DNA of 64,000 nucleotides from Phaeocystidibacter marisrubri (GTDB taxonomy: Bacteria; Bacteroidota; Bacteroidia; Flavobacteriales; Schleiferiaceae), in the NCBI RefSeq assembly GCF_008933165.1, contig NZ_WBVQ01000002.1, positions 767,569-831,568 on the forward strand, in the 5' to 3' direction. Both the position numbers and the translations under genes were made by a program. Shown here piece by piece: positions 1-64,000 of the stretch. Positions within the stretch are counted from its first letter, which is position 1. Each line of letters opens with the position of its first letter. Under the pieces are notes generated by a model. That model was given only the letters and a program-made list of their open reading frames with translations. It was not told where the DNA came from and searched no databases.

Positions 1-11
1 TGTTCTATACA

Positions 12-38
12 AACCCCGGCCAATGGTCGGGGTTTTTT
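12..38. terminator. Rho-independent terminator hairpin
   Basis: AACCCCG at 12-18 pairs with CGGGGTT at 28-34, with an inner CC/GG pairing, and is followed by a run of T on the plus strand and preceded by A residues. It probably ends a plus-strand gene lying to the left of the window. Confidence 0.75.
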
Positions 39-213
39 GTTTGCTCTAAGTTCCAATACTCCCTAAGGGAAGTACTTATTCTCAAGATATGACCTCTTTT
101 GAGGCACAAGCCAGTTTGCGCTACTGAGCTACAGATCATCTGGAATAGGAGTAGAAAACGGAGCAATCGCCAAACAGGGAATATTTGGAAGCATCTCCTA
201 CCGATTCTCAACT

Positions 214-250
214 AAAAAAAGGGGAAGATGCTAATGCACCCTCCCCTTTT
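214..250 (-). terminator. Terminator of the OmpA-family gene
   Basis: On the minus strand AAAAGGGGA (250-242) pairs with TCCCCTTTT (225-217) and runs into further T residues (to 214). It lies just downstream of the stop codon of the minus-strand OmpA-like gene at 270. Confidence 0.75.
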
Positions 251-269
251 CACGTAATCAGGAAATCTA

Positions 270-1259
270 TTATTTCATCGATCCAACCAACTCCATCAGT
301 TCGGAGAGGTCTGGAGTAAGAATCACTTCAATGCGGCGGTTCTTCGCCTTGCCCTCAGCGGTTTCATTACTTGCAAGTGGCAAGTATTCGCCTCTACCAG
401 CAGCCGTAATCCGCTGTGGAGCAATTCCCTCATTGTTCAATAGAATCTTTACCACACTTGTTGAACGCATTACAGAAAGATCCCAGTTGTCTCGCACCTG
501 ACCATTGCCACGGTAAGCGTCATCATCTGTATGACCTTCTACCATAATCTTGATATCTGGATTGTCGGCAAGTACAGAGGCCAATTGATTCAATGCATTC
601 TGTCCTTCTTGCTGTACCGTCCAAGAACCCGAAGCGAACAACAATCGGTTCTCCAAGGAAACGTACACTTGACCATTCTTCATCTCCACGGTTAATCCTT
701 TGCCTTCAAAACCGAGAAGAGCATCCGACACGCGTTGTTGAACGTAATTCACTATAGAATCCTGACGAGCAATCACGCCCTCCAGTTCATTCACTCGTGC
801 CTCTCTCGCTTCTAGCATAGATCGAAGCGTAGACAAACTCTCTTGTTCAATACGCAAGCTGTCTTCCTTATCTTCCAATTGATCTTGAAGCGCTTCCAAT
901 CGATCCAATAGCGCGCGGTTCTCACGAGCATTATTCGCCAACATCGTGTTGTTGTTGTCTAGCAAAAACTCGTAATTCTTATTCAAATCTTCATAGCTCC
1001 TGCGCAATTTGCGAATGGCCATATTCTGATTTACCGTGTCTTGGATCAACTCATCGCGAGCGTCCACACAACGGTCTAAAAGGGCGCGTGCCTCGGTCAA
1101 ATCCGCACTGCACTCTTCATTCTCCTGTAATAAATTCTCATTGGCGGCAGCCAGCGCGTCGTATTTATCTTGAAGTTCTTGATGAACCTTTGAAGAAACA
1201 CAACTACTCAAGATTAATGAGCCAGCCGCTACGGCCAATAGACTCTTTGTAATTCTCAT
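270..1259 (-). CDS. OmpA-family lipoprotein
   Basis: A 329-residue cell-envelope protein that should tie the outer membrane to peptidoglycan. The start is taken at the ATG at 1259 because it opens a lipoprotein signal with lipobox LSSC near residue 20; an upstream ATG at 1283 would spoil the signal. Residues about 25-170 are heptad-rich and probably coiled coil. Residues about 205-320 form an OmpA C-terminal domain, shown by the GHTDD motif and the NRRIEVIL ending typical of peptidoglycan-binding OmpA folds. The next minus-strand gene also has a coiled coil, but each gene has its own terminator. Family assignment is firm; the specific role is not known. Confidence 0.88.
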   Translation of the reverse strand: MRITKSLLAVAAGSLILSSCVSSKVHQELQDKYDALAAANENLLQENEECSADLTEARALLDRCVDARDELIQDTVNQNMAIRKLRRSYEDLNKNYEFLLDNNNTMLANNARENRALLDRLEALQDQLEDKEDSLRIEQESLSTLRSMLEAREARVNELEGVIARQDSIVNYVQQRVSDALLGFEGKGLTVEMKNGQVYVSLENRLLFASGSWTVQQEGQNALNQLASVLADNPDIKIMVEGHTDDDAYRGNGQVRDNWDLSVMRSTSVVKILLNNEGIAPQRITAAGRGEYLPLASNETAEGKAKNRRIEVILTPDLSELMELVGSMK

Positions 1260-1367
1260 GTTGTTATGGTGTTTATCTACCAACGAACGAAGTTAGTATC
1301 TCGCATGACTGACCTCGTGCCTCGGTCTAATTTTCTCTTAACCGTCCATTGTTAATACCTGCGGGCA

Positions 1368-1396
1368 TAAAAAAACCCCAACCATGGGCTGGGGTT
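1368..1396 (-). terminator. Terminator of the coiled-coil membrane protein gene
   Basis: AACCCCA (1374-1380) pairs with TGGGGTT (1390-1396). On the minus strand the hairpin is followed by a run of T (1373-1368). It sits 23 bases past the stop of the gene at 1420. Confidence 0.8.
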
Positions 1397-1419
1397 CTAT
1401 ATATCTCTACTGGGATTTC

Positions 1420-2319
1420 TTAGTCCAATACAAAGCGTGCTTCTTGCACTTTCGCATCACCAATGTAAATCTCTACGGTGTATGTTCCTTTCACCCAGTC
1501 TTCTTTGTCGTACGACAAACAAACATTCTGATCGGTGTTTTCATACCATACACTCTTGCTAGCGGTAAAGAACAATTCATTGCCTTGAACCATGAACTTG
1601 TTGGTTGCAAGACTGTCGTTTTGGTTTACAACTACCTTCAATTCTGGAGTAAGAACGCGCATGTACACTTGACGCTCACCCTTTTCGGCAATCGCATTTG
1701 CTCCGATAGTGAAACACGCTTTCACGCGCTCTGCTCTGCGGGCACGCTCTGTTTCATCTTCTTCACCACTACTGTATACTTTGTAAGCACCAGCATTGAT
1801 GGAAGTGAGTTGCAATTGAGAACCTACTTCCACTTCGTTTTGAAGCTCACGAGCTTGGTTAGTCAACTCTTCTGAACGAATGCGCTCTGCATCAAGATTC
1901 ACTACCAAGGAGTCCTTCACATCTTCAAGCTTGGCATAGGCTTTATTCACGCTATCAACAACAGCAGTGAGGCGATCCACTTCTTTACGCTTGCTTACCG
2001 CTTCATTTCTCCAACGGCTCAACTGGCGATCAGACACTTCTTTGGCATTCGACACACTATCGATCATGCTAAGCAATCGAGCCTCTCTCTCAACAATGTA
2101 GGCATCCATACTGTCGTTGTTGGATTCCAAACCGCGAATATCAGCCAAAGACTGCTCGAGGTTAGATTGAATAAGCTCAAGTTCTGCAGAAGCATCCTTT
2201 ACTTCTTTATCCTTTTCCATCAACATGTAACCCAAACCACCAACGGCGAGAAGGAGAATAATGATAATGGCGATTAAACCTTTGTTGCTTTTTTTCTTTT
2301 GAGATGTCGGTTCGCTCAT
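1420..2319 (-). CDS. Membrane-anchored coiled-coil protein, function unknown
   Basis: A 299-residue protein with a short lysine-rich N-terminus, one strongly hydrophobic segment at about residues 15-34, then a long charged, heptad-rich region (about 36-150) likely to form a coiled coil. The last about 120 residues are a compact mixed domain. It is probably anchored in the inner membrane with the bulk in the periplasm. I do not recognise a family with an assigned function. It is divergent from the ComF-like gene, about 90 bases from that gene's preferred start. Confidence 0.8.
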   Translation of the reverse strand: MSEPTSQKKKSNKGLIAIIIILLLAVGGLGYMLMEKDKEVKDASAELELIQSNLEQSLADIRGLESNNDSMDAYIVEREARLLSMIDSVSNAKEVSDRQLSRWRNEAVSKRKEVDRLTAVVDSVNKAYAKLEDVKDSLVVNLDAERIRSEELTNQARELQNEVEVGSQLQLTSINAGAYKVYSSGEEDETERARRAERVKACFTIGANAIAEKGERQVYMRVLTPELKVVVNQNDSLATNKFMVQGNELFFTASKSVWYENTDQNVCLSYDKEDWVKGTYTVEIYIGDAKVQEARFVLD

Positions 2320-2410
2320 AATGACTGTTTTAAATTGGAGTCAGAACAAAGTAAATGCTTTTTCTATAACAGCGTACAAATCAATCTATCAGAATGTGCT
2401 GACAATTTGG

Positions 2411-3067
2411 ATGGACGCCATATTCCCTAAGCGATGTTTGGTCTGCTTTTCCGTACTGAGCCCTGCGGAAAACGCATGTTGCCATACCTGTTTAGATGCC
2501 CTTCCTCTTTGGCCTAGCGAACAAGATCCTGAAGAATTTGCCAATCAACTCTTTGGAGGTAGGGTGAAAATTGAAGGTCTACAGGTTCACTATCCCTTTC
2601 ATTCTCCCTCTGCCATTCAGCACTTGTTACACGCGGTGAAGTACGATGGAAACACAACATTGGCAAAAGAGCTGGGCGTCCGTTTAGGACGACGATGGAC
2701 GGGTCTACTACCCAGCGAAACGATCATCACCCCAGTACCACTTCATCCTTTCAAAATGAAAAACAGAGGGTACAATCAAAGTTGGCACATTGCTCGTGGA
2801 ATAGGGAATTCAACTCACCTCAACTGCGAAATACTCCTTCGTCGAACTGTTCACACCCCTTCTCAAACCGCGCTGTCTAGAGAAGAACGATGGAAGAATA
2901 TGGAGGGTATTTTTGAAATCGCAGATGGAGTAAACCTTGTTGGAAGTACGGTTTTGTTGGTGGATGATACTTTGACTACGGGTGCGACGTTGGAGAGCTG
3001 TGCCCACACCTTGTTGAAGGCCGGAGTATCGAAGGTTTATGCTACTGCCATTGCCTATGCTTCATAA
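2411..3067 (+). CDS. ComF-family phosphoribosyltransferase-like protein
   Basis: A 218-residue ComF/GntX-type protein, a family linked to DNA uptake and competence but biochemically poorly defined. The ATG at 2411 is preferred because it gives the usual MDAIFPKRC opening; an ATG at 2321 would add 30 residues with no family character. A zinc-finger-like pair CLVC and CHTC occurs in the first about 30 residues. The C-terminal half carries the PRPP-binding motif VLLVDDTLTTGAT. dprA, another uptake gene, lies 45 kb away in the same window. Confidence 0.87.
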   Translation: MDAIFPKRCLVCFSVLSPAENACCHTCLDALPLWPSEQDPEEFANQLFGGRVKIEGLQVHYPFHSPSAIQHLLHAVKYDGNTTLAKELGVRLGRRWTGLLPSETIITPVPLHPFKMKNRGYNQSWHIARGIGNSTHLNCEILLRRTVHTPSQTALSREERWKNMEGIFEIADGVNLVGSTVLLVDDTLTTGATLESCAHTLLKAGVSKVYATAIAYAS

Positions 3068-3116
3068 TCCGAAACTTCCTCAATATTCCCGTAATTTGCG
3101 GCCATAAACACGAACA

Positions 3117-4691
3117 ATGATTCGAGGACTCATTCGACTAATCGCCATTTTTCTATTCGTTACCGGCTGCGCGGTACAGTCGACCCCAGATGGAGGTGCC
3201 AAAGATGAAACCCCTCCAGCAATTGTAGGTTCTTATCCGGCAAACCGAAGTACCAACTTTACAGGCAATACCATCGAAATTGAGTTTGATGAATATGTCA
3301 AAGTGGACGGATTCTCCTCTCAATTCATCTCTTCGCCTCCACTGAAATACAAGGTGGAACACAAGCTGAGAAAGAAGACACTTACTCTCACTATTACCGA
3401 CACTCTCCGAGAAAACACCACGTATACCTTCTCGTTCGGTAACGCCATCAAAGACATTACGGAGAACAATGCGCAAACGGAATTCAAATACGTCTTTTCT
3501 ACAGGCGCTATTCTCGATTCGCAAATTGTAGCTGGACAAGTCATTGACGCCTACTCCACTTTAGATCAAAAAGGAGTAATGGTGGCACTTTACGAAGGCG
3601 ATGCCGAAGATTCTGTATTCATGAAAGCGCCGCCATTGTACTACGGCCTTACCGATGAACACGGACATTTCTCTATTGAAAACGTAGCGCCAGGAGCGTA
3701 CCGCCTGATGGCAATGAAGGATCTTGATTTTAACTACCAATGGACAGGGGCTGCGGAGGCTTTGGGGTATATTGACACTTTACTTCAATCTAGCTACAAC
3801 CCAGTTGTTACCATCCCTCTTTTCAAAGCGGAAACTCCATATAAATTTTACCGCGCCAAGTATGCTGATTTCGGAAAGATAGAGATGTACTTCTCCAAAC
3901 CTCCCGGAGCCCTTCAAATTGAGCGCTTAGACACCGTTACTTCAGAGTACGTGATTGAGAGACCTGAAAACGGCGACACCCTCATCTTTTGGACCAACAT
4001 CTGGAAAAGTGGAAGCACAGGAGAATGGCTCATTACCCATTTAGAAACGGGAACACAAGATACCATGTCGGTTCGTTTCACAGATAAAGACACGACTAAA
4101 TTCCGATTGGACTGGGGAACCAAACCGCCGTTTTCACCCACCGACTCCATTTGTTTTTCGGCCAAAACACCCATTGTTCAATTCGATCCTTCCAAGATTC
4201 ACTTGATTCTCGACACCCTCCACACTCCTTTTTCAATAGATTATTCGGGCGTGAGAAGTCTTGCTCTCTCCACACGTTTGGAATATGGTCAAACATTAAA
4301 ATGGATTGTAGACTCCGGCGCTGTAACCGATATGTTTGGTCGGGTAAACGATAGTTTTGCTCAGGGATTTAAGGTCTTAAACGACAATGAACTCTCCATT
4401 TTTCACATGAGTGTTCGTTCCGATTCAACCTTTCCCAAAGTCATTGAGATCTTCAACAATGATGAGGCAATCTTGTACCGAAATACGTTTACAGACGACA
4501 TTAATATCAGTCTGTACGACATTCATCCACAGGAACTCAAGGCACGTGTGATCTACGATGTCAATGAAAATGGTAGATGGGACACTGGTAACTACTTCGA
4601 AAATCGTCAGCCTGAAAAAGTCATCTACCTCACCAAGACCGTTGAATTAAGGGCCAATTGGGAGATTGAAGAAGTTTGGAACATCCGTTAA
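3117..4691 (+). CDS. Ig-like (Big_5) domain lipoprotein
   Basis: A 524-residue surface lipoprotein with lipobox VTGC (Cys18). The mature start, with PDGGAKDETPP followed by SYPAN and a predicted beta-sandwich to about residue 130, matches the Bacteroidota lipoproteins that carry a Big_5 Ig-like domain. The rest contains a carboxypeptidase-regulatory-like beta segment near residues 140-200 and a long unassigned region. Its stop overlaps the stop of the convergent amidohydrolase gene by a few bases (4688-4691). No enzymatic motif was seen; a structural or surface role is an inference. Confidence 0.82.
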   Translation: MIRGLIRLIAIFLFVTGCAVQSTPDGGAKDETPPAIVGSYPANRSTNFTGNTIEIEFDEYVKVDGFSSQFISSPPLKYKVEHKLRKKTLTLTITDTLRENTTYTFSFGNAIKDITENNAQTEFKYVFSTGAILDSQIVAGQVIDAYSTLDQKGVMVALYEGDAEDSVFMKAPPLYYGLTDEHGHFSIENVAPGAYRLMAMKDLDFNYQWTGAAEALGYIDTLLQSSYNPVVTIPLFKAETPYKFYRAKYADFGKIEMYFSKPPGALQIERLDTVTSEYVIERPENGDTLIFWTNIWKSGSTGEWLITHLETGTQDTMSVRFTDKDTTKFRLDWGTKPPFSPTDSICFSAKTPIVQFDPSKIHLILDTLHTPFSIDYSGVRSLALSTRLEYGQTLKWIVDSGAVTDMFGRVNDSFAQGFKVLNDNELSIFHMSVRSDSTFPKVIEIFNNDEAILYRNTFTDDINISLYDIHPQELKARVIYDVNENGRWDTGNYFENRQPEKVIYLTKTVELRANWEIEEVWNIR

Positions 4692-5461
4692 TCCAAAGTA
4701 AAGGTATCCCTGTCGTTTAAGAAGCGAAATCGCTCACGTGTAGCACTCAAATCTGACTTGGACAAGGTTGCCTTTACCACTTCTGTAGTGTTGGGCTGTG
4801 CGGCTGAAACCGTTTCTCCCAAGGGATTCAATACTACGCTATCCCCAGAGTGATCAATCCCGTTGCCATCCTCGCCCACTCTATTCAAACCAACCACATA
4901 CGACATGTTCTCAATGGCTCGAGCTACTAAAAGTGACTTCCAAGGGTAACTGCGACGAGCGGGCCAGTTGGCCACATAGAACAGCAAATCGTAATCGTCG
5001 TCATTTCTGGCCCAAACAGGGAATCTCAAATCATAGCAAATCTGTGGTCGGATTCTCCAGCCCTTGTATTCCCAAGTAGATCGAGTCTGGCCTGCCGAAT
5101 ACTCTTCGTGTTCGCCAGCGTAAGAAAACCGATGACGCTTGTCGTAGTGTTTGATTTCTCCTGAAGGTTCCGCCCAAATCAAGCGGTTGTAGAATTTCCC
5201 ATTCTCTGTAATGACCACACTTCCGGTCACAACCGCATTCAGGGCTTTGGCCTTTTCTTTCATCCATGTTACCGTCTCGCCCGACATCGGTTCGGCTACT
5301 TCGGATGGACGCATAGAAAACCCAGTAGAGAACATCTCGGGTAGAAAGATGACATCGGTCTTTTGAATCTCTGACAAGTGTTCATCGAACATCTGACGAT
5401 TCAATTTAGCATCCTCCCAATGGAGTGATGTTTGTACCAAAGACACATGTAATTCGTTCAT
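4688..5461 (-). CDS. Nitrilase-superfamily omega-amidase (YafV-like)
   Basis: A 257-residue carbon-nitrogen hydrolase. The catalytic triad is visible as Glu42 (FLPEMF), Lys108 (YDKRH) and Cys142 (QICYDLRFP). The YDLRFPVWARN stretch and the short length are typical of omega-amidases, which hydrolyse 2-oxoglutaramate or 2-oxosuccinamate formed by transaminases and so complete methionine salvage or glutamine transamination. No transaminase lies next to it, so the exact substrate is inferred from family. It runs convergently into the lipoprotein gene. Confidence 0.88.
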   Translation of the reverse strand: MNELHVSLVQTSLHWEDAKLNRQMFDEHLSEIQKTDVIFLPEMFSTGFSMRPSEVAEPMSGETVTWMKEKAKALNAVVTGSVVITENGKFYNRLIWAEPSGEIKHYDKRHRFSYAGEHEEYSAGQTRSTWEYKGWRIRPQICYDLRFPVWARNDDDYDLLFYVANWPARRSYPWKSLLVARAIENMSYVVGLNRVGEDGNGIDHSGDSVVLNPLGETVSAAQPNTTEVVKATLSKSDLSATRERFRFLNDRDTFTLD

Positions 5462-5508
5462 AACTCCGAAGGTACTACTTCATCACACCAATGCCCATAT
5501 ATTTGCGT

Positions 5509-6564
5509 ATGCGAATACTCATTCTCACTTTTTTGGCTCTACTTCATACGGCGGCATCTGCCCAAAGTATCCAACGATTATGGAACCAGAAGAACTACGA
5601 AGCTATTTACGAGCAACGCGATAGAATCCATCGGATGAGTGGTCCAGACATGCTCCGCGTAGCACAAGCAGCTCAGCATTTTGATGAAGACTCTATCGCC
5701 ATTTACATTCTGAATACCGCCATCGAAAAAGGGTATGAGGATGATCAAACGTATTATGTGAGGGGACTCAGTTTCGCCAAGCAGCGACATTTCATCTCTG
5801 CCGCGGAATCATTCCATCAAGCTTTGGCATTAAACCAACATCGATTGCCTTACATGCTTGCAAAGGCGGATGCCTACTATCGGGGACAGAAGCCGGATTC
5901 TGCCTTGGCGGTGTTCAATCGCATACACTTGCTCTACCCCAATAAGGATGTCGCCACTTTTATGAGCTGTAAAATCTTGGAAGAACAAGGATATATGCAA
6001 GCGGCTATAGAGTGCTTTGAAGGAAACATTAGAGACATGGTTGCCAAAGAATACCGAGTGGAGGCAAGTGAGATATTGGCGAGTTTATACTGGCATGAAG
6101 GCGAGGATTCTGCAAGAGCGGCTGCCATCTACCGAGAATTGATAGACAATAATCCCAACAAAGTCAATTACCGCTTAAACCTCTTGCAACTAACGGCAGA
6201 AATGGGAGAATGGGACATGGTTGCACAGCAGCAGGAAGCCATTCACCAGCTTCGCGACTCAGACCAGCTCCCCTCCATTTACACCCGTAAAAACGCACTT
6301 CCTATACTGAGCTTGATGGGCGTAAACTTCAGGATTGAGATCTATGAAATCATTCGTCCTGATCTAAAAGACAATGCCATTTACGAAGCCTTTTTAATTA
6401 CACCTCTGCACGCCAGACCCGTTGGAAAATGGAGCTATATTGTAGAAAACGGTGAGCAGAAAATAGTTGGTGAAGGAAGAGGTGCAGAAGAATTTACAAT
6501 TGAAACTGAACTTAACTTAATGGAATTCAGCATCTTTATGAGGAGTATAGAACGGAAATTGTAA
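5509..6564 (+). CDS. Secreted TPR-repeat protein
   Basis: A 351-residue protein with an N-terminal signal peptide (MRILILTF to ASAQS) and then helical tetratricopeptide-like repeats from about residue 30 to 270. The ATG at 5509 is chosen because it begins directly with the signal peptide; an ATG at 5491 would add six residues. A TATATTTG sequence (5498-5505) lies just before the ATG. The C-terminal about 90 residues look like a beta-rich domain. It is likely periplasmic and a protein-interaction scaffold; no specific function is recognised. Confidence 0.8.
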   Translation: MRILILTFLALLHTAASAQSIQRLWNQKNYEAIYEQRDRIHRMSGPDMLRVAQAAQHFDEDSIAIYILNTAIEKGYEDDQTYYVRGLSFAKQRHFISAAESFHQALALNQHRLPYMLAKADAYYRGQKPDSALAVFNRIHLLYPNKDVATFMSCKILEEQGYMQAAIECFEGNIRDMVAKEYRVEASEILASLYWHEGEDSARAAAIYRELIDNNPNKVNYRLNLLQLTAEMGEWDMVAQQQEAIHQLRDSDQLPSIYTRKNALPILSLMGVNFRIEIYEIIRPDLKDNAIYEAFLITPLHARPVGKWSYIVENGEQKIVGEGRGAEEFTIETELNLMEFSIFMRSIERKL

Positions 6565-6668
6565 CGCACCCTTGCAGATTTCAACAATTGCGTTTATATT
6601 CGTTCAGGAAGAGCTTTTGTAGTTTTTTCATTTTTGTGTTTTAGTTTTTGTTGATTATTTTGAAGGTG

Positions 6669-6700
6669 GCCGCTCGTACCCTCGAGCGGCTTTCTTTTTT
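6669..6700 (+). terminator. Rho-independent terminator
   Basis: GCCGCTCG (6669-6676) pairs with CGAGCGGC (6683-6690), loop of six bases, followed by TTTCTTTTTT. It lies about 100 bases past the TPR gene; the stretch between is very T-rich and has no gene. Confidence 0.85.
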
Positions 6701-6739
6701 CCAAATATTCTCAAAAAACCAAACACCTCAGCAGACGGT

Positions 6740-7426
6740 CTATTGCTGCGGATATTCTTTCAGCAACAACTCGATTCCGTACATCATCAAATCGATTTCC
6801 TCATCATTGGTTCCGTCATAAATCCCGCGAATTCTACCCAATGGATCCACGAGCACAATGTTCTCGGTGTGAATAAAACTGTGCTCATCAAACGACTCAC
6901 CCTGTTCAACCACAGCAAAATAGCTCGCTCTTGCCAGTTTATTGATTTCCAATCTTTCGCCCGTAAGCAACCACCATTTGTCGTAACTCACCCCATTGGC
7001 CTGACCATAAGATTGCAGAACGGGAACCGTATCATACTCGGGATTTACCGTGTGAGATAAAATCATCACTTGATCATCGTCCATAAATCGCTCTTGTACT
7101 CGTCTCAAATTGCGAGTCATGTCGATGCAGATACTCGGACAAGTAGTAAAGAAGAAATCGGCGATCACAATCTTGCCTTTGATATCGGCGCGGGTTCTTT
7201 CATGTCCTCGCTGATCAATCAACTTAAAATCAGCAATGACGTGATTCATGCCCTTTCCTTCAAGGCTATCTGCCACCAATGCCGGATTAATATCCGCTGG
7301 GTTAATTATCCCCAAACGCTCTTCCGGTTTTTGAATTTGATAGGCCGTAATAACGCCTACCACAAAGATGAATAGAAGGACTCCTATCTTCCAGTAGTCT
7401 GCCTTCGCGATGAATTTTCCTGCCAT
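6740..7426 (-). CDS. SCO1/SenC-family copper chaperone
   Basis: A 228-residue membrane-anchored thioredoxin-fold protein. The ATG at 7426 gives a transmembrane anchor at about residues 10-30; the longer reading to 7570 adds an unlikely leader. The copper site is visible: Cys96 and Cys100 in TTCPSIC and a His (about 186) in FIHTENIVLV. SCO proteins deliver copper to the CuA site of cytochrome oxidase or maintain its thiols. No oxidase genes are next to it. It is divergent from the ABC-F gene. Confidence 0.9.
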   Translation of the reverse strand: MAGKFIAKADYWKIGVLLFIFVVGVITAYQIQKPEERLGIINPADINPALVADSLEGKGMNHVIADFKLIDQRGHERTRADIKGKIVIADFFFTTCPSICIDMTRNLRRVQERFMDDDQVMILSHTVNPEYDTVPVLQSYGQANGVSYDKWWLLTGERLEINKLARASYFAVVEQGESFDEHSFIHTENIVLVDPLGRIRGIYDGTNDEEIDLMMYGIELLLKEYPQQ

Positions 7427-7599
7427 GATTCGGCAAAATTCCACATTCTCGACTGAATGGCCTACAAAAGTGCCCACGACTTTTGTAGAAGCAACACCCC
7501 TATCACAAACTAATCCACTCAACATCAAATCTTTGGATATCGAATGATTGATTGCATACAGACCACTCAAGAACTCTACTTTCCCTCTATCTTCGCGGT

Positions 7600-9474
7600 A
7601 TGAATATCCTATCGGTAGAGCAACTCAAGAAGAGTTTTGGCGAGCGTGTCTTGTTTGAGAACCTCACATTCGGAATGGCTGAACGCGAAAAAGTCGCGCT
7701 TGTCGCTAGAAATGGCACAGGTAAGACGTCCCTCCTTCGCATTTTGGCCAATGAAGAGATGCCCGATGATGGACGAGTAGTAACTCGAAAAGATCTACGT
7801 GTAGGCTACCTCAAGCAAGAGCCCGAATTTCCTGCGGGAATTGAAATCATGCAGTGGCTTCTCACGCTTGAACACCCATTGTTGAAAGCCGTCATCCGAT
7901 ACAAGGAGTCTCTAGAGAATCCTGCCAAAGCAGGTGACATGACCGATAGTTTAAGTGAAATGGAGCGTCTCAATGCTTGGGATACCGAATCTCGACTAAC
8001 GGCCATTCTCGACAAGCTGAACTTAAAGGACATTCACGCCAAGGTAGACTTGCTAAGTGGTGGACAGAAGAAGCGACTCGCCTTAGCTGGATTGCTTTTG
8101 ACCGAGCCGGATTTCCTCATTCTCGACGAGCCGACCAACCACCTCGACCTTGATATGATTGAGTGGTTAGAAGGTTGGCTGTCTGATGCTCCTTTTGCCT
8201 TGTTGATGGTTACGCACGACCGTTATTTTTTAGAGGCTATTTGTACTACCATCTACGAGCTTGAAGATGGAGAACTTTACAAGTACGATGGTAACTACAG
8301 CTACTACCTCGAGAAAAAGGAAGAGCGCGCCCAAACCCAGCAATCCAATATCGAGAAGGCGAAAAACATCTACAGAAGGGAGCTCGAATGGATTCGTTCC
8401 ACCCCTCAAGCCCGAACCGGAAAGAGCAAAAGCCGAATCGACAGCTTCAAGAAAGTAAAGCAAGATGCCCACAAGCAAGTTCAAAACAAGCAGGTGGAAA
8501 TCGATGTAAAAATGGAGCGTCTAGGCAGTAAAATCTTAGAGCTTCACAAGGTAAAAAAGGCCTACGGCAACTTGCCTATTCTCAACGGCTTCTCCTACAC
8601 CTTTAAAAGAGGAGATTGCATTGGTATGGTTGGAAAAAATGGAGTTGGTAAATCCACCTTCCTTCGACTTATCACCGATTCTGAAGAAGCAGATGGCGGA
8701 AAAATCATCACAGGTGAAACCGTTCGTTTTGGGTTCTATCGCCAGGATGGAATGCAATTGAACAATGACAAGCGCGTCATTGAGGTCATTAAAGAAATAG
8801 CCGAAGTCATTCCACTTGCCAAGGGGAGGAGTATGACGGCTAGTCAGCTACTAGAGCGCTTCCTATTCGAGGGAGATCAGCAATACACCTTTGTGAGCAA
8901 ACTAAGCGGTGGTGAAAAAAGACGATTGTACCTCCTCACCCTATTGATGGCTAATCCCAACTTCCTCATTCTGGATGAGCCGACCAATGATCTCGACATA
9001 TTAACCCTCAATGTCCTTGAAGACTTTCTGTTGGATTTTGAAGGCTGTTTGGTCATTGTGAGTCACGATAGGTACTTCCTGGATAAACTCACCAATCACC
9101 TCTTCATTTTTAAGGGGAATGGCGAGGTTAAAGATTTCAATGGGAGTTATTTAGAGTATCGCGAAGAGCTTGCGATTGAACAAGAAAAGAAGCGAGAAGC
9201 TCAGAAACTCTATACCGCTCCTAAGAAAGAGGTAAGCAGGCCGAAACGCGAAAAGACCAAGCTCAGCTACAAGGAAGAGCGTGAGTTCGAAGAGCTTACT
9301 GCAGAAATAGAAAAGCTCGAAGCTCGAAAAGTAGAGATTGCGAAAATCTTTGAATCACCCGATGTAGAAGCTGGAGAAATTGAACAGCTGTCTATTGAGA
9401 TGAATCAATTGACAGAACGCCTTGACGAAGCTGAAATGAGATGGCTGGAACTCAGTGAATTCACAGAGGAGTAG
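7600..9474 (+). CDS. ABC-F family ATPase (Uup/EttA type)
   Basis: A 624-residue cytosolic protein with two ABC domains and no membrane segments. The first has Walker A ARNGTGKTS, signature LSGGQKKR and Walker B LILDEPTNHLD; the second GKNGVGKST, LSGGEKRR and LILDEPTNDLD. The domains are joined by a charged linker, and a coiled-coil C-terminal extension of about 90 residues favours the Uup subgroup. ABC-F proteins act on ribosomes. The start at 7600 begins MNILSVEQLKKSFG directly; the ATG at 7552 is too far upstream. The last 14 bases overlap the convergent GyrI-like gene. Confidence 0.92.
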   Translation: MNILSVEQLKKSFGERVLFENLTFGMAEREKVALVARNGTGKTSLLRILANEEMPDDGRVVTRKDLRVGYLKQEPEFPAGIEIMQWLLTLEHPLLKAVIRYKESLENPAKAGDMTDSLSEMERLNAWDTESRLTAILDKLNLKDIHAKVDLLSGGQKKRLALAGLLLTEPDFLILDEPTNHLDLDMIEWLEGWLSDAPFALLMVTHDRYFLEAICTTIYELEDGELYKYDGNYSYYLEKKEERAQTQQSNIEKAKNIYRRELEWIRSTPQARTGKSKSRIDSFKKVKQDAHKQVQNKQVEIDVKMERLGSKILELHKVKKAYGNLPILNGFSYTFKRGDCIGMVGKNGVGKSTFLRLITDSEEADGGKIITGETVRFGFYRQDGMQLNNDKRVIEVIKEIAEVIPLAKGRSMTASQLLERFLFEGDQQYTFVSKLSGGEKRRLYLLTLLMANPNFLILDEPTNDLDILTLNVLEDFLLDFEGCLVIVSHDRYFLDKLTNHLFIFKGNGEVKDFNGSYLEYREELAIEQEKKREAQKLYTAPKKEVSRPKREKTKLSYKEEREFEELTAEIEKLEARKVEIAKIFESPDVEAGEIEQLSIEMNQLTERLDEAEMRWLELSEFTEE

Positions 9475-9949
9475 CTCTATTTTTTACGGGAATCCAGATT
9501 TCTTCTTCCGAGTTTGGATCATGGTTCGAATACCTCTCTCCCATTACTGCAAAATGAGGGCGATGATCGAGTTGATATCCTGAAGCAGGCAACCAGGTTT
9601 CAAAAATATAGCCATAAGTCTTAGGCCCTTCTTCAGGCGTACCCTTGTGCAAAAACACCGCATACATGCCGGCTGGGGACGTGAGCTTCGCCATCCCATT
9701 CGGAATAGATGTAGACTCCACAACCTCCACTGCTGCCCACTTTTCAAATTCGCGAGTAGGATCGAAGGATTGAAAGAAGTCATTGGGATACCGCTCTATG
9801 GAGAAAAGCAAGTCATTCTTAGGCTGTAACTCACCTTTCTTCGGCATAAATCTCTGCCAGAGTTCGCGCGTTTGATTCGTAGCAAAGGACATGTGCATCT
9901 TCATTCCAACCCATTCGCGCTGGGCACACTCTTCCATTCGTAAATACAT
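9461..9949 (-). CDS. GyrI-like small-molecule-binding domain protein
   Basis: A 162-residue protein resembling the effector-binding domain (GyrI/Rob C-terminal type) without a DNA-binding part. Indicators are the beta-rich pattern, the repeated W-residue segments and the ending EEIWIPVK, which is typical of the family. Stand-alone members have been described as drug-binding or hydrolase proteins, but the ligand here is unknown. The start could be 9949 or the Met at codon 5. Its 3' end overlaps the ABC-F gene on the other strand. Confidence 0.72.
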   Translation of the reverse strand: MYLRMEECAQREWVGMKMHMSFATNQTRELWQRFMPKKGELQPKNDLLFSIERYPNDFFQSFDPTREFEKWAAVEVVESTSIPNGMAKLTSPAGMYAVFLHKGTPEEGPKTYGYIFETWLPASGYQLDHRPHFAVMGERYSNHDPNSEEEIWIPVKNRATPL

Positions 9950-10019
9950 GGAGTCAAGATAAGCAGAAGTGACTTCGTAATAAAAATCCTATCCCTTAAC
10001 TTATACTGCTCAAACAAAC

Positions 10020-10487
10020 ATGTACATGACAACAGTTAATGCCTATCTGACGTTCAACGGCAATTGTGAAGAAGCATTTGAATTCTACCGATCGGTGTTT
10101 GGGGGTGAGTTTCCCTACGTTGGCCGATATGGCGACATGCCCATTCTTGAAGGTCAGCCTCCACTGCCAGAACACCTTAAAAACAAGATCATGCACATCA
10201 GTCTTCCCATCAGTGCGGAAACGAGTATCATGGGAAGTGATGCGGGAGGTGCATGGGCAGAGAAGGCGACTATTGGAGACAATATCACTCTATCTATCAA
10301 CACAAAAGATCCTGATGAAGCCAAGAGGTATTTTGACCAGCTATCTGCAGGAGGAAAAGTGAAAATGCCGTTTGAGCTCACCTTCTGGCATGCGTACTAT
10401 GGGTTGTTCACAGACAAATTTGGAATCAATTGGATGGTGAATTGTGAAACAAGCGATCACGAAGCGTACGAGAAAGGTCAGAAATAA
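10020..10487 (+). CDS. PhnB-like VOC-superfamily protein
   Basis: A 155-residue protein of the PhnB/glyoxalase-like (vicinal oxygen chelate) family. It opens with the family-typical TVNAYLTFNGNCEEAFEFYRSVFGGE and ends with a WHAYYGLFTDKFGINWMVN segment. The canonical metal-binding residues are not obviously all kept, as is usual in this subgroup, whose members mostly lack a known reaction. ATG at 10020 and an in-frame ATG at 10026 are both possible. Confidence 0.82.
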   Translation: MYMTTVNAYLTFNGNCEEAFEFYRSVFGGEFPYVGRYGDMPILEGQPPLPEHLKNKIMHISLPISAETSIMGSDAGGAWAEKATIGDNITLSINTKDPDEAKRYFDQLSAGGKVKMPFELTFWHAYYGLFTDKFGINWMVNCETSDHEAYEKGQK

Positions 10488-10883
10488 CAAATCCTCCCAA
10501 CGAACAAGAATGTGAACGATGGGAGGAAATGTAATCTTCCGAGTAACCTGCATCAAGTAATACTCGGATGGAGGATGGAGAGACCTATTTTCCATCCAGG
10601 GATTGACGGGACTGAGATAGTCCCAATCAAGAAAACGGAGGGTGAATCATGCGAGAGGGATTCCTTCTCTCCGCTTCCCAACTACTAACCTTACTACGAC
10701 ACTTGAAGGGATATTAACTCTATTTCTCGCATAAGCACAGAGACTGTACTTCCGTTCTTCAAGATCATGTCAAAGAAACCCCTTCCAAATCTTCTATTTG
10801 TCAGTATTTTACTTAAATGTCCATCACGAAATCTCTATTCTTTTGTCAGTCTTTCACTGAATTGATACTCATTCCCTCCAACC
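10488..10883. other. Gene-free interval with five consecutive hairpins
   Basis: No convincing gene. Between 10492 and 10673 five inverted repeats follow one another: 10492-10499/10520-10527, 10538-10545/10561-10568, 10573-10579/10591-10597, 10608-10613/10619-10624 and 10636-10648/10659-10673. The arrangement suggests a structured RNA on one strand, but no known RNA family motif (tmRNA, RNase P, SRP) was seen. The part after 10690 shows nothing notable. Confidence 0.5.
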
Positions 10884-11342
10884 ATGAAGCATTACGGAAT
10901 TCTTTTGACCCTTGTTTTTACTTCCTGCGCCCTTTTTAAGTCGCCCATAACCGATCCCATGCCCACGTTTCTACCCGATGTAAAATGGGAAATGGCCTCT
11001 TGGGAATTGGAAGAAACCCATCGACTTAGATTGATTCATTCCCGAGACTTCCGAGAAGTATACCAAGAGAGCAATCACAAACTATCATCCTTTGGCGTAG
11101 ATAACATCATCTTCTATTTTGCCGTGATTGAAGGCAGGGGTGATCGTCCGCTTTATGAAGTCATTGTAGATTTCACCTCAGAAGAAGCGAGAGATAACTA
11201 CGCGCATGATCACTTAGGCGAACCGAATACAGAAAATGGGGAATGGGATTTCACGACAGAAGGTGCTCATTATCGAGCATGGAAATTCCAAAAGAAGCTC
11301 GTAGTCGTCAAGGTAATTCCCGGATGTGAATGGGACGAATAA
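10884..11342 (+). CDS. Small lipoprotein, function unknown
   Basis: A 152-residue protein with a short signal ending in lipobox FTSC (Cys about 15), so a probable lipoprotein. The mature part is alpha/beta and acidic, with several conserved-looking aromatic residues. I do not recognise the family. It is followed after 75 bases by the orphan ABC ATPase gene on the same strand, so the two could be cotranscribed. Confidence 0.7.
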   Translation: MKHYGILLTLVFTSCALFKSPITDPMPTFLPDVKWEMASWELEETHRLRLIHSRDFREVYQESNHKLSSFGVDNIIFYFAVIEGRGDRPLYEVIVDFTSEEARDNYAHDHLGEPNTENGEWDFTTEGAHYRAWKFQKKLVVVKVIPGCEWDE

Positions 11343-11417
11343 ATTCTACCTTTAGAGGAATATCAGTTTCCAGTGCTCTTTAGTACATTAGTCGACCAAC
11401 AAGAATCGAATACACCT

Positions 11418-12104
11418 ATGTCCAAGCCCATCATACAACTCGAAGGAATCAAGCGGAATTTTGAATTGGGCAAGGTGACCGTAAAAGTTCTGATGGGCAT
11501 TGATCTCGTCATTGAAGAAAACGAATACGTCGCTTTGATGGGACCGTCGGGTAGTGGCAAATCCACATTGATGAACTTGTTGGGTTGTTTAGATACCCCC
11601 ACTTCGGGCAAATACCTGTTGAATGGAACGGATGTGAGTGGATTGAGCGACAACGAATTAGCCGATATCAGAAACAGAAATATCGGTTTCGTATTCCAAA
11701 CCTTCAACCTTCTGCCTCGCCAAACGGCATTGGACAACACCGCTCTTCCCCTTGTCTATTCCGGGGTTGGAAAAACAGCTCGAAGGGCAGAAGCAGCTAG
11801 CGTACTCCATCAGGTTGGACTAGGCGACCGAATGGACCATCAGCCCAACCAGCTCTCTGGAGGACAACGCCAACGCGTAGCGATTGCCCGTGCTTTAGTA
11901 AACAAACCCGCACTCATTTTGGCCGATGAACCAACTGGTAACCTCGACTCCAAGACTTCTGTGGAAATCATGCAATTGTTTGATGAGATCCACAAAAAGG
12001 GCAACACCATTGTACTGGTCACACACGAGGAGGAGATTGCCCAGCACGCCAACCGAATCATACGCCTCCGTGACGGTCAGATTGAAAGTGACGAGAGAAA
12101 ATAA
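11418..12104 (+). CDS. ABC transporter ATPase, LolD/MacB type
   Basis: A 228-residue ATPase with Walker [10 protein letters not shown] (residues 42-50), signature LSGGQRQR, Walker B LILADEPT and the H-loop VTHEEE. The size and sequence place it with LolD/FtsE/MacB ATPases that drive lipoprotein release or MacB-type export. The ATG at 11418 is chosen over 11373 because it starts immediately before the domain. No cognate FtsX/MacB-type permease is encoded beside it, so its partner must be elsewhere. Confidence 0.9.
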
Positions 12105-12223
12105 CCCATTAATAGACCGTCTCTATATCTCCGTCTACACTAGTCTCAATTCACGGCTCATCCCTTATAAACACTAGCATTTAGGGTATACGCCCAAATC
12201 CTAGGGGTTCCCCTTTTATTTCA

Positions 12224-12231
12224 TACTTTTG
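12224..12231 (+). promoter_or_regulatory. Bacteroidota -7 box of the SUF operon
   Basis: TACTTTTG matches TAnnTTTG and lies 31 bases before the first SUF start. A GGGGTTCCCC palindrome (12204-12213) sits just upstream and could bind a regulator. Confidence 0.6.
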
Positions 12232-12262
12232 CAGTCAGAATTAGACTGATTCCAAACAAGGT

Positions 12263-12595
12263 ATGATAAACGTATCCGACACAGCAGTAAACAAGCTCAT
12301 CGGCTTGATGGCAGAAGAGGGCAAGACGCTCGAGACTGCCTACATCCGCGTTGGTGTCACTAGCGGCGGATGCTCTGGCCTTTCTTACAAGATGGAAATC
12401 GTCGGCGAGGAACAGGCAGAAGGAGATAAACTCTTTGAAGATAAGGGTGTTAGAATATTAGTCGATAAGAAGAGCCTACTCTACCTCTTGGGTACCACCC
12501 TTGAGTACAGCGGAGGTTTGAATGGAAAAGGATTTGCGTTCAACAACCCGAACGCTTCACGCACTTGTGGCTGCGGCGAAAGTTTTGCCGTATAA
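12263..12595 (+). CDS. A-type iron-sulfur carrier protein (SufA/IscA family)
   Basis: A 110-residue protein of the HesB/IscA family. The three conserved cysteines are Cys37 (GGCSG), Cys102 and Cys104 (CGCG). Such proteins carry iron or assembled clusters from the SUF scaffold to target apoproteins. It is the first gene of the operon, 21 bases before sufB. ErpA-like or SufA-like function cannot be separated by sequence alone; position in the operon favours a SUF-dedicated carrier. Confidence 0.92.
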   Translation: MINVSDTAVNKLIGLMAEEGKTLETAYIRVGVTSGGCSGLSYKMEIVGEEQAEGDKLFEDKGVRILVDKKSLLYLLGTTLEYSGGLNGKGFAFNNPNASRTCGCGESFAV

Positions 12596-12616
12596 CGACA
12601 GATAGCGCAGGATTTC

Positions 12617-14059
12617 ATGAGCAATAGCGATCAAATTTTAGATGATGTAACTCGGAGTGAGTACAAGTACGGTTTTTACACCAACGTAGAATCCGACAAG
12701 GCTCCAATTGGCCTAAATGAGGACATCATTCGATTTATTTCAGCAAAGAAGAACGAGCCAGAATGGATGACGGAATGGCGATTAGACGCCTACCGCAAAT
12801 GGCTAGAAATGAAAGAGCCAAATTGGGCCAAGGTGAAATACACCAAACCCAACTTTCAGGACATCACGTACTTCTCTGCACCCAAGAAGAAAAAAGGTCC
12901 AGACAGCCTAGAGGAAGTAGACCCAGAGCTTCTCAAAACATTTGAGAAACTCGGTATTTCCATCGATGAGCAAAAGCGTCTAACTGGTGTGGCAATGGAC
13001 GTTGTGGTAGACTCCGTATCGGTGGCCACTACCTTCAAGAAAACGTTGGGAGAATTGGGAATCATTTTCTGCTCCATGAGTGATGCCATTCAAGAGCATC
13101 CAGAACTGGTGAAGAAATACCTCGGTACCGTGGTTCCCAAAACGGACAATTTCTACGCTGCATTGAATTCTGCGGTATTCACCGACGGTTCTTTCTGTTA
13201 TATCCCCAAGGGCGTTCGTTGTCCTATGGAACTTTCCACCTATTTCCGCATCAACGAAGCAGGTACTGGACAGTTCGAGAGAACTTTGGTTATTGCCGAT
13301 GAGAGCAGTTATGTGAGCTACCTCGAAGGCTGTACAGCACCTCAGCGGGATGAGAACCAACTCCATGCTGCAGTTGTAGAACTCGTTGCTTTAGACGATG
13401 CTGAGATCAAATACAGCACCGTGCAAAACTGGTATCCCGGTGATTCCAAAGGCAAGGGTGGAGTATACAACTTCGTGACAAAGCGAGGCATTTGCGAACG
13501 CAATGCTAAGATCAGCTGGACGCAAGTAGAAACCGGTTCTGCCGTTACTTGGAAGTATCCGAGCTGTATCTTGAAAGGAGACAACTCCATTGGTGAGTTT
13601 TACTCCGTTGCAGTAACGAACAACTTCCAGCAAGCCGACACAGGCACCAAGATGATTCACTTGGGGAAGAACACGAAGAGCACCATCATCTCGAAAGGTA
13701 TATGTGCGGGTTCATCAGACGGTAGCTACCGTGGATTGGTGAAAATTGGACCACGTGCTCACAATGCTAGAAACTTCTCTCAATGTGATTCACTCTTGAT
13801 GGGTGACGGATGTGGTAGTCATACTTTCCCTTACATCGAAGTAGGAAACAAGACGGCTAAGGTTGAGCACGAAGCAACGACCTCAAAAATTGGTGAAGAT
13901 CAAATCTTCTACTGTAACCAGAGGGGCATTGCCACAGAAGAGGCCATTGCCCTCATTGTTAACGGTTACTGTAAAGACGTTTTGAATCAACTTCCAATGG
14001 AATTTGCCGTAGAAGCTCAGAAGCTTTTGGCTATTTCTCTAGAAGGCTCAGTAGGATAA
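12617..14059 (+). CDS. sufB: Fe-S cluster assembly scaffold SufB
   Basis: A 480-residue SufB. Typical segments are [41 protein letters not shown] and [13 protein letters not shown], the last holding the conserved cysteine near the C-terminus. SufB forms the SufBC2D complex on which clusters are built, receiving sulfur from a SufS/SufE pair. It is followed by sufC after 43 bases and lies in the operon A-type carrier, sufB, sufC, sufD. Confidence 0.97.
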
Positions 14060-14102
14060 TCAATAGAACAATCGCCACAACGGCAAAAACGATAGCACAG
14101 GA

Positions 14103-14858
14103 ATGCTACAGATAAAAAATCTCAAAGCACAGATTGAAGATAACGCGATTCTCAAGGGACTTAACCTAGAAGTTAAGCCTGGAGAAGTTCACGCTATTAT
14201 GGGACCCAACGGCGCTGGAAAGAGCACATTATCCAGCGTTATCGCTGGCCGTGAAGACTACGACGTTACCGAAGGTACCATTGAGTTTCTAGGTGAAAAC
14301 GTGTTGGATCTCAGTCCAGAAGAACGCGCTCAACTTGGCATCTTCTTGTCTTTCCAATATCCCATTGAAATCCCTGGTGTGAGCGTTTCCAATTTCTTGA
14401 AAACCGCCATAAACGAAATTCGTAAAGCTCGTGGTGAAGAACCAATGGGCGCTGCTGAACTCCTCAAGAAGATGAGAGAGAAGTTGGGCGTTCTAGAAAT
14501 GGACAAATCTTTCCTCAGTCGTTCATTGAACGAAGGATTCTCTGGTGGTGAAAAGAAGAGAAACGAGATTTTCCAAATGGCTATGCTTGAACCAAAACTG
14601 GCCATCTTGGACGAAACCGATTCTGGCTTGGATATCGACGCATTGCGCATTGTAGCCAACGGTGTAAACAAGTTTCGCAGCAAGGACAACGCAGTAGTCG
14701 TTATCACGCACTACCAGCGTCTATTAGACTACATCATTCCTGACGTAGTACATGTATTGATGGACGGTAAAATTGTGAAGACAGGCGACAAGTCTCTTGC
14801 CCTAGAATTGGAAGAGAAAGGATACGACTGGATCAAGAAAGAAGTGGCCGCTCTTTAA
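14103..14858 (+). CDS. sufC: Fe-S cluster assembly ATPase SufC
   Basis: A 251-residue cytosolic ABC-type ATPase with Walker [10 protein letters not shown], signature [10 protein letters not shown] and Walker [17 protein letters not shown], the DETDSGLD form being diagnostic for SufC. It powers conformational change of the SufB-SufD scaffold. It lies between sufB and sufD with short gaps. Confidence 0.97.
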
Positions 14859-14880
14859 TCACCCCCAAAGAAGAAACTCC

Positions 14881-16203
14881 GTGGAGGAATTGAAAGATAA
14901 ATTGGAATCGAGCTACATCGTTTTTGAGAACGAACTGAATGGTGAAGCGAACTCTGCCGTACACAGCATGCGTCGCGAGGCCTTCCAAAATTTTGAAAAA
15001 CTTGGTTTCCCTACCAAGCGAAACGAAGAGTGGAAGTACACCAACCTCAAGCCTATTCTCAAAGGGGATTACAAACTCTTTCCCAAAACTGAAGAGGATA
15101 TCGAGTTTAAGGATGTAAAGAAGTACTTCCTCAACGAAATCGATAGTTACAAAGTAGTATTCATCAACGGCGTATATTCAAGCTGGTTAAGTGAAACTAC
15201 GCATCGCGGATACGACATTTGTACGTTTGGAAATGCACTGAATAAATACCCAGACGCGATTGAAGGATACTTCAACAAAATCGCCAAAGGGGAGAATCAA
15301 GCCATGGTAAGCTTGAACACAGCCTTCGCCAAAGAAGGTGCTTTTATTCGCGTTCCAAAGAACACTGCTGTTGATAAGCCTATTCAAATCATCTTCTTCA
15401 ACACGACCAACGATCGTGAGATGATGGTTCAACCACGAAACTTGGTGATCCTAGAAGAAGGAGCTAAAGCAGAAATCATTGAAAGGCACCAGAGCTTAGT
15501 AGAACTTCCTATCCTCACAAATGTGGTAACCGAAGTTTCTGTTGGAGCCAACGCCCAATTGCAATACTACAAGCTTCAAAACGATCACCATGCCGCTTCC
15601 CTCATTGACAACACTTGGGTGAATCAACACAGAGACAGCATTGCGCGCTTTAGCACGTTTAGTTTTGGTGGCCGACTCACTCGAAACAACCTTCACTTTG
15701 CACTGAAAGAGTCAGGTAGCTTTGCTTACATGAACGGTGTAACGATTATTGAAGAAGGTCAGCATGTAGATCATCACACTCTTGCGGATCACCTCGTTCC
15801 TCATTGTGAGAGCCACGAATTGTATAAAGGCATATACGGCGGCAATGCTCACGGTGTCTTCAATGGCAAAATTGTAGTTCACAAGGATGCTCAGAAAACC
15901 AATGCCTTTCAGCAAAACGACAACATTTTGGTCAGCGATAGAGCGAATGTGGATACCAAGCCACAACTAGAAATCTATGCAGACGATGTGAAATGTAGTC
16001 ACGGCTGTACCATTGGCCAGCTAGATGAGGAAGCTCTATTCTACTTGAAGAGTAGAGGAATTGGCGACAAAGAGGCCAAAGCTCTATTGATGTATGCTTT
16101 TGCCAGTGATGCATTGAGCGAAGTTGGCATTCGTCAATTGAAAGAGAAAGTAAACATGCTCATTGCGAAAAAGCTAGGTGTCAATCTAGATTTCGAGCTG
16201 TAA
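14881..16203 (+). CDS. sufD: Fe-S cluster assembly protein SufD
   Basis: A 440-residue SufD, starting with GTG 22 bases after sufC. Recognisable segments are KRNEEWKYTNL near residue 45 and, towards the C-terminus, ADDVKCSHGCTIGQLDEEALFYLKSRGI, which is the SufD signature. It partners SufB and takes part in iron entry. The gene ends the operon; a strong terminator follows 23 bases later. No sufS or sufE follows, unlike many related genomes. Confidence 0.96.
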   Translation: MEELKDKLESSYIVFENELNGEANSAVHSMRREAFQNFEKLGFPTKRNEEWKYTNLKPILKGDYKLFPKTEEDIEFKDVKKYFLNEIDSYKVVFINGVYSSWLSETTHRGYDICTFGNALNKYPDAIEGYFNKIAKGENQAMVSLNTAFAKEGAFIRVPKNTAVDKPIQIIFFNTTNDREMMVQPRNLVILEEGAKAEIIERHQSLVELPILTNVVTEVSVGANAQLQYYKLQNDHHAASLIDNTWVNQHRDSIARFSTFSFGGRLTRNNLHFALKESGSFAYMNGVTIIEEGQHVDHHTLADHLVPHCESHELYKGIYGGNAHGVFNGKIVVHKDAQKTNAFQQNDNILVSDRANVDTKPQLEIYADDVKCSHGCTIGQLDEEALFYLKSRGIGDKEAKALLMYAFASDALSEVGIRQLKEKVNMLIAKKLGVNLDFEL

Positions 16204-16225
16204 CAGCATTGCACTTGATATAGAA

Positions 16226-16254
16226 AAAGCCCCGCACATAGCGGGGCTTTTTAT
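16226..16254 (+). terminator. Terminator of the SUF operon
   Basis: AAAGCCCCGC (16226-16235) pairs perfectly with GCGGGGCTTT (16241-16250) around a five-base loop and is followed by T residues. Confidence 0.92.
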
Positions 16255-16279
16255 TTGGTCCAAAAGTGTAAATTACAGC

Positions 16280-16765
16280 ATGAAATCCATCTATTTCCTC
16301 CTCCTATTCCCGCTCATTGCCGCCTTCTCAACGAGTGAAACACCAGAACAAAGTGTGAATCGTATGCTGAACAAATGGCACGTTGCGGCATCCGAAGCCG
16401 ATTTCCAATCTTACTTCAGTTATTTCACTGGAGATGATGCAATCTTCATGGGAACCGATGCCACGGAAAAATGGACCATCTCTGAATTCAAACCATGGGC
16501 AAAACCCTACTTTGACAGAGGATCTGCTTGGACCTTCATCCCGGAAAATAGATCGGTTTATTTCAATGAAAACAATACAATTGCTTGGTTTGATGAAGTG
16601 CTTTCATCTTCTCACATGGGTGAATGCCGGGGCACAGGTGTACTAATACTAACCGATGGAGAATGGAAGATTGCTCATTACAACCTCTCGGTTCCCATTC
16701 CGAATGATCTCTTGGGAGATTTTGTAGAGATGATCGCTAATAGTGAAGACGGACAAGATGACTAG
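16280..16765 (+). CDS. Exported SnoaL/NTF2-like protein
   Basis: A 161-residue protein with a signal peptide (about residues 1-17) and a nuclear-transport-factor-2-like fold of the SnoaL_3 kind: an N-terminal helix containing LNKWHVAASEADFQSYFSYF, then FMGTDATEKW and a C-terminal sheet ending WKIAHYNLSVPIPN. Members of this group are often of unknown role. It overlaps the next gene's ATG by eight bases, so the two are probably translationally coupled. Confidence 0.8.
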   Translation: MKSIYFLLLFPLIAAFSTSETPEQSVNRMLNKWHVAASEADFQSYFSYFTGDDAIFMGTDATEKWTISEFKPWAKPYFDRGSAWTFIPENRSVYFNENNTIAWFDEVLSSSHMGECRGTGVLILTDGEWKIAHYNLSVPIPNDLLGDFVEMIANSEDGQDD

Positions 16766-17255
16766 TATCCGCGTACGTCCACGGTTTCGGCATCAAGTAG
16801 AAGGAACCGCCAAAGACATCAATACCAAATTGGTAGAGGGGTTTAAAAAGCATGAAGATGAGATTCACATGATTTTTCTCCCCCACTATCTCGTCGTAGA
16901 ATACAACCCTGACCTCCGCCACTATTGGTCACCTCAACTTCAATTGAGCTTAGAAGAAAATGAGGAAGGAGTGCTAGTTCGAGGACTGTATGGTCCTCAT
17001 CCCAATGTGTGGTCTATTTTCTTTTACGGTTATGCTTCAATGGGTGTACTTTCCACCTTCTTGTGCATAATAGGGATATCTCAAGCCATGGTACAAGGCC
17101 AATACTGGGCGTTTTGGGCTATGGGAGCATGCCTACTCATTGCGACAGTTCTATACCTCATTGCACAATTTGGACAAAAGATAGGAGCCGAACAAACGTT
17201 CGAAATCCACCATATTTACACCGATATCATGGGACATCCTGAACCCATCCATTAA
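16758..17255 (+). CDS. Two-helix membrane protein, function unknown
   Basis: A 165-residue protein with a soluble N-terminal half and two hydrophobic segments in the second half (roughly residues 85-110 and 115-140). The ATG at 16758 overlaps the stop of the preceding gene (ATGACTAG), a common coupling arrangement; a GTG at 16743 would add five residues. No family with known function was recognised. Its stop directly abuts that of the convergent gene. Confidence 0.72.
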   Translation: MTSIRVRPRFRHQVEGTAKDINTKLVEGFKKHEDEIHMIFLPHYLVVEYNPDLRHYWSPQLQLSLEENEEGVLVRGLYGPHPNVWSIFFYGYASMGVLSTFLCIIGISQAMVQGQYWAFWAMGACLLIATVLYLIAQFGQKIGAEQTFEIHHIYTDIMGHPEPIH

Positions 17256-17774
17256 CTACAATGCGCCCGTCGCCATCCAGTACGAGATAACCAGAAGACG
17301 AACAAAAACAGGAAAGAGTCGAACGGCCGCATGGTTGATAAAATATGCCGGGATCAACAGAGCCGTAACCCCTACTCTCATCCATGTGAAATGCGGTTCC
17401 ACTCCTAGAATATAATCGGAAAAGAATCCCGAAAGGCTGAACAGGAACAGCATACCGATGAACGATTTTCGCTTGCTCAAAAAGTACTCCTTGTAACCTT
17501 GTCCATCTGGCGGTGTGAAAATCCGTATGGTTAGAAAATAGAAGATCACGGGTAACATCATCACCAAAAAGTGAGCGTAGTTGTAGGCAATAGCGTCCAT
17601 CTTGTCAAACGTGCTATACCAGCTTTGAGCTCCAATTTCAAAGAGTGCAATTGCCCAAATGATGTATTCCCAATACGACTTTGTAAAGATATCGTGTGTA
17701 TGACTTACCAAATCCACGATAGCCATGCTGAAGATGACACCGTGAAACACCATTAGAAACTCAACTTGACTCAT
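17256..17774 (-). CDS. Polytopic membrane protein, function unknown
   Basis: A 172-residue, very hydrophobic protein with about five predicted transmembrane helices and few charged residues in the helices. No conserved motif with assigned function was recognised. The stop codon touches the stop of the convergent gene with no base between them. Confidence 0.7.
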   Translation of the reverse strand: MSQVEFLMVFHGVIFSMAIVDLVSHTHDIFTKSYWEYIIWAIALFEIGAQSWYSTFDKMDAIAYNYAHFLVMMLPVIFYFLTIRIFTPPDGQGYKEYFLSKRKSFIGMLFLFSLSGFFSDYILGVEPHFTWMRVGVTALLIPAYFINHAAVRLFPVFVRLLVISYWMATGAL

Positions 17775-17830
17775 GTTAGGTAGTTTGGATTTTTCTTTTC
17801 TGCCTTAACAAGTTCGAATAAAAACTCGAA

Positions 17831-18316
17831 TTATGAGTCCTTTCTGGCATTACTCCCAAACATCCACAAAGGCGTTTTATTGAAAACCGCCTTGGCCTCT
17901 GCCTCCAAAACACCCCCAATTACATTGGGAACGGCTCCAAAAAAGGGAGGGAATTTCTCCAACTCTTCATCCTCCATAATATTCCACTTGGAATGTCCGC
18001 CCATGTAAGGAGAAGGAAGAGCATACACCACTTCGCTCACTTTGTACTCCCTAGCCATGAAAGAACACATGGGACAAGGTTCACAATTGGAATATAAAAT
18101 TGCTCCTGACAAATCAGAAGTACCTAATTTCTCATGTGCCATGTGCAAAGCCACTACTTCCGCGTGATCAGAAACTCTGTTGGCCGCAAAATTGAGCGAC
18201 TCCGCTATGATTTGGCCATCCTTCACAATGATAGATCCAAATGGCGCATCACCTCTATCAATACTCTCTTGAGATAAGTCGATGCATCGTTGAACAAATG
18301 GCTTATGGTGTTCCAT
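17831..18316 (-). CDS. Cytidine/guanine deaminase-like nucleoside deaminase
   Basis: A 161-residue zinc-dependent deaminase. The zinc site is His51 with catalytic Glu53 (HAEV) and Cys81/Cys84 (PCPMC). The sequence resembles guanine deaminase/tRNA-deaminase relatives of the CMP/dCMP deaminase superfamily; DAPFGSIIVKDG is typical. The ATG at 18316 is chosen because the longer reading to 18388 is translated from the repeat sequence upstream. The substrate (guanine, or another base) is not settled. Confidence 0.86.
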   Translation of the reverse strand: MEHHKPFVQRCIDLSQESIDRGDAPFGSIIVKDGQIIAESLNFAANRVSDHAEVVALHMAHEKLGTSDLSGAILYSNCEPCPMCSFMAREYKVSEVVYALPSPYMGGHSKWNIMEDEELEKFPPFFGAVPNVIGGVLEAEAKAVFNKTPLWMFGSNARKDS

Positions 18317-18363
18317 GGATTTGAGTTTATCGCAAAGGTAAGGAATGGAGGTGGTAGGTAGTT

Positions 18364-18479
18364 GGTGGCTATTGGCTGCAAGCGACATGCGACAAGCTGC
18401 TGGCCACTGATTCGAGCTTGACGTCTAGCGTCGCGCCTAACCCCAGGGGCCGCTCCCGCTTGCCCCACAATCAAGTTCG
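18364..18479. repeat. Dispersed intergenic repeat, copy A
   Basis: This 116-base stretch begins with GGTGGCTATTGGC and ends with CTAACCCC, AGGGGC, CCCGC, GCCCCA, then TCAAGTTCG. The same blocks in the same order occur at 47564-47781. It lies immediately upstream of the deaminase start, in a gap of 384 bases that contains no other gene. Confidence 0.65.
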
Positions 18480-18671
18480 CAACTTTCCATGCATATAGTC
18501 GTATGATAAACGTTTACTATCGGCTAGTTTTAAAAACTATCCTTTGAACGTTCGGACCCAGAGTAGATCTGAGTAGTTGAGAGGTTATTGAAAGTTGCTT
18601 CATAATCATTTCTCACCCCTCCCCCCTTCTCCAATCATGACTTTCATCAGTGTTTTCCTCCTAAATAGGCG

Positions 18672-18679
18672 TACCTTTG
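18672..18679 (+). promoter_or_regulatory. -7 box of trhO
   Basis: TACCTTTG matches TAnnTTTG, 21 bases before the ATG at 18701. A TTG that could be mistaken for a start codon (18677) is part of this box. Confidence 0.6.
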
Positions 18680-18700
18680 CACCCTGAAATTCAGAAGGTC

Positions 18701-19759
18701 ATGCAGGAAGAAAATACAGAAGGCACTCCAAAAAAGGCTAAACGCTTTTTGTACAATCGGTACAGTAGAGAAGATTTGCAAAAGCGTCTGGACGCCGAAG
18801 AATTTAATCGTCGAACGGTATCGTTTTATCGCTATGTGATTATTGAAGATCCAGAGGCGATGCGTCATCGTCTATATGCAATGTGGGACGACCTAGGTTG
18901 TTTAGGTAGAATTTACATTGCTAGAGAAGGCATCAATGCGCAAATGAACGTCCCAGAGCACAATTGGGATCAATTCGTTCAGCAGCTATATGCGATGGAT
19001 GAATTCGCCAATGTACCCTTTAAGATTGCTGTTGAAGACGACGGAAAATCATTCTTGAAGTTAACCGTTAAAGTCCGCAATCAAATTGTAGCCGACGGTC
19101 TTGCTGAGGATGAATACGACGTTACCAATGTTGGCAGACACCTCACTGCTCGCGAATGGAATGAATTGATGGATTCTGGTGAAGCTATTGTGGTAGACAT
19201 GCGCAATCACTACGAAACTGAAATTGGCCATTTTGAAAATGCCATTTTGCCAGATGCGGAAACCTTCCGCGACGAGCTTCCAGAAGTACTCGATAAACTT
19301 CAAGGAGTTAAAGACAAGCCAATCCTGCTTTACTGCACTGGCGGCATCCGCTGCGAAAAAACCAGCGCTTACTTGAAGCACCACGGATTTGAAAATGTGA
19401 ACCAATTACACGGCGGCATCATCGACTACGCTCGTCAGTTGAAAGAAGAGGAACTTCCAAACAAATTCCACGGCAAGAACTTCGTGTTCGACGATCGCTT
19501 GGGAGAATCCATCTCACATGAAGTCATTTCGAATTGCCACCAATGTGGTCGCCCGTGCGACACTCACGTAAACTGTGCCAATCAAGCTTGTAACCTGCTC
19601 TTCATTCAATGTGAAGAGTGTGCAGAAAAGTTCGAGCATACTTGTGGAGATGAATGTCAGGAAATCATTCACCTTCCAGAAGAAGATCAAGAAGTGATTC
19701 GCAAAAAATGGGCTGCGGAAGGTCGCACCAAAAAGCGCTATCATAAGTCGGACTGCTAA
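18701..19759 (+). CDS. trhO: tRNA uridine(34) hydroxylase TrhO (rhodanese family)
   Basis: A 352-residue protein of the YceA/TrhO family, which forms 5-hydroxyuridine at the wobble position of certain tRNAs with oxygen. Visible are an N-terminal acylphosphatase-like domain with EGINAQMN, a rhodanese domain with the loop [16 protein letters not shown] holding the key cysteine, and a C-terminal cysteine-rich region ([30 protein letters not shown]). The ATG at 18701 lies just after the promoter. A terminator follows at 19785. Confidence 0.94.
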
Positions 19760-19784
19760 CGCGGATTTCGACACCACCTACAAC

Positions 19785-19812
19785 AACCCCGGCTCATGAG
19801 TCGGGGTTTTTT
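19785..19812 (+). terminator. Terminator of trhO
   Basis: AACCCCG (19785-19791) pairs with CGGGGTT (19802-19808), with an inner CTCATGAG palindrome, followed by TTTTTT. It closely resembles the hairpin at 12-38. Confidence 0.85.
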
Positions 19813-19991
19813 AATTCCACTTCTCGTAGTTTTCTTTAACTTCCCTTCCTCTCAAACTCTCTCAATATGAATATTCAATTCACCACCTTTCTAGGACATC
19901 GTCTAGTCTCTCCAGATATCTGGCATTGATATGCCGCACCAACTCGCACTGCTTGTACTGCGTTATTTCATTAAAACCAACGCTCTTTTAA

Positions 19992-21653
19992 ATGAAGAAC
20001 CTTACTCTACTCGCGCTACTCACATTGGTGAGCACATTCCTATTTGGTCAAGGCTGGGTGCCAGACACCATCACTTTTGGAGACTCTTATTACATCATTG
20101 AACCCGACGGAACGCTTTTGTTGTTCGGTTCAAAAAACTCAACTTACGTTTATACAGAATCGCTTCACTTAGGTGGAATTGATGCAGGCGGAAATTTGCA
20201 TGTTTCTGCACAAACATATAAGCAAGACCGCGTCAATTTCTTTGCGGGCCCTATTTCCGGCGACCCTACATCCATGCTTCACTACGGAAGAACATGGACA
20301 GTAACTCAAAACATGATTGACAGCCTACGTCAAGGTTTGTACACCGTAGTTCCAGAAGCCATAGCCAACTGGCCGGCACACGGGAGACAACAATATGGAG
20401 AACCCTTCTACCTCGCTCCTTTTGTAGACATGGACAATAATGGATACTACAACACAGGTGGTGGAGACTATCCATTTATCAAAGGTGACATCACCACACT
20501 TACACTCTTTAATGATCAAAGTGTGATAGATAGCAGCAATGGTGACGTTGTTGGAGCCGATGGATACTTTATGTTCTACATGTACGACGAACCTGGGATT
20601 TCTGGTAGAACACTTTACCGAAGCGTTGTAGTGACCAACCGCTCCAACCACACTTATTCCGAAGCTTACTTGAGCATCTTTAATGATGCAGATGCAGGTG
20701 GACCTCAAGACGACCTCACTGGGACAGACATTGAAAGACACGCTATTTATTCGTACAACGCAGATGATCACGACTTGATGACGGCTCCCAAAGTTCCATA
20801 CTGCGGAACAGTGCTTCTAGAAGGTCCAACAGCAGATGCTGGTGATGGAGTTGACAATAACTGGGATGGTTGTATTGATGGTTTTGACCAAAGCGGGAAC
20901 TGTATTCCTGAAAACGCTTCCGCTGGACTATTGGAACGATTGACAATGACCAATAGCATGTATTACAATAACACAGGTGATCCAGTAAGCGGTAATTCCA
21001 GCATAAGAAATACCGACATCTACAACTACATGCGAAGTCTTTGGAGAACCGGAGATTCACTAAGGGCAGAGACTCCAAGCGGATTGTTCAATGTAAACAA
21101 TGGAGATGGTTACGAGCCCACTCCAAGTAGTCAGGCAGTTCGCTATGCGTATCCGGGGAATTCCCATTCTCCATCTTCTATTTGGGCACCCGACCAACCT
21201 ATCAACTGGTTTGAATCTCCGAGCAACCATGAAGACAAACGCGTACTTGCATCCATGGGACCCTTCACTTGGGAAGCGGGTGAAACCATCAACATTACTT
21301 CAGCTACTTTCTGGGGAAATGTAGATTCCGTTCAACACATCAATATCATTGATTCATTGACTAGTGATATTGACTCTATCCTTTACTCCTTGGTTTCAAA
21401 ACCACTTTCAGGTGCAGAATTTGAACGAGAACCTGTAGAGATGGAACTTCGTCAGGCGAGTGGACATTTGACTGTTCTTAATCCAAGTGATTTCGCCTAT
21501 GAATTGCAAGTCCTAAATGTTTCAGGTCAAATTTTGATGCGAAGCAATATCAGTGCTCATTCCGAAGCATTCTTGAATTGTGCTCACTTACCAATTGGCG
21601 TTTACCTCATTCGCACTAGCGATGGAGAGTGGACGGAAAAATGGATTAGATAA
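19992..21653 (+). CDS. Secreted protein with type IX C-terminal sorting region
   Basis: A 553-residue exported protein: signal peptide residues 1-19 ending FGQ, a large beta-rich body rich in Asn, Asp and Tyr, and a C-terminal about 80 residues that match the type A sorting region of the type IX secretion system (LTVLNPSDFAYELQVLNVSGQ, then IGVYLIR). A calcium-like DAGDGVDNNWDGCIDG stretch lies near residue 280. Such proteins reach the cell surface or medium. The molecular function of the body is unknown. Confidence 0.8.
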   Translation: MKNLTLLALLTLVSTFLFGQGWVPDTITFGDSYYIIEPDGTLLLFGSKNSTYVYTESLHLGGIDAGGNLHVSAQTYKQDRVNFFAGPISGDPTSMLHYGRTWTVTQNMIDSLRQGLYTVVPEAIANWPAHGRQQYGEPFYLAPFVDMDNNGYYNTGGGDYPFIKGDITTLTLFNDQSVIDSSNGDVVGADGYFMFYMYDEPGISGRTLYRSVVVTNRSNHTYSEAYLSIFNDADAGGPQDDLTGTDIERHAIYSYNADDHDLMTAPKVPYCGTVLLEGPTADAGDGVDNNWDGCIDGFDQSGNCIPENASAGLLERLTMTNSMYYNNTGDPVSGNSSIRNTDIYNYMRSLWRTGDSLRAETPSGLFNVNNGDGYEPTPSSQAVRYAYPGNSHSPSSIWAPDQPINWFESPSNHEDKRVLASMGPFTWEAGETINITSATFWGNVDSVQHINIIDSLTSDIDSILYSLVSKPLSGAEFEREPVEMELRQASGHLTVLNPSDFAYELQVLNVSGQILMRSNISAHSEAFLNCAHLPIGVYLIRTSDGEWTEKWIR

Positions 21654-22024
21654 AAAGAAGGAGGCCTTTTACATGTGTGAAAAGCCTCCTCAACGTCCAG
21701 CAGGTAGTGGAACGTGTAGGATGATCTCATTGTGAGGGGAGAGTAATGAGAAGACACTTTTCAGCTTCTTCAAGCATTCCCTGCTAAAATTACGCTCCAT
21801 CGACAAAAAGAGTTGGAAAAGCCCCAAATAATCAACTAGTTATGGACAGCCTGTGCATGCAATTCGTGCAGGATGATACATTACATCTCGAAGCATAGAC
21901 CTTTCCCTGAGATGTAGATTTTGACGTGATGGGATTTGATAGGACGAGAAATTGCACATGACATTCGTCATTTTCCGCCTTATGCAATTCGCTAACTTTG
22001 CATCCACAATTGAATCTCTATCCC
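21654..22024. other. Gene-free interval with several hairpins
   Basis: No gene seen. Inverted repeats lie at 21659-21664+21666-21670/21680-21690 (11 pairs, one bulge), 21693-21699/21708-21715, 21725-21731/21745-21751, 21850-21872 (short, with a bulge) and 21882-21889/21909-21916. None is followed by a clear T run. The HGD promoter occupies the right end. Confidence 0.5.
21993..22000 (+). promoter_or_regulatory. -7 box of the homogentisate dioxygenase gene
   Basis: TAACTTTG matches TAnnTTTG and is 24 bases before the ATG at 22025. Confidence 0.6.
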
Positions 22025-23179
22025 ATGCTTTACCATAAACTCGGAAAGATTCCTCACAAACGTCATACGGTTTTTGAAAAACCCAACGGCGGATTGTATT
22101 ACGAACAACTCTTCGGAACGGAGGGCTTCAGTGGGGTTTCTTCCTTACTCTACCACGTTCATCGTCCAACGATGATCAAACAAATTGGAGAAGCGGTTGA
22201 CGTCACTCCTACTGCAGCTGTTGAGAAGAACATCACTTCGCACATGTTGCGCGGTTGGGATGTGGCTCCAGCAAACGACTACCTAGAAAGTAGAAAGGTT
22301 GTTCTCTTCAACAACGACCTCAATATTACACTCGCTGCACCGAAGAGTGGTACTGGCGATTACTTCTATAAAAATGCAGATGCCGACGAGGTGATTTTTG
22401 TCCATAAAGGCAAGGGAAAACTTCGTACCATGGTAGGTAATCTAGAGTTCGGTTACGCAGATTACATCGTGATTCCACGAGGAATGATCTACCAAATCGA
22501 ATTCGAAACTGAAGATAACCGCTTGTTGATCACCGAGAGCTTTTCTCCTATCGTCACACCAAAGCGTTACCGCAACAATTTTGGACAATTGCTCGAGCAC
22601 AGCCCATTCTGCGAACGCGATTTCCGACTTCCAGAAGAGTTGGAAACCCACGACGAACTTGGAGAATTCAAGATGTACATCCGCAAGGAAAACACCATGC
22701 ACACTGTGATTTACGGTTCGCATCCGTTTGACGTAGTGGGGTGGGATGGTTACAACTTCCCGTACATTTTCTCTGCTCTCGACTTTGAACCGATTACAGG
22801 CCGCGTTCATCAACCACCTCCGGTTCACCAAACATTTGAAGGATGGAACTTTGTAATCTGCACATTCGCACCGCGTTTGTACGACTACCATCCGCAAGCC
22901 ATCCCTGCACCGTACAACCACAGCAACATTGACAGTGATGAAGTGTTGTATTATGTAGATGGTGACTTCATGTCGAGAAACCACGTAGAAAAAGGATTTA
23001 TCTCCCTTCACCCAGGTGGAATTCCTCACGGACCTCATCCTGGAGCTTACGAAAGAAGTATTGGACAGAAGGGCACTGAAGAGCTCGCTGTCATGATCGA
23101 CACTTTCAAACCGCTTAAGATTACACAGGAAGCTCTAAACATTGGCGAGAAAGATTACTGGAAGTCTTGGATCGAATAA
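22025..23179 (+). CDS. hmgA: Homogentisate 1,2-dioxygenase
   Basis: A 384-residue cupin-type, Fe(II)-dependent ring-cleaving dioxygenase converting homogentisate to maleylacetoacetate. The C-terminal domain holds His299 and Glu306 (NHSNIDSDE) and the HPGGIPHGPHPGAYE segment with His335, candidate iron ligands and the family hallmark. It is shorter than the eukaryotic enzyme, as usual for this bacterial group. The start at 22025 is preferred over a TTG at 21998 that overlaps the promoter. It lies 68 bases before HPPD, giving two successive steps of tyrosine breakdown. Fumarylacetoacetase is not in the window. Confidence 0.94.
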   Translation: MLYHKLGKIPHKRHTVFEKPNGGLYYEQLFGTEGFSGVSSLLYHVHRPTMIKQIGEAVDVTPTAAVEKNITSHMLRGWDVAPANDYLESRKVVLFNNDLNITLAAPKSGTGDYFYKNADADEVIFVHKGKGKLRTMVGNLEFGYADYIVIPRGMIYQIEFETEDNRLLITESFSPIVTPKRYRNNFGQLLEHSPFCERDFRLPEELETHDELGEFKMYIRKENTMHTVIYGSHPFDVVGWDGYNFPYIFSALDFEPITGRVHQPPPVHQTFEGWNFVICTFAPRLYDYHPQAIPAPYNHSNIDSDEVLYYVDGDFMSRNHVEKGFISLHPGGIPHGPHPGAYERSIGQKGTEELAVMIDTFKPLKITQEALNIGEKDYWKSWIE

Positions 23180-23212
23180 TTTTCCGTCCAACCACATCTT
23201 CTTACCTTTGAA

Positions 23213-23220
23213 TCTTCTTT
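23213..23220 (+). promoter_or_regulatory. -7 box of the HPPD gene
   Basis: TACCTTTG matches TAnnTTTG, 27 bases before the ATG at 23248, so HPPD can be transcribed separately from HGD. Confidence 0.55.
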
Positions 23221-23247
23221 ATTAATAAGGCTCAAGACTTTATACAT

Positions 23248-24387
23248 ATGGCAACAGATACTACAAGTCTACAGTTGGAAAAAATCTTCACAGATGCTGA
23301 AGATTTCCTTCCATTGAACGGAACGGATTACGTAGAACTTTATGTGGGTAACGCTAAGCAAGCGGCTCACTTCTATAAAACAGCTTTCGGTTTTCAAGGT
23401 GTGGCTTACGCCGGACTTGAAACTGGAGTGAAAGACCGTACTAGCTACGTTCTTCAACAAGGAAAAATTCGCCTTGTACTTACTTCTCCTTTGGGTGAAG
23501 GTGGTGAAATCAATGCGCACATCAACAAGCATGGCGACGGTGTTAAGAACGTTGCTCTTTGGGTTGATGATGCAGTGAAGAGTTTTAACGAAACCACTAG
23601 CCGAGGTGCTGAAGTTGCTTTTGAACCAAAAGTGATGGAAGACGCTAACGGTAAGGTTACTCTTTCAGCTATCAAAACATACGGAGAAACCGTTCACGTT
23701 TTTGTAGATCGCAGTCAATACGACGGTCCATTCCTTCCTGGATTCAAAAAGTGGGAAAGTCACTACCAGCCTACCGACGTAGGTTTGAAATACGTTGACC
23801 ACATGGTAGGCAATGTAGACTGGGGCGAGATGAACAAGTGGGTTGAATTCTACGCGAAAGTAATGGGATTTGCTCAGTTGGTATCGTTTGACGACAAAGA
23901 CATTTCTACCGAGTACACTGCCTTGATGTCTAAGGTAATGACCAACGGTAATGGTCGCATTAAATTCCCTATCAACGAACCAGCTGAAGGGAAAAAGAAA
24001 AGTCAGATTGAGGAGTACATCGACTTCTACAGTGGCGCAGGTGTTCAGCACATTGCTGTTGCTACGGATGACATCGTGAAAACGGTTTCAGCTATGAAAG
24101 ATCGCGGTGTTGAATTCCTTTATGTACCTGACACGTATTATGATGATTTGTTGGATCGCGTAGGTGACATTGATGAAGACGTTGCCATCCTTCGTGAGCA
24201 CGGCATCTTGGTAGACCGCGACGATGAAGGTTACCTTCTACAGTTGTTCACTAAGCCAGTTTCTGACCGTCCAACTCTATTCTTCGAAATCATTCAAAGA
24301 AAAGGAGCACAAAGCTTCGGTAAAGGAAACTTCAAAGCCCTTTTCGAATCTATCGAAAGAGAACAAGAAAGCAGAGGAACGCTTTAA
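23248..24387 (+). CDS. hpd: 4-hydroxyphenylpyruvate dioxygenase
   Basis: A 379-residue, two-domain VOC-fold Fe(II) dioxygenase that converts 4-hydroxyphenylpyruvate to homogentisate. The iron ligands are visible as His185 (YVDHMVGNV), His268 (GVQHIAVATDDI) and Glu347 (LFFEIIQRKG). The C-terminal gating helix GNFKALFESIEREQ is present. It sits directly after homogentisate dioxygenase and is followed by a terminator. Confidence 0.97.
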   Translation: MATDTTSLQLEKIFTDAEDFLPLNGTDYVELYVGNAKQAAHFYKTAFGFQGVAYAGLETGVKDRTSYVLQQGKIRLVLTSPLGEGGEINAHINKHGDGVKNVALWVDDAVKSFNETTSRGAEVAFEPKVMEDANGKVTLSAIKTYGETVHVFVDRSQYDGPFLPGFKKWESHYQPTDVGLKYVDHMVGNVDWGEMNKWVEFYAKVMGFAQLVSFDDKDISTEYTALMSKVMTNGNGRIKFPINEPAEGKKKSQIEEYIDFYSGAGVQHIAVATDDIVKTVSAMKDRGVEFLYVPDTYYDDLLDRVGDIDEDVAILREHGILVDRDDEGYLLQLFTKPVSDRPTLFFEIIQRKGAQSFGKGNFKALFESIEREQESRGTL

Positions 24388-24410
24388 TCCTTAAGCTTCT
24401 ATTGAATAGA

Positions 24411-24446
24411 AACCCTCAGATCGAAAGGTCTGGGGGTTTTGTTTTT
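24411..24446 (+). terminator. Terminator of the tyrosine-degradation genes
   Basis: AACCCTCAGATC (24411-24422) pairs, allowing wobble, with GGTCTGGGGGTT (24427-24438) around a GAAA loop, followed by a T-rich tail. Confidence 0.88.
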
Positions 24447-25040
24447 GTGAGTCTTTGGAGTCAGTGGAGTTCGTGAAGTCAAAGAACTTGTAGAGATAAA
24501 TTGACAAAGGAGATATACCCTCATGAATTCAGAACTATCACGTCATTTCCCCCATAAATTTCTAATACTTAAACTAATTCAAAGAAGATAAACGATAGTA
24601 TCGTCAAGGACCATATTACGTTTATTATTAGTGGGATCACAGTCCATCTGACTCTCTGCTTTCGACCAAGTTCAACGAGCCCATTTTCTAATTCCTGTAA
24701 ATGGTCATAAACATGTCCATCACTCTGTCGGATAATCGGTTTATCAAAAATTCCCCAACTTCTCAAGAGAATATCCAATGCAGCAAAACCGTAATCAACA
24801 TATTCACCCCCTCGGAATTCCGAATTGGAGACTTTGTATGGATTTCACAAGGGGTGCAAGACTAGATTTCAAAGAGTAAATCGTCCCGTATTTACTGATA
24901 AGGTTTCAGAGCGAGTAGGCGCAACCTTTAGGCTGACGAAAGGACTGAATTCGGATATTTCACCTCGCGTCTTCACCCCACAGGAATTCGTTTGCTTATA
25001 ACATGGGACTATCTATTCCGATCGGCGTGAAAGCTGATTT
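24447..25040. other. Gene-poor stretch with decayed-looking sequence
   Basis: No intact gene with a good start. It holds the possible gene remnant at 24569-24844 (minus), a near direct repeat (TTCACCCC plus GGAATTC at about 24803-24820 and 24972-24989), the palindrome CGGAATTCCG (24813-24822), and an inverted repeat AGTAAAT/ATTTACT (24875-24881/24890-24896). Confidence 0.45.
24569..24844 (-). pseudogene. Possible remnant of a small membrane protein gene
   Basis: An open frame of about 90 codons on the minus strand with coding-like composition (for example EYVDYGFAALDILLRSWGI) and a hydrophobic C-terminal segment ending in IFFELV. There is no ATG in frame; only a TTG at 24778 is available. 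This suggests a gene that lost its 5' part, or one with an unusual start. The family is unknown. Confidence 0.35.
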
Positions 25041-25514
25041 CTAGAAATCAACAAATATCTCTTCGCTTTCTACAATACCGGAACGATGACCCGCATCATC
25101 GATAAGTTCAAATTCCAGCATGACCGTATCGGTTGTGGCATCAGCTAAACCCACTTTGTAGGTGATGTATCCTTCAAGCACTTTGTTCTGTTGACCTTCA
25201 TCGGCAAGGTCTTTCAGGATACCCGACCAATCATACGCATACGCATAACCCGTATCGTATTTCTCAAATACTGAAACTTGAAAATTGAATTCTCCTGGAT
25301 CCAAATCATCTAAGCCTATATCTCCATCTCCATCGGTGAAATAAAGGCGAACAGCCGCATGCTCTAGAGGAAAATCGGGGTCTACTTCAGAACCTACAAG
25401 CTCGTAAGACTCATAGCGCAAAAACGGCTCGTCCGGAAAGTTCTTTCCGTCTTTACATGCGGTAGTACTCAACAGTACCCCCATGCTCAATATTCCGAGT
25501 ATCTTTGCTTTCAT
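25041..25514 (-). CDS. Small lipoprotein, function unknown
   Basis: A 157-residue protein with a signal ending in lipobox TTAC (Cys20). The mature part is very acidic, beta-rich and has the Asp/Gly-rich stretch FTDGDGDIGLDDLD, which could bind calcium. I recognise it only as a type of Bacteroidota lipoprotein; function is unknown. It is divergent from the LuxE-like gene, with 34 bases between the starts. Confidence 0.75.
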   Translation of the reverse strand: MKAKILGILSMGVLLSTTACKDGKNFPDEPFLRYESYELVGSEVDPDFPLEHAAVRLYFTDGDGDIGLDDLDPGEFNFQVSVFEKYDTGYAYAYDWSGILKDLADEGQQNKVLEGYITYKVGLADATTDTVMLEFELIDDAGHRSGIVESEEIFVDF

Positions 25515-25548
25515 AGTTCAGATAACGCATCACTAGGCCAAATCGTTT

Positions 25549-26541
25549 GTGATTCAACCCGACACTTTCAAAGATACACTTTTCAATAGGGCTACCGTAG
25601 ATTTTAACGGCACTGCCCTCGAGCTCTTCACGTATCAGGCCAAGTATTGTGAACCCTATGCGACCTTCCTTTCTGCGCTAAACATCGATCCAAAATCTAT
25701 TCAAAATTGGAGGGATATCCCCTGCCTGCCAATCGAGGCCTTCAAGAAACACGAAGTGAAATCGGGATCTTTTGAACCAGAAGTGATCTTTACAAGCAGC
25801 GGAACTACGGGCTCGCAAACGAGCAAACACTATGTGAAGTCGATGCAATGGTACCATCGTGTTTTTAAGGAGGCATTCCGCCTAACCTACGGCCCAGCTA
25901 AGGATTTTAGATGGCTTTGCCTACTCCCTTCTTATTTGGAAAGAGAAGGATCTTCACTCATTGAAATGGCGAAGACTTTTATCGATGAAAGCCCGTTTTC
26001 TGACAGTGACTTTTTTCTTAGAAACCATGATGAACTTCGCACTATTCTCAGTTCAGAGGATGCTGAAGAGATTCCAACCATACTTCTAGGTGTCAGTTTT
26101 GGATTGCTAGATTTTGCCGAAGAACGCAGCTTTCAACTTCCCAAGAGCGTCATTCTTATGGAAACAGGCGGAATGAAAGGGCGACGAGTTGAGATGATAC
26201 GTTCCGAACTTCATGACGAGTTGTCGAAACGATTGGGAGTAGCATTCGTCCATAGTGAATACGGAATGACAGAGATGATGAGTCAGGCATACAGCACAGG
26301 ACTCGGAGAATACACCACTCCGCCATGGATGAGGGTGAGTTTACGCGATCCGGCCGACCCGCTCAGCAAATCTGCTCCGGGTAAAACTGGGGGAATCAAC
26401 GTCATCGACTTGGCCAATGTAGACAGTTGTGCATTCATCGCCACGCAAGACCTTGGCAAGACGGAAAATGGAACAACATTCCATGTAATGGGTCGTTTTG
26501 ACGATAGTGATATCCGAGGCTGTAACCTTATGGTGCAGTAA
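25549..26541 (+). CDS. LuxE/PaaK-like acyl-protein synthetase (acyl transferase)
   Basis: A 330-residue protein of the LuxE-type adenylate-forming family. The motif FTSSGTTGSQTSKHYV (about residues 81-96) is the phosphate-binding loop, and HSEYGMTEMMSQ and the RFDDSDIRGCNL ending are also family-typical. These enzymes activate fatty or aryl acids; in Bacteroidota the substrate is unknown and there is no luciferase here. The start is GTG at 25549, which gives the expected N-terminus (QPDTFKDTLFN). Confidence 0.85.
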   Translation: MIQPDTFKDTLFNRATVDFNGTALELFTYQAKYCEPYATFLSALNIDPKSIQNWRDIPCLPIEAFKKHEVKSGSFEPEVIFTSSGTTGSQTSKHYVKSMQWYHRVFKEAFRLTYGPAKDFRWLCLLPSYLEREGSSLIEMAKTFIDESPFSDSDFFLRNHDELRTILSSEDAEEIPTILLGVSFGLLDFAEERSFQLPKSVILMETGGMKGRRVEMIRSELHDELSKRLGVAFVHSEYGMTEMMSQAYSTGLGEYTTPPWMRVSLRDPADPLSKSAPGKTGGINVIDLANVDSCAFIATQDLGKTENGTTFHVMGRFDDSDIRGCNLMVQ

Positions 26542-26593
26542 GATTATCCCCGTCTTATCAAGCTTCTCGAAGAGTTTTATTACTTTTCCATAA

Positions 26594-27388
26594 ATGTCAA
26601 TCTACACCAAGTTGAGCTCCAAATACACACTCCTCTTCCTCCTTACTACATTCTGTTTCACTGCACAGGCCCAGTTCATTAAAAACACTGGTGAAATCAA
26701 GGATGCTGTGGATGGAAAGACGCTTTTCACTCTTGAAGACAAAACCTTTATCTACGCTGAAGTGAGTGAACCACTCTGGTATGAAATCAGCAAGCGCGTT
26801 GTGTTTGACGTAGCTGGTTTAACTGCCGACAGTACGCTTTCTAAAGGAACGGTTTTGTACAACGACGATCTCGAACCCATTGGTGAAGTTCAAGCAGAAG
26901 TAGAAGTGATCCAGATTACACCTTATGACGGATTCCGAAAAGATGAATATCGAATTGGTATTGTTAAGGGATTCTGCTCCACTTTTGACACTTACACCAA
27001 CAGTCTGCCTGAAAGCGCCATTTCAGATGCCCTCGAAGGAAGAGGTCAACAAGCCCAATTGCTCAGTGAAGTGATGAGCCAATTTGATTGGGAGGAAGAA
27101 ACCTATGGACAGTATACTGCCTCTATCCTGAGAAATTATGATGAGAACAACTACGTTCGAAATGTTCCATTTAGAATCATCATTATTTGGCGGGGTTCGA
27201 ACATCATGGCAATACTTTCCCAAAAAGATTACATCGACGGAAATAAGTCGAAAGATCAAACTCGAATCATAGAAGAATCCGTTTACTGTACTTGGTTTCA
27301 GCGACCAAATGCACGGTTGTTGGAAGAGATCGAAAACATCGCTTTCGACTACATCAACTTTGATGAACCTGGAATCTCGGCACAGTAA
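26594..27388 (+). CDS. Exported protein, function unknown
   Basis: A 264-residue protein with a signal peptide (about residues 1-26, ending AQAQ) and an alpha/beta body with no recognised motif. It is followed after 37 bases by a PPC-domain protein gene, with which it may be coexpressed. Confidence 0.7.
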   Translation: MSIYTKLSSKYTLLFLLTTFCFTAQAQFIKNTGEIKDAVDGKTLFTLEDKTFIYAEVSEPLWYEISKRVVFDVAGLTADSTLSKGTVLYNDDLEPIGEVQAEVEVIQITPYDGFRKDEYRIGIVKGFCSTFDTYTNSLPESAISDALEGRGQQAQLLSEVMSQFDWEEETYGQYTASILRNYDENNYVRNVPFRIIIIWRGSNIMAILSQKDYIDGNKSKDQTRIIEESVYCTWFQRPNARLLEEIENIAFDYINFDEPGISAQ

Positions 27389-27425
27389 TTGGCTGCAAGC
27401 ACATATCTAATCTAAATCTAGCATA

Positions 27426-28115
27426 ATGAAGTCCACGATTTTATCTGCACTAGCCCTCCTCAGCGTTTCGACGGCGTTTGGACAAGTGACTACTGAAAAC
27501 GGATCACTCTCATCCGATGACCTAAAGAGAGAAAACACGTATTACTACGATGTTCATACGATTGAAGTAAAGAAGCCGCGTATCATTAAGGTGGCACTGA
27601 ATTCAGACGAATTTGACACCTACCTCATCGTTAAAACTCCTTCGGGAACGCAACTTGACAACGATGATTCTGAAGGAAGTAATAGCTATCTAGAAATCTT
27701 TGCTGAAGAACCGGGAACGTATACCATCTGGGCAAGCACCTACAATGAAGGCGCTGAAGGAAGCTATGAATTGGTCATCAACAAAAGTGGTGCAATTGAA
27801 ATCGAGCGCACAGAAGGACGAATTGACCCTCGCGACGAACAACTTCCGAAAGGAGAATATGTGGACACTTACAATCGTACAATCGACGTAGATAAGATGT
27901 TCAGTGTTCGTCTGAAATGCTATGGTTTTGATGGATACTTAGTGGTAACCTCACCATCTGGACAGATCTGGAGAAATGACGATGAAGGTGACGACTACCA
28001 CGTTTCTTTGGTAAGCGATCTATCTCCTGAAGCGGGTGAATGGAAAATTCAAGTAACAACTGTAGAAGAAGGTGAAGTAGGTGCCTATGATTTAGAAATC
28101 ATCACTGAAGAATAA
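27426..28115 (+). CDS. Exported protein with two PPC-like domains
   Basis: A 229-residue protein with a signal peptide (residues 1-19) and two similar beta domains (about 35-120 and 140-225). Each has the pattern seen in bacterial pre-peptidase C-terminal domains: YxVxS/DGYL-type strand, then SPSG or TPSG, then a DDE/DDS turn, then AGEWKIQVTT or PGTYTIWAST. There is no catalytic domain. A periplasmic or surface binding role is inferred. Confidence 0.78.
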   Translation: MKSTILSALALLSVSTAFGQVTTENGSLSSDDLKRENTYYYDVHTIEVKKPRIIKVALNSDEFDTYLIVKTPSGTQLDNDDSEGSNSYLEIFAEEPGTYTIWASTYNEGAEGSYELVINKSGAIEIERTEGRIDPRDEQLPKGEYVDTYNRTIDVDKMFSVRLKCYGFDGYLVVTSPSGQIWRNDDEGDDYHVSLVSDLSPEAGEWKIQVTTVEEGEVGAYDLEIITEE

Positions 28116-28134
28116 TCTTCACACCACCGCAGAT

Positions 28135-28169
28135 AAAAAAGGGCAGGCCTATGGGTTCTGCCTTTTTTT
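28135..28169. terminator. Bidirectional terminator
   Basis: GGCAG (28142-28146) pairs with CTGCC (28158-28162), flanked by A residues on the left and T residues on the right, so it can work for the plus-strand gene ending at 28115 and the minus-strand gene ending at 28168. Confidence 0.75.
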
Positions 28170-29196
28170 ATTCCACCTTTCCCAACTTCAAATCTCTCTC
28201 GTACAACTCGCAGTATTCAGGAATGATCTCATCCATATTGTGGAACTCCATTCCTAATTCTTCCACTGCTCGGCGGTTGCTATAAGTATAGGTACTCATC
28301 GCCGATCGCGTGGTCTCTTTGGTCACCAAGGGCGTAGCATTGGTGAGGACAGAGCGCAGCCACTCCACTCTCCACAATATTCCAGTTAACCAACTTGGGG
28401 GCTGAATACTTGGAGCAGGCACACCGTATGCAGATGTGATGGCATGGAATAAATCGCGATAGATGACGTTTTCGCCAACGGCAAGATATCGCTTCCCAAA
28501 GTGCCCATTGCGTTCAATTCGAACCAGCATTTCCACCACATCTCGAACATCAACAAAGCCAGTCTTTCCCGTCGTGTAATATTTAAACCCCTTATGGAAA
28601 GTGTGGAAGAACTTACTCGAACCCGATTTCCAAGGTCCAGGACCTAAAATGATTGTCGGGTTCACCACCCCAACCTGCAAGCCCTCTTCCATTCCCCGCC
28701 AAACATGGAGTTCGGAAGTGTACTTACTTCGGGCGTAAACCGAATTATTGGGAGATTCTTTCCATTCTGTTGATTCATCAATATCGGTTCCTTTCTCGGC
28801 TCTTCCCAATGCCGCTACAGAACTCACATGCATAAAGGTGGAAACTCCAAATTCTACAGAGGCATTGATTAGAAGCTCGGTCATTAGAGGATTTCCCTTC
28901 AACAACAAATCCTTGTCGCTAGGCTGAAAACTCACAAAAGCCGCGCAATGAAACACAACGTCCACACCTTTCACCACCGCTTCAACATCAAAGAGGTCAA
29001 ACAGATCCGCTTTGACCCATTCGATTTTCGCCATGTGCGCATCCACGTCGTTTAACGTGTATCCAAAAATCGTCCTTGTCATTTCAAGAGACGCCTCCGA
29101 CCTATACGTAGCTCGAATCGGCCGACTCTCATGTTCAACCAGATGACGAAGCAAATGCGCTCCCACCAATCCAGTGCCTCCAGTTACTAGAATCAT
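28168..29196 (-). CDS. NAD-dependent epimerase/dehydratase-family protein
   Basis: A 342-residue extended short-chain dehydrogenase. The N-terminus MILVTGGTGLVGAHLL holds the NAD(P)-binding glycine motif, and the catalytic YxxxK is seen in YARSKYTSE. The ATG at 29196 is chosen because it starts exactly at the Rossmann strand. The sequence is closest in type to dihydroflavonol-4-reductase-like or sterol-dehydrogenase-like members; the substrate is unknown. It is divergent from tyrS. Confidence 0.86.
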   Translation of the reverse strand: MILVTGGTGLVGAHLLRHLVEHESRPIRATYRSEASLEMTRTIFGYTLNDVDAHMAKIEWVKADLFDLFDVEAVVKGVDVVFHCAAFVSFQPSDKDLLLKGNPLMTELLINASVEFGVSTFMHVSSVAALGRAEKGTDIDESTEWKESPNNSVYARSKYTSELHVWRGMEEGLQVGVVNPTIILGPGPWKSGSSKFFHTFHKGFKYYTTGKTGFVDVRDVVEMLVRIERNGHFGKRYLAVGENVIYRDLFHAITSAYGVPAPSIQPPSWLTGILWRVEWLRSVLTNATPLVTKETTRSAMSTYTYSNRRAVEELGMEFHNMDEIIPEYCELYERDLKLGKVE

Positions 29197-29272
29197 AAAA
29201 CGAAAATACACTATAGAAATGGCTGTTTAGGATAGATTTCAATTAAAACGAGCCGTTCTCCATCAGTTGACT

Positions 29273-29280
29273 TATTTTTG
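29273..29280 (+). promoter_or_regulatory. -7 box of tyrS
   Basis: TATTTTTG matches TAnnTTTG, 28 bases before the ATG at 29309. Confidence 0.5.
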
Positions 29281-29308
29281 CCCGCGTATTGAAACTCAAA
29301 TCACTGTC

Positions 29309-30586
29309 ATGACCAATTTTATCGAAGAACTCCGCTGGAGACGCATGTTACACGATGCCATGCCGGGCACCGAAGAACTGTTGAATTCAGAAATGGTTCG
29401 TGGTTATATTGGCTTTGATCCAACGGCTGATTCATTAGGTGTGGGTAACCTCGTTCAAGTCATGACGCTTACGCACTTTCAGAGATGCGGTCACCAACCT
29501 GTTGCATTGGTTGGAGGCGCTACGGGCATGGTAGGTGATCCAAGTTTTAAGGCAGCCGAAAGAAATTTACTCGATCGCGATCAACTCCAACACAACCTTG
29601 AATCTCAAAAGAAACAGCTTGAGAAATTTCTAGATTTTGATCGCAAAGACAACCCTGCCGTTATGGTAAACAACTATGACTGGTTTAAGGATTGGACTTT
29701 CCTAGATTTTATCCGCGATGTAGGTAAGCACATCACCGTGAACTACATGCTGGCAAAAGACAGCGTAAAATCGAGAATGGAGACAGGAATCTCGTTCACC
29801 GAATTCAGTTACCAATTGATTCAGGGCTACGACTTCTTCCACCTTTGGAAAAACGAAGGCTTGAAACTTCAAATGGGCGGTTCTGACCAATGGGGAAATA
29901 TCACAACGGGTACCGAACTCATTCGCCGTATGGGTGGTGGTGAAGCCTTTGCGCTAACTACACCACTCATTAAAAAGGCAGATGGAACTAAGTTTGGTAA
30001 ATCGGAAGGCGGAAATATTTGGCTAGACCCAGAACGCACCTCTCCGTACGCTTTCTACCAATTCTGGTTGAATTCTGCCGATGCCGACGTGAGCAACTAC
30101 ATACGCATTTTTAGTACCAAAGGCAGAGAGGAAATAGAGGCTCTCGAAGCAAAGCACAACGAAGCTCCGCACATGCGTACTCTTCAAAAAGCATTAGCTG
30201 AAGAAGTAACAGAACGCGTTCACAGCAAGGCCGATTTGGAAAATGCCATCCGTGCAAGCGAAATACTCTTTGGAAAGGCAACGGAAGATGAACTCAAGTC
30301 ACTCGACCACAAAACACTGATGCAAGTATTTGAAGGAGTACCGCAGCACGTGATTTCGAAGAGTGCCGTAGAGGCTGGAATTGATATCGTTGACTTCCTC
30401 GCCGACATGACCGGAATCTTCCCATCGAGAGGCGAAGCAAGAAAGATGGTACAAGCTAACGGACTCTCTGTCAACAAATCAAAGGTTGATGTAGAGAAAT
30501 CCATCACAGCAAGCGACCTTCTCAACAACTCTCTGATCCTAGTTCAAAAAGGAAAGAAAAACTACTTCTTAGTAGTTGTAGAATAA
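29309..30586 (+). CDS. tyrS: Tyrosyl-tRNA synthetase
   Basis: A 425-residue class I aminoacyl-tRNA synthetase with the TyrRS core ([31 protein letters not shown]), the KMSKS-type loop KFGKSEGG, and a C-terminal S4 RNA-binding domain (about residues 360-425). The HIGH motif is replaced by G44-V45-G46-N47, which is unusual. The ATG at 29309 follows the promoter box. It is probably the housekeeping enzyme. A strong terminator follows. Confidence 0.95.
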
Positions 30587-30617
30587 AAAAAGGGCCGTCA
30601 ATGACGGCCCTTTACTT
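30584..30617. terminator. Strong bidirectional terminator
   Basis: AAAGGGCCGTC (30589-30599) pairs with GACGGCCCTTT (30603-30613), flanked by A and T runs. It serves tyrS on the plus strand and the lipoprotein gene ending at 30631 on the minus strand. Confidence 0.92.
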
Positions 30618-30630
30618 TATATACTCCAAC

Positions 30631-31008
30631 TTATCTCTGTTGTCTTTTCTCTTCTTCGGCAATCTTCATTTCCATTAAGTTAAATGAATCGATGACCACA
30701 TCGTACATCGCCATCATCTTTCTTGGGTAATGGCTGTAGTACTGAAAACTGGTATCAAATTGTCCTTGAGTCACGTCGTATTTCTTGAATAGACCTTGAT
30801 AATACACGTCCACATTTGCACTATCTCCCAACACTCGAACGCCAGAGCGCGCACCCTCGATAAGGTGCACATCAAGCAACATACTCGTCATTTTCTTTTC
30901 AGAAATGAGGTTGTCAGGCTTATCGGGCCGGTGACTTGCATCTGTCGGATTACACGCTGCAAAGATCCCAGCAAGAGCAAATGCGTAATATGTGTTCAGG
31001 ATTCTCAA
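30631..31008 (-). CDS. DUF4296-type lipoprotein
   Basis: A 125-residue protein with signal and lipobox AAC (Cys19), then a helical domain with the family-like pattern LISEKKMTSMLLDVHLIEGA. It resembles the DUF4296 lipoproteins common in Bacteroidota, whose function is unknown. It overlaps the 3' end of the dihydroorotase gene by four bases, so it is translated from the same transcript. Confidence 0.8.
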   Translation of the reverse strand: MRILNTYYAFALAGIFAACNPTDASHRPDKPDNLISEKKMTSMLLDVHLIEGARSGVRVLGDSANVDVYYQGLFKKYDVTQGQFDTSFQYYSHYPRKMMAMYDVVIDSFNLMEMKIAEEEKRQQR

Positions 31009-32351
31009 TCTCTATCAAAGTACAAACGTTCTCCGCGAACGGAGTCATCAAACTGACCGTTCTTGTAAACGACTTTACCGTTCACAAACGTATGAGACAC
31101 TCTCGCTTTAAAGGTACTTCCTTCAAATGGAGACCATCCACATTTGGAAAGAACATTCTCATCGGTTACTGTCCACGGACGAGAAGCTTCAACCAACACT
31201 AAATCTGCGTGGTATCCTTCGCGAATAAATCCGCGCTCTTTGATGTTAAATAGAATAGCCGGATTGTGACACATTTTCTCCACGAGTTTTTCCATTGTAA
31301 TGGTCTCGTCGGTCACAAATTCCATCATGGCCACCAATGCATGTTGAACCAAAGGTCCGCCGCTAGGTGCTGATGTATACAGACTGTCCTTTTCCTCGCG
31401 TGTATGAGGAGCGTGATCTGTGGCAATCACATCAATCCTATCATCTAAGAGTGCCGTCCAAATAGTCTTGCGATCTTCCTCTGTTTTAACCGCTGGATTC
31501 CACTTGATCAGAGATCCTTTAGCATCGTAATCTTCATCATTAAACCACAAGTGATGGACACAGGCCTCTGCGGTGATTTTCTTCTCCCCCAACGGAAGCT
31601 TGTTGTCAAACAACTCAGTTTCGATTCCAGTAGAAATATGGTAAACATGTAGTCTAGAATCGTGCTTCTTGGCGAGGTCTACAGCAGTAGAAGAACTCAA
31701 GTAACACGCTTCTGCAGAACGAATAATTGGGTGATACTTCATTGGAATATCATCCCCGAATTCCGCCTTGTATTTTTCAAGATTAGCCTTGATGGTCGCC
31801 TCGTCCTCACAGTGCGTAATCAACTGATTATCCACTTCAGAGAAAATGCGTTCCAACGATTTTAAATCGTCTACCAACATGTTACCAGTGCTTGAACCCA
31901 TAAAGATCTTTACACCTGGAATTCTCGTCTTGTCTACTTTGAGTAGCTCCTCAACATTGTCGTTGGTTGCACCGATGTTGAAAGCGTAATTTGCAGCACT
32001 TACTTCTGCTGCTCGCTCGTACTTCTTCTCAACCAGTTCAACCGTTGTGGCCTGAGGAACAGTATTGGGCTGCTCTATGAAAGAAGTAATTCCTCCGGCT
32101 ACCGCAGCACGAGATTCAGTTGCAATATCAGCCTTATGAGTGAGACCAGGCTCGCGGAAGTGAACTTGATCATCGATAACACCTGGGATGAGATACATTC
32201 CATGCGCATCGATGATCTTTACATTACCGTTCTTCGGAGAAATATGACGATCCACGTGCGCAATGCGCCCGTTTTCAATTAGCAAGTCGCCTTCTTGAGT
32301 AATACCCTCGTTGACGATTCTTGCATTTTTGATGAGTATAGTATCGGCCAT
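31005..32351 (-). CDS. pyrC: Dihydroorotase
   Basis: A 448-residue amidohydrolase that interconverts N-carbamoyl-aspartate and dihydroorotate in pyrimidine synthesis. The N-terminal metal motif is DDQVHFREPG, with Gln62 and His64 instead of HxH; this form is, to my knowledge, usual for Bacteroidota dihydroorotases. The carbamylated-lysine region (GVKIFMGSSTGNM) and the catalytic aspartate (VIATDHAPH) are kept. It overlaps the downstream DUF4296 gene by four bases. No other pyrimidine gene is present. Confidence 0.92.
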   Translation of the reverse strand: MADTILIKNARIVNEGITQEGDLLIENGRIAHVDRHISPKNGNVKIIDAHGMYLIPGVIDDQVHFREPGLTHKADIATESRAAVAGGITSFIEQPNTVPQATTVELVEKKYERAAEVSAANYAFNIGATNDNVEELLKVDKTRIPGVKIFMGSSTGNMLVDDLKSLERIFSEVDNQLITHCEDEATIKANLEKYKAEFGDDIPMKYHPIIRSAEACYLSSSTAVDLAKKHDSRLHVYHISTGIETELFDNKLPLGEKKITAEACVHHLWFNDEDYDAKGSLIKWNPAVKTEEDRKTIWTALLDDRIDVIATDHAPHTREEKDSLYTSAPSGGPLVQHALVAMMEFVTDETITMEKLVEKMCHNPAILFNIKERGFIREGYHADLVLVEASRPWTVTDENVLSKCGWSPFEGSTFKARVSHTFVNGKVVYKNGQFDDSVRGERLYFDRD

Positions 32352-32402
32352 GATAGATGCACCATTTTTAGGGGATGCAAAGGTCAGAAAAACTACTTAG
32401 AA

Positions 32403-33128
32403 TTAGTAGTTTCTATTGAAGATGCTGTCGAGTTTTAACCGAATAACGCCAAAAATCGCTTCCTTAATGATACCATTGCTCATTTTGGATTGTCCGGCTG
32501 TGCGATCTGTAAAAATCACAGGTACCTCTCGAACGGTAAATCCGTGTTTCCAAGCCTTGAACTTCATTTCAATCTGGAAGGCGTAACCCACGAATTTGAT
32601 TTTGTCCAACTTGATTCTCTCCAAAACGCTTCGTCGGTAGCAAATAAACCCAGCCGTGGTATCATGCACCGGAATTCCCGTTACAAAACGAACGTACTTG
32701 GAGGCGAAGAAGGATAGCAACACCCTGCTCATTGGCCAGTTTACCACGTTCACACCTCGAACGTATCTTGAACCAATGGAGAGATCAGCCCCATCTGTAC
32801 ATGCATTTTTCAAGTTGATCAAATCGTTGGGATCATGAGAAAAATCCGCATCCATTTCGAACACGAATTCATACTCTCTCTCTAGTGCCCATCTAAAACC
32901 GTGAATATAAGCCGTTCCCAACCCTTGCTTACCAGAGCGCTCTTCAATGTGAAGGCGATCGGGATAGGACTTTTGAATCGATTTCACGATATCCGCGGTA
33001 CCATCTGGCGAAGCATCATCAACAATCAGCACGTGAAAATCGTACTGCTGGTCCAACACGGCATGAAGAATATTCTCAATATTCTCGCGCTCGTTGTAGG
33101 TGGGGATAATGACAACTGATTCAGCCAA
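32403..33128 (-). CDS. Polyprenol-phosphate glycosyltransferase (GT2, DPM1-like)
   Basis: A 241-residue family-2 glycosyltransferase with the IIPTYNERENIE start, VDDASPDGT, the metal-binding DADFSHDP and a C-terminal region resembling dolichol-phosphate mannose synthases without the membrane tail. No ATG opens this frame at the expected place; TTG at 33128 gives the right N-terminus. The alternative ATG at 33209 would add a hydrophobic leader overlapping the polA promoter region. It probably makes polyprenol-linked mannose or glucose. Confidence 0.85.
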   Translation of the reverse strand: MAESVVIIPTYNERENIENILHAVLDQQYDFHVLIVDDASPDGTADIVKSIQKSYPDRLHIEERSGKQGLGTAYIHGFRWALEREYEFVFEMDADFSHDPNDLINLKNACTDGADLSIGSRYVRGVNVVNWPMSRVLLSFFASKYVRFVTGIPVHDTTAGFICYRRSVLERIKLDKIKFVGYAFQIEMKFKAWKHGFTVREVPVIFTDRTAGQSKMSNGIIKEAIFGVIRLKLDSIFNRNY

Positions 33129-33247
33129 AGTAGTTCTTGAGGTAAATGATGTTTGGCAAAAATAGCATTTCGCGAAGAGTGACAAAGCTAAAAGAATGTG
33201 AAGGACCAATCTTCCACAATTGGTATCTTGCCCGCAAAGTATTTCCC

Positions 33248-36046
33248 ATGAGTGAGACAGACAACAAACTCTTCCTTCTTGACGCCTACGCGCTCATCTT
33301 CAGAGCCTACTTCGCCTTTGCGAAAAACCCGCGCGTAACCAGCGAAGGGTTGGACACTTCAGCCATCTTTGGCTTTACTACCACCTTGCTCGAAGTGCTC
33401 GAAAAGGAAAATCCCACTCATATTGCCGTGGTGTTCGACACCAAAGCCAAAACCGTTCGACACGAGAAATTTGAAGCCTACAAGGCGAACAGGGACGAAA
33501 CTCCCGAAGCCATTAAAATCTCCGTCCCCTACATTCAAAAAATCCTTGACGCTTTCCGTATTCCATACGTAGGTGTTGATGGTTATGAAGCAGATGACGT
33601 GATTGGTACTTTGGCTAAACAAGCAGAAAAGGAAGGGTATACAACCTATATGATGACGCCCGACAAAGACTTTGGTCAGTTGGTAAGCGACAAAATCTTC
33701 ATGTACAAACCAGCAAGAGGCGGTGCTCCTGCCGAAGTGTTGGGGCCAAAAGAAGTTTGCGAGAAATGGGACATTGAAGATGTGAGTCAGGTGATTGACA
33801 TCTTGGGAATGATGGGGGATGCAGTTGACAATATCCCAGGACTTCCAGGTGTAGGTGAAAAAACCGCCGTTAAGCTTCTCAAGCAGTATGGCACCATGGA
33901 GAACACACTTGAGCATGCCGATGAAATCAAAGGAAAACTGGGAGAAAAAGTTCGCGCAAACAAGGAATTGGGAATTCTGAGCAAGGAGTTGGCCACCATC
34001 CTAGTGGATGCCCCCATCCAACTTTCTGAAACGGATATCACCCGCGATCCTATTGATGAAGAGAAACTCAAAGCTGTATTTGAGGAACTGGAGTTCCGCA
34101 CTTTGGCAAAGCGAGTACTCGATGTAGAAATCCAACAAAAATCGGGTGCCTCTGTCATTAAACACACGGGAGACCAAATGGATCTCTTTGGTGGGGGTGA
34201 TTCAGGAGAAGCTGAACCCACCAATGGAGGCATGAAAACCATCGAAAACACCGATCATCACTATCAAAAAGTTGATGATGAGATGGGTATTGAAATGCTC
34301 GTGAAAAAGATGCGCAAAAACGAGGCAGTCTGTTTCGATACGGAAACTACATCTCTGAATGCACTAGAAGCGGAACTCGTGGGCGTTGCCTTCAGTTGGG
34401 CTGGAGGAAAGGCTCATTATATCCCCGTACCGGAGAACCGAGAAGAAGCTCAAGCCATTGTCGATCTTCTCAAGCCGTTCTTCGAGGACGAAAACGTGAT
34501 GAAAATCGCTCAAAACTTGAAATACGACATGACCGTGCTTCAAGGATACGGGGTTGAGATCAAAGGAAAAATGTTCGACACTATGTTAGCGCATTACCTG
34601 ATGCAGCCTGACATGCGTCACAACATGGATCTATTGGCCGAAACCTATCTCGGATATCGCCCGGTTTCCATCGAATCACTGATTGGAAAGAAAGGAAAGA
34701 ATCAAGGGAACATGCGCGATGTTGACATTGATAAGGTGGTGGAATATGCGGGTGAAGACGCCGACATCACCTATCAACTTTATGAAAAATTCAATCCATC
34801 TCTTGATGAAGGTGGGGTTCGCAGTGTTTTTGAAACCATTGAGGCTCCATTAGTTCCCGTTCTCGCCAGCATGGAATACGAAGGAATTAAGGTTGATGTT
34901 GAAGCGCTAAACACCTATTCCAAGCAACTAGAAACCGAATTGGCAGACCTTGAAAAGAGCATTATTGAAGATGCCGGGGAGCCTTTCAACATCGGTAGTC
35001 CACGCCAATTGGGCGACATCCTCTTTGGCAAAATGCAATTGCTCGAAAAGCCGAAGAAAACCAAGAGTGGTCAATTCGCCACTTCAGAAGATATTCTACA
35101 AGGCATTGTAGACAAGCATCCCATTGTTTCCAAAATCCTCGACTATCGTCAAATTGGAAAACTGAAGAGCACTTACGTGGATGCCCTACCACAACTTGTA
35201 AGCAAATCTACCGGGAAGATTCACACCACATACAATCAAACCGTTGCAGCGACTGGACGATTGAGCAGTGTTAATCCCAATTTGCAAAACATCCCCATTC
35301 GAACAGAACGAGGAAAGAAAGTCAGAGCCATGTTCATCCCTAGAGATGAAAACCATGTTCTCATGGCCGCTGATTACAGTCAGATAGAACTTCGCATCAT
35401 AGCAGCGCTCAGCAAAGATCAATCCATGATCTCTGCCTTCATAAACGGGGAAGACATCCACGCAGCAACGGCAGCCAAGGTTTTTGACATTCCGCTAGAG
35501 GAAGTTACACGTGAACAGCGAAGCCACGCCAAAACAGTCAACTTTGGAATTATCTATGGAGTTTCTGCCTTTGGATTGAGTCAGCAAACCAACTTGAGTA
35601 GAAGCGAAGCAAAAGAAGTGATTGAAGCTTATTTCAGAACTTATCCGGGTATTCGCGATTACATCGACACTCAAGTAGAACTCGCTAGAAAACAGGGTTA
35701 TGTTGAAACCATTACCGGTAGAAGGCGCTACTTGAAAGACATCAATAGCCGAAATGCGGTAGTTCGTGGACATTCAGAACGAAATGCAGTAAATGCTCCT
35801 ATTCAAGGTTCAGCTGCTGATATCATCAAGCTAGCCATGATTAAAATCCACAAGCGCATGAAAGAAGAAGGATTTAAAAGTGCCATGGTTCTTCAAGTAC
35901 ACGATGAATTGGTGTTTGATGCAGAAAAATCTGAATTGGATAAGCTAAAAGAATTAGTTGTTGATGAAATGCAGAATGCCTTTGAACTGGAAGTCCCATT
36001 AATTGTAGAAACCGGAGAGGGAAACGATTGGCTTGAGGCACATTAA
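33248..36046 (+). CDS. polA: DNA polymerase I
   Basis: A 932-residue enzyme with an N-terminal 5' nuclease domain (LFLLDAYALIFRAYFAF, YEADDVIGTLA, DNIPGLPGVGEKTA), a 3'-5' exonuclease domain with CFDTETTSLNA (residues about 360-550) and a polymerase domain with YSQIELRIIAALS, TVNFGIIYGVSAFG and LQVHDELVFD. All catalytic motifs appear intact, including the exonuclease acidic residues. The ATG at 33248 is chosen. It works in Okazaki fragment processing and repair. Confidence 0.97.
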   Translation: MSETDNKLFLLDAYALIFRAYFAFAKNPRVTSEGLDTSAIFGFTTTLLEVLEKENPTHIAVVFDTKAKTVRHEKFEAYKANRDETPEAIKISVPYIQKILDAFRIPYVGVDGYEADDVIGTLAKQAEKEGYTTYMMTPDKDFGQLVSDKIFMYKPARGGAPAEVLGPKEVCEKWDIEDVSQVIDILGMMGDAVDNIPGLPGVGEKTAVKLLKQYGTMENTLEHADEIKGKLGEKVRANKELGILSKELATILVDAPIQLSETDITRDPIDEEKLKAVFEELEFRTLAKRVLDVEIQQKSGASVIKHTGDQMDLFGGGDSGEAEPTNGGMKTIENTDHHYQKVDDEMGIEMLVKKMRKNEAVCFDTETTSLNALEAELVGVAFSWAGGKAHYIPVPENREEAQAIVDLLKPFFEDENVMKIAQNLKYDMTVLQGYGVEIKGKMFDTMLAHYLMQPDMRHNMDLLAETYLGYRPVSIESLIGKKGKNQGNMRDVDIDKVVEYAGEDADITYQLYEKFNPSLDEGGVRSVFETIEAPLVPVLASMEYEGIKVDVEALNTYSKQLETELADLEKSIIEDAGEPFNIGSPRQLGDILFGKMQLLEKPKKTKSGQFATSEDILQGIVDKHPIVSKILDYRQIGKLKSTYVDALPQLVSKSTGKIHTTYNQTVAATGRLSSVNPNLQNIPIRTERGKKVRAMFIPRDENHVLMAADYSQIELRIIAALSKDQSMISAFINGEDIHAATAAKVFDIPLEEVTREQRSHAKTVNFGIIYGVSAFGLSQQTNLSRSEAKEVIEAYFRTYPGIRDYIDTQVELARKQGYVETITGRRRYLKDINSRNAVVRGHSERNAVNAPIQGSAADIIKLAMIKIHKRMKEEGFKSAMVLQVHDELVFDAEKSELDKLKELVVDEMQNAFELEVPLIVETGEGNDWLEAH

Positions 36047-36113
36047 ATTCATTTGCAACCATTTTTGACTTAATCTTACTAAATTCGTCACATAAAATTT
36101 AAACACAACAACC

Positions 36114-37055
36114 ATGAAGAAGCTTTACACGCTTATCGCAGCAGTTGCGATTTCTGGTACGGCAATGGCTCAAGAAGCCTACTTGTATCGCACATACGAA
36201 TCAGCTCCTGCGGTTCCTACTGCAACTGAAACGATTACGGACACTCTTATCGCACCTCCTCAGTGTGCCAGCCCTGATTTGGCACTTTACGGAGCGACTA
36301 CTGGTGGTTACCTTTCAGGTACTAACGGTTACGGCGACAAAGAAAAAGGTATGCTCATTTTCCCTTCTCAAGCATACAAAATTGAGAACGTATATGCATT
36401 AATCGCTGCCAAAGAGCATGTTGTTTCTGGTAACATTCACGCTTACATTTACCCTGTTGATACTGCTGCAGGTACCATTGGTGCAGTTGCTGGTACTTCA
36501 GCTCCAGTTGCAGTAACATCTATTGACACTGCAAACTTGGGATGGACTGCATTCAACTTCACGAATGGACCAATTGTTTCAGGTGCTTTTATCATGACCA
36601 TTCAAGTGGACAATGGTGGTGACACTATTGGTATCGTAACTTCTTCCGTAGCCGCTGCTTGTGGCGGTGGTCAGATGTTTGATAAATTGGCTGATGATTC
36701 ATGGGCTAACACAGCAACTCGTTGGGGTGGCGCTGATGTTTGGATGTGGATGATGGCTGATGTTGACAACAACATCTCTACTGAAGAGAACATTCTTGAT
36801 CGTCAATCAGCACGTGCCTTCCCTAACCCAGCAAACGACAACATTAACATTACTTACCACATCAATGGTAACAGCGAAGTTGTTATTAGCGTTATGGACA
36901 TCCAAGGTCGTGTGATCATGACTCAAACTGAGAACCAAGTTGAAGGACGTCAGTTTGTAGAAATGAACACTTCTGCATTGAGCGCAGGTACTTACTTCTA
37001 CAGTGTACAAAGCGGATCTGATGTAATGAGCGGCAAATTTGTTGTTCGTCACTAA
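36114..37055 (+). CDS. Secreted protein with type IX C-terminal sorting region
   Basis: A 313-residue protein with a signal peptide ending MAQ (about residue 20), a beta-rich, Ala/Gly/Thr-rich body and a C-terminal type A sorting region: ARAFPNPANDNINITYHI, VMDIQGRVI, LSAGTYFYSV and the final FVVRH. The codon choice appears more uniform than in neighbouring genes, which could mean high expression. Function of the body is unknown. A strong terminator follows. Confidence 0.85.
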   Translation: MKKLYTLIAAVAISGTAMAQEAYLYRTYESAPAVPTATETITDTLIAPPQCASPDLALYGATTGGYLSGTNGYGDKEKGMLIFPSQAYKIENVYALIAAKEHVVSGNIHAYIYPVDTAAGTIGAVAGTSAPVAVTSIDTANLGWTAFNFTNGPIVSGAFIMTIQVDNGGDTIGIVTSSVAAACGGGQMFDKLADDSWANTATRWGGADVWMWMMADVDNNISTEENILDRQSARAFPNPANDNINITYHINGNSEVVISVMDIQGRVIMTQTENQVEGRQFVEMNTSALSAGTYFYSVQSGSDVMSGKFVVRH

Positions 37056-37078
37056 TCAGTTTCCCTGATTTATATGGA

Positions 37079-37112
37079 ATCCCCACTGTCGCAAGATGGT
37101 GGGGATTTTTTT
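37079..37112 (+). terminator. Terminator after the sorted protein gene
   Basis: ATCCCCAC (37079-37086) pairs with GTGGGGAT (37099-37106) and is followed by a T run. Confidence 0.88.
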
Positions 37113-37172
37113 GTGATCGATTTATAGTCGACCTACCGGCCATAAATTACTATCTTCCAAAAAACTTCATCC

Positions 37173-38009
37173 ATGCGCTCTCTACTACTCTCTCTATTCC
37201 TTGTTGTCATTTCGCCTTTGTACGGACAAGAAGATGAGTCTCCTTTCGCTCCCGATTCTATTCAAGAACTCTTACGCCCCAAGCTAGATTCCATTCTGGA
37301 AGAGGCCAACCATATCTATCAATTGGATCAAGTTGCATGGCATTCCAGCGATATCTTCATGGCATTGGACCGAGAAATCACTTCTAAAGCAGGCGGATAT
37401 GTCATCATGGAATCGAGAAGGAATATCACCTGCATTTGGTACGATAGAGAAGTTCAACATTCACTTTGCGAACTCGTTTTCCGAAAAAGCGATGTATCGA
37501 CTCCGAAAGACACCAAGATTGAAGAACGAGAACTTACAGATGATGAGTTGGAGTTCATTGATGCTAAAAACCAATTACTTGAGGCAGCTTTTAAAGCTTA
37601 CGGAGATCAAATCACCATTGCTGAAGGAGTGCAATTCAATCCAGTTTTCTTTGAAATAGAAGAAGGATGGCGACTATACCTAATGCCTGGTTATAGTGGC
37701 GATTATATAATCCCTATCGGCAACGACTACATGATAGAGCTGAATGAAGACCTCCTACCTACCCGCTTTATCAAATATCACACGAGATTATTACCGCAAA
37801 CCATAGAACCTCAAGAAGGAAAAGAGATTGAGTCGTTGATGCATTCTCATATCAAGACCAGTCCTCTCATTTCACCGGTTGAAATCTGCATTTTTAGAGA
37901 GTACACAGCAGTCTATAATCTCGACATCTCTTTGCATGTGTACTCCACATACTACGGCGTAATTTTCATGTACAACGACTCATTGGATAGAATACTCATC
38001 CTAAATTGA
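37173..38009 (+). CDS. Exported protein, function unknown
   Basis: A 278-residue protein with a signal peptide (residues 1-18, ending YGQ). The body is acidic and alternates helix and strand, with several Tyr and Trp residues. No family recognised. It stands alone between two terminator- or promoter-bounded genes. Confidence 0.68.
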   Translation: MRSLLLSLFLVVISPLYGQEDESPFAPDSIQELLRPKLDSILEEANHIYQLDQVAWHSSDIFMALDREITSKAGGYVIMESRRNITCIWYDREVQHSLCELVFRKSDVSTPKDTKIEERELTDDELEFIDAKNQLLEAAFKAYGDQITIAEGVQFNPVFFEIEEGWRLYLMPGYSGDYIIPIGNDYMIELNEDLLPTRFIKYHTRLLPQTIEPQEGKEIESLMHSHIKTSPLISPVEICIFREYTAVYNLDISLHVYSTYYGVIFMYNDSLDRILILN

Positions 38010-38195
38010 TGATAATGCGGAGATGGATTGTTGAGCTTTGACGACATTTAGAGACGTGAACTGTTATTAGCAAAGCCTTCCGAACTAACCTCGCATGCTT
38101 CAGCTACATAGTGCCTAGTACTTAGAACTCTACAACCGATTACAACCTCGAAATAAATTAATCTGGCAACGCATTTCCACCTCGTTGAAAACCAC

Positions 38196-38203
38196 TACTT
38201 TTG
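38196..38203 (+). promoter_or_regulatory. -7 box of typA
   Basis: TACTTTTG matches TAnnTTTG, 18 bases before the typA ATG. Confidence 0.6.
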
Positions 38204-38221
38204 CGGCCTTAATTATAGGGT

Positions 38222-40021
38222 ATGACCGCAATTCGCAACATAGCTATTATCGCACACGTTGACCACGGTAAGACAACCTTGGTTGATAAAATCTTGCACT
38301 TCTGTCAATTGTTCCGTGAGAACCAACAGACGGGAGAACTTATTCTCGACAACAACGACCTCGAGAGAGAACGCGGGATTACCATTCTTTCTAAGAACGT
38401 TTCTGTTACTTACAAAGGCACCAAGATCAACATTATTGACACTCCTGGCCACGCCGACTTTGGTGGAGAGGTAGAGCGTGTATTGAACATGGCTGATGGT
38501 GTTCTCTTGTTGGTTGACGCCTTTGAAGGCCCGATGCCACAAACTCGTTTCGTGCTTCAAAAAGCATTGGAGCTCGGTTTGAAGCCAATCGTAGTGGTGA
38601 ACAAAGTAGACAAGCCAAACTGTGATCCAGATGCGGCTCACGAAGCGGTATTCGACTTGATGTTCAACCTCGACGCTTCCGAAGATCAGCTTGACTTCCC
38701 TACTGTATACGGTTCGGCGAAAGAAAACTGGATGAGTCCAGATTGGAACGAAAAGACCGATTCCATTGCTCCGCTATTGGACATGGTACTCGAGTACGTT
38801 CCTGCTCCAACCGTAGAAGAAGGAACAACTCAAATGTTGATCACTTCCCTTGACTACAGCAAGTATACCGGTCGTATTGCCATTGGTCGTTTGAAGAGAG
38901 GAACTCTTGCAGAAAACATGCAAATCACCCTTGTGAAACGCGATGGAACCCCTGTGAAATCAAAAGTAAAAGAGCTTTACAAGTTTGATGGCATGGGAAA
39001 GGCCAAGGTAGAGACTGTGGAAGCAGGCGATATCTGTGCAGTAACTGGCATCGAAGGGTTTGAAATTGGAGACACTATTTGTGACTTCGAAAATCCTGAA
39101 GCCCTTCCTAGCATTTCTATCGACGAGCCTACGATGAGTATGCTCTTCACGATTAACGATTCACCATTCTTTGGTAAAGAAGGAAAGTATGTGACTTCAC
39201 GTCACATCAAAGACCGCTTGGACAAAGAGATGGAGAAAAACCTCGCACTTAAGGTTGAAGAAACTGAAAGAGCAGATGCATTCCGAGTATACGGTAGAGG
39301 TGTATTGCACCTTTCTGTATTGATCGAAACCATGCGTCGTGAGGGATATGAACTTCAAATTGGTCAGCCTCAAGTTATCTTGAAGGAAATTGACGGTGTG
39401 AAGTCTGAGCCAATTGAGGAATTGATTGTTGACCTTCCTGAAGACAAGAGCGGTACTGCGGTTGAAATGGTTACACTTCGCAAAGGTGAAATGCTGAACA
39501 TGCAACCAAAAGGCGACCGTATGATTGTCACGTTCAACATTCCTTCTAGAGGATTGATTGGTTTACGTAACGGTCTACTCACGGCTACGGCTGGTGAGGC
39601 GATTATGAACCACCGATTCAAGGAGTTCCAACCGTATAAAGGTGAAATTCCAGGTCGTCAAAACGGTTCATTGATCAACATGGAAAAAGGAACTGCAATT
39701 CCTTACTCCATCAACCGTCTTCAAGATCGCGGTAAGTTCTTCGTTGATCCAGGTGTAGACATCTACGGTGGTCAAGTTATCGGTGAGAACTCACGTGCGG
39801 GAGATATGGTGGTGAACATCACTAAAACAAAACACCTCACCAACATCCGTTCATCGGGTGCAGATGATAAAATGCGAATTGCTCCAGCGATTATATTCAG
39901 TTTGGAAGAAGCATTGGAATACATCCAAGGTGATGAGTATGTAGAAGTTACTCCTTCAAATATTCGCTTGCGTAAGATCCTTTTGAACGAAAGTGATCGC
40001 AAGCGCTCAGGCGGAGCTTAA
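38222..40021 (+). CDS. typA: Ribosome-associated GTPase TypA/BipA
   Basis: A 599-residue translational GTPase. G motifs: AHVDHGKTT (about residues 10-18), DTPGHAD, NKVDKP and GSAKENW. The C-terminal half contains the EF-G-like domains III and V and the BipA-specific domain ([31 protein letters not shown]). BipA binds 70S ribosomes and affects assembly and stress growth. The full length fits the family. It is followed by a strong terminator. Confidence 0.96.
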
Positions 40022-40042
40022 TTTACCTGAACAACTCGATTG

Positions 40043-40079
40043 AAAGCCGGTTAGCAATTCTGTTAACCGGCTTTTTTTT
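40043..40079 (+). terminator. Terminator of typA
   Basis: AAAGCCGGTTA (40043-40053) pairs with TAACCGGCTTT (40064-40074) and continues into a T run. Confidence 0.92.
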
Positions 40080-40131
40080 CATGTCTATTTCTTCATCGTC
40101 TCCTTCAAAAGCCACTCCTCTAGGAATGAAC

Positions 40132-40544
40132 CTATTCTTGAGTCAAAAGACCTTTTCTTTCCTCCTCGAGCAAGCCATCATTCACCCATAGTCGGAGATC
40201 AAAACTAACGGTTTGTCTAACCATTCCATGATCTCTTGAGTACCCTTGTTTGGTCACAAGACCTGCTTTTTTGGAATAAATGTATCCTTCTGATGATAAT
40301 TGTAACCGAAAGAATGCAACGCTTATTCCATCCTATCCTCAGCACCCCTCCCCTCCCGTTTTCTATCGCAATGCCGTTTCAATCTTTCCAATGCCTCTCT
40401 TAAGCCTTTGAGGGAATACAGAATAACATAGGTGATGTTGTTGTCATCCTCTTACACCTTGAGGTATTCTTTGTCATATTGGACATGAAACTCTTGAAGA
40501 GTGGCGAATCTAGACGCTTCAAAATCTGTCAAAAGGACGTACAA
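40132..40544 (-). pseudogene. Decayed gene in three reading-frame pieces
   Basis: Three adjoining open stretches on the minus strand have protein-like composition but no intact gene. Piece 1, 40455-40544 (30 codons), contains DFEASRFATLQEFHVQYDKE and ends at TAA. Piece 2 continues in the same frame, 40326-40451 (42 codons), with ITYVILYSLKGLREALERLK. Piece 3, 40135-40332 (66 codons), in another frame, contains GYIYSKKAGLVTKQGYSRDH and ends at TAG. One stop and one frameshift would join them into a protein of about 135 residues. The family is unknown to me. Confidence 0.5.
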
Positions 40545-40596
40545 CTAATTCTCCCATCTTTCATGGGATTTGCTCGTAAAGCCCTATTTTGGATTC

Positions 40597-41823
40597 ATGG
40601 ATTTTACGTCTTCATTAGATTACTTGATAGCGCTGGCTCTAATCGTCATTCTATCTTACTTCTTTAATATCATATCACGCCTCACGCGCATTCCATCAGT
40701 ATTGATGCTGATTGGAACCGGAGTAGGTATAGCTTATGGTATGAAGGCATTGAACACTCCGACCATCGACCTTACCCCGATTCTGGAAATCTTGGGTACA
40801 GTTGGATTGATTATGATTGTCTTAGAGGCCGCATTGGATTTGGAATTGACCAAGGATAAACGGCATATGATCTATTCAAGTTTAACCTTATCCATAGTAG
40901 AATTAGCTAGTACCGCAGCTCTTTTGGCCGCGCTCATTCACTATACCATGGATGCCAATTGGCAATCGTCCATCATCTATGCCATCCCACTGTCTATCCT
41001 GAGTTCCGCCATTGTGATCCCTTCCGTTGGGAGCCTGGGTCACAACAAGCGCGAGTTCATGATTTACCAAAGTACTTTCTCAGACATCCTGGGAATTATG
41101 ATGTTCTATTTCATCCTAGAAGGCTTCAAAGCCGAAGGTGGTGGAGAACTGGCACTCATGTTCAGTTGGACGTTCATCTTCTCTTTTGTGATCTCTATCA
41201 TAACTAGTTACTTACTGGTATTTATCCTTCAGAACATCAAGACAGAAGTGAAGCTGTTTCTCCTTATTGCAGTCCTTATCTTGATCTATGCGATTGGGAA
41301 AAAATTCCACTTGAGTTCGCTCCTCATCATCCTAATTTTTGGATTGATATTAAACAATTCGAAACTCTTCTTCCGAGGAAAACTCGCGAAATGGCTCAAG
41401 TATTCTATCATGGAAGGTCTCTTAAAGGACTTCCGCCTCATCACTTTAGAGTCTTCTTTCATCATCCGAACCTTCTTCTTTATCGTGTTCGGTATGTACA
41501 TTGATTTGCCTTCCCTACTCTCTCCAATGGTCTTTACCTTTTCCACCATCGCCCTATTGGGAATGTATGTATTGAGAGATTTGTGGATGAATGTGTTCAT
41601 CGGGCGAGATACAAAGCCAGAGTTGTTTATTGCTCCACGAGGGCTGATCACCATTCTCCTCTTCTTCAATATTCCTGCTGAAATGGAGATTGAAGCCTTT
41701 GATAATGGCATCCTACTCTACATCATCATCGCGACAAGTTTGGTGATGACATGGAGTTTGATTTCGTATGAACCTAAATCGGGGAAGGTGAAAAAGTCGG
41801 GGAAACTCTCTGAAGAGACCTAA
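40597..41823 (+). CDS. Cation:proton antiporter-like membrane protein
   Basis: A 408-residue polytopic protein with about 11-12 transmembrane segments and the general layout of CPA-type sodium/proton antiporters (for example GLIMIVLEAALDLEL and LSSAIVIPSVGSL, placed like the ion-binding helices). The ATG at 40597 gives an N-terminus that goes directly into the first helix. It lacks a TrkA/RCK C-terminal domain. The substrate ion is inferred from family only. Confidence 0.85.
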   Translation: MDFTSSLDYLIALALIVILSYFFNIISRLTRIPSVLMLIGTGVGIAYGMKALNTPTIDLTPILEILGTVGLIMIVLEAALDLELTKDKRHMIYSSLTLSIVELASTAALLAALIHYTMDANWQSSIIYAIPLSILSSAIVIPSVGSLGHNKREFMIYQSTFSDILGIMMFYFILEGFKAEGGGELALMFSWTFIFSFVISIITSYLLVFILQNIKTEVKLFLLIAVLILIYAIGKKFHLSSLLIILIFGLILNNSKLFFRGKLAKWLKYSIMEGLLKDFRLITLESSFIIRTFFFIVFGMYIDLPSLLSPMVFTFSTIALLGMYVLRDLWMNVFIGRDTKPELFIAPRGLITILLFFNIPAEMEIEAFDNGILLYIIIATSLVMTWSLISYEPKSGKVKKSGKLSEET

Positions 41824-42099
41824 TCAGTACCTGACTTCGAACTTGTATTCAGAACCCAGAACGGCAATTTCAGATTGATCAACACCGATCACCACGGCCA
41901 TCGGTGGACCTTCACTCAGCCAATTCACGAAGGCAGTTAAAGGCGAATCATCCCCTTCAACTTCTAGGAGAACCGATCCATCGGGTTCATTCTTAACCCA
42001 CCCCACAAGGCCTAATGCTGTAGCCTTTTCTGCGGTAGACACGCGGTAGAAAACACCCTGTACTTTTCCTCGCACTTTAATGCGCCATCTCTTCGTCAT
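41824..42099 (-). CDS. acyP: Acylphosphatase
   Basis: A 91-residue acylphosphatase. The catalytic Arg19 (GVFYR) and Asn37 (WVKNEPDGSV) are present, as is the family opening KVRGKVQGVFYR. It hydrolyses acyl phosphates such as 1,3-bisphosphoglycerate. Its start overlaps the end of the FRG-domain gene by 23 bases, so translation is probably coupled. Confidence 0.93.
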   Translation of the reverse strand: MTKRWRIKVRGKVQGVFYRVSTAEKATALGLVGWVKNEPDGSVLLEVEGDDSPLTAFVNWLSEGPPMAVVIGVDQSEIAVLGSEYKFEVRY

Positions 42100-42892
42100 C
42101 CGGATCTGGATTTTTGGAACTGTAGTGTCGCTTCAACCACATAGACAACCCATCGAGTCCTGGGAATAATACACGTTCTGTAATATTGGCCTGATCGAGT
42201 TTATCTCTAATCTCCCATTTTAATTCTTTGGGAATAACAATTCGATACACAAAGGAATCGTGATCTTCCAACCACTCGTCCATAGAAGCCGTGCTAGAGC
42301 TCAAAAGTGAGAAAAGGGCAAACTGGTTGATAATACGCTCATCGAGTGAAGGAGGCTCTAAGAAGAGTAAAAATTCCTCCTCGTCCAAGCGCTTCAGACT
42401 GTCGAGATCCTTACACACAGAATCCAGCATTTCTGCGGTGAATGTATTCGATTGTTCGCGATTGATAACATCTTTCAACCGATCGGGTAGAAATTGATTG
42501 AGCTTCACGTAATTAGTAGCCCAAATAATTCCATCTCGGTCGTATTTCTGAATATCATTTGTCGCAAAATGAAGGGCAACATAAGGTGAATACGTCCAGT
42601 CCAACAAACGTGTTGGAAGTCCGTGGTGCTGCGCCAAGGCCAGAATATTCCAAACTGAATTTTCAGTGATAGCCGATTTCAAAGCATACTTGCGGAAATT
42701 GCGCAATAGGTGACGTTCCAACCTATCGTATGGGCCGCCCAATCGTGCAAGGGACGTTTTGAGAGTATGATCAGAATCATTCATTCCCCGGTAGATATAC
42801 GGCGATCGGTATCGACCAATTCCCGGGTCAAATGAATCTTGGAATAACAATTCTTGGAGCTCCTTCCAGCTCTGTGCTACGGTAGTTTGCAT
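42077..42892 (-). CDS. FRG-domain protein
   Basis: A 271-residue protein with an FRG domain: YIYRGMND near residue 35 and ALAQHHGLPTRLLDWTYSPYVALHFAT near residue 95, which are the characteristic conserved blocks. The biochemical function of FRG proteins is not established. The ATG at 42892 begins just before the domain; an ATG at 42922 (two bases from the HAD stop) is also possible. It overlaps the acylphosphatase gene. Confidence 0.85.
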   Translation of the reverse strand: MQTTVAQSWKELQELLFQDSFDPGIGRYRSPYIYRGMNDSDHTLKTSLARLGGPYDRLERHLLRNFRKYALKSAITENSVWNILALAQHHGLPTRLLDWTYSPYVALHFATNDIQKYDRDGIIWATNYVKLNQFLPDRLKDVINREQSNTFTAEMLDSVCKDLDSLKRLDEEEFLLFLEPPSLDERIINQFALFSLLSSSTASMDEWLEDHDSFVYRIVIPKELKWEIRDKLDQANITERVLFPGLDGLSMWLKRHYSSKNPDPDDEEMAH

Positions 42893-42924
42893 GGGAGCTT
42901 GAAGGTATGAAAGGATGTGCAATT

Positions 42925-43644
42925 TTAGGTCTTCAGACCCATCAAACTCACAAAACTATTTTCTCTAATTCTGCTAGGCACTACAGCGCGTCGGGCGAGT
43001 CGAATGAACTGTGTTTTGCTCGGGTAACACGGCATTGACTTCTCCGTTGCCTGTGACACTTCAGCTACATCCAAATACGGCAGGTTCAATTCTCGACAAG
43101 CCTTTGTGTCTACAGATCCATCTCCCACGTAGGTCACTTTCTCAAAATCAGAAACGCCATACCAACGCTTAGAAGATTCTATAGCCTTGTTCACTAAGTC
43201 CACTTTTGTGAGGATTCCTTCTCCCGTAACAATGTGAAATCTTCGCGTGTAGAACCCCGAACCTCGCAAGCTCATGTGTGCTAAATCGTGCCACGAGGTA
43301 GTGGCAATAGCAAAGCCCCAAGATTTTGAAGACTGCAAGTGTCTCAATAACTCTGGGGCTCCCAAAACTGCTTTGAAGCGATCGCTTTCGAGCAGATATG
43401 TTTCTGTCAGTATTCGCTGATAAACGGCATAAATCTCATCCCACTCTTCCCGAGTTGGTTCACTCCCTCTCACAAAGCTCCACACTTTTCTTACAAAGGC
43501 GGTCTCTGTCTCTTCAGGGCGAAATTCGCACACCGATTTCATCGGTATAGAAAGAACTTGAGTAAGCGTCTTCCAAAGCACTTTATTTTCAAAAGCACTT
43601 GAATGCACCAAAGTTCCCGATACGTCAAAGAGTATGAGGTTCAT
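42925..43644 (-). CDS. HAD-family hydrolase-like protein with altered motif I
   Basis: A 239-residue HAD-superfamily protein with an N-terminal ILFDVSGTLV motif I and the later motif VTYVGDGSVDTKACRE (motif IV). The usual DxD of phosphatases is D5-V-S7, so the second aspartate, the general acid/base, is missing. It resembles phosphoglycolate phosphatase-like members with a four-helix cap. Activity may be altered or absent. It is tightly followed by the FRG gene. Confidence 0.82.
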   Translation of the reverse strand: MNLILFDVSGTLVHSSAFENKVLWKTLTQVLSIPMKSVCEFRPEETETAFVRKVWSFVRGSEPTREEWDEIYAVYQRILTETYLLESDRFKAVLGAPELLRHLQSSKSWGFAIATTSWHDLAHMSLRGSGFYTRRFHIVTGEGILTKVDLVNKAIESSKRWYGVSDFEKVTYVGDGSVDTKACRELNLPYLDVAEVSQATEKSMPCYPSKTQFIRLARRAVVPSRIRENSFVSLMGLKT

Positions 43645-43768
43645 TGTCTTATTTTCAGTTGGCGGTCGATAGGTCTCTCTTGCGCAGGCTTAAAAGCATT
43701 CTGCTTCAGCAATTTATACAATTGTTTACACTAGTAACAAACTTATTGTATAGAAAATGTTGAAAAAT

Positions 43769-44416
43769 TTACATCCTGTAAAAGTTTTCTTTCATTATCG
43801 AATCAATTTGTAAGAATTCTCTGAACCCTTGGGCAAGTAGCTCCCCTTTTGATCCATGTACATAAATCAATGAGGGAAAAGAGCGCACTCCTAATTGATG
43901 GGCATAGATGTATTGTTGCCGAACCAAATTAACGGTCTCAGGCGAATAGAAAACCGCCTTAAACGGTTCGAAATTCAACCCCAAACCTTCAACTAATTCT
44001 CTGTAGCTATACGCATCAGATAACGATAAACCCTCTTCAAAAAAGAGCTTTTGAATCCCATGTGCGATCTCCACTTGCCGTTCAGGAACATGCTGCTTTA
44101 GCCAAGCAAAGGCCGCTCCTGAGTGCTCTGAATTCATTTCAAATTCATCCAAACGTGAAAGAACATTCTCTTTAAACGCGTCAGAAAATTCATACCCCGC
44201 ATGTGCCTCTATTTCAGCAATTGCCTGTGGATAATTCGCAGCGATACTTCCTAACAGTCCTACTCTATCCCCTACGTATAATCCACCCGCAAATATGTCA
44301 ATCTGAGCAAAGTCACCATAAGCTTCTTGAAGTGGGGCAATCACCTTCTCTCCAAAAACATGGCACCATGCACAAAGGGGGTCAAAAACATAGATAAACT
44401 TGCGCGTCTCTCTCAT
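43769..44416 (-). CDS. DsbA-family thioredoxin-fold protein
   Basis: A 215-residue cytosolic-looking protein (no signal peptide) with a CAWC redox motif (Cys15, Cys18) after the first strand and a cis-proline loop SFPSLI near residue 180. It belongs to the DsbA/FrnE-like group of oxidoreductases. The preceding gene lies 124 bases away. Specific partners are not known. Confidence 0.83.
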   Translation of the reverse strand: MRETRKFIYVFDPLCAWCHVFGEKVIAPLQEAYGDFAQIDIFAGGLYVGDRVGLLGSIAANYPQAIAEIEAHAGYEFSDAFKENVLSRLDEFEMNSEHSGAAFAWLKQHVPERQVEIAHGIQKLFFEEGLSLSDAYSYRELVEGLGLNFEPFKAVFYSPETVNLVRQQYIYAHQLGVRSFPSLIYVHGSKGELLAQGFREFLQIDSIMKENFYRM

Positions 44417-44463
44417 TTATTACCTGCATCAAAGTTGAGAAAGCACTACTAACCCAATGTTCG

Positions 44464-46770
44464 CTAAATGTTATATCGAAGTTGCATGACATAGCTGCGA
44501 GGGGCGCCAACCAAAGCGGGACGAGGGTAGTACTCTCGGTTCAAAAGATTATTCACCACCAAGGTAATGGATACATCGCTGCTAGCCATGTATTTTAAAC
44601 GAACATCTACTTGCCAATCTCCATTCGATTGATGGGTACGCGCTTCTTCAACACCGGGAATAAACTGACTAAAGAGAGGGTCCACAAAAATCTGATCGAT
44701 GTTCTGCATGAAATCGTTGTAGCGAACACTCGTACCGGCCGACCATCGATACCAATCCCATTGTAGATCCGACTTGAACAACACTTGATACCGATATTTC
44801 AAGACGTTGCTCTCGGGGTTTGAAGACGTAGATTGATAAGACATCTCGGTGTCTGGCTGACCAGGTAATAGACCAGGATAAGTAGCATACACATAATCGG
44901 GATCATCTGGACTCGGATTCATCCAAGTGAAGCCACCCATCCATTTAAGAGAAGAAGACTCTGAAAAAGCCCATTCCACAAACGTTGAGAGCTCAACCCC
45001 TTCTACCTTAGTGTCTCCAATATTGATACTTCTGAATCCGTAGTTTTCAAACACTGTAGCCCCTCCTGACCCCCATCTTCCAAAGGAAAACTCCATCATG
45101 TTTTGATAGTTCATTTGGAATACAGCCACATCTGCGTAGCCTTGAAAACCTCCAAACTTGAACAGTTGACGCAAGCCAAATTCAACACTAGATCCACTTT
45201 CAGGCTCCAGATTGTAGTTGGGAAAAACTTGAAGCGCTCCGACATTCGTTCTTGTGAACATCTCTGCCATCGTAGGAAAGCGGAAGCCCTCACCGTAGGA
45301 AGCTCTAAATCGAGTTGACTGAGATCCTCCATTGAGTCCAAATCGCATGACAGGTCGGCTCCAAGATTTATCATCTAATGTCAGCGCCTCGTAACGCACT
45401 CCAGCCGTGGCCTTCCACCAGTTCATATTATATTCGGCCTGAACATAAGCGGCACCATTTCCCAATTGGTGAACCCCGTCAAAGACCTCTGAATTACTGG
45501 CTCCCAGTTGACCAGAAGCGCCAGAAATCAATAAAATGTCTCCCAATTGAACTTGCCAGAGATATTCAGCAAAACCCATTTGACTATAATTCTCATAACT
45601 CGTTGTCTCCGTCCTCGCATTGTTGTTTATGCCCATAAATCGACCTCTCAACACATGCGTTCCAAGCCCTCCGTGATAAGTAACTTTTGGATCGATGAAA
45701 AAATCGAAACCGGTTGTTCGCGTTGCAAGACTATCCAATGGGATATAAGCTTCATTGAATCCATTCCAAAGAAGAGCATCACCTGTCTCCGACCAAAGTC
45801 CGGTGGCCATGACTTCATAATCCCATTCCGGAGCCTCTGGATTCGCATATTTAAACTTGGTAAGGAACCTTGCACGATGATCTGGAACATCGAATTGATA
45901 TCCCGCATCATGCTCTGCCTGGCCGGCGATAACCCACCCGTATTGTTTATTTGCCCCTCGGGAAAAAGTATGACTAAACTGAGTTCCCGTCCATCCGCGA
46001 ATGCCGTCCCACCATTTATTCTCTGCACGTCGCGGTTGGTCGTAAAAACCTTGATACAATTGAATATCAGTATGGTCAGTATATGTGGGCTCTAGCGTTC
46101 TCACATTCATGATTCCGTTCATTGCCGAAGTACCATACAACGAAGACGCTGCTCCCTTAACTACCTCAATCTGACTCACAGCCTCCGTGGGAATGAGGCT
46201 CCATTGCGCTTGTCCTGCATCAGGACTAATGAGCGGCATTTCATCGAGAAGCATTAATACGCGCGTCCCAGCTCCGTAACTCCACCCACTTCCGCTTCGA
46301 ATATTGATTTGACCATCTGTCACGTTTACCCCAGAGGCTTGCTGTACGGTTTGTTCCAATTCGGTTTGTGCCCTCTCCTTAATCAGATATGGTTTCAAAA
46401 CGTCAATACTAATGGGAGATTCCTCGGTCTTTTGTTCAAATCGTCCCGCAGTAATCACCACATCACTCAAGACTTGGGTTGATTTCCGCATCACTACATC
46501 AAGAGGCTGTTTGCGGTTGTCCTCAGTAAAATACTCGACTCCTACGCGCAGTTCCTCGTATCCTAATCCGTGAAAAACCAATTCACGGGTAGGATCAATA
46601 GCCACTCTAAACTGACCAATATTATTGGTCATCCCAAGCTGAACTCCATCTTGGAAGATGAAAACAGAGGGTACTGGACCCGATTCATCGCGAACCGTCC
46701 CCATCACAGTAATCTGCGCAAATGATGCGACCGATGTGAAAAGAACGAGAAAGAGTAGTAGTTTTCTCAT
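44464..46770 (-). CDS. TonB-dependent outer membrane receptor
   Basis: A 768-residue receptor: signal peptide residues 1-19 (ending FAQ), a carboxypeptidase-regulatory-like domain (about 20-95), a plug domain (about 115-225, with VNVTDGQINIRSGSGWSYGAG and IEVVKGAASSLYGTSAMNG) and a beta-barrel ending in the aromatic C-terminus (YVMQLRYNI). No SusD partner is adjacent, so it is more likely a siderophore, vitamin or metal transporter than a glycan one; this is an inference. It is divergent from the SDR gene. Confidence 0.92.
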   Translation of the reverse strand: MRKLLLFLVLFTSVASFAQITVMGTVRDESGPVPSVFIFQDGVQLGMTNNIGQFRVAIDPTRELVFHGLGYEELRVGVEYFTEDNRKQPLDVVMRKSTQVLSDVVITAGRFEQKTEESPISIDVLKPYLIKERAQTELEQTVQQASGVNVTDGQINIRSGSGWSYGAGTRVLMLLDEMPLISPDAGQAQWSLIPTEAVSQIEVVKGAASSLYGTSAMNGIMNVRTLEPTYTDHTDIQLYQGFYDQPRRAENKWWDGIRGWTGTQFSHTFSRGANKQYGWVIAGQAEHDAGYQFDVPDHRARFLTKFKYANPEAPEWDYEVMATGLWSETGDALLWNGFNEAYIPLDSLATRTTGFDFFIDPKVTYHGGLGTHVLRGRFMGINNNARTETTSYENYSQMGFAEYLWQVQLGDILLISGASGQLGASNSEVFDGVHQLGNGAAYVQAEYNMNWWKATAGVRYEALTLDDKSWSRPVMRFGLNGGSQSTRFRASYGEGFRFPTMAEMFTRTNVGALQVFPNYNLEPESGSSVEFGLRQLFKFGGFQGYADVAVFQMNYQNMMEFSFGRWGSGGATVFENYGFRSINIGDTKVEGVELSTFVEWAFSESSSLKWMGGFTWMNPSPDDPDYVYATYPGLLPGQPDTEMSYQSTSSNPESNVLKYRYQVLFKSDLQWDWYRWSAGTSVRYNDFMQNIDQIFVDPLFSQFIPGVEEARTHQSNGDWQVDVRLKYMASSDVSITLVVNNLLNREYYPRPALVGAPRSYVMQLRYNI

Positions 46771-46803
46771 AGCTTTGAATGAATTAGAAAAGTACGAAGA
46801 ATC

Positions 46804-47562
46804 ATGGCAGGCATTGCACTTGTTACAGGCGCAACTTCAGGAATAGGTGAGGCAACAGCTCTTCGCTTAGCGGATGAAGGATACGACATCATTGCAACAG
46901 GAAGACGGGAGAACCGATTAAACACCCTTCGAGAAAAAATCGAAACCAAGGGAAGAAAATGTATGGTATACCCATTGGATGTACGTGTTCAATCTGATGT
47001 TCAGAATTTTGCAAATAGACTTCCGGATGAGTGGAAAAAAATTGATGTACTTGTAAATAATGCCGGATTAGCTGCTGGAAAAGGGCCCATTCAAGAAGGC
47101 AACCTAGACCATTGGGAACGAATGATTGACACCAATGTTAAAGGGCTCTTGTACGTCAGCAAAGCCATTATTCCATTCATGACCTCACGTAAAAAAGGTC
47201 ACATCATCAACATTGGCTCTATTGCAGGTAAAGAAGTTTATCCTGGCGGAAATGTCTACAACGGCACAAAGCACGCTGTTGACGCATTAACTCGTGGAAT
47301 GCGCATTGACTTGATTGAGTATGGTATTCGCGTTTCACAAATCGCTCCAGGTATGGTTGAGACCGAATTTTCCCTCGTCCGTTTTGATGGCGACCAACAA
47401 AAAGCTGATGAAACATACCATGGATTTGATCCACTTCTCGCTGAAGACATCGCCGATGCCGTCGCCTACCAAGTTACTCGACCACCTCATGTGAACGTAG
47501 CAGACATGCTCATTCTTCCGACTGCACAAGCTTCTGCCATAGTGGTAAAGAAGGAAGAATAG
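46804..47562 (+). CDS. Short-chain dehydrogenase/reductase
   Basis: A 252-residue classical SDR. It has the cofactor motif TGATSGIG, the structural NNAG and the catalytic S-Y-K set (SIAG and YNGTK). It resembles YdfG-type 3-hydroxy acid dehydrogenases with NADP. The gene ends one base before the dispersed repeat copy B. Confidence 0.9.
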   Translation: MAGIALVTGATSGIGEATALRLADEGYDIIATGRRENRLNTLREKIETKGRKCMVYPLDVRVQSDVQNFANRLPDEWKKIDVLVNNAGLAAGKGPIQEGNLDHWERMIDTNVKGLLYVSKAIIPFMTSRKKGHIINIGSIAGKEVYPGGNVYNGTKHAVDALTRGMRIDLIEYGIRVSQIAPGMVETEFSLVRFDGDQQKADETYHGFDPLLAEDIADAVAYQVTRPPHVNVADMLILPTAQASAIVVKKEE

Positions 47563-47563
47563 T

Positions 47564-47781
47564 GGTGGCTGTTGGCATTGAGAGGTGAGAGATGGGCTTT
47601 GAGGGATGTATGATGTCTGAAGTTTGGTGACTGGTGACGGAGGTTTGGTGTATGTGGCCTGGTGACAGGTGACAGAAGCTCGAGGCCTGGTGTATCAAGG
47701 CCTAAAGTCTGGCGCATGGTTCCTAGCAGCTAACCCACGCCCCAAGGGGCTGCGTACCCGCAAGCCCCAGTCTCAAGTTCG
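47564..47781. repeat. Dispersed intergenic repeat, copy B
   Basis: Starts GGTGGCTGTTGGC directly after the SDR stop and ends with CTAACCC, AGGGGC, CCCGC, GCCCCA, then TCAAGTTCG at 47730-47781. Between are degenerate short units such as GGTGACTGGTGACGGAGG and CTGGTGACAGGTGACAG. It shares both end blocks with copy A at 18364-18479. The rest of the gap to 47960 shows no gene. Confidence 0.65.
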
Positions 47782-47960
47782 GAAGAATATTGACTACACA
47801 CCAAAGGATAGACGGATACAAACGATTGCAAATGGAATGAGGGTCTTCCTAAAATCATAGACTCAACCTTATTCCATATCCCTGGTAAATTTTGCGCTCT
47901 GAGATTGGACACTTTCCAAAATGAGTCCTCGATTTTTGTGATAACCCAAACCTCACAAAA

Positions 47961-49049
47961 ATGGAAGTTCATTACCAACTGGCCCTGTGCTTTGTGGATA
48001 AAATAGGTCCGGTCATTGCCAGGGCTCTTGTTGACTTCTGCGGTAGCGCAGAGGCTGTTTTCAACGAGAAAAAACACCTATTAGAGAAGGTTCCAGGACT
48101 TGGAAATGAACGTGTCCAAGCCATATTCAAATCCGATCCGCGGGTAAAGGCAGATTTGGAATTGAAGTATGCCATTGACCATGGAATTGAAATTCTATTC
48201 TACAAAGACGAAGCTTTTCCAAGGCGCCTTCTCCGATGTGCTGATAGCCCCGTTCTGCTCTTCAAGAAGGGCCAAGCCAACCTCAATCCAAATCACACAG
48301 TTGCCGTAGTAGGTACACGGAATCAAACGAGTCATGGTGCGAGCATCACAACCGAAATGATTCGAGAATGGAGCGCCATCTCACCTACTATCATTTCAGG
48401 TCTAGCACTTGGCATAGACGCAACCGCTCATCGAGCAGCATTGAAATACGGCTGTACCACCATCGCTGTTTTGGGACATGGATTCGAATACCGATATCCC
48501 TATCAAAACAGAAAGCTCTATACGGAAATTGAAGAAAATGGTGCCTTGCTTACCGAATTCCCATCCACTTCAAAGCCCGATGCGGCAAATTTCCCCAAAC
48601 GAAATCGGATTGTGGCCGGCATGAGCGATGCGACTGTGGTGGTAGAAGCCGCCATAAAAGGAGGCGCCCTTATAACAGGACAACTAGCAGCGAGCTATAA
48701 CCGAGACGTTTTCGCCGTACCAGGTAGGGTATCTGACACACTCAGTGCAGGTTGTCTTAATTTGATAAAGAAGAATGAAGCATGCGTGCTTTCATCCCCA
48801 AGTGATTTACTGGAAACAATGGGGTGGGAAACTGAGAGCAACACGAAACCCAAACAGATATCACTACCCATTGATCTGAGTACAGAGGAGGCCTCCATAA
48901 TCAGTGCGCTGCAGTATGGACCGATGCAAGTGGATAAGATAGGGAGTGCAACAGGGAGACCTATTTCTCAGGTTTTCGCCCTGATCACCACATTAGAATT
49001 GCGTGGACTTGTGAAGAGTTTACCGGGCAAACAGTACACTCTATTATAG
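47961..49049 (+). CDS. dprA: DNA-processing protein DprA
   Basis: A 362-residue DprA/Smf. An N-terminal helix-hairpin-helix/SAM-like region precedes the Rossmann-like core with VAVVGTRNQTSHGASI, ISGLALGIDATAHRAAL and FPKRNRIVAGMSDATVVVEA. A C-terminal winged-helix domain is present (about 300-362). DprA loads RecA on incoming DNA during natural transformation. Its stop overlaps the end of the convergent beta-barrel gene by six bases. Confidence 0.95.
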   Translation: MEVHYQLALCFVDKIGPVIARALVDFCGSAEAVFNEKKHLLEKVPGLGNERVQAIFKSDPRVKADLELKYAIDHGIEILFYKDEAFPRRLLRCADSPVLLFKKGQANLNPNHTVAVVGTRNQTSHGASITTEMIREWSAISPTIISGLALGIDATAHRAALKYGCTTIAVLGHGFEYRYPYQNRKLYTEIEENGALLTEFPSTSKPDAANFPKRNRIVAGMSDATVVVEAAIKGGALITGQLAASYNRDVFAVPGRVSDTLSAGCLNLIKKNEACVLSSPSDLLETMGWETESNTKPKQISLPIDLSTEEASIISALQYGPMQVDKIGSATGRPISQVFALITTLELRGLVKSLPGKQYTLL

Positions 49050-49715
49050 TACGATACTCAAGCCTACGGACATCATTCGAAACTTGGTGATTTCAAAATC
49101 ACCCGGAACATTAGGAGGAGGATTCTGATCCTGAAGCATAGGAATCAGGTCGTAACCGGCATACAAGGTCACTTTACCCGCACCTACCCTAGCATATACT
49201 TTTGCTCGGTAAGGCGAAGTAGTAAATACTCGGTACTGTCGAATGGCATGATCATCTGCTCGATGATACGCTGATCCGGTTAAGCGATACCCTAAACGGA
49301 CTCCAGCCGACATGCGGAAAAACCATCCTTTCTGAGTGCTGCGTCCACGGTAGCGAATCTCCAACGGAATGTCGAAGTAACTCAAATTTTGCTTGTTGAT
49401 GTTGAAAAGACTGTCGCTGAGGAGAGTCATCGATACTGAAGTGGGATCAACTTCAACATACGCCAAGTTGTTGTGGAGATTATGGATGCTAAAACCGAAA
49501 CCATAGCCAAAACCGAAGCCCTCCACAAAGCTTCTTTCACCCATAAAAGAAAAACTGTGCCCATTGCTATACCACTCTTGCTGAAGTCCATCAACTGATT
49601 GAGAAGGAACGAGTAAATCGTAGGTCAAATCATAAATGAACTTACCTTCTGGACCGGACATATTTTGTCCAAATACAGTAAGTGGCAACAGCAATGAGAA
49701 CAGTAATTTCTTCAT
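49044..49715 (-). CDS. Outer membrane beta-barrel protein
   Basis: A 223-residue protein with a signal peptide (residues 1-16, ending FGQ) and alternating amphipathic strands (for example GFGFGYGFGFSIH, FFRMSAGVRLGYRL, VTLYAGYDLI), ending with a hydrophobic residue. This suggests a small outer membrane barrel, in some respects like PorT-type proteins, but it is not clearly that family. It lies upstream of nothing recognisable on its strand. Confidence 0.75.
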   Translation of the reverse strand: MKKLLFSLLLPLTVFGQNMSGPEGKFIYDLTYDLLVPSQSVDGLQQEWYSNGHSFSFMGERSFVEGFGFGYGFGFSIHNLHNNLAYVEVDPTSVSMTLLSDSLFNINKQNLSYFDIPLEIRYRGRSTQKGWFFRMSAGVRLGYRLTGSAYHRADDHAIRQYRVFTTSPYRAKVYARVGAGKVTLYAGYDLIPMLQDQNPPPNVPGDFEITKFRMMSVGLSIVL

Positions 49716-49724
49716 AAATCAAAT

Positions 49725-50030
49725 TTAGTCTTCGTCGGACTCATCTGCTACATCAGGAACAGAATCTTCCGAAGACTCAGATTCGTCATCTTCATCCATA
49801 TCGTCGATGTACGCTTCGACCTTCTTCTTCAATTCAGAAGAGATTTTGAAGAGATACTTTGTATCATCCGTTTCCAATGGAATAGCCTTCACGGTTTCGC
49901 CGGCCGCATTCTTGTACGTAATGATGTCATCTTCATAATCTTCATAACCGCCAGGATAAATGTCGGTTAGAACCTCCATCAACGCAGGGTTGATGTTCTT
50001 GTAATCAACTATGATTCGCTTCTTTTCCAT
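49725..50030 (-). CDS. Small acidic protein, function unknown
   Basis: A 101-residue protein with a short alpha/beta N-terminal part (KRIIVDYKNINPALMEVLTD, PGGYEDYEDDIITYK) and a very acidic tail of about 25 Asp, Glu and Ser residues. It resembles conserved Bacteroidota hypothetical proteins. It is followed on the same strand by the beta-barrel gene nine bases later and lies 18 bases after the DHS-like gene. Confidence 0.72.
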   Translation of the reverse strand: MEKKRIIVDYKNINPALMEVLTDIYPGGYEDYEDDIITYKNAAGETVKAIPLETDDTKYLFKISSELKKKVEAYIDDMDEDDESESSEDSVPDVADESDED

Positions 50031-50048
50031 CCGAAATCAAAATAGAAT

Positions 50049-51029
50049 TTACCACTCAAGCAACCAAGCAAAAATCAATGGTGCTACAATCGTTGCGTCA
50101 GATTCGACAATAAATTTAGGTGTGTCAATATCGAGTTTTCCCCAAGTGATTTTCTCATTGGGTACTGCCCCTGAGTACGAGCCATAGCTCGTAGTAGAGT
50201 CGCTAATTTGGCAAAAATAGCTCCAGAAAGGAATGTCTTCCATTTCCATGTCTTGATAGAGCATTGGAACTACACAAATAGGAAAATCACCAGCAATACC
50301 TCCGCCAATTTGGAAGAATCCAACGCCTTTTCCACTGCTGTTTTCGGTGTACCACTTAGCCAACCAGGTCATGTATTCAATTCCACTCTTTACGGTAGAA
50401 GGCTGAAGTTCTCCTTTGATGCAGTAGCTAGCAAAAATGTTCCCCATAGTGGAATCTTCCCAACCTGGGACCACAATTGGCAAGTTCTTCTCTGCCGCAG
50501 CTAACATCCAAGAGTTCTTCGGATCGATTTCATAGTATTGCTCTAGATCACCACCCAACAACATCTGATACATGTATTCATGTGGGAAATAGCGCTCACC
50601 AGCCGCTTCTGCATCCTTCCAACGCTTTTCAATGTGTTGTTGAAGACGACGGAAAGCTTCTTCTTCTGGAATACAAGTATCGGTTACTCGATTCAATCCA
50701 CGATCTAGCAAATCACGCTCTTCCTTTGGTGTCAAATCACGATAATGCGGTACACGTTCGTAATGAGTGTGAGCAACAAGATTCATCAAATCTTCCTCTA
50801 GGTTTGCACCAGTACATGAAATGATTGCAATCTTATCCTGACGGATCATCTCGGCCAAGGAACGTCCCAATTCTGCCGTACTCATGGCTCCCGCAAGGGT
50901 TACCATCATCTTTCCACCTTCTTCAAGGTGAGTCTCATACCCTTTAGCAGCATCCATCAAAGCAGCCGCGTTAAAGTGCTTGTAATGATGATCGATAAAC
51001 TGCGATATAGGTCCTCTTTCTTTACTCAT
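50049..51029 (-). CDS. Deoxyhypusine-synthase-like enzyme
   Basis: A 326-residue homologue of deoxyhypusine synthase, with the NAD-binding core (VTLAGAMSTAELG, SCTGANLEED) and the active-site lysine region ITWGKLDID (Lys298), matching the WGK of the eukaryotic enzyme. Bacteria have no eIF5A, so such proteins more likely transfer aminobutyl groups to small polyamines, giving homospermidine or spermidine; that is an inference. It is 38 bases after the decarboxylase gene, so the two could be one operon. Confidence 0.9.
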   Translation of the reverse strand: MSKERGPISQFIDHHYKHFNAAALMDAAKGYETHLEEGGKMMVTLAGAMSTAELGRSLAEMIRQDKIAIISCTGANLEEDLMNLVAHTHYERVPHYRDLTPKEERDLLDRGLNRVTDTCIPEEEAFRRLQQHIEKRWKDAEAAGERYFPHEYMYQMLLGGDLEQYYEIDPKNSWMLAAAEKNLPIVVPGWEDSTMGNIFASYCIKGELQPSTVKSGIEYMTWLAKWYTENSSGKGVGFFQIGGGIAGDFPICVVPMLYQDMEMEDIPFWSYFCQISDSTTSYGSYSGAVPNEKITWGKLDIDTPKFIVESDATIVAPLIFAWLLEW

Positions 51030-51067
51030 CTCGTATGTTCTTTCAGTCGGGTCAAATTAGACAAAAA

Positions 51068-52459
51068 TCAATATCCCAAGATCTTCATCATGGATTTATA
51101 ACTCTGTTCTTTTGCAAAGAGCTTTGTGCGGATTTCACCGTTTTCATCTCTATCAATTACAACGTGTTTTGGTGCAGGAAGTAAGCAGTGTTGAATACCT
51201 CCATAACCTCCCACCGATTCTTGGTAAGCACCGGTATTGAAGAATCCCACATAGAGAGGTTCTTCTTTCGTGTACTTTGGCAAAAAGATGGCGTTGGAAT
51301 GCTGCTCACTGTTGTAGTAATCGTCACTGTCACAGGTAAGCCCTCCCAACAATACACGTTCGTAAGGATCGCTCCATTTGTTGATGGCCAACAAGACAAA
51401 CTTCTTGTTAATCGCCCATGCATCGGGAAGTGTCGTCATGAAAGAGGAATCAATCATGTACCATTTCTCCCGGTCGTTCTGCTGTTTTTGTCCGATAATA
51501 TTGTAGAATGCTGCTCCACTTTCTCCTACAGTGTAGGATCCAAATTCAGTGAATATGTGCGGTTCAGGAATCCCTGCTTGATCACACGTTCTCTTGATTT
51601 GGGCAATGATTTCCTCCGCCATGTACGCGTAATCGTAATCGAAATTGAGGCTGTTCTTGATTGGGAAACCGCCACCAATATTCAAGGAGTCTACAGTTGG
51701 GCAAATCTTCTTAAGTGCGATATACACGTTTACACACTTGAGCAATTCGTTCCAGTAGTAAGCGGTATCGTTGATCCCGGTATTAATGAAGAAGTGAAGC
51801 ATCTTCAATTCAACCATGTCGTTCTTCGCCACATGATTCTCATAGAACGGTACAATGTCCTTGTAGCCAATTCCCAATCGAGAGGTGTAGAATTCAAACT
51901 TTGGCTCTTCTTCTGAGGCAATGCGAAGACCGATCTTCGTCTTGGTGTTCAGCTGAGAGCTCAGATCGCTTACCTCGAGCTTGTTATCCATTACCGGAAT
52001 CACATTCTTCCACCCGTCATTGATGAGGCGTGCGATGTTCTCCACGTACTGAGGACGCTTGAAGCCATTGCAAACAATGTAGTTCTCCTTAGTAATCTTG
52101 CCTTGCTGGGCTAGATCTTCAACGATGTTGATATCGAAAGCGCTAGAGGTCTCAATATGAATATCATTTTTTAAAGCTTCATCAAGGATAAAGCTGAAGT
52201 GTGAACTCTTTGTACAATAGCAATAATTGTAGGACCCTTGATAATCCACCTTTGCCATAGCCACATTGAACATACGCTTCGCCTTCTGAATATTCTCAGA
52301 GATCTTGGGAAGGTAGGTTACTTTCAATGGGGTTCCATACTGTTTGATGATATCCATCAAGTTGATATCGTGCCAGGACAACTGGTCATCTTCAACATAG
52401 AACTCCTCTTGAGGCCAGTAAAAGGTTTGCTCGATTAGGTCGGTATACTTGTTCTTCAT
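51068..52459 (-). CDS. Arginine-decarboxylase-like fold III PLP enzyme
   Basis: A 463-residue group IV-like decarboxylase of the Orn/DAP/Arg decarboxylase family. The PLP lysine is probably Lys84 in YCTKSSHFSF; a glycine-rich phosphate-binding loop SLNIGGGFPIKNS and a DSSFMTTLPD and GLTCDSDD stretch follow, where the catalytic cysteine sits. The ATG at 52459 is chosen over 52510 because a promoter lies between. Arginine is the likely substrate by family, giving agmatine for polyamine synthesis. Confidence 0.88.
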   Translation of the reverse strand: MKNKYTDLIEQTFYWPQEEFYVEDDQLSWHDINLMDIIKQYGTPLKVTYLPKISENIQKAKRMFNVAMAKVDYQGSYNYCYCTKSSHFSFILDEALKNDIHIETSSAFDINIVEDLAQQGKITKENYIVCNGFKRPQYVENIARLINDGWKNVIPVMDNKLEVSDLSSQLNTKTKIGLRIASEEEPKFEFYTSRLGIGYKDIVPFYENHVAKNDMVELKMLHFFINTGINDTAYYWNELLKCVNVYIALKKICPTVDSLNIGGGFPIKNSLNFDYDYAYMAEEIIAQIKRTCDQAGIPEPHIFTEFGSYTVGESGAAFYNIIGQKQQNDREKWYMIDSSFMTTLPDAWAINKKFVLLAINKWSDPYERVLLGGLTCDSDDYYNSEQHSNAIFLPKYTKEEPLYVGFFNTGAYQESVGGYGGIQHCLLPAPKHVVIDRDENGEIRTKLFAKEQSYKSMMKILGY

Positions 52460-52477
52460 CTTTCTAAAATTGGCGGG

Positions 52478-52507
52478 CAAATATAAATCCAACTTAATTA
52501 CATGCAA
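52478..52507 (-). promoter_or_regulatory. Promoter of the decarboxylase and DHS-like genes
   Basis: On the minus strand TTG (52507-52505) and TATATTTG (52485-52478) are 19 bases apart, matching the Bacteroidota -33/-7 pattern; the start codon lies 18 bases downstream. Confidence 0.65.
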
Positions 52508-52822
52508 CACTTTTCTTGCATCTAACTAAGTTAAATTACAATGGAGGGATGAAAACACAGCATTAAAGCTGTGTTAAGTTGATCGCCTACCAATCAGCAA
52601 GCCCTTTAAGCACTGATTACTAAAGAGATACAGCGCAGATGATTTAAGTGAGTTAAACAGTGTGAATGACCCTACTTTAAGTGAGTTACATCCTACCGTC
52701 TCATAGAAGCTTTACTTTCTCTTACGCCTCACTGCTGAAAAAGAAAGCACGCCCTGGCTACAGACCTAAAAAAAAAGCGACTCCCAAAGGAAGTCGCTTT
52801 CAATATCTAAAGAAGGATACGC
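52508..52822. other. Gene-free interval upstream of the decarboxylase
   Basis: No gene seen. It holds a perfect eight-base inverted repeat AACACAGC/GCTGTGTT (52554-52561/52568-52575), an exact 13-base direct repeat TTTAAGTGAGTTA (52643-52655 and 52676-52688) and, on the left side of sdhB, a terminator. Confidence 0.55.
52768..52800 (-). terminator. Terminator of the sdh operon
   Basis: On the minus strand AAAGCGACT (52800-52792) pairs with AGTCGCTTT (52782-52774), followed by T residues. Confidence 0.9.
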
Positions 52823-53572
52823 TTACTTGCCAGTCAAGCTAGCTGCAAGGTATTCACGGTTCATACGAGCGATGTTCTCAAGAGAAATTCCCTTAGGACA
52901 TTCAACCTCACATGCGCCAGTATTGGTACAGTTACCAAAGCCCTCTAAGTCCATTTGACGAACCATGTTCAATACACGATCGGTTGCTTCAACGCGACCT
53001 TGTGGAAGTAGTGCCAATTGCGACACTTTAGCAGATACGAACAACATTGCGGAAGAGTTCTTACACGTTGCTACACAAGCACCACATCCAATACAAGTAG
53101 CGGCATCAAATGCTGCGTCTGCCTTCTCCTTTTCAATAGGAAGAGCATTCGCATCTTGTGTATTACCCGAGGTGTTCACAGAAACGTAACCACCTGCTTG
53201 GATAATCGCATCAAAAGATGAACGGTCAACCATCAAGTCTTTGATAACCGGGAATGCTTTTGCCTTCCACGGCTCAATAAAGATGGTATCTCCGTCTTTA
53301 AATTCACGCATGTGAAGCTGGCAAGTAGTAACTCCCCTACCTGGACCGTGGGCCTCACCATTAATATAGAGTGAACACATACCGCAAATTCCTTCACGAC
53401 AATCGTGATCAAATGCGATAGGGTCACCACCATCAGCGATGATTTGCTCGTTAAGAACGTCCATCATTTCGAGGAAGGACATATCCTCCGATACATTGGA
53501 GATTGGATAGGTTACCAAACCACCTTTATCATTCTCTCCGTTCTGGCGCCAAACTTTAAGCGTAAGGTTCAT
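52823..53572 (-). CDS. sdhB: Succinate dehydrogenase/fumarate reductase iron-sulfur subunit
   Basis: A 249-residue iron-sulfur subunit. The [2Fe-2S] site is seen in CREGICGMC and the following cysteine, and the second domain has [11 protein letters not shown] and [12 protein letters not shown] for the [4Fe-4S] and [3Fe-4S] clusters. It carries electrons between the flavoprotein and the haem subunit. It is the last gene of the sdhCAB operon, 26 bases after sdhA. Confidence 0.96.
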
Positions 53573-53598
53573 AGTTTCTCGGATTTATGATGGTCAGC

Positions 53599-55599
53599 TT
53601 ACTTGTAGCTGCGCGTCTTAAGTTCAACATTCTCGAATTTCAACTCCTCTTTGTGAAGGTTTGGCGTACTCGGATCTTCGTTGAATTCCCAAGCAGCTAC
53701 ATAGGTGTAGTCCGCATCATTGCGAAGTGCTTCACCTTCTTCTGTTTGGTATTCCTCACGGAAATGACCACCACAAGATTCGTTGCGGTTCAACGCATCC
53801 ATACACATCAGCTCACCCAACTCGAGGAAGTCGGCCACACGACCCGCTTTCTCTAATTCTGGGTTCATGCAATTGGCAGTGCCAGGAACTTTCACATCCT
53901 TCCAGAACTCTTCACGCAAAGCGCGAATCTCTTGGATGGCTTCTTTCAATCCCTGCTCGTTTCTAGCCATACCACACTTGTTCCACATAATGTGACCCAA
54001 CTTCTTGTGGAATGTATCAACAGATTGAGAACCATTATTGTTGATCAACTTCTCGATGCAACCCGTCACTTCGCTCTCAACTGCGTCAAACTCTGGAGAG
54101 TTTGTGTCGATTGCTCCAGTACGGATATCATCTGCTAAGTACTCACCTACAGTATAAGGAGCAACAAAGTATCCGTCAGCCAAACCTTGCATCAAAGCAG
54201 ATGCTCCCAAACGGTTTGCACCGTGATCTGAGAAGTTCGCCTCTCCTAGCGCAAATAGACCAGGAACGGTTGTCATCAAGTTGTAATCTACCCAAATGCC
54301 ACCCATGGTGTAGTGCACCGCTGGGTAAATCATCATTGGAGTTTTGTATGGATTATCAGCTGTAATCTTCTCGTACATCTGGAACAAGTTACCGTACTTG
54401 TTCTCTACCACCTTTGTACCCAATTCTTTAATCTTGGATTCAGATGGATTTTCAATACCCTGAACATTTGCCTCTTCTTTACCGTAGCGAATAATCGCGC
54501 TAGAGAAGTCGAGGTAAACAGCCTGCCCCGTTTTATTTACACCAAATCCGGCATCACAACGCTCTTTAGCTGCACGAGAGGCAACGTCACGAGGAACGAG
54601 GTTACCGAAGGATGGATATCTTCTTTCGAGATAATAATCTCTTTCTTCTTCCGAAAGATCAGTTGGCTTCTTCTTGCCTTCGCGAATAGCGATGGCATCA
54701 TCCATATTCTTTGGCACCCAAATTCTACCGTCGTTACGGAGAGATTCAGACATCAAAGTCAATTTAGATTGATAGTCGCCCGACACCGGAATACACGTAG
54801 GGTGAATCTGCGTGAAACATGGGTTTGCCATGTACGCTCCGCGCTTGTGTGCTTTCCAAGCGGCGGTTACGTTCGATCCCATTGCATTGGTAGACAAGAA
54901 GAAAACGTTGCCATAACCACCCGTACAAAGTAGTACCGCGTGAGCACCGTGTCTTTCAATCTCACCTGTCACCAAGTTACGAGCGATGATACCGCGTGCC
55001 TTGCCATCAATGGTTACAAGATCAAGCATTTCGTGACGGTTGTACATCTTCACACGACCTTTCGCGATTTGACGAGAAAGTGCGGAATAGGCACCGAGGA
55101 GAAGCTGCTGACCTGTTTGACCTTTCGCATAGAACGTACGGCTCACCTGCACACCACCGAATGAACGGTTGTCGAGAAGTCCACCGTAATCGCGTGCAAA
55201 AGGAACACCTTGAGCTACACACTGGTCGATGATGTTTGCCGAAACCTCTGCCAAACGATAAACGTTTGCTTCGCGAGAACGGTAGTCACCACCTTTAATA
55301 GTATCATAGAACAAACGGTAGGTAGAGTCACCGTCGTTTTGATAATTCTTAGCTGCGTTAATCCCCCCTTGTGCTGCAATAGAGTGCGCACGACGTGGAG
55401 AATCTTGGAAAGCGAATGCTTTAACGTTATAGCCCAACTCTGCAAGAGAAGCAGCAGCGGAGCTACCTGCCAAACCCGTACCTACAACAATCACATCAAT
55501 GCGACGCTTGTTTGCAGGGCTCACCAATCTCACATTACTCTTGTGCTGGGTCCACTTGTCTTTAAGTGCTCCACCAGGTATTTGTGCATCTAAACTCAT
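53599..55599 (-). CDS. sdhA: Succinate dehydrogenase/fumarate reductase flavoprotein subunit
   Basis: A 666-residue flavoprotein with the FAD-binding motif [19 protein letters not shown], the region [20 protein letters not shown] with the covalent-flavin histidine, and [19 protein letters not shown] of the active site. It oxidises succinate to fumarate. It lies between sdhC and sdhB. The length and single membrane subunit suit the type B complex of Bacteroidota. Confidence 0.96.
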
Positions 55600-55610
55600 A
55601 GAAGTAGATC

Positions 55611-56294
55611 TTATTTGGTAAAGTAGATTGCTAATGGAATGATGGCAAACAAGCCCGGTACTACAACCGCGAAGATCTTACCTACAATCTTAACCGCTGG
55701 AGTGTACTTAGGGTGATTCCAACCCATAGATTGGAACGCACTCTGGAAGCCGTGCCACAAGTGGAAACCGATAGCCGTCATCGACACAACATAAAGAGCT
55801 ACATACCACAACTCGTGGAATGCGGCTACCGTAATTGTGTAGAGATCTTTGATTTCCTCTCCATCAATCATGGTAGAAGAAACACTACCAAAGTGCATTT
55901 CGTACCAGAACGACTTCATGTGGATGATGATGAACACCAAGGTGATCAAGCCCAAAAGAGCCATGTTGCGTGAAGCCCAGCCAGAATTGGCCGAAGCGTT
56001 GTTCTTCGCATATTTTACAGGACGTGCAGCAGCGTTCTGACGCGCCAATACAATTCCATCAATAGCATGTAGAACAATACTTGCGTACAATACATAAGAC
56101 ACAATCTTGATCAACGGGAAGGTTGTCATGAAGTGTGAATACGCATTGAAATCTGCGGAAGCAGCATCACCTTTTAAGAGGACTAAATTGCCCGCAAGGT
56201 GAACCACAAGGAATGTGCATAGAAACAGGCCCGTCAGCGCCATCCAGTACTTTCTGGCGAGGGACGTTCCGAATAAACCTTTACCGGTTGCCAT
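55611..56294 (-). CDS. sdhC: Succinate dehydrogenase cytochrome b subunit (type B)
   Basis: A 227-residue membrane protein with five transmembrane segments and conserved histidines ([54 protein letters not shown]) suitable for two haems. The ATG at 56294 opens MATGKGLFG; the ATG at 56360 adds 22 residues without family support. It anchors SdhA and SdhB and passes electrons to menaquinone, as typical of type B enzymes. Confidence 0.93.
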
Positions 56295-56406
56295 AAAATT
56301 GGAAATTAGGAACAGTTTTTCAAGTCGAACAAAAATAGTCCATAACCGCCCTGTAGCCAAGTTTCCCTACTATTTGGAATCTGTCTAAATGACGCTTTCA
56401 GATAGA

Positions 56407-56811
56407 TCATCCAAACTCATCACCCAGCACTTCTTGTAAACTCTTTGGTTTTAGAGGTTTCACTAGAAAACCCTTGACCAAATCGTACTTGTGGGCCAGG
56501 TCACGGTCCGCTTTATTCACACTTGAAGTCACAATATATACGCTCAAAACAGATTTCAGCTCCTTCTTGTTCATGAGTGCGTTGAGTACATCAAACCCGG
56601 TTAAGACAGGCATGTTCAAGTCTAGCAACATCACAATCTTATCATAAGTCTCCCCAGAAGAGCTAAAGAACTCCAAGGATTCCTTACCGGAAAAAAATTT
56701 GTGCACATCCACATCTGATGGCAAGTTTGGAGCAGAATCTAATAGTTGAGTAATCAGAAAGTGGTAGATTTTATCATCGTCTACAACCACTAGAGCAGGT
56801 CTCTTGTCCAT
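56407..56811 (-). CDS. Single-domain response regulator
   Basis: A 134-residue receiver domain with Asp11-13, phosphoacceptor Asp64 (MLLDLNMP), Thr95/Ser96 and Lys118 (LVKPLKP). No output domain follows. The ATG at 56811 is preferred over 56871, which adds a hydrophobic extension. No histidine kinase gene is adjacent, so its partner is unknown. Confidence 0.9.
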   Translation of the reverse strand: MDKRPALVVVDDDKIYHFLITQLLDSAPNLPSDVDVHKFFSGKESLEFFSSSGETYDKIVMLLDLNMPVLTGFDVLNALMNKKELKSVLSVYIVTSSVNKADRDLAHKYDLVKGFLVKPLKPKSLQEVLGDEFG

Positions 56812-56887
56812 ATTCCCAAAGATACACGGCTTTGCGAAACAGCAAATAGAAGTGACCATAATAATTGGCATATCCTTATGCCCCTCG

Positions 56888-56895
56888 TACCTTTG
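56888..56895 (+). promoter_or_regulatory. -7 box of the aminopeptidase P gene
   Basis: TACCTTTG matches TAnnTTTG, 31 bases before the ATG at 56927. Confidence 0.6.
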
Positions 56896-56926
56896 AACTT
56901 CTATTGTTCCATTAGAATTCTATTCC

Positions 56927-58216
56927 ATGAGATACACACCTCTTAACAAACAGATCTTCATCGATAACAGAGACCGCTTCCGCCAACATCTCCCCGCTGG
57001 TGCGCTTGCCGTTTTCAACTCGAATGACATCTATCCTACCAGTGCAGATGGCACCCTTCCATTTATGCAACACAAGGATATCTTCCACCTATCAGGTGTA
57101 GATCAAGAGGAGTCCATCTTGGTAATTTTCCCAGACGCTTACAAGGAAGAACACCGCGAGGTTCTCTTCCTTCGAGAAACCAATGAGCACATCGCCATTT
57201 GGGAAGGTGCTAAACTAGATGCGGTTAAAGCCGAAGAAGTTTCTGGCATTAAAAGCGTTTTCTGGCTACAAGATTTCGAGCGCGTATTTAACGAAATGAT
57301 GACTCAAGCAGAAATCGTATTCCTTAACACAAACGAACATCTGCGCAATTCTTCACCAGTTCAAACTCGCGAAGACCGCTTTATTGAATGGTGCAAGAAC
57401 AAATATCCTGCACATAACTACGACCGCTCAGCTCCAATCATGCACCGCATCCGCTCGGTGAAAAGCAGCTTGGAAATTGAGGTGATGCAAAAGGCCGCCG
57501 ACATCACTACCGCAGGATATTTGCGTGTATTGAAAGCCATTAAGCCCGGTGTTATGGAGTACGAACTCGAGGCTGAATTCATGCATGAGTTCCTTCGCAA
57601 TCGCTCCAGAGGTTTTGCCTATACACCTATCATCGCATCGGGCTACAACGCCTGCGTTTTACACTACATTGAAAACAACGCAGAGTGTAAAGATGGCGAC
57701 ACCATTTTGTTTGACGTAGGTGCAGAATATGGCAACTACGCTTGTGATGTAACGCGTGTTTTCCCCGTTAATGGAAAGTTCTCCAATCGTCAAAAGGAGA
57801 TTTACAACGCAGTGCTTCGCGTTCAAAAAGAATCCATCTCCATGCTCAAGCCGGGAAACAACCTGAATGACTACCATGTGGAAGTGGGTAAAATCATGAC
57901 AAGTGAATTGCTCGGATTAGGACTGTTGGACAAAACAGACGTGAAGAATGAAGATCCAAAATGGCCGGCTTACAAAAAGTACTTCATGCACGGTACTTCG
58001 CACTATATTGGTTTGGACACCCACGACGTTGGACTTTGGACAGATGACATGCGCGTTGGGAATGTCTTCACTAGCGAACCAGGCATTTACATTCCTGGAG
58101 AAAACCTCGGTATTCGCATTGAAGACGACCTTGTGATCACGGAAGATGGTCACATCAACCTCACTCGCGGTATTCCAAAAGAGGTTGAAGAAATTGAAGA
58201 TTTCATGAACAGTTGA
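56927..58216 (+). CDS. pepP: Xaa-Pro aminopeptidase (aminopeptidase P)
   Basis: A 429-residue M24 metallopeptidase with an N-terminal creatinase-like domain and a pita-bread catalytic domain. Metal-binding residues are apparent in FDVGAEYGNYACDVTRVFP (two Asp), HGTSHYIGLDTHD (His), FTSEPGIYI (Glu) and RIEDDLVIT (Glu). It removes N-terminal residues preceding proline. Its stop overlaps a TTG frame of the next gene; the ATG of the hydrolase gene lies five bases later. Confidence 0.94.
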   Translation: MRYTPLNKQIFIDNRDRFRQHLPAGALAVFNSNDIYPTSADGTLPFMQHKDIFHLSGVDQEESILVIFPDAYKEEHREVLFLRETNEHIAIWEGAKLDAVKAEEVSGIKSVFWLQDFERVFNEMMTQAEIVFLNTNEHLRNSSPVQTREDRFIEWCKNKYPAHNYDRSAPIMHRIRSVKSSLEIEVMQKAADITTAGYLRVLKAIKPGVMEYELEAEFMHEFLRNRSRGFAYTPIIASGYNACVLHYIENNAECKDGDTILFDVGAEYGNYACDVTRVFPVNGKFSNRQKEIYNAVLRVQKESISMLKPGNNLNDYHVEVGKIMTSELLGLGLLDKTDVKNEDPKWPAYKKYFMHGTSHYIGLDTHDVGLWTDDMRVGNVFTSEPGIYIPGENLGIRIEDDLVITEDGHINLTRGIPKEVEEIEDFMNS

Positions 58217-58221
58217 GCATC

Positions 58222-59019
58222 ATGAGCTCCTATCTATCTCATAGAGGAACCCCTATTCACTATACAGAGTGCGGTAGGGGTTCTGTCGTAATTTTGCTTC
58301 ACGGTTTCTTGGAATCCACTCAGATGTGGAACGATTACGCCCAAGAGCTATCGAATAAGTACCGAGTAATTTGCATTGATCTGCCAGGCCATGGCAAAAG
58401 TGGATGCTTTGGATATGTACATTCCATGGAAGAGATGGCTGAAACGGTAAAGGTCGTAGCCGATCACCTCCGCCTAAAGCGGTACCACATGGTAGGTCAT
58501 AGCATGGGTGGATATGTGGCCTTGGCCTTTGGAGAACTCTATCCAGACATCCCGAAGAGCATCACCCTATTCCACTCTACAACCTATCCCGATTCGGAGG
58601 CAAAAAAGGTGGATCGTGACCGAGCGATTCAAGTGGTGAAAAAATCTCCCGATGCACTCATCAAGGTATCTATCCCGAACCTGTTCCGAGCAAAATCGCG
58701 CAAACTCTATAAAGCCCAAATTGCGAACATGATTGCCGAGGCCAGAAAAATGCCCGTTCAAGGCATTATCGCAGCCTTAGAGGGGATGAAGGAACGTCCA
58801 GATAGGGAAGCACTTCTCCATTTATCGCCTATTCCATTCTGCATCATCGCCGGAAAAAAAGATACGGTTCTCCCCATTGAAAAAATGGAGGAACAAATGC
58901 GTGCACCTCGCGTGTTAGACCGACTGATTACAGAAAACGGTCACATGGGTTTCATCGAGGATCGCGACCTTTGCCTTGAAACCCTGAGTTATTTTATTGA
59001 AGACATCGAAAGACATTAG
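58222..59019 (+). CDS. Alpha/beta hydrolase
   Basis: A 265-residue alpha/beta-hydrolase with LLHGFLES oxyanion region, nucleophile Ser94 in GHSMGG, an Asp in AGKKDTVLP and a His in NGHMGFIED. The ATG at 58222 is used; a TTG at 58213 overlaps the upstream stop. It may be an esterase or related enzyme; the substrate is not predictable. It is followed by the SDR gene after three bases. Confidence 0.9.
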   Translation: MSSYLSHRGTPIHYTECGRGSVVILLHGFLESTQMWNDYAQELSNKYRVICIDLPGHGKSGCFGYVHSMEEMAETVKVVADHLRLKRYHMVGHSMGGYVALAFGELYPDIPKSITLFHSTTYPDSEAKKVDRDRAIQVVKKSPDALIKVSIPNLFRAKSRKLYKAQIANMIAEARKMPVQGIIAALEGMKERPDREALLHLSPIPFCIIAGKKDTVLPIEKMEEQMRAPRVLDRLITENGHMGFIEDRDLCLETLSYFIEDIERH

Positions 59020-59022
59020 AAT

Positions 59023-59811
59023 ATGAACCTTGACTTAAACGGAAAGACGGCCCTCGTTGGAGGATCAACACAAGGAATCGGTTGGGCATCTGCCTGCGAG
59101 CTTGCCTCCATGGGTGCACGTGTGGTACTCATTGCTAGAAATGAAGAAAAGCTTCGCGCACGAGTGAGTGAGCTTCCGCAGGTTTCTGGCGTTTCTCATG
59201 ATTACATCGTTGCGGATTACACGGAACCACAAGTGGTAGCTAAGAATGTACAGTCTTGGCTAGAGGCTAACGGCCCTATTCAAATTCTCATTAACAATAC
59301 TGGCGGACCTGCAGCCGGCCCGGCTCACCTTGCCGATGCTCAAGACTATGTTGCGGCATTCAACTTGCATTTGGTGAATAATCAAAACCTCGTTCAGCTC
59401 CTCCTACCAGGGATGAAAGAAAGTGGTTATGGCCGAGTTGTGAATGTCATTTCTACATCTGTGAAAATTCCATTGAACGGCCTTGGTGTTTCCAATACCA
59501 TTCGCGGAGCGGTAGCCAACTGGAGCAAGACGCTTGCCAACGAGCTAGGTGCATTTGGCATCACCGTCAACAACGTACTCCCTGGAGCCACAGAAACAGA
59601 GAGACTCACAAGTATCATCTCCAACAAATCCGCCAAAACGGGTAAAAGTGAAGCCGAAGTTGTGGCTGCAATGACGGGCGAAGTTCCCATGAAACGATTT
59701 GCAAAACCGGGCGAAGTTGCCAATGCTGTGGCCTTCCTCGCGTCTCCCGCCGCATCCTACATCAACGGGATCAATATCCCTGTAGACGGCGGAAGAACAG
59801 GCAGTTTATAA
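59023..59811 (+). CDS. SDR-family protein with degenerate active site
   Basis: A 262-residue short-chain dehydrogenase-like protein with cofactor motif GGSTQGIG but NNTGG instead of NNAGG. Ser144/Ser146 are present, yet the usual YxxxK reads Ser157-xxx-Arg161 (VSNTIRG), so both key residues are replaced. It resembles BKR-like SDR relatives that lack the standard catalytic set. A reaction of unknown kind, or a binding role, is possible. Confidence 0.85.
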   Translation: MNLDLNGKTALVGGSTQGIGWASACELASMGARVVLIARNEEKLRARVSELPQVSGVSHDYIVADYTEPQVVAKNVQSWLEANGPIQILINNTGGPAAGPAHLADAQDYVAAFNLHLVNNQNLVQLLLPGMKESGYGRVVNVISTSVKIPLNGLGVSNTIRGAVANWSKTLANELGAFGITVNNVLPGATETERLTSIISNKSAKTGKSEAEVVAAMTGEVPMKRFAKPGEVANAVAFLASPAASYINGINIPVDGGRTGSL

Positions 59812-59830
59812 GATAATTTAGTTTGTATAT

Positions 59831-59860
59831 TGAGAGAGTATAACTACACTTACTCTCTCA
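59831..59860 (+). promoter_or_regulatory. Perfect inverted repeat ending on a start codon
   Basis: TGAGAGAGTA (59831-59840) and TACTCTCTCA (59851-59860) pair perfectly around a ten-base loop; the last A is the A of the downstream ATG. It could be an RNA hairpin that hides the start or an operator. Confidence 0.55.
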
Positions 59861-60333
59861 TGTACATCCTACGTTGCACCTTCCTCGCAGCCATTCTCGC
59901 TACCAGTATTCGCGCTCCCGCTCAAATTCGTCCGTTCAACGAGTTCAATGTTGAATTGCTTGGTCATAGTCTCGGTTTAGGCGTCAATTACAGACGCACA
60001 CTAGACATGGATCACTTCAATGAAATTCATGGATTGTTCTCCGCAGGAATCACCAACGGAATGGTATCTTCCTATGTTGGGTTTGGCTACCGCCGGGGAA
60101 TGGATTGGTTTGCCGAATTCGAGATCATTGGTGGATACAATTCTCTATATGGCCTCCGACTAGAAAAAGACAATCCTGATTTGATTCGCTCTGGACTGTC
60201 CTTTGGTGCACATATCAATTGGGGAGCTATATCCTTTGGAGATTACAGTGCTCGCCTCACTACTGGATGGCACGTGTATCAAAGCAATTATCACCAATTC
60301 ATTCTAGGAATGACTGTAGGGAAGTTCTTCTGA
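59860..60333 (+). CDS. Exported protein, probable beta-barrel, function unknown
   Basis: A 157-residue protein with a signal peptide ending APAQ (about residue 22) and a strand-rich body with glycine and aromatic alternation (for example SSYVGFGYRRGMDWFAEFEIIGGY). It may be a small outer-membrane or secreted protein. The ATG at 59860 is chosen for the signal peptide; an upstream in-frame ATG is absent. Its start lies on the arm of an inverted repeat. Confidence 0.68.
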   Translation: MYILRCTFLAAILATSIRAPAQIRPFNEFNVELLGHSLGLGVNYRRTLDMDHFNEIHGLFSAGITNGMVSSYVGFGYRRGMDWFAEFEIIGGYNSLYGLRLEKDNPDLIRSGLSFGAHINWGAISFGDYSARLTTGWHVYQSNYHQFILGMTVGKFF

Positions 60334-60348
60334 ATGGAGTTCATTTTC

Positions 60349-60356
60349 TACTTTTG
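60349..60356 (+). promoter_or_regulatory. -7 box of the aldehyde dehydrogenase gene
   Basis: TACTTTTG matches TAnnTTTG, 48 bases before the ATG at 60405. Confidence 0.55.
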
Positions 60357-60404
60357 GAGGACGAAGCGCACAATGTGTGACGCTCCTTTCCCAAAGTTCG
60401 AAGA

Positions 60405-61844
60405 ATGGATATCCAAAACTTCATAAACGGCAAGTACCAAGATCCTATCGGTGATGCTTGGCTCGAGAACATCAACCCAGCAACGGGTGAGGTTTACGGA
60501 AGAATACCCGACAGTGATGAACGCGATGTAGAGCTCGCAGTACAAGCAGCCCAAGCCGCCTTCCCTATCTGGTCTTCCATGAGCATTCAAGAGCGCTCTG
60601 CCATCCTTATGAAGGTGTCTGAAGGCATTGAAAAACGCCTTCCAGAATTGGCTGCAGCAGAATCGAAAGACAACGGTAAGCCCTTAAAGTTGGCTACTCG
60701 AGTGGACATCCCAAGAGCGCGTGACAATTTCGCCTTCTTCGCGACGGCTATTTTACACGACTCTGCAGAAACCCACGATATGGGCGAAAGCGGCTTCAAC
60801 TACACCACTCGCAAACCGATTGGTGTTGCGGCCTGTATTTCTCCTTGGAACTTACCTCTATACTTATTCACCTGGAAGATTGCACCAGCGCTTGCTTCTG
60901 GAAACACAGTAGTGGCAAAACCCAGCGAAGTAACTCCGGTTACAGCAGCACTTCTAGGAGAAATCTGTAACGAAGCAGGAATGCCTGCAGGTGTTCTCAA
61001 TATCATTCACGGATTGGGCGGACGAGTAGGAACACCTCTTACCGAACATCCTAATGTGCCTGTGATTTCATTTACAGGAGGAACACAAACCGGCGCTGCC
61101 ATTGCACGAATCGCCGCACCAAAGTTCAAGAAATTGTCGTTGGAGCTTGGAGGTAAGAACCCGAACATCATTTTTGCCGACTGCGATTTTGATGACATGT
61201 TGAAGACGACTGTTCAAAGCAGCTTTGCCAATCAAGGTCAAATTTGCCTTTGCGGATCTAGAATCTTTATCGAACGTCCGATCTATGAAAAGTTCAAACA
61301 GGCCTTTATTGAAAAAGTGAGTAAATTGAAGGTAGGACCGCCTAGTGAAGACTCTTCACAAATTGGCGCGTTAGTATCAGAACCTCACCTGAACAAAGTG
61401 ATGAGCTACATCAAACTTGCGGAAGAAGAAGGTGGAACCATACTTACGGGTGGAGAGCGAGTTAAACTCGATGGTGAACACGCGAATGGCTATTACTTGA
61501 GACCAACTGTAATTGAAGGACTAGAATACACATGCCGAACCAATCAAGAAGAAATTTTTGGTCCGGTTGTAACCCTAACTCCCTTTGATTCAGAAGAAGA
61601 AGTTTTAACCATGGCTAACAGCACGACCTATGGGCTTGCTGCTACCATTTGGACTTCGAACCTTAAGCGAGCTCATCGTGTTGCTTCTCGTGTTGAATCT
61701 GGAATTATCTGGGTCAACTGCTGGCTCGTACGTGATTTGCGAACTCCGTTTGGCGGAATGAAAAATTCCGGCGTAGGTAGAGAAGGGGGATTTGAAGCCC
61801 TTCATTTCTTTACGGAGACCAGAAACGTATGCGTTAAATTATGA
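60405..61844 (+). CDS. NAD-dependent aldehyde dehydrogenase (aminomuconate-semialdehyde-like)
   Basis: A 479-residue aldehyde dehydrogenase with Asn149 (SPWNLP), Glu247 (LELGGKN) and nucleophile Cys281 (NQGQICLCG). The C-terminal VNCWLVRDLRTPFGGMKNSG and GREGGFEALHFFTE are typical of 2-aminomuconate/2-hydroxymuconate semialdehyde dehydrogenases, so a role in tryptophan (kynurenine) or aromatic degradation is likely. No other clear kynurenine-pathway gene is present in the window, so this remains an inference. Confidence 0.9.
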   Translation: MDIQNFINGKYQDPIGDAWLENINPATGEVYGRIPDSDERDVELAVQAAQAAFPIWSSMSIQERSAILMKVSEGIEKRLPELAAAESKDNGKPLKLATRVDIPRARDNFAFFATAILHDSAETHDMGESGFNYTTRKPIGVAACISPWNLPLYLFTWKIAPALASGNTVVAKPSEVTPVTAALLGEICNEAGMPAGVLNIIHGLGGRVGTPLTEHPNVPVISFTGGTQTGAAIARIAAPKFKKLSLELGGKNPNIIFADCDFDDMLKTTVQSSFANQGQICLCGSRIFIERPIYEKFKQAFIEKVSKLKVGPPSEDSSQIGALVSEPHLNKVMSYIKLAEEEGGTILTGGERVKLDGEHANGYYLRPTVIEGLEYTCRTNQEEIFGPVVTLTPFDSEEEVLTMANSTTYGLAATIWTSNLKRAHRVASRVESGIIWVNCWLVRDLRTPFGGMKNSGVGREGGFEALHFFTETRNVCVKL

Positions 61845-61887
61845 CACGTACAACTAAAACAGGGGCGCGCATCCTACCCCAAGAAAG

Positions 61888-62784
61888 ATGGATAAACTCG
61901 ATATCAGACCTATTCCGGTAGAATCGAATATTTCACCGGAAGAATTTAAGGAAAAGTACCTTCTACCTCAACGACCCGTTGTGCTCCAAAACTTTACAGA
62001 CGGCTGGAGCGCCAAAGAAAACTGGACGTACGAGAACCTCAAGAAGATGGCAGGTGAGCATCCCGTGAAGCTCTACGGGAAGTGGCTCGACAATGAGCCT
62101 ACGCGAATAGAAATGCCCCCTGTAAAGGAAGTTCCCTTCCGAGAGTACCTCGAGATGCTGGAACGAGATGAGAAAAGTGATCTTCGGATTTTTCTTTTCA
62201 ACCTGTTTAAACATTGTCCAGAGTTGTTAAAGGACTTCTCTTTCCCCAACTTCTCTGATCACTTTTTGGAAGATTTCCCATACCTGTTCTTTGGAGCAGC
62301 AGGTAGTGATGTAAGGCTGCACTACGACATCGACCTATCTCACGTTTTCATCACCCAATTTGGAGGCACTAAACGAATCACGCTCTTTGAGCAGTCGGAA
62401 TCCAAATACCTCTACAAACTTCCCTTCACTACACACAGTGCGGTAGATATGTCGAATATCGATTACGATAAATACCCTGCTGTAAAGTATGCAAAAGGTT
62501 ATCAAACGGACTTGAAGCCAGGGGAAACCCTCTTTATGCCTAGCGGAATTTGGCATTACATTCAATACATCGACGGTAGTTTTTCACTGAGCCTGAGAGC
62601 CCTTGCTGACTCAAGCATCGACAAACTAAAAGGTGCTTACAACGTTTTTGTAGTTCGCAAGCTTGATGAATACCTCAACAAGTACTATGGAAATAAGTGG
62701 AGTGACTACAAGCTGAAGAAGGCGATGGAAAGAGCAAGTGAGATTCTTCAAGAACGAGAAGACGAGCGATTGAGAACCTCGTAA
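61888..62784 (+). CDS. JmjC/cupin-8 family dioxygenase-like protein
   Basis: A 298-residue cupin-8/JmjC-type protein. The iron-binding residues His145 and Asp147 (LHYDID) and His223 (GIWHYIQ) fit the HxD...H pattern of Fe(II)/2-oxoglutarate hydroxylases; the PRPVVLQNF start is family-typical. Members hydroxylate amino-acid side chains of proteins or small molecules; the target is unknown. It follows the aldehyde dehydrogenase gene after 43 bases. Confidence 0.87.
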   Translation: MDKLDIRPIPVESNISPEEFKEKYLLPQRPVVLQNFTDGWSAKENWTYENLKKMAGEHPVKLYGKWLDNEPTRIEMPPVKEVPFREYLEMLERDEKSDLRIFLFNLFKHCPELLKDFSFPNFSDHFLEDFPYLFFGAAGSDVRLHYDIDLSHVFITQFGGTKRITLFEQSESKYLYKLPFTTHSAVDMSNIDYDKYPAVKYAKGYQTDLKPGETLFMPSGIWHYIQYIDGSFSLSLRALADSSIDKLKGAYNVFVVRKLDEYLNKYYGNKWSDYKLKKAMERASEILQEREDERLRTS

Positions 62785-62787
62785 AAC

Positions 62788-62825
62788 AAAAGTCCCCATG
62801 GCTTACACCACGGGGACTTTCTCTT
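62788..62825. terminator. Bidirectional terminator
   Basis: AAAGTCCCC (62788-62796) pairs with GGGGACTTT (62812-62820), with TGG/CCA inside. A residues precede and a T-rich stretch follows, so it serves the convergent genes on both sides. Confidence 0.85.
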
Positions 62826-62844
62826 TATACTCAGTGCGTTCTAT

Positions 62845-63435
62845 TTATAGCAGGATACCAACAGACATCAACAGTTCTCCTCTGTTCTGAGAGAGTGGAA
62901 TTCCGTTCCAATCTCCACGGTTGTCTTTGAAAGATGCATTGTATCCGATATCGAATGTAAGTGGACCTAGATCTACTCCTACTCCTAACTGATATCCCAA
63001 TTCAAAACGTCCAAAGGTGTCGGCATAAGCATCATCTAACCATATGTTGCCGTTTAATCCAACTTGTACGCGCAAGAAGTGGAACATCTTGATACCCGGA
63101 GTCAAATTGGTTTGTATGCTCTGTTGCATCAGTTCAGTTTGAATAGGGTTCCCATTGGCGTCAGTTCCACTAAGGGTAAACTTGGATTGATTGTACAATC
63201 CATCTAACTGAACGTAGAAGTTCTTTGTGAATTCATCGCGAACGGCTAACCCTAAGTGCCATCCGTTATTGCTTCTCTCACCGGAGAAAACTTCACCGCT
63301 GGTATTCACGGCCGACTTCAATCCGAGGTCGGTCATATTATAAGTGAGGCCTCCTTTAACACCCCATTCAACTTCCTGTGCGTGTAGTCCCATCCCGGCA
63401 ACTACCATCGCCATCATCAATAGGATCTTTTTCAT
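62845..63435 (-). CDS. Outer membrane beta-barrel protein
   Basis: A 196-residue protein with a signal peptide (ATG at 63435, MKKILLMMA to LHAQ) and a barrel-like body (EWGVKGGLTYN, FYVQLDGLYN, FELGYQLGVGVDLG, TFDIGYNASF) ending LLMSVGILL. It resembles OmpW/porin-like or PorT-type small barrel proteins. The longer reading to 63612 is not supported. Function unknown. Confidence 0.82.
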   Translation of the reverse strand: MKKILLMMAMVVAGMGLHAQEVEWGVKGGLTYNMTDLGLKSAVNTSGEVFSGERSNNGWHLGLAVRDEFTKNFYVQLDGLYNQSKFTLSGTDANGNPIQTELMQQSIQTNLTPGIKMFHFLRVQVGLNGNIWLDDAYADTFGRFELGYQLGVGVDLGPLTFDIGYNASFKDNRGDWNGIPLSQNRGELLMSVGILL

Positions 63436-63493
63436 GGTCTTGTGAATTAGTTCACATCCTCTAAGACAAGGATGGTGCCAAAAGAGTCGGAGT

Positions 63494-64000
63494 TTATTTT
63501 CGAATAGGAGGCATGAGGTTAAAATCTGCTGGTCGCTTGTGCTTCCATCGGCGGTGGGACCACAGCCAGTAAGGGGGATCTTCTCGGATCCAATCTTCAA
63601 GAAGCGCTGCATACTTGCGCATCACCTCTCCAAATTCAATTTCAGACGGATTAGGCTCTAGGGCTTCAAAGTGAACCGAGTAATATCCGCGCTTCACTCG
63701 TTTCAAGAACATGATCACGATGGGATAATCATACCGCTTGGCGTATACTTCGCCTCCTGGCGTGAATCCCGTTTCTCTGTTCAAGAATGAAATCCAAAAT
63801 GAACTTTTGGGATTGGAAGGGTTCTGATCGGCCAATAGGGTATAGGCAACGGGATGTCCTCTGTCTTCAACAAAAGCGGGCTTAGCAACTTGTGTTGGCA
63901 CCAACCACATTCCATCCTTACTTCTATGCTTCGCCATATAGGCTTCAATGCGCGTATTCGAGAGAGGACGATATACCCCAGCCACTTCATGAGGCATTAT
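63494..64000 (-). CDS. Lipid A biosynthesis acyltransferase (LpxL/HtrB-like), 3' part
   Basis: The C-terminal about 168 residues of a lysophospholipid acyltransferase-like protein; the gene runs off the right edge and its start is not visible. Visible family features are the PVAYTLLADQNPSNPKSSFW segment (with a DQ motif), FFLNRETGFTPGG-type loop (FLNRETGFTPGGEVYAKR) and EDPPYWLWSHRRWKHKRP near the end. It adds an acyl chain to lipid A precursor. Cannot be judged complete. Confidence 0.85.
   Translation of the reverse strand: MMPHEVAGVYRPLSNTRIEAYMAKHRSKDGMWLVPTQVAKPAFVEDRGHPVAYTLLADQNPSNPKSSFWISFLNRETGFTPGGEVYAKRYDYPIVIMFLKRVKRGYYSVHFEALEPNPSEIEFGEVMRKYAALLEDWIREDPPYWLWSHRRWKHKRPADFNLMPPIRK

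Follow-up and report, generated by a model that had tools for sequence, protein, structure and literature searches.

Genomic context of the hairpin array

The window, i.e. the whole 64-kb stretch of Phaeocystidibacter marisrubri DNA analysed here, contains an array of hairpins in a gap bounded by two plus-strand open reading frames, a VOC gene (10020-10487) and a gene for a small protein with a lipoprotein-like N-terminus (10884-11342). Further out lie an ABC-F ATPase, which we take to be Uup, and an ABC-transporter ATPase, presumably LolD (Table 1). The uup-lolD gap is conserved in all three Phaeocystidibacter genomes, those of the window, G001 and G002; the latter two are the only other members of the genus among the genomes searched, and the comparison is thus one of three genomes. 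Two species of the genus carry names in the taxonomy, and genome sequences exist for the type strains of both (PMC7214798). Uup of the window is 86% identical to that of each relative; the uup-lolD gaps themselves have diverged almost past alignment. Between uup and the array the window carries a GyrI-like/Cass2 gene and the VOC gene (together 9461-10487), both missing there in the two sister genomes. They look like an insertion; neither sister genome contains a match to the VOC gene, and the uup-lolD loci of the sisters contain none to the GyrI/Cass2-like gene. A minus-strand open reading frame of 84 codons (10341-10595), without a Pfam match up to E 1, overlaps the 3′ half of the array, and stops interrupt all three minus-strand frames in G001 and G002.

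Table 1. Features of the uup-lolD locus in window coordinates; arms are those of the inverted repeats, numbered along the plus strand.
Feature	Position	Strand	Inverted repeat and arms	Basis or remark
ABC-F ATPase (uup)	7552..9474	+		left flank in all three genomes
Proposed sRNA gene	10478..10771	-		three orthologues compared by synteny, leader, loop B and fold; core 10478-10691
Hairpin A, proposed terminator, T-rich tail TTTGTTATTT	10478..10527	-	1: 10492-10499/10520-10527	fold and tail
Hairpin E	10538..10568	-	2: 10538-10545/10561-10568	fold; different hairpins in the same place in both relatives
Hairpin B, loop AAATAGGTCTC	10573..10597	-	3: 10573-10579/10591-10597	loop ATTAGGTC in relatives; loop unpaired probability 0.99
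Hairpin M	10601..10628	-	4: 10608-10613/10619-10624	fold; counterpart in relatives weak or doubtful
Hairpin C	10634..10675	-	5: 10634-10640/10669-10675	fold; arms compared across species
Leader start AGGTTAGTAGTT	10680..10691	-		first 12 nt of the 22-nt leader that G001 and G002 share unchanged
Possible 5′ helix D (CTTGAAG/CTTCAAG)	10702..10763	-		inverted repeat
Direct-repeat pair TTTGTCAGTxTTTxACT (TTTGTCAGT)	10797..10864	+		45 bp apart, between RNA and lipoprotein-like gene
Small protein, lipoprotein-like N-terminus (by eye)	10884..11342	+		no Pfam match; a relative was found in G002 but not in G001
ABC-transporter ATPase (lolD)	11415..12104	+		right flank in all three genomes

The first-pass annotation had described five consecutive inverted repeats in this gap between two plus-strand genes, and the arm pairs of all five were located, between 10492 and 10675. 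The segment 10480-10690 folds far more stably than shuffled sequence, with a minimum free energy z of -4.80 on the plus and -4.66 on the minus strand and none of 200 shuffles as stable on either strand. Against a background of 257 plus-strand windows, each 180 nt long and shuffled 60 times, taken from 37 gaps in 204 kb that comprise the 64-kb window and seven 20-kb stretches of the same genome, with open reading frames called by a custom rule, the array window (z -4.59) ranks third by z. Above it stand a tRNA-Met with a terminator-like hairpin (L033) and a structured gap in L038. Under a custom counting rule, five hairpins were scored in 5 windows and four in 31 of the 257, and the array itself scores four or five according to the start chosen for the 180-nt window; it is therefore unusual in stability, not in hairpin number. 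The gap in L038 (16317-16496, z -4.8) has a terminator-like hairpin and more inverted repeats, and no tRNA was found in it.

A conserved order with fixed leader and loop

Read on the minus strand, all three genomes present the same order of elements: leader, hairpin C, a middle part, hairpins B, E and A, and a T-rich tail. From leader to tail the segment spans 228 nt in G001 (z -5.04), 223 nt in G002 (z -4.84) and 214 nt in the window (z -4.69), with 0 of 200 shuffles as stable in each case. The same gap in the two sister genomes is thus equally structured with mostly different stems, which supports the suggestion of a structured RNA made from the window alone.

Two short elements are shared at the sequence level. 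The minus-strand leader run AGGTTAGTAGTTAGTAGGTAGG is identical at 22 of 22 positions between G001 and G002, and the window keeps its first 12 nt just 5′ of hairpin C. In the 64-kb window the array is the only place that holds a 12-mer of this run; of 20000 shuffled gaps, 4 contained any such 12-mer. Across 88 family genomes, a 17-mer of the leader (at most 1 mismatch) is found in three, namely G001, G002 and G020; allowing 2 mismatches, the leader pattern is no commoner than its reversed control. In gaps beside uup in more distant genomes, the complement of the leader (15-mer, within 3 mismatches) has one match, in L055, and none in L031, L032, L052, L053, L054, L056 or L067. The second element is the loop of hairpin B, A[A/T]TAGGTC, which reads ATTAGGTC in both relatives and AATAGGTC in the window, and the TAGGTC loop belongs in 3/3 genomes to the third hairpin counted from the 3′ end. 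Mean unpaired probability is 0.88-0.99 for this loop and 0.44-0.61 for the leader, which is accordingly predicted to be partly unpaired. Other parts are less constant: loop A is AGGTGGTCTC in both relatives and is not kept in the window, and hairpin M is not conserved in the window either, its counterpart in the two relatives being weak or doubtful.

Change of stems between species

In stems B and C most positions differ between species, and pairing is kept in each. Native pairs are complete in stems A (21/21), B (21/21) and C (27/27), a perfection that follows by construction because the arms were chosen to pair in each species; with arms swapped between species, 36/42, 23/42 and 29/46 pairs form, respectively. 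These swap counts would indicate compensatory change only if the helices are homologous, a homology suggested by leader, loop B, order and synteny. Between G001 and G002, 9 of 18 pairs in shared columns changed on both sides, 4 of the 9 (outer helix A) resting on a judged one-base misalignment.

A covariance search, which the first-pass annotation had proposed as a check, recovered the locus faintly. Model R1, built from G001 and G002, did not include the window locus among its matches up to E 10 with default filters in 273 kb, and with stricter filters over 88 family genomes the genome of the window was not listed at E up to 1. With filters off, the window locus was the top of 16 matches in 3 kb, although with a weak score (8.6 bits, E 0.01); this minus-strand match spans the model from end to end but is interrupted by large unaligned blocks. 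The second-best match in these 3 kb falls on hairpin C on the plus strand (5.5 bits). Family-wide, R1 gave matches in G017, G063 and G077, and that in G017 lies inside an open reading frame and was taken as chance.

Most stems consist of Watson-Crick pairs only and are unrelated in sequence, and the VOC and GyrI/Cass2-like genes lack the sister matches described above, a combination compatible with a function at the level of DNA or with a mutational origin, the hairpins being single-stranded-DNA signals or template-switching by-products devoid of any RNA role. We regard such a function or origin as unlikely, given that equal structure, the leader and the loop motif are present in sisters that have no VOC gene, and that the array is single-copy. 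Integron attC sites, whose core site motif is RYYYAAC, were likewise discarded: the motif is absent from the array, and the 3.2-kb locus holds 6 against 6.0 expected.

Strand, termination and neighbouring genes

On the minus strand hairpin A is followed by TTTTTTT in G001, by TTTTTT in G002 and by the weaker TTTGTTATTT in the window. A consensus terminator scan listed hairpin A in none of the three species, because it allows loops of 3-8 only. Folding energy in G001 is -88.5 on the minus versus -70.5 on the plus strand (z -5.04 versus -3.77), and in G002 -80.5 versus -71.6 (z -4.84 versus -4.33). The window species shows little difference in folding between its strands, and its hairpin B acquires G-U pairs when read on the plus strand. 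Minus-strand G-U pairs are found in stem B of G002 and, in the window, in stems C and E. Taken together, the T-runs and the folding energies of the relatives make the minus strand, on which neither flanking gene lies, the more likely one. Upstream of the leader, at 63 nt in G001 and 54 nt in G002, stands a promoter-like TACATTT(A/G) (TACATTTA/TACATTTG), judged against the Bacteroidota -7 promoter consensus; no convincing counterpart was seen upstream of the leader in the window.

If the plus strand were the functional one, the array would belong to the VOC gene, or in G002 to uup, as its structured 3′ UTR or terminator region. Hairpin A indeed begins at the fifth base past the VOC stop, the plus strand is well folded in all three species (z -4.8 in the window, -3.8 in G001, -4.3 in G002), and in both relatives hairpin A ends at a plus-strand TTTT or no more than a few bases from one. 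This is nevertheless improbable in our judgement, since in G001 the neighbours on the hairpin A side have the opposite orientation, in G002 a terminator-like hairpin of uup separates that gene from the structure, energy favours the minus strand in both relatives, and no T-run is seen at the plus-strand end of the array.

The gene past hairpin A is VOC in the window, uup in G002 and a 195-aa gene in G001, convergent in the first two and codirectional only in G001. That the terminator-side gene differs across the three genomes speaks for a free-standing RNA. In G001 the array could also act in cis on a downstream minus-strand gene, as its leader or attenuator, since the 195-aa gene begins about 75 bases past hairpin A on that strand; this reading is very unlikely overall, as the convergent VOC and uup genes leave nothing to attenuate in two of the three genomes. 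Of the three options, leader, 3′ UTR and free-standing RNA, the last is therefore the most likely.

Searches for known families and further copies

The earlier statement that no known RNA motif fits holds for Rfam 15: there are no matches at the gathering score in the entire 64-kb window, and at E up to 5 all matches at the three loci are far below their own gathering scores. No tRNA or tmRNA was found in the 64-kb window. The other half of the earlier interpretation, a composite repeat, found no support, as the array segment is single-copy in its own genome, has a BLAST match in 1 of 40 genomes (its own, none of the 39 others) and is without 7-bp periodicity. A dispersed, REP-like repeat was rejected on the same copy number and BLAST result, a heptamer repeat on the lag-7 z of the array (0.44), and a phage or plasmid origin by the lack of matches in phage or plasmid records. 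Strong 7-bp periodicity does mark two other gaps, window 47563-47960 (z 7.1) and L037 8066-8233 (z 6.6), both made of degenerate heptamer repeats.

Hairpins travelling with the VOC gene were also considered and rejected, since neither the leader 12-mer nor TAGGTC was present on the minus strand at any of 8 VOC-homologue loci. The 220 nt past the eight VOC-homologue matches gave z values of -3.3, -5.1, 0.4, 0.6, -0.7, 0.3, 0.4 and -1.0; the two low-z loci (L004, L005) show, by eye, a terminator-like hairpin with a T-run, not the array.

6S-Flavo RNA (RF01685) is likewise a noncoding RNA of Bacteroidetes, but it has no match at the array locus, and the best candidates of this genome and of G002 map elsewhere. 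These candidates, G000:C1:1403654-1403795 (37.4 bits) and G002:C28:109871-110012 (39.7 bits), set against a gathering score of 85, are possibly a divergent 6S RNA of the genus; none was found in G001.

A candidate small RNA of Phaeocystidibacter

The array probably forms the body of a so far undescribed small-RNA gene that occupies the minus strand of the uup-lolD gap and is kept in three Phaeocystidibacter genomes. Most likely, the product is an intergenic sRNA, about 215-295 nt long and specific to the lineage. The 5′ extension of the gene to about 10771 is tentative, and the 5′ part with helix D has z values of -1.3 to -1.9 in the three species, not significant alone.

To our knowledge, few small RNAs have been described in Bacteroidota outside Bacteroides. 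Protein-sponge RNAs of the CsrB/RsmZ type consist of a row of hairpins with a repeated short loop motif, their loops carrying GGA; the array resembles such a row, but its conserved loops are TAGGTC or AGGTGGTC rather than GGA. In the accessible parts of the open-licence literature on the genus, on flavobacterial structured RNAs, on Flavobacterium dRNA-seq and on Bacteroidetes sRNA together with lolD, no description of this RNA was found. The FopS sRNAs of Bacteroides thetaiotaomicron combine a conserved single-stranded 5′ seed with a terminator hairpin, and they act as repressors of mRNAs at sites close to the start codon (PMC11697453); FopS and GibS are likewise sRNAs of Bacteroidota, most of them intergenic. 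FopS RNAs are, in the same source, about 65-70 nt long, with 14 paralogues and one terminator hairpin (PMC11697453), whereas the array is present in one copy, measures 215-295 nt and has five or six hairpins. The resemblance to FopS and GibS is one of analogy, not of membership.

Minus-strand transcription would start upstream of 10691, pass through the leader AGGUUAGUAGUU... and hairpins C, M, B and E in that order, and end at hairpin A, acting as an intrinsic terminator. The RNA may work through its leader, which is predicted to be unpaired in part, and through AGGU-type loops, which read AAUAGGUC or AUUAGGUC in hairpin B and, in the relatives, WAGGUGGUCUC in hairpin A; short AGGU-type sites would be exposed by leader and loops alike. 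Leader and loops could base-pair with mRNAs or bind an RNA-binding protein, the stems serving mostly as scaffold. The genome of the window encodes an RRM protein (G000:C1:1173344), and RRM is the fold family of the Bacteroides sRNA-binding protein RbpB. As a guess, the TTTGTCAGT repeats might form an operator shared by the RNA and the divergent lipoprotein/lolD genes. It is tempting, although doubtful, to go further and propose a new genus-restricted class of sRNA in which the leader and one or two loop motifs are fixed and the stems almost free, which would act via repeated AGGU-type sites and, through an operator shared with the lipoprotein/lolD genes, be linked to lipoprotein export.

A candidate with fixed position, conserved leader and loop, and changing stems offers a target for the study of sRNA function in marine Flavobacteriales, and illustrates that synteny can lead to a candidate RNA gene missed by BLAST and barely seen by a covariance model.

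A search with the 17 bases of the direct repeat, allowing up to 2 mismatches, returned both copies and nothing else in this genome, one site in G001 at the same locus and one in G002 elsewhere. Similar repeat pairs, about 23 bp apart, are seen by eye in the same place in G001 and G002, the sites of G002 being weaker.
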